Source: Chrysoperla carnea (Eukaryota > Arthropoda > Insecta > Neuroptera > Chrysopidae). From it: a DNA stretch of 64,000 nt. This document shows positions 1-64,000 of this stretch, one piece after another. The stretch lies in assembly GCF_905475395.1 (NCBI RefSeq), contig NC_058339.1:80442520-80506519 (forward strand), in the 5' to 3' direction. Position numbers and translations under genes: made by a program. Under the pieces are notes generated by a model, which was not told the DNA's origin, made no database searches, and saw only the letters and a list, made by a program, of their open reading frames with translations. The number at the start of each line of letters is the position of its first letter. Position 1 is the stretch's first letter.

Positions 1-530
1 GTTTTAAACTAAAATTGTTAGTTTTTATATGAGGATCAACTTTCTAATTTAAAAATTTATTGTATCCCTTACCGTTTAGGATCTAAATTGGCTATTAAAG
101 CCGAAGAACTGCGCCCAATCTGATGTCAGAACATGATATCCCCCATCAAACTCTGCAACTTTTGTTGAAGTTATTTTTTGATTGGTTAACTACAAAACGA
201 GATATGTAGGTGTATAGATTAAAATGACCCACCCTGTAAATGGATCGTTTAATTTAAAGTAGTATAGCAGTATCTAGGGTCACAGTTTCACTTCCTTTAT
301 TTAAATTCATTCTAAAGATCACAGTTCCTTTTTTGTTAGTTAGTACCATCCACTACGAGAATCAGATATTTTTCCCCGCTATATATAATTTTTACGCGAT
401 ATTTTATGTTTTAATATTAGGCTACAAGCCAATGCTAAAATTTTTCGGGCGAAATGATCCACTGGGAATCATGTTGAAAAAGGTGAACCTGAATGTAAAT
501 GTAAGTTTAAGCAGCAAACCAGCAGTAAGG

Positions 531-763
531 TGAACCAGCAAATATATTGCTGGATACTAACTCAGAATAAGTGTTCGAAGCGAATTACATAAATGCCGTA
601 CAGAAATAAGTCACGTAGGAAATTAATGGGAGATCAATATTTTTTTTAACTTCCGGTACCGATTACCGAAGTTATCAAATTAATTTTTGCATGGCATTTA
701 TGTTACTCGCTTCGAATACTTATGCAGAGCTATTATCCAGCAACGCCGTACGTATTTGCAGGG
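531..763. repeat. Inverted-repeat (foldback) element in the PPP4R1 intron
   Basis: The left arm (TTGCTGGATACTAACTC..., then GTTCGAAGCGAATTACATA) is repeated in inverse, with few mismatches, at about 690-750 (TATGTTACTCGCTTCGAATA, then ...TTATCCAGCAA). The arms are about 55-65 bp, separated by about 95 bp of AT-rich sequence. There is no open reading frame inside. It is probably a MITE or foldback relic; the superfamily cannot be told. Confidence 0.6.
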
Positions 764-1627
764 CTGAGACTTTTAATTCTCACATGTACCGCGCAATACT
801 GACGCTATAATCCTTAAACTTACTTTTACAAAAGTAAAAACAGTACACAAATTAGAATTTTTTCAAAATAAAAAATATTTTAGTGTTTTTTCATCAGTTA
901 TAAGCAAAAACGTACTCTTGTGATTTTTCTCGAGACGCTAAGAAATAAGAATTATTTTTATAAGAAAAAAGTGTTATTTTTTCTATCTCTTAAGAGAGAA
1001 TTCGTTTAACTAACGCAACTCTTTCGCTACGAATTTGTTTTATTTTTAAGTTTTATTTTTTTAACATGTACATCAAAAATTAATTCTCATTTTCTGATGA
1101 AAACTAAATTATTGATAAAAAAAGGCGTTGTTGTTTGGTTTTAAATTTAATTCATGTTTCGTATCATTAAAAGTACGTATAGTTTTTCATTAAAAAAAAA
1201 TTAGCTTCTTGAAAATCTTATCATTATTATTATTTGAAAACTTGTCATAAAATTAGAAACCAATAACGGCAGTAGATTTGTATGGGATGTTTTCAAATTA
1301 ATTATGTTGAACTAATGCATGGATTAAAATTTCAACGTTTAGACATTTATCATTTGAAATTTCTAGCCTCTTGCATAAAATCTAACTTCCACTTATCGTT
1401 TTTTTTTGTTGATTAAGTGTTTTTTAACATGTATGTCAAAAAATTAACTCACATACAAAAATATGAATTTGCTGTTAACGACGAGGAAAATTGAAAAACA
1501 GAAGAATAACAATGAAAACTAAATTACTGATGAACAAAAAAAAAAAAAGCGTTGTTTGATTTTAAATAAAATTCATATTTCATGTATCATCAAAAGGTTG
1601 AAAGTAGTATAGTAGATAGGCACTTAC

Positions 1628-1757
1628 CGATTCCAAGCGTGTTCAGAGATGACACATTTCTGAAGTTGTTCCAATGGTCTGAGGTTACTATCATCACCTG
1701 CCACCGAATGTACATTGGATTCCAGCATTTCATCCCCATCACCATTATCTCGACCCC
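1628..1757 (-). CDS. PPP4R1: PPP4R1 coding exon 3
   Basis: The exon is bounded by a TTATTATTATAG acceptor and a CG|GTAAGT donor. It is visibly richer in G+C than its surroundings. It opens with two bases that complete the glycine codon left by exon 2, encodes 42 full codons ending AWN, and closes two bases into an arginine codon. The LxPLxxLxK...SExxxNR pattern is the link to PPP4R1. The open frame continuing upstream of the acceptor is intron read-through. Confidence 0.72.
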
Positions 1758-4700
1758 CTATAATAATAAAACAATGCCAATCATACATCAATCTATATCG
1801 ATGCGATGGAGTTAGGTAGCGATGCACAGCTCTCTCTGTGTTCGCTTTTATTATAACAACAACAAAAAAACCTGTGATTGATTCAATTTCGTGTATAAAC
1901 ATTGAGTAAATTGAGTTATGTACCTCAATAAATATAGGTATGGTACTATACAAATCCGAATATAGTATGTGACCAACCCAACTTGGTCGATTGCTTGCCA
2001 ACTTGGTCGAAGGAATAATATCACCTTGTAATTGGTTTTTTGAACATTCTGCTAAAAAAATTCAAGTGAAGTTTTTTCTCCGGGATTATCTTTATTTGGA
2101 TGCAAGAAATGACTTATGAAAAGTCATTATTCAAAGTCAAATTATTCATGGTTTTTTCAAGCATCTCGTAAACATTTTTATATAAAACAAGAGTAAACAA
2201 ACAATTGCCTGAGTTAATTGTCGAAATACCATGTATGGACAGTGTTGATTACTCTGTCTGATACTATAACTGATATAACCATAACATACATACTATACAA
2301 TTTTGTGCTCTCACGGGTAAACAGTGATGTTTACGAAAAAATGTTGTTTAATATTTTATAAGGAACATTTTTTACATTTAAATTTTTGTTCTATCTCTAA
2401 CGGTTTACAAGATAGGTCCTACGCAGCAAAGACCCAAATGACCTTATGACTCCTTAGAAAAATACGAAAAAATCGAGTTTATTTGGCGATTGGCCGAGTA
2501 ATTTTCGAAAAAAATGATATTTCGGATCGATTGCCGGTATTATCTCGAGAATTATTCGCCCAATCGTTAAATGATACCGATTTTTGTATTTTTTCGGGTC
2601 AAAATTACCTTATATACAGAGTTTTATCGAAATTGGAGACGATAAATTTGTATCGATTTTTTGCAATTTTTTCAAGGGGTACCCCTTAGAAAAAATTCGA
2701 AAAAATCGTAAACAATTATTTGTTTCGGAATTTGATGAAACTCAGTTTATAAGGTAATTTTGACCCAAGAAATTCAAAAATCGAGTTTATTTGGCGATTG
2801 GCTGAGTAATTTTCGAAAAAAATGATATTTCGGATCGATTTCCGGTATTATCTCGAGAATTATTCGCCCAATCGTTAAATGAAACCGATTTTTGTATTTT
2901 TTGCCTCAAAATTACCTTATATACAGAGTTTTATCGAAATTGGAGACGATAAATTTGTATCGATTTTTTGCAATTTTTTCAAGGGGTACCCCTTAGAAAA
3001 AATCGAAAAAATCGTAAAAAATTATTTGTTTCGGAATTTGATGAAACTCAGTTTATAAGGTAATTTTTACCCAAGAAATTCAAAAATCGAGTTTATTTGG
3101 CGATTGGCCGAGTGATTTTCGAAAAAAATGATATTTCGGATCGATTTCCGGTATTATCTCGAGAATTATTCGCCCAATCGTTAAATGAAACCGATTTTTG
3201 TATTTTTTGGGTCAAAATTACCTTATATACAGAGTTTTATCGAAATTGGGGACGATAAATTTGTATCGATTTTTTGCAATTTTTTCAAGGGGTACCCCTT
3301 AGAAAAATTCGAAAAAATCGTAAAAAATTATTTGTTTCGGAATTTGATGAAACTCAGTTTATAAGGTAATTTTGACCCAAGAAATTCAAAAATCGAGTTT
3401 ATTTGGCGATTGGCCGAGTAATTTTCGAAAAAAATGATATTTCGGATCGATTTCCGGTATTATCTCGAGAATTATTCGCCCAATCGTTAAATGAAACCGA
3501 TTTTTGTATTTTTTGCCTCAAAATTACCTTATATACAGAGTTTTATCGAAATTGGAGACGATAAATTTGTATCGATTTTTTGCAATTTTTTCAAGGGGTA
3601 CCCCTTAGAAAAATTCGAAAAAATCGTAAAAAATTATTTGTTTCGGAATTTGATGAAACTCAGTTTATAAGGTAATTTTTACCCAAGAAATTCAAAAATC
3701 GAGTTTATTTGGCGATTGGCCGAGTGATTTTCGAAAAAAATGATATTTCGGATCGATTTCCGGTATTATCTCGAGAATTATTCGCCCAATCGTTAAATGA
3801 AACCGATTTTTGTATTTTTTGCCTCAAAATTACCTTATATACAGAGTTTTATCGAAATTGGAGACGATAAATTTGTATCGATTTTTTGCAATTTTTTCAG
3901 GGGGCACCCCTCACAAAAATTCGAAAAAATCGTAAAAAATTATTTGTTTCGGAATTTGATGAAACTCAGTTTATAAGGTAATTTTGAAAAAAAAAATTAT
4001 AGTTAAAACTAAAATTTAACGTTTTTTGATCGATTTTCAACCGATTTGACATACCTAGGTCCGCCCAAAGCCATATTGCCATATATAATGGGATAAAAAT
4101 AGCTTTTAGTAAAGCATTTGGATGCAAAAATATTTTTGAAATTTTTCTTGATTCTGAGAGATTTCAAATTTTTACGCTTTCAAAGCTTTCCTCCAAGCTC
4201 GTAGGCGTCACCCTAACTATAAGGGTTTACTAACGAATATTCGGACTCTTATAGTAACATATACATCATTCAATTCATAGCTGCGACCAACCTAACTTAA
4301 CCTATACACAAAATCATACAGAGTGGTTTATAAAAAAAAGTGATACACACGATTTATTATGGTTTGTAAATCAAGTACGTTACAGTTTCACAAATAATAA
4401 CAATTGTATGAACCACCAGGTAATAAACTTTATTTCATATCTACGTTGAAATTTTATTTGTTCTATATATATATAATAAATTTAATTACATTAACCAAAA
4501 CAAATAACAATTGAAAATCGAATACAAATATCAAGGGGTGCTTTTACTTCTATTCGGATTGACATGATAACTTGATAATTCGAATTACAATCTTTTTATA
4601 AAAATCAAAATTTGATATATTTTTTTGACCAGGGTAGACAACTTATAAGAATATTGCTACCCTCGAATCTTCTGCTCTATTGTTATCCTCGAAGGACCAC

Positions 4701-7700
4701 ACGTCGTAAAAATGAAGGAATTGGTCTATTTTTTTGTTAATTAGATCGAAAAATGGGTTGGAATTTTTATTAAAGCGCAACTGACATAAACTATTGAAAT
4801 TCTTTTTAGAAACTTTCCAGTTTAGAAAAAATTTTTTTTTTATTTGTATTATTTAATGTGTTTAGAATTAGAAAACTGAAACTCCAAAAATTGAAAGAAG
4901 TTTATGAGGGAATATTTGTCTTATTATAGTGGTCCAGGAAACGCTGATTAATTTTAGGTAATTATATTAATAAATTAATAATATACATTAAAAAAGGATT
5001 AAACGGTTTCCACGATTCTGAAAAAAACTATTTGACCTACCGACTTAAGGATGTACGAGCACCAAGGCAATTATAAATAAAAAGCTTGATTTTTTATATC
5101 AAGTTGGACAAAGCCTAAATCAATTATGAAAATTTTAGGGGGGGGGTTGTCCGATTATTTAAATAAATAAATGGCTTCAAAAGTAGGCACATTTAACATT
5201 GATTTTTATTTCTCCAAAACTAGGTGAAAAGTTAAAACCTTTATAAATTTTTGAAAAAAAAAACCCCGTTGTACCCGACTTATTAAGGGTGTATGAACAC
5301 GGTAGTGGAGACACAAATTTAAAAAATATATTTTTTCTATTTTGATGATGAATTATGTTATAACTTGACAATACAAGACGAAAACTAAGACTAAAATTTT
5401 TCGATATTAGGAATAATTTTAAAATATCGTGAATTGATAATTTTGTTATTATTTAGCTTTCAATATTTCGAAAACTAAGGCAGATACTACCTTAAAACTG
5501 TGTGCAACTTTTTGACAAAAGCTACAACCAGTGCCCTTTATTGCCATTTTTATATCAATTTTAAAAGAAAAAGCTCGGTTTTTTTTCAAAAAAACTTTGT
5601 GAATGAAAATATGGATAGAAATATTTTTCGAAGAAATCTTAACAATTTATGTGAGTTGCGTCGGTATTCAAGTCTCAATCTATTACTCGCGCTTAAATTA
5701 TTCGACATCGCCAAATCTCCAGGGAATAAATAATTCGATATTATTCCAAAAAGCATAGTTTATTTATGATTACGAAATTTTGTATAAAAATAAATTTCAT
5801 CTCAATACAAAATAAATCAAAAAAAAAAAGTTAATGCATCACCATGTGTGTTTAGAGTAGACGACGGACGCAATGCTGGTCGGACGTCGGACGTACGTTA
5901 TACATACAAACAAACACCCAAGTATGACGCACAACGTGCGTCTATGTTTAAAATAAATCTTGCAAAACTTTAAAACTACACATTCCATAGATGAAAATAG
6001 TTCAAATATAATCATCATATTAAAAATGGATCACACGTTTCTTCAAATGCAACCATCTTGTTCTATTATGTCTGTCTAGAATCTAAAACGATATTTGGCA
6101 TCAAGTTTTACGTCTAAAATAGTCCACACATTACATTTTACCACACTTTCAAAATTGTTGTTGTGGTTAAAATTACGAGGTCGAATTTCGATCTAGATAA
6201 TGAGAAATTTTGTGTTCTAATACCTACTATAAAAAGCTACTCTTAATAAGAAACAATTATTCTCATGATTAAGGTTCTACAGATTTGATTGGAAAACTTC
6301 AAAAATCGTGTAATTCATCCCGACTTCCGATATTAACTTAAATCCTCCAGTTCAATAAGAAGTTTTTTCGATTATTTGGTTTATATCCAGGTAAAGATAT
6401 TTAAGATGTAGGCTAGAGCCAAATAATATGTCGCCAGAAAAAAAAATTATGCCTGATTTATTAAATCACACTGTATAAAATAGATACACGCAAATAACCT
6501 AGAATTTAAAAATAGAAAAAAATGTTATATTTTTATAATAGCATTATTAATTGAAGGGGGTGGAAGAAACCCTATTAAAAATAAATTCACAATAAATATG
6601 CGTATTTTCCAATGAAAATAAAAGTGAAAAAAAAAAAGTTTTTAATAAAAATGAAAGTAAAAAAATTTAACCCATATATTTATTTTATTTATACACATAA
6701 TATTGAAATGAAGGATTTTCACGATGAAAATACAGTCAAAATGTATTTTCCTTTCCTCACAAATGTATAACGAATTATCTTCCACAGAGAAATCTCATTA
6801 AGAGCTAATTTGATGACTCACTAACAATTATCCTATTCCGAGAAAAAATGAAGGTTCGGTCGTTAAAAGATAAGTTGGAAACAAGCCCAATGAACAAAAT
6901 AAAGTGAACTCGACTGAAGGAAACTAATTCGAAGGAAAGTTGGTCGCGTTATCAGATTTGATGTTTATTCAGATATATACAGGGTGTCTCATGACTCGAT
7001 GTACATAGCTTAAGAACGTATTCTTTGGACAATTTTAAGTCTAAAGTGCCTTATATACTTTTGTCTAAAACTATATAGTTAAGGAGTTATGGGCACTATT
7101 ATGTCTCCAAAGATAATAGTAAAGAGAAGTAAACTTATTATTAAATTAATCTGGTAAACTATATATTTGTTTTGTCATATTGTTGTTATGGTGACATTTG
7201 ATTGGTTATGGTTGTGCTTTTTATTTTTATGTAGTAATTTAAGATTAATTTAATGACTAAATTTACAAATCCAGAATATACCAATATTTCCTTTATTTAC
7301 GGATATTGTGACGGAAATGCAAGAGCGTCAGTGTAGAAATATCAACGGGGGTTTCCTGATCGAATAATTGCTAATAAAAAAGTGTACTTAAATGTGCATT
7401 GTCATTTGGCAGAAAAGAGTAATTCTTAAAATTGTCGAAGATAGTCCTTCTAGTAGGTGTACGAAAAACAATTTTTGATTAAAAAAAACAATAAATAATG
7501 TCTTTATTAGTTAAATTCAATAGAGCCCATTACTCCTTAACTATTGGATTTTGGAAAAAAGTATATACACATTTTCGACTTAAAATTGTCCAAAGAATAC
7601 ATTCTTAACTATGTATATCGAGTCACGGGACACCCTGTATATATTTATATTTCAGCCGAGGATTTTCAAATTTGGCTCGATTCGTCGTTATAATAGGTTT

Positions 7701-10700
7701 TGACTGTATATGTGAAATTCTTTTACTATTCACTAAATTTTAAGTATATCATATGATTACCTTTGAAAATACTTTTTTATTATGTGTAGGGCTTTATTAT
7801 TAGGGTTGCGTAATTAGGGTATGTCATTGTTTTAAGCTGTTATATTCTTACAAGTAAAAAATAAAAGGGTAAAATTTAATATGAATTTATAATCATAATT
7901 GTTATTTTCACTTAATTTTACCGAATTGCCTGAAAGGTAACAGATATAACAACTTGTTGGTTGTATGGAGCGGCAACAAGAATCTATTTTTAGTATTCCC
8001 TGACAATTCCGAATTTTTTTTAAGCCAAAGTGAAGTTTAATGTCGTAAAAGGTATAAATGCTTCATTTTTATATTTTCAAAGTATCATAGGATTTTAGTA
8101 GATACCTAGAAAATTGTACGTTAATGGCCGTGGTTTACGGGTGTTAATTGAATTTTCTTTAATTATCTCCCTTTATTTTCATTCAAATTGAAAGCAAAAT
8201 TTTTGATTTTTTGTGATTTAAGCGGTAAAAAAATTTCACCAATTTAAAAAAAAAAAATGTTTTTGTAGAGCAATTATGAAACAAAAATCCGGTTCATTTG
8301 AATAGACGATATGTCATTTCAAACTATGCATCCTCTCTTCAAATTGAGTTTTATCGAAGTTGGAGGCATAAAATGTTCTCGATTTTTTTTCAAATTTTCT
8401 TAAATATTTAATTTTTTTTTTTGCCTTAAAGTCGATAAAACTGGGTGGGTATGGTAAATTAGATCCAAAAAATACAAATTCTTTTTACGATTGTCCGAAT
8501 ATTTTCTATTATATCGGCCAAAATTTAATATTAACCATAATTTTTCGGCTGTAACTCCGAAAATGCTTATTTAGTCGACAGTAACACTGGATTTTTTTTA
8601 TTTTTGTTTTCTTTAACCTATATATTCCAAAAGTAAGGACAACAAAAATTTTGAGTTTATTAATAAAATTGCAAAAATCAGATTATCGCAAAATCGAAAA
8701 GATCAAATACAGCACTCAATCAGAGGTGGACATTATTGGATTAATTTTTTATCGGAATAATTATTCGATTAAACAATAAATCATGCCTTTTTTATTTGCG
8801 TTATTTTATTCGTATAAATCTACGAAAAATATTTATTCGATACAAATAATGTATCGAATAATCCAAATTGTGCAGTCAGCCACAAAATTAGCAACAAGTA
8901 ACATAAGAGTAATTACGATTAGCAAATTCATACTGATCATGACTACTTGGTAGTCGAAATACGTATTTATAAAATACCAAAAACTGATCTAGGAAATTGG
9001 GGCAAAAAAAGAAATTTAACACGAATAATATTTTAATTGATTCCTTTTTCGTTCTTATTAATCTAGTTCAATTATTGTAATTTTTACTTAAAAGCATTGT
9101 TAAGCCTTCAAAGCTACTTTGAAGTTTAAACTTCTTTGAAGATTATAACTTGGACAGCGTTATAGGTAAGAAAATGAGTTTGAAAATACAAAAAGAAAAA
9201 ACCTTGTACTCCATATTAAAAACATAAAAAAAATAACTAAAGAAAAACTTACATAGACCACAAGTCAAATGCAATATAACACAAAAAACTTAAATTTATC
9301 ATCAATAAGAAGAAAATGATAAACAGATATTTTCATAACCGATATAACTGAGTGAGATAGTTGATACCTTGTGCATCATCACAGAGTAGGTAAGTAGATA
9401 CGAGTACCTATCTACTATATAGATCAATATAATAGTTAATAGTAGATTTTACAAGGCTTCTCAAAATATATTACCTACCAACAGCCCCATGAAATAGTTT
9501 ATTTCAAAACGGCTACCTTTTGGATATTTCTTTTCTCACTGAAATAAGGTAGAGATGAAGTACTGACACCTGCGAGCGATTGTGTTAAGTGCGTTTACTA
9601 GTACGCATTCCCGAAAAAAGACGTATAATTGCTGGACATTCATTCCGTTACTAACACCGCGCCAGATATTATTCTAATTTTTGTTTTTTAATTAAGGAAT
9701 ATAATTTTAATTTGTCAGGCAACAAATTAAAATAATTTGTATAACAGCTTTCAGATGTAATACGTACTTCAATAATAGCTAAGTTCAATCAGGAAGCAAA
9801 TATCTGATAGTCGTCTTAAAAAAAGTTGTCTCGAAAATGTCGCTAGCTCTCGCAAAAACATGGTTTCTCTATCTTCGTCCCTTTGCAATATTTGCGTGCA
9901 AAATTCTCCCTTTATATCATTTCTTCTTTTGGCGCTATAAAAATAGCCATCGGAAAATGAAAATCCTCAAATTTAGGACGACTATATCTGCAGCGATTAT
10001 TTTAAAATAAAATCCTTTCATGAAATTGAATTTGTTTTAGTTCTATAAGACGGGCTTGGTATTATAAAAAAACTTCAGATCCAAAAATTTGGGTTAATTT
10101 AGAATCTACGAACAGCTATTATTGATATTTTGAAGCATGAAACCTTTAGATGGTTGAAACATATTGAACGAATGAATTAAGAGAAAATTACGACATAAGT
10201 TACGTATAAATCACTAAACCTGATAATCGACCAGCCTACTAAGAAAAAAGTGGTTCAATGAGGTTACAGGCAGATCTGCATAAACTTAGAATCCAGAAAA
10301 TAAAAGTTCTGGTACAAGCACGAAAAAAATAGTCATCTACCATTATTAATCAAGAGGAAGAAGGTATTAGTTTAAAATTTAAGTTGTGATACGCCAGGAG
10401 AATCAAGCAAAAGTAGTTTTTTTCATATATTTTTTTGGGCAAAATGGAAATAATTTGCAGTTTAAGTTGCGATATTCTTACAATACCGTAATGCTAGTAT
10501 TTCAGAATATACAAAATGTCTTCTTTGTTTGATAATAACAAAAACTACGTTCCATCCGAAGGGGGGATTTTATTAAAGCCTACGATAGGCCTTCCAAAGA
10601 GAATAGAATTTAGCCACGTAGTTTATGGACGCTTCCTAATCGAGCCAGGGAATAGAAATATTCGCAGTTGATAAATAGAGGCAAAACGTCATTCATTTCT

Positions 10701-13700
10701 TTCTGTTCGGAAGGGCGAACCATTAATAAAGAATTGAAGAAGAGAAGATTCGGACGATGTATATTACTCTACTTCCCATAGTTCATCGCCGGGAGGCATA
10801 CAAACTCTAGCACGTGACCTTCTATTTGGAGTAGATACTCCTCAAATAAGATATTCCCAATTTTGAAACACTTTGTCCAATATATAACGTATAGCCTTTG
10901 TTATACATATATATGGGAACTATGTGAATAACGCCACACCCGATTTCCTTTTATATGTATGTCTGTATGTACATTAGTGAAATTGCATTTTCATCTGGTG
11001 TCCTATGACATTAAATGACCATAATACATTTTATGCAAACGATAATACATGCATTCATACATCCATAGATCCATGCAAACATACGGTTGTAAAAAGCTGT
11101 TTTACTGTCCACATGATGTGTGTGACACACTGACTGTGTCTGTGTGTGTCATGACACACCAGCTAATAACACCCCCATCTCTATACAAATTATGTATTAA
11201 TTTTCCTATTCTAATTTTTCTTTCATAATTTAATCAAATTGAAAATAATTCGATAATTTTAATGCAGTGTGTTATAATACAATGTCTTTTTTTTATATGT
11301 TTATTCATTTCTTTTTGAAATTGATTTTATAGTTAAGGATGTACGAGTGCCAGGTCAATTTTGGATAAAAAGCTTGATTTTTTTAAAATACGAAGTTGGA
11401 AAAAGTCTAAATCAATTCTGATAATTTATTGACGGGTTGTTCGATTATTTAAATAAATAAATGATTTCAAAAGTAGGCATATTTAACATTCGTCATATGA
11501 AAAAACGGTAGATGGATGATATGTTTTCATAGATTTCTCCAAAACTAGTCGGTGGCAATTAAAAAGTAAAGTTAAAACCTTAATAAATTATTTAAAACAA
11601 ACAAAAAAATCCGTTGTGTCCGACTAATTAAGGCTGTATGAGCACGTTATTGGGGACACAAATTAAATAAAATTATTTTTTAAATTTTGATGGTGAATAA
11701 TGTTATAACTTGGCAATATAAGACGAAAAGTAAGAATAAAATTTATCGATATCTGGAGTATTTTCAAAATATCGAAACAGAAAATTTTGTTAATTATTAA
11801 GCTTTCGATATTTCGAAAACCAAGGCAGATATCGAAATATTGTATTCTCATTTTCTACATTCATCATCAAAGTTTAAAAATAAGGTACAAATAATTTGAA
11901 CCAGAATTCTAAGCTTGCCTTGGCACTCGTACTATCTTAATATGGTTTCAAAAATGGCGAGATTGTTGGGCATCAGATCAAGATTGGGACCAAGACACTG
12001 TTCAACGTTGGGTGTCAAGTTTGGTTTCACTCTACACGGTAAGAAATTTTTGCCCAAAAACTACGCATTAACTGATAATTTTTTAAATCTAAATTTTAAA
12101 AAATAAAGTATGCATCACGAAATTTTAATGTTTTTTCATATTCCTTTGAAAATTATTGGGCCAAATTAGGTACATAAACGTCTATAAAGATACAACCAGG
12201 GAAGAGGTATTGCCATATAAACTAACCATGATATACATGCCATTAGGAACTGAGATTTTTTCCTAAAGAAAATAAACCAAAAATGGAAAAATTGGTTGTA
12301 TTAAATACTCCAAAACCTGAAAACGGCAGGCCGTGCTTGCTCGTACAAGCTTGTATTAGAGGTTATCAGACTTTATATAGTTCCGAAATCAAATTGTTGG
12401 ACGTCTAGAATTGTTGGAAGTTGTTTATTTTTTTTAAGAAACATTTAAACTTTTGTTCTATCTCTAACGGTTTAAAGATGGGTCCTACGGATCCAAGACT
12501 AAATTGACCTATGTTGCTCATTTACGATCTCGGCCTCACTTTTTACGTCCTTAGCACGCTATACAAATTTCAGCTTGATGTCTCTTTTCGTTTTTGAGTT
12601 ATCAAGTTGACGGACGGACGGCCGGACAACTGAAAATCGACTAATTAGGTGATTTTATGAACACCTATACCAAAACTTTGTTCATAGCATCAATATTTTT
12701 AAGCGTTACAAACTTGGGACTAAACTTAGTATACCTTGGTATATTTCATATACATGGTATAACAAGTATCTATAAATTTCGTCAAATAATTTTATTGCCA
12801 ATGACTAGATCATTTATTACAGCGTTTGTTTCCAAGACTTGTGTCATACCATGAAAATTGTAAAGGCTCCACATTACTCGAAATAATTCAAAACAGCTTC
12901 TTCCGGGAAAAGATTTGGTATCAAATCAAACATCAAAGAGTTGTGACTTAAAAGATTACTTCCAAAAATGGTATGAATTGGTATATTTCTCAAAAAAGAT
13001 TCAATAATTTAAAATTTTCGTAAGGCACAATTTAAAAATATGTTTCAGGTTATACCGTTTTGTCAAAAAACTGTACAACTTAATTATAGAGATAGAAAAA
13101 AGAAGTTTAACCAATTGAGAATTTAACCAAGAAGAAGTTTAACCAAGTTTAAATAGGCTGGTTTCAATGAATTAATGACGCTTTCCCGCAAATCGATTTC
13201 AAAATATTAACATATATTAAAAAATTTGAATCCATATTTAAGTTCAATAATCGCTTGAAAACATTGAGCCCTAAATTTTACGGATTGGATCTAAGACTGT
13301 TTGCTTGAAAAAATTGATTCAATAAGAAAAATTTCAAAACATTATTTAAACATGATTTTCATCCTCCCGATGTAACGTAAATGTTTTAGAAAACCTGATG
13401 AAGCCAGTTTTAATAAATTCTTTTTAAATACCCACGCCCAGAAATACAATTTGTAGTCTAATTCTAGTTAAAAAAAAACAGATACAATTAGAAAAATTTT
13501 GCATTTATTCTCAATTGATGTAGAAAAATCTCTCAAATGCAAGGAACTAATTATAAAATGAATCGAAAAAGTTTCGAAATAAAAAATAAATTTCAAAAAT
13601 TTTCAATTAAAAAATCTAAGCCACCTGTTAGCATCATTTAATTAAAATCCAAAAACACATCGTAAATTCTTATCGAAAAATTTTTCGAATATCAAATCAG

Positions 13701-16700
13701 AAAAGTTTTTTTCGAACTAAATATTAAAATGCAACAAGTAGTTGTAATAAATACTAGTTTAGAAAAATCGATACATTCCACACAATTGTGTCTCCAATAA
13801 GTTAGAAAAACGCAGACTCAAAAAACAAAAGAGCGAATTTTCATTTTAATTGTCACAAAATCAATTGGAAACGTTATGTGAATTATTCAAGACACGATCG
13901 TATGAGATTCCGTCACACCAAAAACCGAAGTACCAACATTTCAATCAAAAATTTACAAAAGAAAACGCCCATTTAACCTTACAAGTACATACATATAAAT
14001 TTCGACACCACGCCTCATCACTTCTGACATATCGTACCAAAAATCAACAGAAACAGAAAAATAAATAAAACATTCAAAAGCGAAAAAAATAATGCTCAAA
14101 AATATTCGGCATCTCCAAAAAAAGGCGTAAAACATATATATACATAGTTTAGAGGTCAATACTCACTGTCTGAAGGTTAACACCCCAATAATAACAAATA
14201 ATTTAGAAAATTCTAGTTTCGGGGAATCGAACTCATATATATAAACATACACAACACCGAATTTTGCCGGTTTAATAGAGAAAATAAATAAAATATTCGG
14301 TTTTTTTTTATCGATATACAAAAAAAAATCGCGTTCGAAAAAAAATAATTAGTTGAGAAGAATGGACGATATACAATTTAGATTACAGTCGTGAGCGTCG
14401 CGGCGGATATGTTTTCACAAGCATTTTCACATTTCAATGTTATGGTGTAGAGTGGTAGTGGTTAGAGTGAGATGAATCTGTTTGGTATTTTTGGTGTAGT
14501 TAATAGCGTCGCCACATGTCTCGAATGTGTCGCCACTGATCGGGTGCATTTACCTTACTCTCATCATTGAGATCGATATACTGAGGTGGAGATGATGCTG
14601 TATGTATGTCTACAATACGTAAACGAGTACACAGAATACAGTAGGTACACAGTACAACATGCTCTTCGTCCATACTCTAAACCTAAACTCTAAAGCGAGA
14701 GTGCGTATCATTTGGCGGGTGTGGTAAAATATACATATTTTAGTATTATATTCCAAAGATGTATAGCTATAGTCAAATGCATCTTAAGGTAGTATAGCAG
14801 TATCGAGGCTCGCAGTTAACTAATTTTTTTTTTCAATTTATTCAAAATATCATAGTGCCACTGTTAATACAGTTAATAAACCGGGATGCATTGTAATTAA
14901 AGTTGGGAGACAGCAAGTATTTTAAAGAAAATTTTTGTAATGTGTTTATTATTGGACCCTAGGGGTAGGGTTCCAGTGGAGGCATAGGGTCCCAGTTAGC
15001 CAAAATTTTTTGAAATGCTTATTTTGGCTTAAAATTATTATATAGTAGGTATTATTGGTCGTTGAACACGAATACGATGTCAGATTACACCGATTCTGTA
15101 GTTTATTCAGAAGAGTGTGCACTTTTTGACCGGAATAGTGAATTTGGCATAAAAATTTCACTATTTGGCAAAATTTGTATTTATTGTCCAAACTGTGCTC
15201 TAGATGCTATTTTTGGTCACTGATTACGAATCCTATTTAAAATTACAAAAATTGTTTCATTTCTTCCGGAAATCGTATACTTCTACTTACACTACGTATA
15301 CTTCTTTTTTATTAATCTTGCACCCAGTGATTGCAACATTCACGCGTTATAACTTCGTAATATTAATTTTAAAAAAAAAAAGTTTAACGTAAAAATTTTA
15401 AGAAATTTTCCTGTAATTTAGTGCATTTAAATAAGAGAAACTAGCTTCTACATTTGACTAAACTCTATCCCATCTCAATACTGTTATACTACCCTACTGC
15501 AACTTGCGTCAATTGATTTTAATACGAAGTGTATATAAAGATAGGAAAATCGTATTTATAAATTTAATTTCATCGAGATTGACGTCATAGTAAGAAAACC
15601 GATCTTATTGTTAATAAAGCCTTCCAGAAAGCACTAGAGTTGCAATTTGTAGTCACACTTTTTCCGAAAATACGAGTAATAAAACAAGAAAAAACATTTT
15701 TATTGTCGCAAATGATAATACAATCCTTCAAGAATTTAAGCCCAAGATAGTATAGTTAGGCCATCAAAATTCTGGGCAATGGTCAATTTAAAAAAAGACC
15801 TTTTTTCTGAAAATTTGCTATAAAGGACGTAATTCTCAATTTTTTTTTAATTTTCTCAAAATTGCCCGTTTTTTACGATGTAGAGGATGTATTTTGTGTT
15901 AATTACAAATAATTATAATAAAAATTGAATCGTGCACTGTGCAAACAAAAAACAAAAACAACGATTTTCGATGAAATTTGGAGATTTTCACGGGTAATAA
16001 CCAATAAAATTGTATCCCGTTTATGTCATTCGATAGTTTTTTTTTTCTCTACAACTTTCTCATTTAACTTAATTTTGTAGATTGCTTGAAAAACTTTTTT
16101 TCGATTTTTTTAAGTTATGTTCTGCACCAGCTAGAAAATGCACAGAGCGGATTGTAAAATACAAAACACACCCTGTTAAATTGAATTTAATATGGAATAA
16201 ATTACAATTATCATGTTGGCATTAATTCAACTAAAACAACAAACACTGGTTGATTATTGTCAACATAAACGATAATAAATGGTCCAAATTGTAATAGTTC
16301 CTGTAAATATGGGGATGAAATACACTAATGCAATATTTTACACCTTAAGTCTATAGATATTGATTAGTTTTCTAAAACAAATTCTTCAAAAAAATGAGAT
16401 CTGAAATATTATTTTAGAACTTAAAAAATAATAAAATTTATTTTCAAAGTGATTGAAGATGATCTAATTTAATGAAAAATACCACTGGAAACCATTGTTT
16501 GAATTTTAGTTTCATGCAATTTTCAGAGAGGCAGAGGGAACTATTGACTATAGTAAGCGATAAAGAAACAGTGCTTCAAATTTCATCCCAGGATAATTTT
16601 AACATTTTCTCTAATTCAGTCTAAAATTTTCCTGAATCTCAAAATTTCCATAAACATCAGCTTTTACATTAGGAAACTTAGAAATTTTGTTAATTAGGGC

Positions 16701-18069
16701 ATTTTTACACGACTTCAAGGAGAGTCGGCTATCAGATGAAAATTGGAAATGTTACTTCTTATCTCGTAAGATTCAAATATTGGCAGCCTACGGGCCATAG
16801 GCCAGGTGACGTCAAAAACAAACATGGCATCTGTAGTTGCCATTTTCTTAAAATAAAGACGGTATATTTTTTGTTGGAAAGTGTGCGGTTTCCAACGAGT
16901 TGTCATAATACCAAAATATAGTATTTTCTCTAATGAATGGAGAACTTAAAACTATCCAAAAAATTTGCATGTATGGGGGATGGTGATTAGAACAGTTTCT
17001 GACAGTTCATTTAACAAGCATTAAAGAAGGCAATTGTGAAACATCGGCAGAGTTCTCGACTTTCAAGCAAATGAATTTTTACATCACTAAAAATAAATAA
17101 TTTCCTTTGATAAATTTTCTAATTGAGGTAAAAATTATTATTAATCATTTAAATAAATCAATATTTTTGGTACAGAACCCTAAATAAAACGTATTTAGTT
17201 TTTGTTTGTTCATAATTTTTTTTTAATCACATTAAAATAAAAAACGCGCTATTAACGAATAATTTATAAGGAGTAACGATAGAGAACGCTAGTGGCCACA
17301 AATACATCCTCTATGCCGATATATTTATTCATTCTCTATGATAGGTATAAAATGTCTTTGATCATAACAATAGTAACACCATCTAGTTAATTTACTGTTC
17401 ATTGACCCATCCATTCTCAAAATACATTGATTTAAAAAAAAATTACTCATCATGTTAATAAAAACAACTTAATTAGTAAAATTTATTGTAAATCGCAATT
17501 AAATTGATGCCAAACTTATGAAGGTTTAAATAACTTTAGCTGTTATTTAAATTTAAATCAAAACACAAAATTGAAAATTAGATAATTTAATCAAAAAATG
17601 TTAATCATGAATTAAATTACCGAATTCAACATAATTGAACTAAAATTTTCAAGTCACTAACTTGAAAAACACATCAAAAAACAAACTACATCACTTTCGA
17701 CGAATACATCAAATTTTCGCTATGACATTAAAAAACTGAACAAGCATGTCAAAATAATTTCAATCCTCATGTTCGAAAACAAATTACAAAACTAAATCAC
17801 AAAATAAATCAAATAAAACAAACAAACAAAAAAATTTCATTTCGACGAAAATGCGTAATGTATCCGTCAAAAGTCTGAAAACACACACAAAAATTTTTTT
17901 GGACATTAATGTCAATTGAAAAATGAAAACACTTACCTTCATCATATTCTTCTATATAATTCGATACGTCTGTGAAAATTAAAAGAAAATTGATTTTAAT
18001 GTCATCTTAATTTTTGATGTCAAATAACTTGCAACATTGCACAAAATTTTCAAGATACTCACCCGCCAT
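1628..18069 (-). CDS. PPP4R1: PPP4R1, serine/threonine-protein phosphatase 4 regulatory subunit 1 (5' part only)
   Basis: PPP4R1 is a HEAT/ARM-repeat scaffold that binds the PP4 catalytic subunit and steers its substrate choice. Three coding exons join in frame here: complement(18063..18069), (17937..17969) and (1628..1757). The product starts MADVSNYIEEYDEG, continues through an acidic Gly/Asp stretch and reaches LRPLEQLQKCVISEHAWNR. The last part aligns with the segment just before the first HEAT repeat of vertebrate PPP4R1 (LTPLGRLDKYAASENIFNR). Each junction has GT-AG ends and matching phases (1 nt then 2 nt). The remaining coding sequence, about 900 residues in the vertebrate protein, lies beyond the left edge. 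The intron between exons 2 and 3 is about 16.2 kb and rich in repeats. Identity rests on about 20 aligned residues plus the short acidic N-terminus, so it is good but not certain. Confidence 0.7.
2305..2445 (+). repeat. Dispersed repeat family A, 5' fragment
   Basis: The sequence from CACGGGTAAACAGTGATGTT to TTACAAGATAGGTCCTACG recurs at 58.20-58.33 kb and, in reverse, at 29.47-29.57 kb. Only the 5' portion of the family is present; it lies immediately before the satellite array. The class is unknown. Confidence 0.6.
2473..3990. repeat. ~307-bp satellite-like tandem array, five copies
   Basis: Copies begin with TCGAGTTTATTTGGCGATTG at 2473, 2781, 3087, 3393 and 3699, giving periods of 306-308 bp. 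Copies differ by only a few substitutions, such as GGGTCAAAATT versus GCCTCAAAATT. Each unit carries a perfect 14-bp palindrome, AAGGGGTACCCCTT, degraded in the last copy. The short open frame at 2483-2689 lies inside the array and is not a gene. Confidence 0.95.
5040..5480 (+). repeat. Dispersed repeat family B, copy 1
   Basis: It starts TTAAGGATGTACGAGCACCA and contains AGGCTTTGTCC/AAATCAATT and ATTTAAATAAATAAATGGC motifs shared with the copies at 11.33 and 60.15 kb. The 3' end is poorly defined. The open frame at 5177-5371 reads through shared repeat sequence and is not a gene. Confidence 0.65.
6979..7638 (+). mobile_element. Non-autonomous DUF4817/mariner-type transposon with remnant transposase N-terminus
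   Basis: Long terminal inverted repeats: the left end ACAGGGTGTCTCATGACTCG is matched in inverse by CGAGTCACGGGACACCCTGT at the right end. Similarity extends inward more than 100 bp, through the segment ATTCTTTGGACAATTTTAAG and its complement. Flanks are TATAT-like. From 7254 the interior reads MTKFTNPEYTNISFIYGYC, a stop, then KYQRGFPDRIIANK. That is the pattern of the DUF4817 helix-turn-helix of insect mariner-like transposases (IYGxxxGNARA...YQRRFPxRxxPN). The catalytic region is absent, so the copy is dead. Confidence 0.75.
8721..8890 (+). mobile_element. Probable hAT-type element end (one terminus seen)
   Basis: The sequence begins with CAGAGGTGGACATTATTGG, sharing its first ten bases with the hAT-like MITE at 20.62 kb, and runs into TTATTCGATT repeats. 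No matching opposite terminus was found, so the right limit is approximate. Confidence 0.35.
11333..11940 (+). mobile_element. Family B element, most complete copy: TTAA-ended MITE
   Basis: The left end TTAAGGATGTACGAGTGCCA and the right end TGGCACTCGTACTATCTTAA are near-perfect inverse copies. Each starts at a TTAA, which would suit a piggyBac-type TTAA target site or simply a TTAA-ended TIR. The interior matches the copies at 5.04 and 60.15 kb and has no coding potential. The weak open frames at 11663-11851 and 11915-12106 cross it. Confidence 0.65.
12415..12785 (+). repeat. Dispersed repeat family A, longest copy
   Basis: It runs from TTTTTTAAGAAACATTTAAAC through GACGGACGGACGGCCGGACA to GTATACCTTGGTATATTTCA. 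The same order of motifs is found at 29.27-29.58 kb (reverse), 35.21-35.32 kb (3' end only) and 58.19-58.51 kb (internally deleted). The short open frame at 12657-12854 lies in it and is part of the repeat. Class unknown; no transposase or reverse transcriptase was seen. Confidence 0.7.
14500..14673 (-). CDS. Possible 57-residue small ORF in a GC-richer island of the PPP4R1 intron
   Basis: The frame MDEEHVVLCTYCILC...SSPPQYIDLN...DQWRHIRDMWRRY runs from ATG to TAA in an island (about 14.38-14.72 kb) clearly richer in G+C than its neighbours. A usable donor (AAG|GTAAAT) occurs at codon 40, so part of it could instead be a spliced exon. The length is not divisible by three between plausible splice sites, so it is not an in-frame cassette exon of PPP4R1. 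A 32-codon ORF (MNLFGIFGVV...) overlaps on the other strand. I do not recognise the product. Chance is a real alternative. Confidence 0.2.
   Translation of the reverse strand: MDEEHVVLCTYCILCTRLRIVDIHTASSPPQYIDLNDESKVNAPDQWRHIRDMWRRY
17937..17969 (-). CDS. PPP4R1: PPP4R1 coding exon 2 (33 nt)
   Basis: The exon lies between a TTTTCACAG acceptor and a GGTAAGT donor. It encodes the rest of codon 3 and then VSNYIEEYDE, and ends one base into a glycine codon. The intron before it is only about 93 nt. Its small size explains why ORF searches miss it. Confidence 0.65.
18063..18069 (-). CDS. PPP4R1: PPP4R1 coding exon 1 (ATG GCG G)
   Basis: Only seven coding bases: the initiator ATG, GCG and the first base of codon 3. 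A strong GTGAGT donor follows at once. The short MAD- start joined to the acidic exon 2 resembles the MAD- start of vertebrate PPP4R1. The upstream side holds a run of TA dinucleotides and an inverted CCAAT-like motif (ATTGGTTGG, about 18119). Confidence 0.65.
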
Positions 18070-20620
18070 GTTGAACACTCATTAAAACACTATATATATA
18101 TACCAACTGTACACGTGATTGGTTGGAAAATAACCGTATCGAATAAATATAACGTAATTAGTATTTTAATTTTTTTTAAATAATAAATAAACTTTTATTT
18201 TGACAATAGTCGAAAATTATTTAGAATTTTTTTTGGTATTTATTTTTAATTTACAAAAAATACACATATATATTAGTACCTATGCCGCCGAATAAATGTT
18301 GTAAACATAGTGTGTTGACCAAACATTTTCATTTCTATTTTTAAACATGTATTTTTCTCTTATTTATTTGTTTACGAAGAAGTAATTTAAAAACAAAAAG
18401 TGATTAGAAGTATGTAGAATACCTTTTATTATCTTATTTCTATGTCTCATGATTTTTCATTTCGATTTAAGTTGCATTCAAAAGATACTACGATATTGTT
18501 ATCTTCGAAAACATTACATTTATTTAATTAATGAATTGTATGAAGGACGAATTTTTATTCAAAATTAAACTGTACATTTTATGAAAATCATTTTCTACTT
18601 GTTATTTAAAATTGTACGTAAATAAATTAAATAAAAGAATACAAATGGACGAAAAATTAATACTTGACGAGCCATCTGTTAAGTTTACTTTTAAGCTCCA
18701 AATTTAAATTTACTTTTTATTTCTTGTTTGTTTTATTTTTTATCAATTATCATCAAAATTTAACTATAAAGAAAATCCAATTAATCCAATTTCTCAATAC
18801 CCAATGGATATTAAGTTTTTTAAAATTAATACACCTTCTTTACTAAAGAAAATATTATATGACTAGAAATAACAATGTTGTCGAATAAATGCTTAATTTC
18901 TTTTAATTTATACTTTTAAGGCTTGATTAAAGGTATTTAAAACGCTAAAATAATTTTCGAAAACATTATTTTTGTTTTAATGCGTTAAACAGAAATATCC
19001 ATTCGAAATCAAATTTAGAATTTATTGCATTTATATTTAAAATTTTGCGCAAATAAAATAATTTAATAAGTGTCGAGCCATCTCTTGATTATATATCAAA
19101 GTTTTAACTTTGTCGCAAATATTATGGCATTTATTTTTAAAATTGAAATCTGAGCCATAGAATAATATATGAGCTGAAATTTCTAGGCTTCTACAGATAT
19201 GTAGGTAGCTGCATCCAGAATCATAGATTCTTTATACCTTCCTCAAAATATGAGATGTAATTAGATTGATTTACAGGAGTTTATCGAAGCTAGATACAAT
19301 GTTTATCGCTCAAATCTTCTACAATGAGATCTCTATCTTGAGATAATATCTAAAATTTTTGGATACTTTGAAGATTTCTCTAATTCAGTCATAGTTCCGG
19401 TTCATATCTCTGATGATTCCCGTTTTCCCGGTTTGCGGTTACTCTGCTAAAAAATAACGAATGAACAATTTGTTAGTCTTAGTCCAAGGAAATGAAAAAA
19501 TTATCAAATAAAACGAAATATTTTAATAGTATTATAATTTTTTTTGTTTGAATAATATATTTGACTAGATTAATTCCCAGAAATTAAACATTGACAAATT
19601 TGAATAATGCTTAGGACAAAAAAAAAGAAAATTAAAATTAAATAAAAACATCAAATTAAAAAAGAATAAAAGTACAATAATAATTAATAATTCTCCATTT
19701 TGTTTTTTTTCTTTAAATCTAAAAACAGTTACCTACTTATTACATACGGAATAAAAAAATAATGTTATTGTGTGATAGTCCAGCAAATTAAGCCTTATGA
19801 TTTTTAGAACTAAGTTCAGGCGTTGTATTTGACTGTCATTTCAGAAACGGATAAATTGGAAATTCAAATAAGAAGATACTAGAATAAGAAATGCAAAAAT
19901 CCTTTTTCTCGACAACGAGATGTCAAGCGACGGACATCCTTTCGAGCCTCTTAACAAATTACATATTTCCCGAGCCTCTTGAAAGAGAAATCTCCGGCTA
20001 TCTAATTTTCGTATAGGAGAAAGGTGTTAAATACGGCCTTCATACCGCGACTCAAATTTCCAGTTGTTTTGAGATTACTGTCAAATAGTACGTCTGGCCT
20101 TAGACGCATTTTAGCCATTGATACAGTAAGAAGTAAGTTTAGTCGAAAGAATATATAAAATCGCATAAGTGATCTTTGAGACATAAATTTCATAAATAAG
20201 TAGAATGATAAAGTTTCAGGAATGATCATTTAATTAAAATAAACCACTTCTAGGATTTAGAGTTTATTTCGATGGAACAAAATAAGGCATAGCAGAACCT
20301 AGAAGATTGTTAAAATATTATAAAAGTTATTTTGGTACTTTTTTTGACAAAACAAGTTGATTTCCAGAAAGTATTATTTGAATAAAGTGTGCATATCCCG
20401 AAAATTAGGAATAATTATTCTGAACACCCGGTATGATGCTTTATTACTTATTGTATCAATGCAAAGTAGGCTTTAAGTTACACGAATTAAGAAAAAATCA
20501 TAATATCGTGAACCGGCACGACGGTTTTCTCTATACATTAACAATGATATATATTTAAGCAGTTCATAGACATTTAGTGTTTTGATCGTTAATATAAGAT
20601 CATGTTCCAATTGTTATACC

Positions 20621-20820
20621 CAGAGGTGGATTAAATGTCCAGAATGCCTTAGGCAAGCCCCTCATCGGCGCCCTTCCAGCGGCCATATAAATATCATAAA
20701 GTTTAACTAGTATTTACCTCATAACTAGCTCTTTGTTTAAAAATTATCACGGGCGGCTTCCTTCATAAACTCGCATCTCCAGGTACGTGCCTAGTTTGCT
20801 TTACGGATAATCCACCTCTG
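20621..20820. mobile_element. 200-bp hAT-like MITE
   Basis: The ends CAGAGGTGGATTA and TAATCCACCTCTG form a perfect 13-bp TIR in the hAT style (CAGxGGTG). The flanks GTTATACC and GTTATATT match at 6 of 8 positions, as expected for an aged 8-bp hAT target duplication. The interior is GC-richer (CCCCTCATCGGCGCCC) and non-coding. Confidence 0.8.
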
Positions 20821-23800
20821 GTTATATTAAAACTTCAAAAACATGGAACGTCTATGGGCCACTTTATTCGCTGTGTACATATGAAAATATCTAACATCAC
20901 TAGTGATTCTAGTTTGTTTATTTTTTCTTTAAAATAAAAAATATAAAGGAAGATAAGGAATGATTTAATGAATATTCTTTTGTTTAATTAAACCCCTACT
21001 TCTTTTAAAAATTAAAAATGTTTGTAGAACCATGCTCGTTTAGCACACGCGTGATGCTAGTTGTTTTCAAACGATGCTACATTTAAAAATAGTATTTTAC
21101 ACTAAACAGACCAAAAAAATTTCGTCTATTAACAATAAAAAGACTTAAAAAATATTGATAACTCAACGTCAGCCTTGGAGTTGGAGGGGATTGTAAACAT
21201 TAATTAACATTTTTTACTGTTGCCAGTCAGTTCTTTTTCCTTTAAAAGAGTAATGTTGTTTTCTGGATTTTAAATCAGTTCATGTAGAATAGTTGTACAA
21301 AAAACTAAAGTCTTTTAAAATCTAAAACTGAATTCTTGATTTTGCCAATTTCTGGAGAGGCGAATCTATAACCGTACGATGAAATTACTTTTGATTACGT
21401 GATACTAATTACGAAATAAATATTTTTTCACTTCTAGAATACGTTAAAGTCAAATCAATCGCCATTTTTAATCAAATCAAAGTTATTAATCACTTGAGAG
21501 TTCAAGTTTGATTTTATAAGAAGAGGTTACAAATAAGTAGGTACCCCCAACTAGTTATTAATTAGCCGCATCTCTCTCGAGAAAAAGGTTCATTCTAAAT
21601 TAATTTTAATTTTTTTTAATTGATCTGTTTAGTAGAAATTTAAGAATAATATACGACAGTTCTGTTGTTTTAAGTGAGTGTTGATCAACGGACAGTAGAA
21701 ATATTTGATAAAGTATAGAAGAGTATAATTAAGAATATAATTCTAAGAGTTTTCAAATTCATTTTTCATTGAATTTTCTTTATCAATTATTAACGGCCAG
21801 CTAGTTTTTTCTCTTAAAAAAAAATCGCTATATGAAAAGTTATTTTACTGTCGCTGTATGTTCTAAAATAATAATCGCACAGAAAAAAAAAACATCAGAC
21901 ATCATTTGAAAACTAAAAGAGACTTTTGTGACGTTCTTACCTTTATTTATCTATATAAAATTTTTTTTTCTTTTTACTTCTTCAATTTCTGTTTTACATA
22001 AAATTACAACGCAAAAATGATAAAATAATAGCTCTCAGTATGCCCCACATTTTAGTTTTTCATATGTTTCAAGAAATTGAAGTTTGAAATTGGATGAATG
22101 CCATGGTGAATTATATTTCCTTACATTTCCCACAGTATAAGTTTCTGTTTATTATCTAGGGCTAACAATAACGAAAGAAGATAAAGCAGTTTAAAGTCCA
22201 AAGTTTCAATTTCGCTTTGATAGTCGCTCAAAAAGCTCGTGCTTTAAAACTAAATAGCGATTTTATTAAGAGAAAATACAAATTTGCCAATGATTATATC
22301 GGTCTTCATGCACTAGGAGTTCTTTTTTTAAGATTGTAAAAATAAATCGAAAATTTTTCCCCACATTTTCTAAGATGATAATAACTTTTGAGTTCTTTTT
22401 AAAAAGTACATGAAAGTACAAAAAGTAAGATAGGAACATTTTTCGCAGAAATACGCATTTCTGAATTTAAGACAATTTTTTGTCTTTCTAACTAAGAAAT
22501 ATTTTCGAACGTCGTTTTTTATTGCTCACTTAAAACAACATAATTAATAATTTCCCAATTATACATTAAATATTGATTAAATAATCGAACGTTTAACATT
22601 TATTTTTTTGTTTAAATTTCTTTTTCTGATAGATATTCTTCAGTAACATAAAAGTTTCTATAGTTTTGGCGCACAATTTGGAAAATCAATCATAAACTAA
22701 TATAATATGAATAGAGAGACGTTAAGTCTACAAAATAATTTAAAAACAAAAGAGGTTAATTTTAATTTTGATAACAAAAGTTTAAAACAAATATTTACGT
22801 TTTAAGCTCCGTAAGAAATGAGGCGGGGCTTAATTATGTTCCCACTAAAATTGATAACAAAACAAGGATGTCTGTACGTAAAAAGTTATACTTCTTCGGT
22901 ATAAACAAATATAATAATTTATGAATAATACATACTGTAGTTAACCTATCTTGTGTTTTCATAGATGACATTTAATCTGTCATCTGTCTATCCTTGTCTA
23001 CTGTGAGTGACATTTCGTTTAACGGCTGGTTTCATGATAAAAAAGTATAACTTCAAACATATTTTCTAACAAATAGACCTTTATTACGATACATTATTGT
23101 TTCGGGCAGACAGTAATAAGTTAGACAAAGATGCAAGATATTTGTTATTCATTTTATCACATAAGTTTTTGACATACTGTCCGAAACAAAAGATAATCAC
23201 TTCTAAATGAAAAGATCTTTTTATAACGCTCTCCAAATTACCAAACTGTTAAACAAAACAAAGAACACTTATGTTACCAAAAATCATTCACTAACTAATC
23301 ATTAAAATTTGATTTTGGCATAAAACGACATTATATTAATCAACAATGTCTGAAATTTTTCCTTATAAAATAAATTCTGTAACCACATTCTAATAAATAT
23401 ATTTTGAAAATATGATAATTCTTTTCGAAAATAGTTATTTATTACTCTCTGTTCTCTCTTTTACTTATTTTTGTGTATTTTAATAAAAAATATTTTCGAC
23501 TACAGAAAAATATGATTGTTTTTAAAAATTCTTTAAATTTACATACATTCTCTAAATGCAACATGAAGATAGTCTTAATAATATGAAATATAACGTCTCG
23601 TTTATTCAAATGCTCGATCGTATTTATCGATCATTATTAATATTTTTCGTCTTTTTAATTAAGAAAAGCAATCACAATGACAGTTCATTCGATATTTATT
23701 CGATGAGCTAGATTGAATAATCGAAAATTCTTAATATAATTATTTTTCTGATTGAATTTTAAAACTATTTCAAATTTGTTCAATAATCGTCTCTTGCCCA

Positions 23801-24049
23801 TGTGACCAAAAATATCTTGACTTAATTCATCAAAATTTAATTTTTGTGATTTTGGTTTCTGTTTACATAGTGAATTTCAACCCAATCAAGAACCGAAATT
23901 TTACTCCTCATAAAGTAGATTGAACCCCGAAAAAATTCCTACACTTGCATTTTGTTAAAAAATATAAAATATCAACAAAAAAAATAATTTAGCTAAGTTT
24001 ATAAAAAGTTATTATTATTCATTAGCTAGACCGATTTCGATTGCTCTCG

Positions 24050-24405
24050 TTTACAATTGGTAATTTGAATGAAAAAAAATTTTTTTTTTTGTTGACAAAA
24101 ATGGAAAGATCATATATAAGTTAAAAAACAAAACTGTTTTTATTTTTTCATGATAATTTTAAAGTTACAGGCAGTTATAAAGGAATTTTTCAAAAGAGAA
24201 ACGAAAACGTCCGACAGAAAAAATATTCGTAAAAGATCGTGTAACGTCATAATGTTAATAATTGTATACAGTGTATACTATTCACTTAACATTATTACGT
24301 CATAACGATGTTTTACGAACATTTTTTTTTGTCGGGCGTTTTAACTTATACATGATCTTTCCATTTTTGTCAAAAAAATATTTGGTTCAAAATCCCAATT
24401 GGCGA
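24050..24405. repeat. Long imperfect palindrome (foldback element)
   Basis: GACAAAAATGGAAAGATCAT at about 24094 is answered by ATGATCTTTCCATTTTTGTC at about 24352. Closer in, AACGTCCGACA, TTCGTAAAA and ACGTCATAATGTTAA are mirrored by TTAACATTATTACGTCATAA, TTTTACGAAC and TGTCGGGCGTT. The centre is near 24272. The left arm carries about 70 bp of extra sequence. The open frame at 24262-24453 is the right arm. Confidence 0.65.
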
Positions 24406-24460
24406 TTTAAAAAGGAGTTATCGACTTATAATCAAAAAACGTCTTCCGTCTAACTTTTAA

Positions 24461-24741
24461 GGACGTACATTCATGGGAACTAAAAATTTAAATTATTTTA
24501 AATGATTTAAGAAAATATATACGGTTGTCGAATTAATTTCGTTAAGTTTTAAGTTTAAAAAGTGACAAAAAGCAATGTTTATATATACATGTTTATATAT
24601 ATTGATAGCTTAATTACCAGTTAGTAATTATTATCTAAATGTTCAGAATTTCACAAAATTTTTCAATTTTTTATTTATTTAAAATTAACTTAGTGTTTCC
24701 CTTATACGCACATAGCAAAACAGGGTGGTAAATGAACGTCC
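24461..24741. mobile_element. TTAA-flanked short TIR element
   Basis: The outer sequence GGACGTACATTCATGGG directly follows a TTAA (24457-24460). The inverse TAAATGAACGTCC directly precedes another TTAA (24742-24745). TTAA duplications are typical of piggyBac-type insertion. At 281 bp with no ORF it would be a non-autonomous MITE, wedged between two palindromes. Confidence 0.55.
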
Positions 24742-24747
24742 TTAAAA

Positions 24748-24962
24748 GCTTGAAAACTATTCATCTTATCATCAAATAAACCTTTTGGTGTTTTCTGGAA
24801 TCCTTTAATTTACCTTTTTCAGTGAATTTCAATCAAAACGAGAATTAACACCGAAATTGTTTATTTTCGTTTAGGTTGAATTCACTGGACAAAGTAAATT
24901 AAACGATTCCACAAAACACGAAAAAGTCGACTTAATGATAAGATGAATAGTTTTCAAGTCAT
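24748..24962. repeat. Inverted-repeat element
   Basis: CTTGAAAACTATTCATCTTA at the left is matched by TAAGATGAATAGTTTTCAAG at the right. The arms continue inward with mismatches (TTTAATTTACC...CAGTGAATTTC against GAATTCACTGG...AAATTAAA). The arms are about 90-100 bp with a short spacer. Confidence 0.7.
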
Positions 24963-26155
24963 AGTCTTTTAAAAGACTTGTTTTTTCTTTATACTTTTTT
25001 TTATTATCTATTTGGATGAAACTCACTATATAAGATCTTTTGAACCCAAAAAAATTCGACACTAAACGTCATCAAATCTTTTTTTTATATTTTAAGTCTA
25101 ATTTCATCTAATATAGACGGATGAAACATTTTTCAAATATTTCCGAATTTATACTAACCTTAAAATCATGTACGAACAAAAATAAGTCTTATTTGCTTTG
25201 GTATTGGTTTAAAATATTTAGACGGTATTTAAATTTTGAAATAGTTTTTAATTCAAGAATTAAAAATAAAATTAAAAAACTTGTAATGAAAAAATATTTT
25301 AAGTGTACAATATTCGATGAAACAATTCAAAAGTACAAAAAAATGGATAGTAATGATTATTTTTTTAACAATTCTATAAAACTAACGCTTGTACGATTAA
25401 AATTTCTCTTAACTGGTGCCATTTTTATGTGGATTACGCACGATTAATTCAAAATATCGCCGTCTAATGAATCGGTATTATTTTTTGAATGATTTCGATA
25501 TTTCTAAATTTTGAAATTTAATCAAGGACATTTAGGACATTATTTTGATCACAATCCACACTTTCAGAAACTTATTTATAAATGGAAAATAATTAAAAAT
25601 CGAAACATTTCTCAGTCATTTTTTCCTACCGAAAGAAGCATGCGAAAAAATAAAAATATTCTTTTCATTCTCACATGGTTACGTTACGTTAAAAAGAGGC
25701 TTGGTCGGCAGTGCCACAACTCACTCGTAATCCCCATGTGTTGCTAAACTTTAAGGTAGAATTCATTAACCTCTTTTAAAGTTTCGCTTTGATTCACTTT
25801 CAAATTTTTAGCAAAGCTCAATTCATCCAGTTTCACAAACTTAATAGGCAAAAAACTGGCCATATTATACCCACCTCCATTTTTTCCCGAAAATAAACAT
25901 TACTATCGCATTTCTGCTTTGGAAAACAAAAAAATCTGTTTCATTCGACTGTAAAATTATAATTTAAGCGTTCCTTCGTTTTCAAAAAAATAGGCCGATG
26001 ATGATCAAATATGTAAAATGAAAAATTACTTTTTTTCTCCAAGAAATAAAATAAAAAATAAAAAAACATATTCTTGTAACTGTTAATTTTTTTTTAGTGT
26101 ATATTTTAACAGCTTTTTTTTTTTTAACAAGTAGAGTTAACTAGAATTATTGATG

Positions 26156-33281
<7,126 letters not shown>

Positions 33282-34070
33282 TACAACTTACACATACACA
33301 CACTCACAAAATTATGCAAATAATTTAAATTTGTTCTTAGAACGACGTAAAAATAACAAATAACACATTACTGATACATAATAAACGAAGATCTTATATG
33401 ACTTAAGAACTATGTTGGTGTTATCTTCAAAATAGATTGAATATTTACGAGAAGGCACAACTTTTGTAAGGATAATGTAAATATCAGATACATATGGAAC
33501 GTAGAATTGTATCCAAAATTTTAATGTAGAATTCAATCGATTTTATGCACACTTATTTGTAATGTCGTCATTCAAATTAATTTTTGACTTTTTTTTTTAA
33601 CTAATTGTGTTTAACAAACAAAAACAAAAACTTAATTTATGTAGGTATGTGAGTGTTCAATTTGTAATTTTTGGTTATGATGACCAATTCATGACATTAC
33701 TGATGGTCACCTATTTGTTATTACTTTCAAAATAATCACGATTTGTATTTATATCGAATCGAATTAATCGGTACAAATCAACAAAAGTTTCTTTGACCTG
33801 CAGAACACCCTCAATTATACCACTGAACTAAGAATTCTTTCAAAACCTTGGCGACTGCACATAACCAATTACATTTGATAATATATGTTGTCAGACAACT
33901 TCCTACGAAATGGAAACGACTTTGACCATTCGGAACCCCATGGATAATCGAAAAAGTTTCTCAAAATTACGTTTTTCAGTTCTATACATTCTAAAAATGA
34001 TGCATATTTTTACGTTCGGAACAAGAGTTTTTGCCGGAATAATTGCGATGTGGATATAATACCACGCACA

Positions 34071-34905
34071 ATACCGTCTACGGTCTAGACCGTCCACGGT
34101 ATACCGTATACGGTCTATTTAGACGCGGTATGAAATTATTTTTGCCCTTTTATTCCGTCGGTAATTATTTTTGCCCTTTTATTCCCGGTATACCGTATAG
34201 ACGGTATACCGTGTAGACGGTATACCGTATAGACGGTATACCGTATAGACGGTATACCGTATAGACGGTATACCGTATAGACGGTATACCGTCTACACGG
34301 TATACCGTCTATACGGTATACCGTCTATATATACCGTCTATATATACCGTCTACACGGTATACCGTCTATACGGTATACCGTCTATACGGTAAACCGTCT
34401 ACGGTATACCGTATACGGTCTATTTAGACGCGGTATGAAATTATTTTTGCCCTTTTATTCCGTCGGTAATTATTTTTGCCCTTTTATTCCCGGTATACCG
34501 TCTATATATACCGTCTATACGGTATACCGCCTATACGGTATACCGTCTATACGGTATACCGTCTATACGGTATACCGTCTATACGGTATACCGTCTATAC
34601 GGTATACCGTCTATACGGTATACCGTCTACACGGTATACCGTCTACACGGTATACCGTCTATACGGTAAACCGTCTACGGTATACCGTCTACGGTATACC
34701 GTCTACACGGTATACCGTCTATACGGTATACTTTTTCACGGTATACTCTTTATGCCGTCGAGCCCTTATACCGTGTGCGGTATACTCTCGTCCACGGTAT
34801 ACATTATACAGATGGGAAAGCGTATTCTACAGAAATGTAACATACCGTGTGCGGTATACTCTCGTCCACGGTATACACAATACAGATGGGAAAGCGTATT
34901 CTACA
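34071..34905. repeat. Palindromic 16-bp tandem repeat array (CGGTATACCG + TCTATA)
   Basis: Dozens of CGGTATACCG palindromes are spaced by ATAGA or TCTAT. The left block reads ATAGACGGTATACCGT and the right block ACGGTATACCGTCTAT, so the array turns inside out near 34285. A segment with GAAATTATTTTTGCCCTTTT is duplicated 305 bp apart (34111 and 34416). A 74-bp unit with CCGTGTGCGGTATACTCTCG occurs at 34771 and 34845. The long open frames at 34435-35055 and 34476-34934 are low-complexity translations (RYTVYTVY) of the repeat, not genes. Confidence 0.95.
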
Positions 34906-35212
34906 GAGATTTATATATATATACGTTTTCATAAATTTCCTAGATTTGGACAGCATTTTTTTACTATAGCTAATAGCTTTGATAAATTTGAAAGGATTGA
35001 TCGTGCAAAATTATGGATGATAAACTGCCAGGTAAGTTCATTCATTAAAACTTAATTATTTCAAACATATGAAATGTTCAAACTTTTGTACATTTTTTTG
35101 TCATTGTACACTGTTCATTTCAAGAAATAAATTTTATCTTTAAATACCTATATTTCTTTTCTTTTTTTAAATACCCTAATTCAGCCCTCTTTATAAAAAA
35201 AAACTCAAATTT

Positions 35213-35325
35213 TTCGTTTTTGAGTTATCGTGTTTCCAGGTAGACCGACAATATTTATAAGCGTTACAAACTTGGGACTAAATTTAATATATCTTGATAT
35301 ATATTTCATATATACCGGGTATAAT
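35213..35325 (+). repeat. Dispersed repeat family A, 3' fragment
   Basis: TTTTTGAGTTATCGTG followed by AGCGTTACAAACTTGGGACT and ATATCTTGATATATATTTCA matches the 3' third of the family at 12.6-12.78 kb. Confidence 0.6.
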
Positions 35326-35840
35326 AATTTAAAGAAAATATATTTGTTCAAACTTTTCATCTTTGATGTTCGTTTTTTCGCTACCACCTTTGTGCATACT
35401 ATCGGGGTCAGTAGCTCACTTTTTTGAAACCTATTAAAGGGTTAATTTTGACCACAAATTTGATAAGTATGATCCAAATTTTGTAGAATTATATTGATTT
35501 ATCAAAATTGAATATAATTTTAATGTGCTAGATCAAAATTAAATGCTTTTGATTTTGATGACGTTATTGAGTTAAAAAAAATCGATTTTTTTATAACATA
35601 ATGAAAAAGAACATTTTTGAGTTGAGTATGATCTATACGAGGTCGAGATTTTAATTATGATTGTAAGACCTCTAATTTTTGTAGTACGAATCGTACGGAA
35701 CCCTGTTTTATGCACTTTTTATACAAGTGACATACACTTAACTGATTTTTAAAGGAATAATTCGAATAACTTTAAATCAACTTGTGTTAGTTATTACAAA
35801 AAATTTACATAACGAAAGTTTTTGAGTTTCATAAAGTTTC

Positions 35841-37187
35841 ATGGCAGCTATGTCCACGTTTCCTGAGACAGTGTATATCAAAGAAGAAAGAATTGAAGAA
35901 GAACAGTTACATACGGAATTTATAATTAAGGAAGAACCTACTGAAGAAATATTAGAAGAACCTAGTTTGTCAAGTCATGGTCAAGAAGGATTCAATACCG
36001 AAGAAAAATTCAATCATTTATTTTCACCTAATATAACTACTATAAAAGAAAAACCTTTAACTTGTGATGTTTGTTATAAAATATTTACCCGTTCAGAAAC
36101 TTTAGTTGCACATAAACGAATTCATACCGGAGAAAAGCCATTTTCTTGTAATGTATGTGATAAAAAATTTACTCAACGTCCTCATTTAGTTACTCATTTA
36201 CGAACACATACAGGAGAAAAACGTTTTTCATGTGACATTTGTGATAAAACATATACATCGAAAAGTTGTTTAATCACCCATAAACGACAACATTCTGGAG
36301 AAAGACCATTTTCTTGTGATATTTGTAACAGTACATTTACTAGCCGAAATGTTATGGTTATACATAGAAGAAGTCATACTGGAGAAAAACCCTTTTCATG
36401 TAATTTCTGTGATAAAACATTTACGTGTTCCAGTGGTTTAGTTAAACATAAGCGGATACATGCCGATGAAAAACGACATTCTTGTGATGTTTGTAATAAA
36501 ACTTTCACTACGAATAGCAGTTTAGTTGGACATAAACGGATTCATACCGGGGAAAAACCATTTTCATGTGATATTTGTAAAAGTAAATTTATCAGTCGAT
36601 ATGTTTTAGTTAAACATCAATTAGTTCATACCGGAGAAAAACCATATTCATGTGATCTCTGCGACAAAGCTTTTACCGGCTCAAATAGTCTGGTTAAACA
36701 TAAACGTACTCATACTGGTGAAAAACCGTATTCATGTGTTATTTGTCATAAAAAATTCACCTCACAAAGTCATTTAGGTACACATAAGAGACTTCATACT
36801 GGAGAAAAACCATTTTCCTGTGATATCTGTGATAAAACATTTGTCACAAAAAGTCATTTGGTTTTACATAGACGATTTCATACTGGTGAAAAACCATTTT
36901 CATGTGATGTTTGTGATAGTAAATTCTATCAACACCAACATTTAGTTCAACATAAGCGAATTCATAGTGGGGAAAAACCATATTCGTGTGATTTTTGTGA
37001 TAAAACATTTTCGTTGCAAGGTACTTTAGCTAGGCATAAACAACGTCATACTGGAGAAAAACCATATCCATGTGATACTTGTAATAAAATGTTTTCTCGT
37101 AAAAGCACTTTAGCTCGTCATAAACTTAATCATACTGGAGAAGAACAATTTCAAGGTCTTCTTAGTGACGACCAATACCCAAATTAA
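35841..37187 (+). CDS. C2H2 zinc finger protein with 13 tandem fingers
   Basis: Intronless 448-residue protein. After an acidic 70-residue leader come 13 consecutive C2H2 fingers (first Cys at 75) joined by TGEKP-type linkers with strict 28-residue spacing. All Cys and His ligands are present, so sequence-specific DNA binding in the nucleus is expected. The leader has two IKEE sites (K14, K30) that fit the SUMOylation consensus. There is no ZAD, BTB or KRAB domain. An in-frame TAA at 35832-35834 fixes the start at MAAM unless a 5' exon is spliced on. Finger 5 has a variant linker (ADEKR), and finger 3 uses Tyr (KTYTSK) at the usual Phe. The DNA-contact positions differ between fingers. I cannot assign orthology; families of this type are often lineage-specific. 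Confidence 0.93.
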   Translation: MAAMSTFPETVYIKEERIEEEQLHTEFIIKEEPTEEILEEPSLSSHGQEGFNTEEKFNHLFSPNITTIKEKPLTCDVCYKIFTRSETLVAHKRIHTGEKPFSCNVCDKKFTQRPHLVTHLRTHTGEKRFSCDICDKTYTSKSCLITHKRQHSGERPFSCDICNSTFTSRNVMVIHRRSHTGEKPFSCNFCDKTFTCSSGLVKHKRIHADEKRHSCDVCNKTFTTNSSLVGHKRIHTGEKPFSCDICKSKFISRYVLVKHQLVHTGEKPYSCDLCDKAFTGSNSLVKHKRTHTGEKPYSCVICHKKFTSQSHLGTHKRLHTGEKPFSCDICDKTFVTKSHLVLHRRFHTGEKPFSCDVCDSKFYQHQHLVQHKRIHSGEKPYSCDFCDKTFSLQGTLARHKQRHTGEKPYPCDTCNKMFSRKSTLARHKLNHTGEEQFQGLLSDDQYPN

Positions 37188-37223
37188 TCGTTTAAATAAT
37201 TAAAACATCAATGTTGCTTCTTT

Positions 37224-37229
37224 AATAAA
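37224..37229 (+). promoter_or_regulatory. Poly(A) signal AATAAA of the zinc finger gene
   Basis: Canonical AATAAA 37 nt after the stop codon, immediately before the tandem repeat array begins. The 3' UTR would be very short. Confidence 0.5.
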
Positions 37230-37232
37230 TAA

Positions 37233-38940
37233 TTTTGGTCCTAAGAATAGGATCGAAAATATTTATTAATTTAAAATTTGCCTTTTACAAAGATTTGTAC
37301 TGGGATCGAAAATATTTATTAATTTAAAATTTGTCTTTTACAAAGGTTTGAACTGATATCGGATCGAAAACCTTGAGCAATAGTTGGTACAAATCAGCAA
37401 AGTCGAGAATTATCATAGATAATTGCTTGGCCCAGGAGCCTTTAATTAACAGCTTAAGCGAGCCTAAAAAAGAAGCTCTGTTTTCAATGCTTATTACTAT
37501 GTCAGTAGAAGATAAAAATTGGTAAATGTTTCTTATGTAATAATTCATTTTGGTCCTTTCAATAGGATCGAAAATATTTATTAATTTAAAAGTTGTCTTT
37601 TACAACGCTTATGCATGTTCTCTATGATATGAAGAAAATTACACTTTAAGCTGGCATCGGAACCAAACCGTTTGGCAATAGTTGGAACAAATCAGCAAAA
37701 TCGTGAATGATCATACATAATTGCTTGTCACAGGAGCGTTTAATAACAGCTTAAAAGAGCCTTAAAAAGCCCTGCTTTCAATGCTGAGTACTGTGCCAGT
37801 AGAAGATAAAAATATGTAAATGTTTCTTATTTAATGACAAATTTAAGAATTAAGAAGAATTTAATAATTAATTTTGGTCCTTTGAATAGGATCGAAAATA
37901 TTTATTAATTTAAAAGTTGTCTTTTACAACGCTTATGCATGTTCTCTATGTTATGAAGAAAACTACACTTTAAGCTGGTATCGGATCCAAAATCTTCAGC
38001 AATAGTTGGAACAAATCAGCAAAGTCGAGAATTATCATAGATAATTGCTTGGCCCAGGAGCGTTTAATAATAGCGAGCCTAAAAAAGAAGCTCTGTTTTT
38101 AATGCTTATTACTATGTCAGTAGAAGATAAAAATTGGTAAATGTTTCTTATGTAATAATTCATTTTGGTCCTTTCAATAGGATCGAAAATATTTATTAAT
38201 TTAAAAGTTGTCTTTTACAACGCTTATGCATGTTCTCTATGATATGAAGAAAATTACACTTTAAGCTGGCATCGGAACCAAACCGTTTGGCAATAGTTGG
38301 AACAAATCAGCAAAATCGTGAATGATCATACATAATTGCTTGTCACAGGAGCGTTTAATAACAGCTTAAAAGAGCCTTAAAAAGCCCTGCTTTCAATGCT
38401 GAGTACTGTGCCAGTAGAAGATAAAAATATGTAAATGTTTCTTATTTAATGACAAATTTAAGAATTAAGAAGAATTTAATAATTAATTTTGGTCCTTTGA
38501 ATAGGATCGAAAATATTTATTAATTTAAAAGTTGTCTTTTACAACGCTTATGCATGTTCTCTATGTTATGAAGAAAACTACACTTTAAGCTGGTATCGGA
38601 TCCAAAATCTTCAGCAATAGTTGGAACAAATCAGCAAAGTCGAGAATTATCATAGATAATTGCTTGGCCCAGGAGCGTTTAATAATAGCGAGCCTAAAAA
38701 AGAAGCTCTGTTTTTAATGCTTATTACTATGTCAGTAGAAGATAAAAATTGGTAAATGTTTCTTATGTAATAATTCATTTTGGTCCTTTCAATAGGATCG
38801 AAAATATTTATTAATTTAAAAGTTGTCTTTTAAAACGCTTATGCATGTTCTCTATGATATGAAGAAAACTACACTTTGAGTGAGCTGGTATCGGATCCAA
38901 AACCTTTAGCAATAGTTGCTACAAATCAGCAAAGTCGAAA
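37233..38940. repeat. Higher-order tandem repeat, 615-bp dimer of ~300-bp units
   Basis: TTTTGGTCC anchors at 37233, 37548, 37872, 38163, 38487 and 38778 give spacings of 315, 324, 291, 324 and 291. Alternating 324- and 291-bp monomers therefore form a 615-bp dimer. The dimers 37548-38162 and 38163-38777 look almost identical over the stretches compared, pointing to recent amplification. The open frame at 37324-37548 (minus) is confined to the first divergent monomer and is broken in later copies. Confidence 0.93.
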
Positions 38941-38959
38941 ATTATCATAGGCATTAATT

Positions 38960-40320
38960 GGATGGAAATCAGAAAATTTTAAGAGATATCAACAAAACTA
39001 TCCAACAATAAATTTTCTATTTATATGATTCACAAACAATTTTTTATGATTTTTTTCGATTTTATTGACATCTCAAAAAATTCAAAATGTCTGTTGCTTG
39101 TTTTTGTAATATATTTAAAATGTAAAATAAATTTTGAATTAAATATGATTTTATGAAAAGTACATTGTCAAACTTTACTATCCATAGTATATTGGCCATG
39201 AAAGCCGGAGGACAGGATGTTGGTATATAATGTATGTTGGAATTGCACGGCACTATCTTAGCCTATAGGTGCGTGTTTTTTAGTTCAAAATAAGCAAAAA
39301 GTTCATATAAAGGTATGTGCGAAAATAATATTATTACCGAGATACAGGGGCGAGTTGGTGGTAAGCGGTCCACCGGGAACTTATAGAAGGATCGCCAGAA
39401 TGCGCAAAAAAAAGGTAAATGAATTTAACTGAGGATTTGTTTGATTTTTGCTGAACTATTTGCAACTTTGAACCATTTTGTATGCATTTTATCATGTTGA
39501 GCTACTTTACTGCTCCAGAGGATGCGTATCAATAACCTATCACAATTTTATTGACGATTTTTATTTAATTATTTTTTTATCATTCATCCTATCCATTCAT
39601 GACAAGTTCTTGGATTTTTAGGTTCACAAAAAAAGTATTACAAACAAAATTTTTAGACTGCCTTGATAAGCAGAAATCGTGAGAAACGACACAAATTTTT
39701 CCACTTTTACAGAACACAGAACCGACATGTTTTTTAACCTACGGAGCAAAGAGATGGTGTGGCTGTTTGTATCCTTTCTTGTACATATCGTGTAAAATTT
39801 ATCCTCATCAAGCTATAAAGAAAAGTCCTGTAACTCAGTAATAAAACATTTTTGAACACATATTTTTACCAATTTCTTTACCTACTTATTTTAAGCTAGC
39901 TGAGAACATACAACTAAAATACTGCCGTACAGTTTTGAAACACTCTTTTCGTTGGTTTTGGTAATTGAGAGAAAACTAAAATCAAAAGTAAACAAAGAGA
40001 TAAATTTTTATTTGAGTTATTTTAGGTACACAATTTTATTAATACACTAAAAGCCAGCACAAAAAATTAGACAAAAATAATCATTTAAAAAAAGGAACTT
40101 AATTTTACTTTTGTGATGAAATAGATCGATCCTCAGAGTAATTACTTGCTAAAAATAATAAAATAATTTACTAGGGATCTTCCAAAGCAGGACGTTGCTG
40201 CATAAAAGTCAATAAAAGTTAATCTTACTTTTTAAAATTGTCTGATTTTTTGCCGGTCAGTGTAACAATATAACAAATAAAATTAATTGCAATATAACAA
40301 ATAAAAATTACGGATAGCAT
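38960..40320. other. Intergenic interval between the repeat array and RCC1L
   Basis: AT-rich sequence without a recognisable exon. The frame at 39062-39253 (minus) has no family signature. The only item I would mark is the poly(A) signal of RCC1L at 40035-40040. Confidence 0.5.
40035..40040 (-). promoter_or_regulatory. Probable poly(A) signal of RCC1L
   Basis: AATAAA on the minus strand about 290 nt downstream of the RCC1L stop; I saw no closer canonical signal. Confidence 0.35.
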
Positions 40321-40327
40321 TATGATT

Positions 40328-41659
40328 TTACGCAAAAGGTTCACAAATAATGACCGTATGGTCAAAACTACATGTAACTTTTTTAACATATCCACCAACA
40401 GCCACCTTAAGTGGAAAATATTGATTATTTAAATGACCTAAACCTAAATTACCCGCTGTATTTCGACCCCAAGTATACAAATCACCATTTGTATTAATCG
40501 CGGTCATATAACTTATTCCACAATTAATTTTTCGTACGACACAATCAGTATCAAAACTATTCGAACCGAATAACGTACCCGGTATTTTAGTTGGAATATT
40601 TGATTGCATTACTTCGGGTCCAAGCCCTAATAATCCATATCCCCAGACAAATACTTCACCATTTTCATTTAAAGCCATACAAAAGGAACCACCCGATGCG
40701 ATATCTACAATTTTACCCCATTTTTCATTTACATGAATTGGTGAATTAATTTGTTGAGTTTCGCCGCCGGGTAATTGGCCATATTCGGAATTTCCCCATC
40801 CAAAAACTTCACCCTTTTCACTTAATACTAACACACAATCAGCGGTACACGCAATTTTAATTATACGTTCTCCAGAAATATCTCCATGTACAGCTGAAAA
40901 TGTCGATTGATTGTTAAAATGACCCAAACCAGTTTGGCCGTCAGCACTCCAACCACAAGAATACACTTCCCCATTTTTTGTCAAAATATGAGTATGATCC
41001 TGTCCACATTGTACACTTAGTAGGTCATTCGGATCAAATTGTGGCACTTGATAAATGGTAGCGTTTCCAGAATACTTTTCATCTTCTATAATAGGTCGAC
41101 CACACTGTCCGTAAGCATTATTTCCTAGTGTGAATAATCCTTCATTAGTTAAAACTACCAGATGAGCTCGTCCTGCCGATAAACTCAATACTTTTGCGCT
41201 TTTAGGCGATTTTAAAGGTAAGGGAATCGGTTGAGGTAATAAAATGTAATCTAAAACTTTGTTATTCCGAAGTGTGTGAAAACCTATCTGAGAATCTGTG
41301 TTGATTCCACATCCATACAAGATTGATTCATCATTTTTTGAGTTAACAGCAAATGCCGTGAAACCATACCCACATGTAATGTCTTCAATTTCATTAAGCT
41401 CCGCAAACGTAGAACGTTTTGGGCTTTTTAAGTATTGACATCCTTTTAATCCATTTATTTTAATTCCTAAAGCTCCAGTTTCTGCTCTGCCAAATACATA
41501 AACTCGATTACGTAAAGAACTTTTGGATGTGTATTCAAATGTTGGTAATTCCTCTTCAATATTTGGATTCAATGGAAATTTTCTTTTCGAATGAACATTT
41601 TTACTTAAATTTGGTTTAATACGAAATAATCGTTGCATCCATAATTTATTACTAAACAT
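40328..41659 (-). CDS. RCC1L: RCC1L (WBSCR16), mitochondrial RCC1-like protein
   Basis: Single-exon 443-residue protein (human 464). The first ~35 residues (MFSNKLWMQRLFRIKPNLSK) are basic, lack acidic residues and suit a mitochondrial targeting sequence. Seven RCC1 blades follow, recognisable as YVFGRAETGALG (54-65), LYGCGINTDSQIG, LFTLGNNAYGQCG, VYSCGWSADGQTG, VFGWGNSEYGQLPG, VFVWGYGLLGLGPE and LYTWGRNTAGNLGLG. The blade with VFVWGYG...P.KIPGTLFG and the end DQYFP/NQYFPLKV-type segment are specific to RCC1L rather than RCC1 or HERC proteins. Human RCC1L acts in the matrix as an exchange factor for OPA1 and in mitoribosome assembly. An in-frame TAA at 41687-41689, 30 nt upstream, supports this ATG. 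The lack of introns is unusual compared with vertebrates, but no stop or frameshift is seen. Confidence 0.93.
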   Translation of the reverse strand: MFSNKLWMQRLFRIKPNLSKNVHSKRKFPLNPNIEEELPTFEYTSKSSLRNRVYVFGRAETGALGIKINGLKGCQYLKSPKRSTFAELNEIEDITCGYGFTAFAVNSKNDESILYGCGINTDSQIGFHTLRNNKVLDYILLPQPIPLPLKSPKSAKVLSLSAGRAHLVVLTNEGLFTLGNNAYGQCGRPIIEDEKYSGNATIYQVPQFDPNDLLSVQCGQDHTHILTKNGEVYSCGWSADGQTGLGHFNNQSTFSAVHGDISGERIIKIACTADCVLVLSEKGEVFGWGNSEYGQLPGGETQQINSPIHVNEKWGKIVDIASGGSFCMALNENGEVFVWGYGLLGLGPEVMQSNIPTKIPGTLFGSNSFDTDCVVRKINCGISYMTAINTNGDLYTWGRNTAGNLGLGHLNNQYFPLKVAVGGYVKKVTCSFDHTVIICEPFA

Positions 41660-43243
41660 TATATTAATTTTATCATATCTGATTACTTACGAAATTGAAA
41701 AAGTTTTGAAAAATATTAAAAATGTGCTTTCAATATAAAACTATTATTATACAATTCAAATTTTTGTAATTTAACCTGTCAAATACAAAACAGTTCATTC
41801 CATCATTCATAGATGGACATACTACAATGATGTTTAAAAGAATAATATCGACTATCGTAACTAATTTATATCACAACACAAACTTTTTTAAGGGGTGCTT
41901 ACATTATCCTTTGTGGAATTTGGATGGTTAAAAAAATTGGTTCCCGATTTTTTGGAATTTTCTTAAGGGGGCTAAGAGATTTTGGAATGTTATGAAACTT
42001 GAAATATATGGTAATTTCAATACCAAAAAATACATAAATTAGGTTTAGTCAACGATTCGAGGGAGTACTTGGGATGTCTTTTATTTCGAAACGATTCTGG
42101 AGATATTTTGAAAAATACTCATCTAATCGTAAAATTATCTGAGTGTTAATGTCTTTCGGATTCTTATTAATATAAATAATTCAAAGACACGAACATTTGT
42201 TTGATTGTACATTGAACGATAAGTTTCATTGAAGTATCTATTGAAGAAATTGGCCCAGGTTATCAATATTTATATACGACTTTAATCGATAAATCGTCTT
42301 CATAAATCACTCGTCCAATCTCCAAAAGAGACCGATTTTGATATTTTAAAGGTCAAAATTACTATAGAAAATGATTTTTATCTAAATCGAGGATAAAAAA
42401 TATTTACCGATTTTTTTTATTTTTCTTAAGGGGTGGTATCTTTAATAAATCGTAATTTCGACACATAAATTACAAAAATTAGGTCCAGTCAACGATTGGG
42501 GGAGTAGTTTTTGTGATATCGTCTAAAATTTTGTCTGAAAAACTTTAAGTTCGGAGTGATTTTGGAGATTTCTCGAAAAATATTCATCTAATCGTCAAAT
42601 GATTTGGATTTTTGATCTACTTCGTAGACCTTCGAAACAGTGCACTAGTCTATATTTTCAGATGTAGATGAATTGATATAAGTATTGTGATTGACTTATT
42701 CTTATATGTATAGAAATCGCTGCGCATTGCCAGTAGTATACAAAATAATAAGTAGCTAGGCAACTTATTATACTAATCTCCAATACCTATAACATATCAT
42801 GCGTGCTTCTGTAAATCGTATGCAACAGTGTCTGACAATCAGCAAAGGAAAAGTGAAAAATTGACTTTTGGAATCTACTACCTATAGTGATGTCAATGCA
42901 AAAAAAATTGATTTTTAATCTGTACTCCACACGCAAATTTTATTCTATTTTAATAACTTGAATGTGTAATTTTACTTTTTATGTGCCATATTTTTCGAAT
43001 TTACTTATGATTAATTATTCAGACAAGACCAAATTTAGATAATTTATCAAAATAATCGAAAATTTGTATTTGGTGTCGTCATCAAAATATAAAAACTGAT
43101 TTTTCTCTATCAAACGCAAATTTTATTTAATTTTAATAATCTGAATTTGCGATTCTAATTAACGTAGGTTATATAGTTTCTAAAATCTTAGTTAAATTGT
43201 ACTTAATTTTAAATTGTACATACAAGACCATATTTAGCTTTTA

Positions 43244-43555
43244 ATGTTTTATGAAAAATACTTTTTATTTAGTAATAGTGGAAAAATAAAAAATTCGTTA
43301 AAAATAGAGTCCCATTTGACCAGCTGTGTTGGTCCTCAATGTCCTAAAAACGTCGAAAAAGGCCCGTGGAAAACAACCCGTCCTCAATTGCTGAAATCTG
43401 TTAATAACATCAATCTGCCTGATAAACAACCCTTCATACCGAATGTGTTTGAAGTCCGTTTTGTACCCCAAAACACCTTAAATAGTGTTCTGGGACGGAC
43501 ACTATTTAACCACGGACTTATAACACAATCCCACCCCTCCATACTTACCTTATAA
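43244..43555 (+). other. Unassigned GC-richer segment with open frames on both strands
   Basis: The plus frame (103 codons, with GPQCPKNVEKGPWKTTRPQL) and a 66-codon minus frame overlap in a block clearly richer in G+C than its flanks. An 11-bp-stem hairpin, TTAAATAGTGT...ACACTATTTAA, lies near 43480. I recognise no protein family. It could be a transposon or LTR fragment, or a lone exon. Confidence 0.25.
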
Positions 43556-44095
43556 AGTGATTTACTATATTTTGTGGAAAACATGACTAAAGCTTATAGC
43601 ATATAATTTTTTTTGATAAAAATAAAGAATTTAAACAAACGTTTTAAAATATAAATAAAAATAATAATAATAATAGTAGACTTTATAAAAAAAAATCAGT
43701 GTAAATAATGCGGCCCCTATTTCGTTTATGGTAAATTTTAGACATGTTCGCTAGTAGTATATTTTATGTACTATACTTCATTTTGATGTAAAGTTAAGAT
43801 TAAATGGTGTGGAAAACATATGCCTGTCGTCCGACACGCGTCAGATAATGACGTAATAATGTATTGATACGTGTGGCAGCGCCCCTAGCGTTGTTCAACC
43901 GAATAACAACATGCTATTCTTGTATTAGCACTTATAATATTTTGTTCCATTATTGTGATTTGATTATTGAATGAGTTTACGTTATAAGGCATTTTCTTGC
44001 GAATTAATAAAAAAATCTTAAAGAAAAATCATTTCAAATTTACGAGATTCTTTTGGTATTTCGGAAAGAATCATTTCAAGCATTCGAAATTCGTC

Positions 44096-44470
44096 AATTT
44101 TTTGTCTACGATTTGGATAAAAGAATATTTTCTTTAGTAATTCTTTTGACAATTGAACCACAAAAATAATAAGATCATATCTTAGGAATCAATCGGTTGG
44201 GTCAGTTCATATCTTAGGAATTTTACTGGCAACAGCATTTTCATTAGGTTGAAATTATCCTAAAACAAAGGACTACAGTCTAATGAAAAATCTAAGAAAA
44301 CGCTGCTGCCAGCAAAATTCCTAAGATATGAACTGATCTAACCAATTGATTCCTAAGATATGATCTTATCATTTTTGTGGTTCCATTGTCAAAAGGATTA
44401 TTGTTTTTTTTTAAAATCGGAATTACTACAGAAAATCTTCTTTTATCCAAATCGTAGACAAAAAAAATTT
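44096..44470. repeat. Long near-perfect inverted repeat (hairpin-forming element)
   Basis: GTCTACGATTTGGATAAAAG near 44104 is matched by CTTTTATCCAAATCGTAGAC near 44440. The arms (about 150-170 bp) share CACAAAAATAATAAGATCAT, TCTTAGGAATCAATCGGTTG and GGAATTTTACTGGCAACAGC with few changes. The spacer is about 55 bp and itself partly paired (TCATTAG...CTAATGA). The open frame at 44292-44504 is the right arm. Confidence 0.85.
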
Positions 44471-45882
44471 TTCTTTGCGTATTAACGAAAAGGGTTTCTG
44501 GCAAATAAAAATTATATTATTAAATTATAAAACTAAATGAGTTTAAAATTACAGCCCTATTAAAATGATTTGAAAACATTTTTTTTTTTAGATTAAGACT
44601 GTTGACTCGCTGTGGGCAGAGTGAAAAAAAATTACTTATTTTATTACGCGAAAGAATGACTGTCTTTATCTTGTTATAAATAATTTACTTACGGATAATT
44701 AACATGGAGAGTATAGGAGAGGCTGTGCATTTACTAAGTTTTTTAATTTTAGATAAAAAATAAACCATATTTAAGATATTTTCAAAAAACTAACTGAAAA
44801 TTGATGTATTTGTTCTAAAAAAAAAGAGAAATAGTAACGCAAAGTAAATCAATTTTATTGTTAAACAGAAACAACTATAAATATAGTATTGGTCGTTGAT
44901 GAAAGATGTCACTTTTAATACACCACTTAATACACAATTTTTATAATGAATATTGGGTATTTGTACATCAGCTGGTATATTATAGTTAAAAATTGTACTT
45001 AATTTAATTACAAATTCATATACTATTACCGTGTATATAAATCAAATCAATTTTTACAATGTTGTATTGAGACAACAATCTTAATCTGGCGCGGGGTTAG
45101 CAGGGGAAAAATAATTGCTAAAAGGGCATAAAAATTTTATTAAGAAATTGACTGAAAATGATCTTAAAATCAGCAAATTTTGTAGTTTTTCCGGGAATAA
45201 ACACTTGAAAACTCAGTTAATGCAACCATTCTCTCATTTCAATAAGAAAATTAATACCTAAAATCCATTTAATCTTGAAATCAACTTTTTCGTGACGTTT
45301 CTAGCTCTAATACCATTATCAAAATACATTTTCATGATGTAGATCCATTTTATCTAAATGCATACAATAATATTTGTATTGTTAAACATTTTTATATACA
45401 CACATATTGAATATAAATGACATTACGATATGATGTGATGATGTTCAAATGGGAAAAGTAGTAGCAATATGTAAGTACGTATATTATTATGTAGAGATGA
45501 AGAAGTAAAAAAAAAAGTAGCAGAAAAAGAGGGCAGACAAGTGACTGATGATGAACTGCGAATTGAAGATGACTACGATTTTCAATGAATAATGGTGAAT
45601 GATGGTGATGACGAACCTACTTAACAAGATATTATCATAAATAATGTTCTTTTTTTCTCACCTTTTTCTATGGTAGTTTAAAAAGATTTGTGAAAGAGAG
45701 TTATTCGAAAATATTTCATATTTTTGTAAGTGTAGTTTAAGGTATTTGTAAAGAGTGACACTCGGAATTCCATGATAATAAGTTGTTAAGGAATTTGGGA
45801 AGGAAGATGCTTATCTTTTATACATTCTTGGTTATTTAGTTGAATGGTGATTTAGCAGATCCAACTCAGAGGTTATTTCTTG

Positions 45883-46119
45883 TCATTTTTCGCCGGTTAA
45901 TAAAAAAATTATCGTATTCGGCTTGCTAATACCTAGATTTGCAAGACTGTTAGACTTAGTGTTTGTTCTTCTTGAAGTGTAATCCATTTCTGGCCGTAGG
46001 GCTGATTTCTGGTACTTGACTAACAGAAAAAATTGCAAGATGATCATCTGCAACGCAAAACTGTTGGAAACCCTTATATTACGAATGTGTTCAGGATTCC
46101 ATTCTATAATAGTCTGCAC
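45883..46119 (-). pseudogene. Possible fragment of a non-LTR retrotransposon (RTE-like 3' end)
   Basis: The minus frame begins just downstream of KEWVQTIIEWNPEHIRN. This resembles the W.xxIxEWxPxxxRxRGR motif near the end of many insect RTE-type reverse transcriptases. The rest of the 78 codons does not match the family in my memory. No reverse transcriptase motif is nearby, so the call is weak. Confidence 0.25.
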
Positions 46120-46288
46120 CCACTCTTTGTTTGACTACTCAAAGCATAAATAATTGACATGGAGATTTTGCTACCCTATCGCTTATTATTAAATTTTCCA
46201 AATTATGTAAAAGGCACAGTTTAGTAGACATTCAGTCTAACAATCCACGCCTTTGCTCAACAACATCTTAGTTCATGGGTGTGTTGAT

Positions 46289-46420
46289 CAGGGGTGGATC
46301 CTGAATTTATGGGGGCCTGGGTTAATATTACATAAGGGCAGGCCAAATTACTCAACTAATTACCATTTTTGCAAAAAACTTTTACTATAGTGATATATAG
46401 TCATAAAAAACGCACATTAT
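46289..46420 (+). mobile_element. Probable hAT-type element terminus
   Basis: CAGGGGTGGATCCTGAATTT followed by GGGGGCCTGGGTTAA has the style of hAT ends and resembles the 20.62-kb element. No opposite terminus was identified, so the right limit is approximate. Confidence 0.35.
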
Positions 46421-46439
46421 AGTTTATAGGTATACTCTG

Positions 46440-46660
46440 TAGAAAAAGAGAACGCTATTGAGCTACCGTAACAATTTCTCAGTGGCGACGTCAACAAATA
46501 ATACATACAGATACGCTAGCTCGGCGCGATCTCTTTCTTACCTGCGGACAATCTCACTTATGGCTAGCGCTTTCACTCGCGCACTCTGTCTTATGCTTTC
46601 CATGAGTATAATTATGTGATTCAAATCAGTCAGTTGCAACTACTGACTGACACCTGGTGC
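46440..46660 (-). promoter_or_regulatory. CpG-richer island with a splice donor: possible 5' non-coding exon or promoter
   Basis: This block (GAGCTACCGTAACA..., CTCGGCGCGATCTC, CACTCGCGCACTCTG) is far richer in CG than its surroundings. On the minus strand GATTGTCCGCAG is followed by GTAAGA, a good donor. It could be a 5' UTR exon of a minus-strand gene such as RCC1L 5 kb away, or a transposon fragment. Nothing coding is visible. Confidence 0.2.
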
Positions 46661-49600
46661 TTAACCTGATTTAAACAATTTTGGATTTAGTTATTTCGAA
46701 ATTGTGTATTTACATCGTGAGAAATTTATTTATCTACATTTCTTACCAATATTTCGATTTTGCGACTTTTTTTACACCCTTCAATAATTTTGATATGGGA
46801 TAACCGGTAGATAAGATTAGAACTACGACCAAGGGTCAAACTGTTTTTCAGAAGACGTTGAATATTTAGAAGAATATTAAGAAACCATAGTAATTTGCAA
46901 AATACTGTTCAAATGTATAACAAATTCTATAGGCTACTGTTATTTTTTTTTAAGTTTTAAGCCTGTTTATGACTATCAAATTGACTGCTTGAAATCATTA
47001 GCGATTTTCCCAAAAACCAACCTACCTTTATTTAAAATTTGCATTGGTTTGGAGACAGTATTTTAGTTTGACAAATATTAATCGTAATTGGATCTTTGAA
47101 AATAATACTCGAATATTTTTCTACATATTTTTATATAATAAAATTACATAACATAATTTTTCGCACAACTATTTAATTTTTTTTGTTCATTAAAAATTAA
47201 TTTACAGAAACATTTATACAAGTTATTCGCCATACATTTCTTTGTATATTTTTAATGGTTTTTTGTTTTTTTTTTTGGTTTTGAATTTCGATAAACATAC
47301 AATTTTACAATCATTCTAAATATAATTGCATTATAAATATTATTACATTTTACATAAATATACTTTTTTTCCGAGAAAAATGGGGAAAACGTTTTGTAAT
47401 TTCCAGATCAAAATATTGTAATATTTACAAACATCAAGTTAAAAAAAAATTAATTTTTAAAAGGAATTTAATAAGTTAGAATTATGTTTAAAAAGTGAGC
47501 AACTATTTACTGTGTAATAACTGGAAATAAAAATGTTTTCTCCATTGTGTTTACATAATTTAAGTACAACGGCAATTTTTTGTTCCTTTATTAAATGTTA
47601 GTTTTCCGCAAATTGTCTGATTGGTAAAAATATTTTATCTACTGATATTTACATAACTGGATAAAATATAGATAGACTGAAATTTCATTGTCCGGAATTA
47701 CCATAATTTGAAGAATTATTTAAATTGTTGCACATTTTTATTTTTTCTTAAAAATTTTTGTATGAAATATTATTTATATGAAATGTAAATTTGAATCTAA
47801 TTCAATATTAGTTATTTGTTTTGTAATGACTAGTTGAAAAGCATTTACAACAATCAACAACAAGGTACAGTACATTTCAAAAATAATTAAATAAATAAAT
47901 TAAAGTAATACGTTTTAGGTACTAAAATGTTTTTAGGTTTTTTATATTATTTACAAAATACAGTATTAGTTAGTTGATATGAATCTATTTTTTTTTTAAT
48001 ATTTAGAATAAAAACACATAGAAACTTGAAAGGAATAACAATTATAATAACAAAAATTTTCAATTTGATTAGATTTTTATGCAATGTTTATAACACATAA
48101 GTACATAAAGTTGCATATATAAAACGAGTTATGGTTCGTCTTTTAACAGTACACTATTGAAATATGGTATGGGTTTTTCTTTAAAACGAATTTAACGAGT
48201 CATTATTTAGTTGCATTATATGAAAATGAATATAAATAAATACAAAAATCGTTCCAGATAAATTACTCTATCAAATTTTTTGACGATTGAACATTAAATC
48301 TATAATTAGTTTTACTTGCAATAAATATTGAAAAACTCATATTTTTGAATACATAAATTTTTTCAAAGACTTTCTTTGTGTTTTTATTCAAATTTTTAAC
48401 TGCAAAAGTTGTGTGATTAAAATTTTGTTTTATATATTAAAAAATTGTTTCTATATGACACATTTTTTTTCAAAGGAGAACAGGGAAGTTATCTGTTAAT
48501 AGAAAATAAACTATATTTTAATGCTTATGACAATTTTTTGTGAAAAGTTTCAAAAATCAATTTAAATCAGAATATTTTGACAATTTCAGTAATATTTCGT
48601 ATTCATTATTCGATTTATAATTATTTAATTATATATAATTCTCATTTCGATTAGTAAAATTTATATACATTAAACGTTTCGAATTTTCGAAACATTTATA
48701 AGGGTAGAGGAAAGAAAGGGCTATAGTAGAAGATCCGAATTAGGGTCGACCTTCACCCATCTGTTTACCGAATGAAAGTTATTTTTTATGAAATGTAAAA
48801 TATTAACAAATATCCCTGCAATGGGTTGCCTAAAAAAAGTTAGTCAAGACTACTATTAGTGAAAATACCAAGAGTAAAAGCTTTTGAAATTCCTCTCTGA
48901 CCGACATATCTAACGAATTTTGGTCTACTCGAAAGTAAAAGTCATAAGAAATATGAAGCAGCTGAATTGTCTGCATCTTTTCGTTTTCTACTATCGCATT
49001 TATACAAGTTGAAAATAGTAATTACGTGCATCTGTTAATTCATTGACTCGCATATCTAAATAAAGATAATTTTGTTAGAAATACAGTGGCATATGATTGG
49101 CCACGAAATATTGGTCAAAAATAAAGTTTACAAGCTTTCCAAGTTTTGATATTAATATTAAAAATAGTTTTGACCATATTTTTTAGGCAACCCATTACAG
49201 GAATACTTAATATTTTAACATTTCATAAAAAATAACTTTCATTCGGTAAACAGATGGGTGAAGGCCGACCCTAATTCGGATCTTCTACTACTTCAGGATA
49301 TTGGATTAATGAGTTTCGAGGACAATACGAGGATAGGCTGGTTTGATAAATATTATACATGTAAATATATTTTATCTGTTAATTTTATTTTTATTTTCTA
49401 ATGACTAAAACTTAGACATTATGCAGTTATTTTGGACATCAAAATTTAGATATAGATATTAATTATATTATTTTTAAAAATTTACATACATTTAATAATT
49501 ATATGTTTGAGTGTACTGTTATCACAGTCATCCATAGTGGTTGATAAATTTAACTTGCATCAACAACAGGAAAGATAGGTGTAGCAAAAAGTTAAGGGAA

Positions 49601-52140
49601 TGGTTGGCAAAGAAAAAATATTCGTGCCTTAAAAGGAAATGAAATATACGATTATGAAATAGTAGCTTTGAGATTTTGGAGATTTTTCTAAAATCGAATA
49701 TATTCTCCTTATCTTCTGGTTACATCTTTGATGGCAGGAGACATTTTCAAGAAACAAATTAGAATAGATTAGTTTTTAAAAATTGACAAAACTGTTTATA
49801 ATACACATATATTTCTTGGGAGATCTTAACATTTGTCTTCTGCGAATAAATTAAAATACATTTTTTTTTTTTCAAATTCTTGAGGAAAATCATCACAATT
49901 ATTTTGCTATTAAAACTCAAACTCAAAAATATTCGGTTCACCAACAGATTTCCGTTATATTATGTACTTGCATACGATTTTGACAGAATTTTTAGGATAT
50001 TTTGATCGAATGCCAAACTACAAAATTCGTTGCATTTCCATTATGACGTAATCAATTCCCGGTTATATGATGCGTTAAAAAATACAAAGCACTATGCTTA
50101 TAAAATCTTAATTCAAAATATTAAAAAAAAATATTTTGAAATAAGCTTAATTATTTCAATTAATTTCTTAAAAAGGTACTTTTTAATTAAAAGTAATTAA
50201 TTAATTCATTTAAAATTAATTAGAAATTATTTACAATTTATGTTTGAAAATTTTAGTTTTTGATTTTAAAATAAAAGTTAAATTAAAATTAAATAGATAT
50301 GATATTGAAAAAAATTTAATTTATCGACAAAATTAAATGTACAATATTTACAAAAATATAATAATAAATTTCAAACAGTGACTATTTTTAAAGTTTTCTT
50401 ATTTATCGAATGTTTAATTATATTTTACACATATTAGGTAATTTTTATTTACTTATTTCCAAATAAATATTAATTATTATAGATAAATAAATAATGAATA
50501 ATAATTAAATAAATTAATATTTTTAAAAACTTATACATTTACTTTATTTTTCTCTTTTTTGGTATTTTGTGACTAGAAAACGTTTTCGTTTTTCGATGTG
50601 ATTACAATAGAAAATTCAAAAAAAAAAAATGTTTACAGGTGGTTTTAAAGAGAAGATGGTTTCTGAATTTTGATGTGAAATTAATCAATTTTTAACGAAT
50701 TAAATCGGTAAATTGGAAACCAACGAAAATTTAAGAAAATCATCAGAGTTAAAGCCTTCTTTTAGTGTTGTTTGAAACATTTTGCGAAAAAGTTATTTCT
50801 GTCACCTTCGAATCTATATGTTATTTCGATCTTGTCTTTGGGATTTGCAGTTATTTTGTAGTCCCAATAACTTAAGTGAAAGGAGTGAATAGTGATACAA
50901 AAATTATAAATATAGAAATTAACTATTTTTTTGAAGTGTAAATCAAAAACCTTTTGCGGTAGCTAAAGGGAAAGTTAGTAAAAAAATCCAAAAAGTTTTT
51001 CAAGACACGCCAGCGATATTTACCAGGACAAGCATATACCTTGCAGAAACCTTAGAGGCTGCTAGGAATTTTTAGTTATTTATTTAAGAATTCAGATTTG
51101 TTAATTTACAAAAACACATAGGTAAGTATACTTTATCACTAAAATCGCAAGAGTAAAAATATTCTAAGTATAATGTTATTGTAATAACACTTAGAATGTT
51201 TTAACCGGTGCAATCAGTATTTTTGGTATCTTTCACATTTATGATGCTTAACTTGAAGAAACTTTCTAAAAACTTACGATAATTTTACGACGTTAACTAC
51301 TATTTTTCAATTTTAAGTAATATAGGTACAATAATTTTAAAACCAACCTGTAAAACTAACTATAGGGTGAGTTAAATAAAACAATAGGAAACCATTTTAT
51401 CGTTCAACAGAGAACTAAAGAGTCTTTTACATAATGAAGTGGAGAATAATTTAAATTAAAAAAAAAAAAAATTATTATTGCACACGTTGCCATCATATCC
51501 ATCATACATAGAATAAATAATAATTTTCTATTTTAAAAATCACATTGGCATTTAAAAAATAAAATAAAGTGTATATTAATCGTAATGTTAACGATAAGTA
51601 ACGATGAAATGTGATAATTATACACAATCGAGTTTTCTCTTTCATTGAGATAAAGAGAGATGGCTGATTTATCAAATGTTTCTTTTTTTACATCTTTGCC
51701 TCACATATTATTTTTAATCGATATACAAAATGTCTCCGAATAACTGTTCATTAATTTCAGGAATGATAATCTTTAATAAATAAAATATTCTTAGACTTTT
51801 CCGCTCAACGGTGCAAGTTTTAACTCAACTTGTTAACAACAATTGTATGATAGTTGTAATTTTTCCTCCGCTGACGCTTTTGAACGCTGTAGACGCAATT
51901 AACTATTCTTTAGCACAAGAACTTACGAAGGTCAAAATGTTGATTAAGGGAACATTGCTTTGCTATTCATCAATCTATGAGGTACAGCGCAATTTAACGT
52001 GACACATTTTTACCATTTTCTCAAAAAAATTTTCTCAAATCCATGGAAAAAATTTAAAGTAGATAAAACTTTTTATTTTTAATGTTGATGAAAAACATTT
52101 ATTAATCTTGATCAAAAATTTACGAAAATGGGATTTATTT
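46661..52140. other. Intergenic AT-rich interval
   Basis: Apart from the TIR element at 48726-49288, about 5.5 kb of very AT-rich sequence without recognisable exons, RNA genes or tandem repeats. The frame at 51811-52002 has no ATG start and no family signature. Confidence 0.55.
48726..49288. mobile_element. 563-bp MITE with ~113-bp terminal inverted repeats and TA target site
   Basis: The left end GTAGAAGATCCGAATTAGGG is mirrored by CCCTAATTCGGATCTTCTAC, and TA flanks both sides. The arms extend through TCACCCATCTGTTTACCGAA and AAAGTTATTTTTTATGAAAT to CAATGGGTTGCCTAAAAAA. The interior has no transposase. TA duplication and long TIRs fit a Tc1/mariner-type non-autonomous element. Confidence 0.85.
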
Positions 52141-52146
52141 AAACGT

Positions 52147-52675
52147 ATTAAGGCAAGAGTACAGTTAAAGATGTTACAATTAAAGAAAAATGAAAAAATC
52201 CGCTCGCATTTTGCTTAAACCTGATGGAATGTGTTTTTTAGGTGTCAAATATAAATTTTTATGGCATGCCTTAGTGATGCAAATGTTTCAGTTTGTTAAT
52301 AAACAATAAATTGTTAATTCAATCAAACGATTAATGTTAAAGTTGACTTACAAAATTAATATACAGGCAATTTGAATTACGTATACGTTATACGTGTATG
52401 ATAGTTTTCGATTATTTGACATTTACGTCATAATAGTTGCCTATTTACTAATTTTTTAAGTGAACTTTAACGTCGAACGTTTCATTGAATTAAAAATTTA
52501 TTGTTTATTAACAAATACTAACTTTCGCAACATTAACTCATGCCTTACTAATGATATTTGACACCCAAGAAACACATTCCATGAGGTTTTAGCAAAATGC
52601 GAGCGGTTTCTATCATTTTCCTTTATTAGCCGATTTTTGTAACATTTATTACTGTACTATAAACCTTATGAAGTA
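52147..52675. mobile_element. ~530-bp inverted-repeat MITE downstream of the ETS gene
   Basis: The arms include CCGCTCGCATTTTGC, CTGATGGAATGTGTTTTTTA, GTTAATAAACAATAAATT and GTTAAAGTTGACTTA on the left. Their inverses on the right (GCAAAATGCGAGCGG, CACATTCCATGAGG, AATTTATTGTTTATTAAC, AAGTGAACTTTAAC) carry moderate divergence. The arms are about 200 bp with a spacer of about 85 bp. Confidence 0.75.
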
Positions 52676-52698
52676 TCCTGAAAACCATAATTCGGAAC

Positions 52699-52704
52699 TT
52701 TATT
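52699..52704 (-). promoter_or_regulatory. Probable poly(A) signal of the ETS gene
   Basis: AATAAA on the minus strand about 350 nt beyond the TAA that ends the extended frame and about 470 nt beyond the first TGA stop. Confidence 0.35.
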
Positions 52705-53052
52705 TAGCGAATGAGATTACAGCGGAAAAAATAACAACAATTTTGTTTTGCCACCGATCCATTTTTATAACAAATCGATTGAAATCTTATTAGAAAAATT
52801 TAGATTGAATGATGAAAATTGAGATGGTGGGGGGGGGGCAAGAGGTCAAATCCCAATTGCCTAGACGCCCCCGTTCTTGAAGTCCAGACCTGCTTATAGG
52901 TTAATTCACCTCAGTGTTGATTAACACGAACTTTTATCAAATTTCAATATCACACTTATAATTTAAGAATAGTTATTCCAAGACATCCTGTATCTATTGT
53001 TTCACTTCACTTCTTGCACTTCAAATGAAAATGATTTTCACCCTTGTATTTT

Positions 53053-53175
53053 TTACATATGAATTCGTCGATAACTAGCTGCCGTTGGTGCAGTTACACC
53101 AGTTGCAGCACCCCAATCTTGTGGTGTATGATGTGGTGTAGTCGATACCGTGGCTGAGGGTGATGTACCTACCGG
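53053..53175 (-). CDS. Candidate stop-codon readthrough extension of the ETS factor (40 codons + TAA)
   Basis: Directly after the TGA at 53176-53178 the same frame stays open for 40 codons: PVGTSPSATVSTTPHHTPQD, then WGAATGVTAPTAASYRRIHM, then TAA. Its composition (Ser, Thr, Pro, Ala, His, Gly) continues that of the upstream tail. Its G+C is near 50%, against about 25% just beyond the TAA. The stop context is TGA-C, the leakiest tetranucleotide, although the next codon is CCG rather than the CTA of the strongest motif. Alternatives: an in-frame stop created by sequencing error or mutation, or a GC-rich 3' UTR. No transcript or comparative data were available. Confidence 0.5.
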   Translation of the reverse strand, partial: PVGTSPSATVSTTPHHTPQDWGAATGVTAPTAASYRRIHM

Positions 53176-53333
53176 TCAAGCATAATGTGGATATGAACTT
53201 AACGGTGGTGCTCCTAAATGTGGTCCACCTGGATGATGGCTAATGGAGTGACTAGCTGCTGATGCGGCAATATTTGAATATAAATTCGCACCTGGATTAC
53301 TCCAATATGATGTTGGTGATTGAAATATTGATG
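53176..53333 (-). CDS. Ets65A-like: ETS factor last exon (to first stop)
   Basis: After a CTCTTGTTACAG acceptor it reads [20 protein letters not shown], then [32 protein letters not shown] and [13 protein letters not shown] corresponds to YWNSPTGGIY in vertebrate ERG. The His/Ser/Pro/Ala-rich tail is normal for the insect branch. Confidence 0.9.
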
Positions 53334-56300
53334 CTGTAACAAGAGAAAAATAATTTTTAAGTGTGATTTTAAACATATACAGGTTTATTTTTCGATTGGA
53401 TGAAGTTTCTTAAATTTTGATTGAAATTGCTCCTGAATACCACTTTTTAAAATTTTAGTTGATATCTCAGAAGTTGCTATTTTAATCGTTAAGGGTATTC
53501 ATTTTTTGTTGTTTTCGGATCAATTTATGCTGAGAAAATGATGAAGTTTGAGGAAAAACATTTTCCCCTTTGAAAAAACCGAAAAAAATTACAAACAATT
53601 TTTGTTTTAGAATTTGATAAAATTTAGTGTTTAGGGTACTATGACCCAAAAAAAAAAAAAAATTTGATTATTTTAAGTAGCTTTTGAGAGGTTACCTAAA
53701 ATTCTATGCGAAAAGATTGTATTCTGAAGCAAATCGGGAGATATTTCGAAAAATACTCTAATCTTATCGTCAATTTATATGGATTTTTATGTCTTTTTTG
53801 GTCTTTACTACTCTCGATAATCGTGTTGCCATTGAAGGATGAATTTTTAGTGTTATTTACTGAAATTGTTTCAGGATAAAAATACGCTAGAATACAATTT
53901 TAATCAATATATCTTTGAAACTGCTCGCCCGATCATGAAAAGGAACCAATTTTTTTCTTTTGGATCAAAATCACTTTAGAAAATGATTATTACCTAAATC
54001 GGAAAAAAGTATTTTATAATTCTCTTATATTTTAGTGTCCGATTTTTATAAAATTTGATAAATATTGAATTCAACTCAAAAATTGAGTTCATTTAACGTT
54101 AAGATGCGTAGTTTTTGAGATGTAGCCTACAAACTTATACGAAAAGATTGTAAAGGAGCGATTTTATATAAATTTCGATCTAAACGTGTAAAATGGGAAA
54201 ATTACCCTAAATAATTCGTAGGTATCAAAAGTTGGTTGATTTTGTGATTGGCCGACCAGTTTCTAAGGTATAGAATGAAGAATTTGCTCCATAATATCAA
54301 TCTTTGTTTACGAGTTAGTGTATATTAGTTATTGTTAGTGAGTTTTTGAAGATTTCAAAATCTTTTTTGAAAAATTGCATTTTACCTTTAAACTGCCTCT
54401 ATTATGTATTATAACGTGGGATTGAAAGTTATTTGCCAATTATTAAAAATGGATTCACTCTTACATTGTACTTGAATACTTGGACTACTTAAGATTTTAA
54501 TAAAAAATTGGACCATACACTGCTGCAAATTTATTTGATCAACATAAATTTATGTATTTCATTATCTTTGTACTAGATAATGTACATAATGCAATACACA
54601 ACATAGTTTATGTTGTTATTAAAAGCAATAAACATAAATCTATGTTACAAAATTGATTCACCTCAAAAGAAAGTAATGTGAAATTTATTGCTTGAAAAAC
54701 TATTCTTTTTCTATATTCTATCCCTTTTATAGTTAGATATAATAACGCCCTTATTTACAACATTAGTAAGTTTTATTAATACTATCATTATTACTGCAGT
54801 CATAATAGTAATCATAAAATAAAAATAATGTAATAAAAATTAACTGTTTACTGTGTTTGCTCGAAACATCGAGAAGTGTAGGGGAGAGGCTTGTACTTCG
54901 ATAAAAATTGTTAATAATGCTTTATCTCATATTTAAAAATCAAAAATTCAGTTATAAGAGAAAATATTAAAGAATTTTTCGACAAGTTTACTAAGCCCTT
55001 ATTCTAAACAAAAGTTGCTTTAATGTTGGAACATTATCAAGTTTTTTGAAATTGCATAGACAACTTTTGGCAACTTTTGAATAAATTTATTGAAAACAGA
55101 ATTTTTGAAAAATTCTTTCATACATTCGCTCCGTGCATGAGTTTTATTTCAAGGAGTTATCATAGTAACGACACACTGCTATATTTATATATTTGTATGG
55201 ATGAACATATAAGTCTATGCAATATATACATGTTTTACATATTACATTGAAAATTTTTTCAATAATTTTAATTTGATATTTTTGTTTACCATTTACATAT
55301 AAACAATTGAAAATTAGTTAATAAAACGCTTGATTGATTGCTTTATTTATCGAAAATATCGTAAAATTTTTTTTTTTTGTTTTTTGACATCAATTATTCT
55401 CAAAATTATCGTGTGACAAAAATTTGTCCACAAAAAGACTTACTTATTTTATTAATTTATTTATTTTACTTCTGGAAGCAGATTCAATCGAGGTGGGTTG
55501 TACCTGTGTATAGAAACCAGAAAAAATACAAAATGATATACAAAAATAATATATCAAACTATAAATGTATCAAACAATTTTCAGAGTAAATAGGATAATT
55601 TTCTATTCAAAATTATATAATGAAACCTATCAGATATGTAATATTATTTCCCAGAACGTTTTATACTGAGAACCATCTTTTATTGTGAAAATTAAATCAA
55701 AATTTTCTATAAATATTCATCATAATATTGAAGTGTTTAATAAATATATGTACAGTGATTTCAAGTGATCTAATGTGTTATGCAATTGACACGTGACATA
55801 TGTAATAATAAATATTTATACAGCTTATGTAATCAAAAAGAAATTGCAATATTTTTTGTAAAAATAACAGAAGGGGATTTATTTCTGTTAAAATTTGTTT
55901 TATAAACTTTATTTTCAAGTTTTATTTATAAAAATATCACATTTTTACAAAAAAAAGACTGAATGAATAAAATATGAATTTATTTAGTTTGTTCAAGCAA
56001 GTAACGTTTAATGGGTAACGCTGAAAGCGAATGAACGATAAAACTGTAATTTTAAACTCAATAATCAGGTATTACTTAAATGGTGGAAACGCAGATAAGT
56101 TATACATAACATATACTTAATATATTAAACATACTGTTCACTGCGCCTACACCTTTTCAAGATACTTATTACTATGTGCCTCTACACAATCGCGAAGTAG
56201 CCCGAAGTTGGGCGAGGATCAAGAAATGTGGAGGTGACACTTGTGAAGATTTGTAGCATATTCTCGCGTTGCTTTGCCCAATTTCGCTAAAAAAGCGGGT

Positions 56301-59300
56301 CTATTAAGTTTAGAATAATTTAGAATACAACTTTCATTCAAATGGAAAGTTTTAAAACAATTAAACAAAATCTTAGGTAGCTTACAGACCTTAAATTTTT
56401 TAAATATTAAAATTTTAAAAAGTTTAGAACTTTTTTTACTACAATTTTTCTGACATTAAAGTAATAGTTTTTTTTGATATTCATTTTATTGAATTTTGGG
56501 TTGTGATAGAATTGAAATGAAACTTGATTTTTAAACTACTTTTGGTATTTGAAAGACTGGTTTATATATTTATTTGAATATAATCGTATGATTTTCATAT
56601 AAAATTCGTTCAAAAAGATATTTTTATAAAAATTGTTTGCATTTAATAAAGTGAGATGAATAAATTAATTTTGATATAATGGAATAAAACTATTTCTTTT
56701 CTTTAATATTATAAAATTCATAACTTAAATATAATATTAAATATATATAATATAATAAAAATGGTATTATAAATGAATTTGTAACAATAATCCACCCCAA
56801 AAAACATACTTAATATTCTTAATAATTATTATTGTTTTGTATAAAAGTAATACCTATTGTATTATATGTTCATTCATATTTGAAAATGTTTAGAAAACTT
56901 TTTTATTTAAAATGTTAAATTATTTTTAATATACAAGTTCTTATTATAATGTCAAGTTTAAAGCATTAACTTTTATCAATTTTCTTAGAGATTACATCTT
57001 AGAGAATCAAACCGCGAAGTCGTCGAATCGACCCTGTGGTATGAAGGAGTTTTTCGAGTTTTCCTGGCTGATATAAAAAGAGTAGCCTAAATTTCATGCG
57101 GTAAATTCAAAAATACTGCATCATGTACTATTTTTTTTTTGCCCAAGAACAAAATATATTTTCCTTTTCAGTTTTCTCACAATTGAATCCGTTCTAACTA
57201 TAAAACAATATCAACCCGTGATAACGGCTAAATAATCGACTCGGCTCGCTGAAATTTAAACTTCTTTTAATCATTTATAATATTTTTTGTATGCACGCGT
57301 TAATAATTTCAATTTACAAATTATGAAATTTTAATTATTCTTACTATAATTATTTAAATAAATAAAAGAAAACACAGTTATTCCAAAGTTTTCAGTTTTC
57401 ACTTCCGTTTCACAGTCCAGATGATTGACTTTTTTTTTTGAACAAACATACATACAGAAAATAAGTCTTTTGTAGCATGTCTTCTTCACCGGAAGAATTG
57501 TTAACATAATTTGAATGGTGTGAATCAAGCATCAAAAATAATAATTCTATGACTCTGGCAGAGGGTTTTGTTTTGTTCCACATTCAAACTAGGGATAGAT
57601 GGCATATAGTACATGATGATTGTTGAAGGCTCTTTCACTGTTGTTATATATACTTTTTTTTTGTTAAAATGCAATGGACTAACTCAACTCACAACATTGG
57701 TACATAAGTAGACGGACTTGTTACACATTAAAATTATATAAAACAGTATACTCGAGAAGGTTGTATTATTTCCTCGAGTCCGCTCTCCAAAACAATACAC
57801 ACAATCAACGTCATGCCCATTACGTCATTATGTGTGTGACGTAACCCATACCCAAGTGTAAGTGTTGAGTGCACTCCATTTATACAACAGTTATTAAAAT
57901 GTAAAAATACTTCACTGATACTTCAAATATTATATTTTGTTATGGTATAATATGTTCAAAGAAAATATACAAAAGTTGGCGATAACGTTTTAGAGAGTTT
58001 ATTTTAACATGACTGAATTTAGGATATTTTTTCTTTATTGAACTCCGATAAGAATGAAGAACGTCCTTCATTTGTGTTCTACCCGACAAATTAAATTTAC
58101 ATTCTAGGATTGTAAAGCTAAACTATCGAAAATCTTTTACAAAACTCGCTAGTTGAAACTACCTAACCATTTTCTATCTTTTATAGTAAAATTTGCGCCC
58201 ACACGGGAAAACAATGATATTTACAGAAAATGTTTCAAATAAAAGTTGTTTATTTTTTTATTAAGGAACATTTTTTATATTTAAACTTTTGTTCTATCTC
58301 TTACGGCTTACAAGACAAGGGTCCCAGGGATCGAAGACTAAATTTACCTATGTTGCTCATTTACTAATTAAGTGATTCATAGACTAATTAGGTGATTTGA
58401 TGAACACTTATACCAAAATTTTGATCGTATCATCAATATTTCTAAGCGTTACAAACTTGGAACTAAATTAAGTATACCATGATAAATGTTTCATATATAT
58501 AAGGAATAATCAGCAACTTTTTTCAGGAATAGGTACTAGTCAATTTGGATTGTTGACTTCCATTTGTCATGAATCATTCTGTATCATTTGTACATAAAAA
58601 ACTTGGTTACCATTGGACAATTATTTGTATTATATTATGGAGAGTATTTATGTTGAATATTACAATTTTATAATTCGTAAAACCTTTCAATTCAGCAGTC
58701 TCTTCAAGGCAGCGGTTATTAAATTTTACATGTCTTTTGTGTCTTGATACAAATACAGTTAATTTAATCTATAAAAACTATAATCTTAAATAATCTGTCT
58801 TTAAAAAAATAGAAATTTGATTCGATAGAACTAAAAAAAAAAGTATTTTAATAAAAAATACTTTTTAAGGAGGATTCCTCACCAGTAATAGAAAAAAATA
58901 AATTAGTAGAAAATGATCCAAATTTTTAGTATGTTGTAGTTAACGATACATATTATTAAATAAAAAAAAATTGGGTATCTTATCGATCAATTAAGAGAGT
59001 AATTAATTAATTAAAAATACACTAAATAACAATCATCCTCATATCATGCTATGTTATTTTCTGTATTGGCAGGAATATATTGATATTAATGAACACTATT
59101 TGTATTGAAATGAGGTTATATTTGTAAGAATGCAGATAGGCTAAAGACTGATTGTCAATGTTGCTTTATTTTTGAATAAATTAAAGACAAAATTTCTTAA
59201 AATACAATTTTTTAAAGCATATCATTGCATATTGTTTTATAAATTATACTCAACATTAATCATATTTATGGGTATAACGCTTAAATTTTGAAGAGATAAA

Positions 59301-59658
59301 ATTTCAAAAACATTAAATGATGTAACTTGAATCTAACTAATGGGCAGTACTCTTTACTGAGCAGTACAAAAGTAGAGCTCAAATATGAAGTCCCGAAGGA
59401 GAGCTAGTACTGTAATACAATAAAAAGGTATAAAGAAAATACAAACCTGATGATGAAGGAATGGCAGCATGTGGTGACATGAATGATGTTAATTTTGCAC
59501 TGTGATGATATGAACTCATAAATAGATCACTTTGATATTTGTACCCTGTTGGATCACTGGATGCTGGTTGTGTGGCAGCAGCTAATCCTTGAAAGTCGAA
59601 TTTATACGCATACCGTTTACCATGTACTTTTGTCATTATGTTTTTGTCATAATAATAC
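53176..59658 (-). CDS. Ets65A-like: ERG/FLI-type ETS transcription factor (3' part; Ets65A-like)
   Basis: The last two coding exons, complement(59447..59658) and (53176..53333), are separated by a 6.1-kb intron and joined in phase (1 nt + 2 nt). Exon 1 begins inside the ETS DNA-binding domain with [20 protein letters not shown], including the tyrosines that follow recognition helix 3, and passes through [11 protein letters not shown]. The conserved ERG/FLI C-terminal region follows ([21 protein letters not shown]; then [16 protein letters not shown]), ending SSYPHYA, where vertebrate ERG ends HLGTYY. Drosophila has two ERG-subgroup genes (Ets65A, Ets21C); the intact C-terminal region favours Ets65A. 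The exon encoding the first half of the ETS domain was not found up to 64 kb and must lie outside. The TGA stop is followed by a long open extension (separate entry). Confidence 0.9.
56135..56300. other. Unexplained GC-richer island in the ETS intron
   Basis: About 165 bp near 50% G+C within DNA of about 20-25% G+C. On the plus strand it reads [20 protein letters not shown], then [19 protein letters not shown] and a stop. The open frame starts 8 codons earlier without an ATG. It also holds two small stems, GCCCGAAGTTGGGC and CGCTAAAAAAGCG. It may be an exon of another gene, a structured RNA or a transposon fragment. I recognise none of these. Confidence 0.25.
58185..58510 (+). repeat. Dispersed repeat family A, internally deleted copy
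   Basis: CACACGGGAAAACAATGATA, CTTTTGTTCTATCTCTTACG and GCGTTACAAACTTGGAACTA are present in family order. The section with the GACGGACGGACGG motif is missing. Confidence 0.65.
59447..59658 (-). CDS. Ets65A-like: ETS factor penultimate exon (second half of ETS domain)
   Basis: The acceptor TTTTTTTTACAG precedes the last base of an arginine codon, then [16 protein letters not shown]. The exon ends AAIPSSS plus one base at a GGTTTGT donor. The boundary falls within the domain at the junction after LSRALR, as is common in ERG-family genes. Confidence 0.92.
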
Positions 59659-60119
59659 CTGTAAAAAAAACATAAAAATTTGTAATAATTGTAATATTTA
59701 TTTAAAAAAAAGTATTAAAAAATATAAAAATTATTCAAAGGTTTTCCAAAGGTTCACAAAACCAAAGTTTTTTAGGGATTTTTCTATGTTTACTTCTAAG
59801 AGGATATGACCTTTATAGATCGGATCAATAATTTTTTGAATGATTAAATTATTATTCATATTAATTATTAATTAGTATTTATTAATTCTATTTTTACCTA
59901 CTAGAATTCAGAAATTCAAATTCAAAAATTTAAAATTTTTTTTGTTTTTTTCAAACAGTCTTATCATATTTTTGTAAATAATAGACTAACGGAGAATAGA
60001 ATCGAACGATAACTTATAAAAATCTATCTCAGTTTACTAAAAACTGTTGATATCAGGTTCTCCAACAGCTTTCATACTCGAACAGGACTCTAAATTTGGC
60101 AATTGGCTGGGGCAATTTT

Positions 60120-60640
60120 CGATAATAGGCTTGATTTTTTTTTTTTGTATAAAGTTGGAATAAGTCTATATCAATTCTGAAAATTTTAGGAAGGGTTGCC
60201 CGATTATTTAAATAAATGAAAGACTTCAAAAGTAGGCATATTTAACATTGGTCTTATGGGGAAACGATAGATGGATGATATGTTTTCATAGATTTCTCAC
60301 CAACTTCAAAAGTAGTTGGCGGAAATTAATTTTAATTAATAAATTATTGAAAACAAAAAAAACCCGTTGTGCCCCACTAATAAGGGATGGTATGAGTACG
60401 ATAGTTAATTTTTTTTTTCAATTTTGATGGTGAATTATTTTATAACATGACAATATAAGACGAAAAGTAAGAATATAATTTTTTGATACCTGGAGTAATT
60501 TTCAAAATATCGAAAATTGAAAATTTTGTTAAATTTTTTAGCTCTTCGATTTATTCATATTTTTTGTCTACATTCATGAAGTTATAACTTTATCATCAAA
60601 GTTGAAAGCAAGGTACAAAAAATTTCAATCACAAGTTAAA
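60120..60640 (+). repeat. Dispersed repeat family B, copy 3
   Basis: AAGTTGGAATAAGTCTATAT, GATTATTTAAATAAATGAAA and TTCAAAAGTAGGCATATTTA match the copy at 11.33 kb in order. The terminal TTAAGGATGTACG sequence is missing, so the copy is truncated. Confidence 0.65.
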
Positions 60641-60974
60641 TAAATTATTTAAGTTGATTTAACATAACTAGAAAGTAGTATATTGAATTTATGTACTTAT
60701 TTAATTACTAAAACTAAAAAATGATCATCTTTTTACTAGGTCCGTTGACATTTTTCGTTAATCAAAGAGCTTTAATCTATCCCGTACATAGCGTGGATTT
60801 ATAAATATATAAATATATATACCAAATTGTATATGGAAGTTCATTAAAACAACATAATATACCAATTTCCCAAACAAATAAACCATATAGACATGTATTT
60901 TTTTTTTGTTATGTGTCCGCATTCAATACAGTAAAACTACGTTATATACATATATATATCTGGTACATATTTTA

Positions 60975-61301
60975 TTAATACGTTATGTAGCAGCCATACA
61001 TAACGTAGAGAGCTAAAAAAATAAAATAACAAAGAGGAAACAACACATATAGAATAAATAATAATAACAATATATAAAACTCAATTGGCTTTATACAGCT
61101 ATTCGGTATAATAATTGCAATATCAAATTGAATTTTTGTGTGTGTGATGATGGAAAACGAACGAATTGAAAACGAATTGAATTGAACCACCGAAATACAA
61201 TTGTATTCGATGTTATACAAAGTGTACCAAGAGAAACGTATCAAATATAAAATGCATTTGACTATATGAACGGTAATAGTATTCGTTGTGTGCGTAGTCA
61301 T
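60975..61301 (-). CDS. Doubtful 108-codon ORF in the ETS gene's upstream intron
   Basis: The frame starts MTTHTTNTITVHIVK and ends in a hydrophobic stretch (PIEFYILLLLFILYVLFPLC) that would be a membrane segment. It stays open about 35 codons upstream of the ATG (TASFNAKTFTGSAAIDFIVP). No family is recognised, and the hydrophobic run may just reflect AT-rich codons. It is listed because it is one of the longest frames here not explained by a repeat. Confidence 0.15.
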   Translation of the reverse strand: MTTHTTNTITVHIVKCILYLIRFSWYTLYNIEYNCISVVQFNSFSIRSFSIITHTKIQFDIAIIIPNSCIKPIEFYILLLLFILYVLFPLCYFIFLALYVMYGCYITY

Positions 61302-62492
61302 GGTAGGGACAATAAAATCGATGGCAGCGCTTCCAGTGAAAGTTTTGGCGTTAAAGGAGGCTGTTATGACTAATTTGCAATTCTTTACATGGTAATATTA
61401 TAGAAAATACGAAATTAAAATTATTGAAAGACACCAATTAATTAAACTTAATGCATTAAAAATTGTGAAAACAAGAAATCAAATGGCAAAAATATTATTT
61501 TTCAAATGTAAATTATCATAATTATTTATTTAAAGTTAGACAATAATTTTAAATTTTCAATGTAAGTCATAAATGCAATCCATACAATTATATATGCATC
61601 CATAGAATTCTATAATTAAAGTATTGTATCGTTACCATGGAAATGCCTCCAAAAACACTCACGCTCGGTGTAAAAAGCCTCGTAGTCAAATAATGTTTTA
61701 TTTTTAAGTCTAACTATTTCTCATAATAAATATTGTGTACCAAATGCTGTGTTAATATAGATATCTCTCTTCAACTACCAGTACTCTAACTACAGACGTT
61801 TCTGTTCAACAATAAAATTGATTAATTTTGCGTTATTATATCTCAATAATGGAACGGCCAATAATTTTGGGTTTTTTTTTCGGTCAAAAACTCAGAACAA
61901 ATACATAAATGTTTAGTCGGTTTTTGAAAATATCTGAAGGTTTAGTTTTTTCTTCTAGATTTAAAAAACTTGTTAATACCACACCCTCTCCTATGCTCTC
62001 CATGTTACTGATCCGAACTTTAATCAAATTCATCTCGAGTTAGAGACGGCCAATCGACTTCAAATTTTTATGGTAATTGTATTATAATATCCTTAATAAG
62101 TATAAAAACATTTAGAATTTTCTGACACTATTCCCATCTCAAGGCAGCAGCCTTAAACACTGGAAATGTGCGTTGTGTACGAGTTACAAAGTTTGTTATA
62201 AATTTATATTTCTTTCTTGTATTTCAGCGAACAGTACTATGTTAGATACGAGCTTATGATCTAAGTGCGCTTCACCTCACGACAGCCACTCTAACGTATC
62301 CTAAACGATTCTTTATGATACTAGTTCACTAATTAATTTTATTTTCATCCATGTGGAATATAATAATTATTTCGACAGATCTGTATCTTCTGATTCATTC
62401 TGTACATGTATGTAGTTTTGTGTTATTTTGTTGTTTTTTTTATTCAATTATCTTCTCTATAACATAAAACTAACAACCATTTAGTTATTTAG

Positions 62493-62636
62493 TATTTCCA
62501 AATTGATCATCGTTAACTGTTCTGTTATCATTATTATTAACGGTATTACGTTCAAATTCCAGCCAATTTAAAACTATAGGTCTTTCACAAATACCAGCAA
62601 CATTTTGTTGCACTAGCGGTGTAATTAATATAAACC
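62493..62636 (-). CDS. Candidate terminal coding exon of an unrecognised minus-strand gene
   Basis: A pyrimidine-rich acceptor (TCTACTTCTCTTAAG) precedes a frame reading FILITPLVQQNVAGICERP, then IVLNWLEFERNTVNNNDN and TVNDDQFGNTK, then TAA. Its amino-acid make-up is protein-like and it ends neatly in a polar tail. I cannot name the family and found no upstream exon. It would be nested in the ETS gene's intron or be an alternative end. Chance cannot be excluded. Confidence 0.25.
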
Positions 62637-63016
62637 TTAAGAGAAGTAGATGAAATCAAATACATTTTATCTTTCAAATGTTTCAAACAAGTCATGGTTT
62701 AGACAAAAATTGATTGCTTCATCCTAAAACTATAGCAACCATAGCAGGTTATGTACTTAGCAAGATCACGTTACCGAAATATTCTTCAGATTTTTTAAAT
62801 AATATTTCTTTGAATTACTTTTAGGCTATTCATGAAACATATAAACACACATAAACTTCGTTTCCAATAATTTGTACAGCTTCATTGCGGCATGTTTACG
62901 AAAAAAATCTAGAAATATTTAGGTAAATGAAATTATCAGCGGAAAGGTGGTAAAGCACATATATGGTATCGCAATGGGCTCTATAGCCTAAGTGTGTCCT
63001 TTGTGGACAGCCAATA

Positions 63017-63033
63017 TAACCTAACCTAACCTA
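63017..63033. repeat. Short interstitial telomere-like run (TTAGG type)
   Basis: AACCTAACCTAACCTAGG contains about three CCTAA units, the complement of the insect telomere repeat TTAGG. It is too short to be more than a trace. Confidence 0.5.
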
Positions 63034-64000
63034 GGTATTTATGAAAAGACTGTACACATAACACAAGCATAAAGCACAGTTGATATTTTGTAGACTTTAG
63101 ACTCTGCATTGCAACCTGATTTAAAACTTTTTAAAGATATGTAATATAATAAAAATTTGCTTAAAACTTGTATATATGAAACATTCGGTTTTTAACACTT
63201 ATTTTTTCAAAAATACTTTAATTATGAAAATATCAATCATTAATGAAGCAAGAATTCCTTGGGAAACTAATGACTTTAGTAACCTGCAACATATATGCCA
63301 ACTTCAAAGTCAATCCGGTGAAAGGAATGTTTTTGTCACTTAAACAATGACAAATGGTAAAAAATATATGATGATAATCAATTGTATTTGTATAAAAATA
63401 CAACTAGAATTAACACAATTATACCAGAAAACTATGGATATATATTTTTGGTACAAATATTGTAAAGTGGTATGAGATGTTTCATAAATCAAAATTTGAT
63501 GTGGAATGAATATTAATGAAACTGTTATTTTTTTTGTATATAGGTAGCTACTAAAATGAAATATTAGTTCATTCGTAACAATAATTATAACGAATTTTGA
63601 AAATAAAATAACTTCCTTTATTTCACTACATCATTTTTAGATAGGGATATATTTATAGCTTCATTCGTTTGTTTTTATAATAGTCCAAGAGTCGAACGCT
63701 TGAAAACGAATCGATTAAATGATTTCTCACATTGACATTTTCCTTGATGAAGTAATCTGTGACCTAGCTGTAATAGATTTAAGCTTTTTTCATCTGTTTT
63801 TGATATTGGATTCGAAATTTATGGAAAACTTCATCTCGTATGAACGCTTTTCGTGAGAGTTAAAAACGTGATGTGAGTTATTTGTCACTGTCACTTTATA
63901 CCACCTACATGTTAAAATAACCGGCGATCTGATTAGAGAGAGGAGTATCTGTTAAGTAGCGTTTTATGGTGCGAAAATTTATTATAGATACATCTCATCA

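Follow-up and report, generated by a model that had tools for sequence, protein, structure and literature searches.

In the lacewing Chrysoperla carnea, an ETS transcription factor gene that is most likely the orthologue of Drosophila Ets65A appears to undergo stop codon readthrough, in which a TGA-C stop is bypassed and a tail of 40 residues, probably disordered, is added to the C terminus; we place the probability of this reading at about 0.78. There is an in-frame protein-coding signature between this TGA and a downstream TAA, and none beyond the TAA. A C-terminally extended isoform made by readthrough had been proposed in an earlier, sequence-only reading of this DNA, and both the frame-specific coding score and the annotation of Drosophila Ets65A now support it.

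Layout of the locus and identity of the gene

The gene's last exon is found on the minus strand of the window, by which we mean the whole stretch of 64,000 nucleotides that was analyzed. It starts at 53333 behind the acceptor ctcttgttacag|CA, and its coding part, first stop included, covers 53176..53333, with a codon log-odds score of +10.4 over the 51 codons upstream of the TGA. The TGA itself (53176..53178) stands directly 3' of SSYPHYA in the context CATTATGCT TGA CCGGTAGGT and has C as its next base; it leads into the candidate readthrough extension of 40 sense codons (PVGTSPSATVSTTPHHTPQDWGAATGVTAPTAASYRRIHM; 53056..53175, minus strand), which a TAA closes at 53053..53055. The succession of SSYPHYA, TGA-C and 40 open codons up to the TAA is thus as the sequence-only reading had described it, and the fall in G+C that it had placed after the TAA is equally real, from 0.51 over the 40 codons of the tail to 0.27 over the next 120 bases. 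Neither the elevated G+C nor the triplet pattern extends past this second stop. Across 83.9 kb, G+C reaches at least 0.5 in 13 of 8,377 windows of 120 bases (step 10), and six of these 13 start at 53061-53151. Two further frames are open across most of the tail stretch, one on the minus strand (53075-53239) and one on the plus strand (53035-53157).

Threonine, alanine, proline and serine together account for 23 of the 40 tail residues, and a search of the last exon with its tail returned no Pfam match. The last exon and the tail each occur at a single place in the assembly, a search for further copies or haplotigs having returned nothing else. The reads reported for inChrCarn1.1 comprise PacBio HiFi at 40-fold and 10X at 147-fold coverage (PMC10116181), and at this depth the TGA is unlikely to be a base error, with the proviso that the assembly analyzed here may be another version.

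An upstream exon carrying the second part of the ETS domain (59447..59658, minus strand; acceptor ttttttttacag|G, donor G|gtttgt) ends with PSSS in phase 1 and joins the last exon in that phase, the joins being read from the sequence. The first part of the ETS domain falls beyond the window, some 17.5 kb 5' of the TGA (G000:C3:80513149-80513346). When compared with solved structures, the joined domain matched FLI1 (3.3e-64) and ERG (4.7e-64) far better than c-ETS-2 (3.9e-37); the gene belongs to the ERG/FLI class of ETS factors, as the sequence-only reading had recognized. Relatives of the ETS exon were also sought, and the 9 pattern matches in viral contigs and 122 in bacterial or archaeal contigs included none that was confirmed.

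The genome encodes at least two ERG-class ETS genes. The second of these (L007) reads FDFHGLMIACQAQ after its ETS domain, and the corresponding residues of the present gene differ. We set the post-domain residues of the present gene against FDFHGLM-ACQAQ; on this comparison L007 presumably corresponds to Drosophila Ets21C and the present gene to Ets65A. On this resemblance in the post-domain sequence the gene is a putative Ets65A, as distinct from Ets21C.

Coding signature between the two stops

The evidence that the tail is coding lies in its triplet structure. Of 60 kinase and homeodomain segments of the C. carnea genome, 58 (8,278 codons) served to train a codon model, two with in-frame stops (L036 and L040) being left out, and the triplets of the window plus 20 kb served as its reference. 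The tail scores +14.9 in frame; shifting the frame gives -22.5 and -23.2, the antisense frames give -19.0, -17.9 and -2.0, and the 40 codons past the TAA give -23.5. Its G+C at the three codon positions is 0.60/0.72/0.20, and its third positions (A 0.425, C 0.05, G 0.15, T 0.375) come close to the values for coding segments of the lacewing (A 0.435, C 0.078, G 0.124, T 0.363). Given the overall composition of the tail, so few third-position G and C residues would be expected with a hypergeometric probability of 1.4e-6. The phase pattern is present from the start, at 0.60/0.70/0.25 in the opening 60 bases of the tail and 0.50/0.70/0.25 in the 60 bases astride the TGA. The codon score itself builds unevenly, with a cumulative value of about 0.5 after the thirteenth tail codon and a climb thereafter.

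It could be supposed that the tail is merely a G+C-rich stretch of 3' UTR that happens to be open, and open runs of this length are indeed common: a run of 40 open codons follows 645 of the 11,591 background stops. The background here consists of the window plus 20 kb, with the gene's own exons masked and other genes left unmasked. None of those 645 runs reached the score of the tail, nor did any of the 5,290 dinucleotide shuffles that stayed open out of 20,000. Together with the in-frame pattern, these counts make an accidental origin very improbable. A tail of 40 open codons is unremarkable, and it is the in-frame triplet pattern that exceeds chance.

We also scored 68 control stops, defined as the first in-frame stop after 30 kinase matches, 30 homeodomain matches and 8 of 11 ETS matches. 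This set retains the two segments withheld from the codon model and includes the gene's own upstream exon (L006) and the lacewing vvl candidate; its members are not all true gene ends, since many are probably intronic. None of the 68 reached the score of the tail, the highest value being 3.9. We gave no weight to an open frame taken by itself: the control tail of greatest length (L002, 68 codons) scored -10.7.

With whole open runs of at least 20 codons as the unit of scoring, 3 of 2,664 background runs attain 14.9. These three, of 450, 452 and 111 codons, are gene-like and by eye resemble zinc finger, RCC1-like and SPRY-like sequences, respectively. Eleven segments of the window score at least 9, comprising the tail, its exon, eight segments that look exon-like by eye (one of them the gene's other exon in the window) and a short run at 45475 of unknown status.

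The window contains several other features. A single open C2H2 zinc finger frame of 450 codons occupies 35835-37184 on the plus strand, and a single open RCC1-like frame of 452 codons occupies 40331-41686 on the minus strand, both named by eye. A gene with SPRY-like sequence, which by eye we take to resemble RSPRY1, has probable exons spread over 27984-33287 on the minus strand. At 3061-3800 on the plus strand, a stretch coding PKKFKNRVYLAIGRVIFEKNDISDRFPVLSRELFAQSL occurs three times at a spacing of about 300 bases and looks like a tandem repeat.

Proposed readthrough of the TGA and alternative routes to the tail

We hypothesize that most ribosomes would terminate at the TGA and release a protein ending in SSYPHYA, and that in a fraction of ribosomes a near-cognate tRNA would misread the leaky TGA-C, so that translation would continue in frame to the TAA. 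The readthrough product would gain one residue at the TGA in addition to the 40-residue tail, and some copies of the protein would probably carry this extra tail. By analogy with the tail of Drosophila Vvl/Dfr, the lacewing tail would probably tune transcriptional activity or partner binding. The sequence itself shows the layout of the locus, the frame-specific coding signature, the TGA-C context and the lack of a suitable downstream start; translation past the TGA, its rate and the role of the tail are what we infer, and a tail acting like that of Vvl/Dfr would be a further step by analogy.

The stop has the leaky context TGA-C. In Anopheles and Drosophila, a TGA with a 3' C is described as the preferred readthrough context, and among ancient readthrough cases 74-76% use TGA and 55-63% have C as the following base (PMC5100048). 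The claim of the sequence-only reading that insect readthrough favors TGA-C is in accord with the fly and mosquito data reported in that paper. No stable RNA structure was predicted 3' of the TGA (z scores of 0.23 and -0.09). Such a structure is predicted in merely 9-10% of known readthrough cases and is an optional, nondefining feature of readthrough genes. A downstream start as the source of the tail is ruled out, since the sole in-frame ATG within the tail is its last sense codon.

Splicing around the TGA, through a cryptic acceptor 3' of the stop or an exon-internal intron that removes it, would produce the tail without readthrough, an option absent from the sequence-only reading. The previous exon ends in phase 1, which suits four of the tail's five AG sites, and the low codon score of the first 13 tail codons would fit a coding start farther 3'. 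One of the four, a weak candidate acceptor at 53154..53173 on the minus strand (ggtaggtacatcaccctcag|CCACGG, exon start 53153), is in phase and has 8 pyrimidines among 16 positions. As a group, the four compatible sites have 8-9 pyrimidines of 16 and 2-5 T residues, whereas each of the gene's own two acceptors has 14 of 16, with 12 and 14 T residues. The phase match of the AG sites would in any case be expected from A-rich third and G-rich first codon positions, and an acceptor inside the tail would entail the loss of the entire preceding part of the exon. Frame-keeping internal introns are possible in 19 configurations of 60-222 bases (at least 50 bases being required), but none of the 19 products retains SSYPHYA. 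The phase pattern, moreover, runs unbroken across the TGA, and we regard splicing as an unlikely source of the tail.

A recent nonsense change, such as C to T in a CGA codon, could have truncated a once longer C-terminal exon and be fixed or polymorphic in the lineage. A fresh truncation would be expected to leave just such an intact tail, as coding-like as its exon, and a single-genome statistic cannot separate a translated tail from one that has recently lost its translation. The fly protein D-ETS-3 ends in SSYPHYA, vertebrate ERG in HLGTYY and FLI1 in HLGSYY, endings which argue that the TGA is the ancestral end and thus against a nonsense change. The sequence-only reading had ranked readthrough above such a change; that ranking is favored by these family ends and by the Drosophila annotation, but is not proven. 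The stop of Drosophila Ets65A is likewise annotated as read through (PMC4528330), and a TGA followed by C is a readthrough-prone context (PMC5100048), both of which weigh against truncation. We consider a recent nonsense change quite improbable.

Recoding of another kind, by A-to-I editing of the TGA to TGG or by selenocysteine insertion, would also keep the tail coding. Rfam includes SECIS models, and no Rfam family was matched up to an E value of 1 in 51000-53500. A search for an editing duplex found no exact 12-base complement to the region of the TGA in the 8 kb upstream or the 4 kb downstream. Both forms of recoding seem very improbable to us.

Comparison with Drosophila and evolutionary implications

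In D. melanogaster, Crosby et al. (2015, PMC4528330) name two genes, Ets65A and vvl, as apparent cases of triple readthrough. The lacewing gene is probably orthologous to this ERG/FLI-class gene and has, like it, a coding signature past the stop. Unlike the fly gene, with its three successive stops, it shows one extension of 40 codons, then the TAA, and no signal beyond; the comparison concerns gene and stop arrangement.

An experimentally tested precedent comes from Drosophila vvl/dfr. Zhao et al. (2021, PMC8417969) used an antibody, mass spectrometry and mutants to demonstrate readthrough producing a 286-residue tail, and the tail is reported to increase the capacity of Vvl/Dfr to regulate its target genes (PMC8417969). 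Both genes encode a developmental transcription factor and have a C after the stop, with a tail added by readthrough in the fly and probably in the lacewing; they differ in the stop (TGA in the lacewing gene, TAG in the fly gene), the protein family (ETS and POU) and the length of the tail (40 codons and 286 residues). According to the same study, vvl/dfr of three non-dipteran insects has a putative second frame that is short, and readthrough is not predicted there (PMC8417969). The lacewing case also resembles the Anopheles and Drosophila candidates of Jungreis et al. (2016, PMC5100048) in having TGA followed by C and a coding signature between the stops; those candidates were drawn from multispecies alignments (21 species of Anopheles, 20 of Drosophila), whereas ours comes from one genome.

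A literature search for Ets65A readthrough matched PMC4528330, on Drosophila, and among the matches listed no title concerned readthrough of this ETS factor in another insect. The string "Ets" is absent from the main article text of PMC3840789 (ribosome profiling) and from the article text of PMC5100048. Text searches with four family-end peptide strings returned no paper. Within the literature searched, readthrough of Ets65A is known in the fly and no report from Neuroptera was found.

The catalogues in PMC4528330 and PMC5100048 cover Drosophila and Anopheles, and readthrough has been inferred more widely, across insects and crustaceans. With a clear case from Neuroptera, in a gene that is listed for Drosophila, the event would be easier to date and a tail would become available for laboratory tests. 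We see it as an even question whether readthrough of the Ets65A stop predates the split between lacewings and flies, with a leaky stop kept since early holometabolous insects and the length of the tail and the number of stops changing since. The triplet-phase test used here also indicates that a single AT-rich genome can serve to flag readthrough cases without alignments.

The highest-scoring of the 68 control tails (3.9) belongs to the lacewing vvl candidate (L069), which was noticed before its gene was identified and thereby acts as a blind positive control in favor of readthrough. This locus (G000:C1:66623273-66626443) encodes a POU domain and a homeodomain in one frame of 425 residues, is the best of five POU matches, and is presumably the vvl/dfr orthologue. 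Its frame ends with GGHQLAAH, followed by TAG-C as in the fly and then by 22 open codons (HLISWASSNASAAALLSQHDHG), with no signal past the next stop. The signal of this tail is weak, given that 12 of 2,664 background runs of at least 20 codons score equally high (at least 6 of them gene-like) and that its phase test gives a P value of 0.047. With TAG-C kept in the lacewing, readthrough of vvl may be likewise old.

Other POU and homeodomain loci of the lacewing also have open codons after a stop. At a further POU gene (L078, stop at 1978), putatively of class IV, KRMKFAAQH is followed by TGA-C and 17 open codons (PPSPSGMPTEWKYSSGW) with a score of 5.2; a donor-like CAG|GTATGC just 3' of the stop makes splicing an alternative there. 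Two homeodomain loci, L070 and L050, have an in-frame TGA-C and TAG-G, respectively; 18 open codons (score -1.4) lie behind the first stop and 28 (score -0.5) behind the second, and their post-stop sequences are His/Gly- or Asn/Ser-rich.
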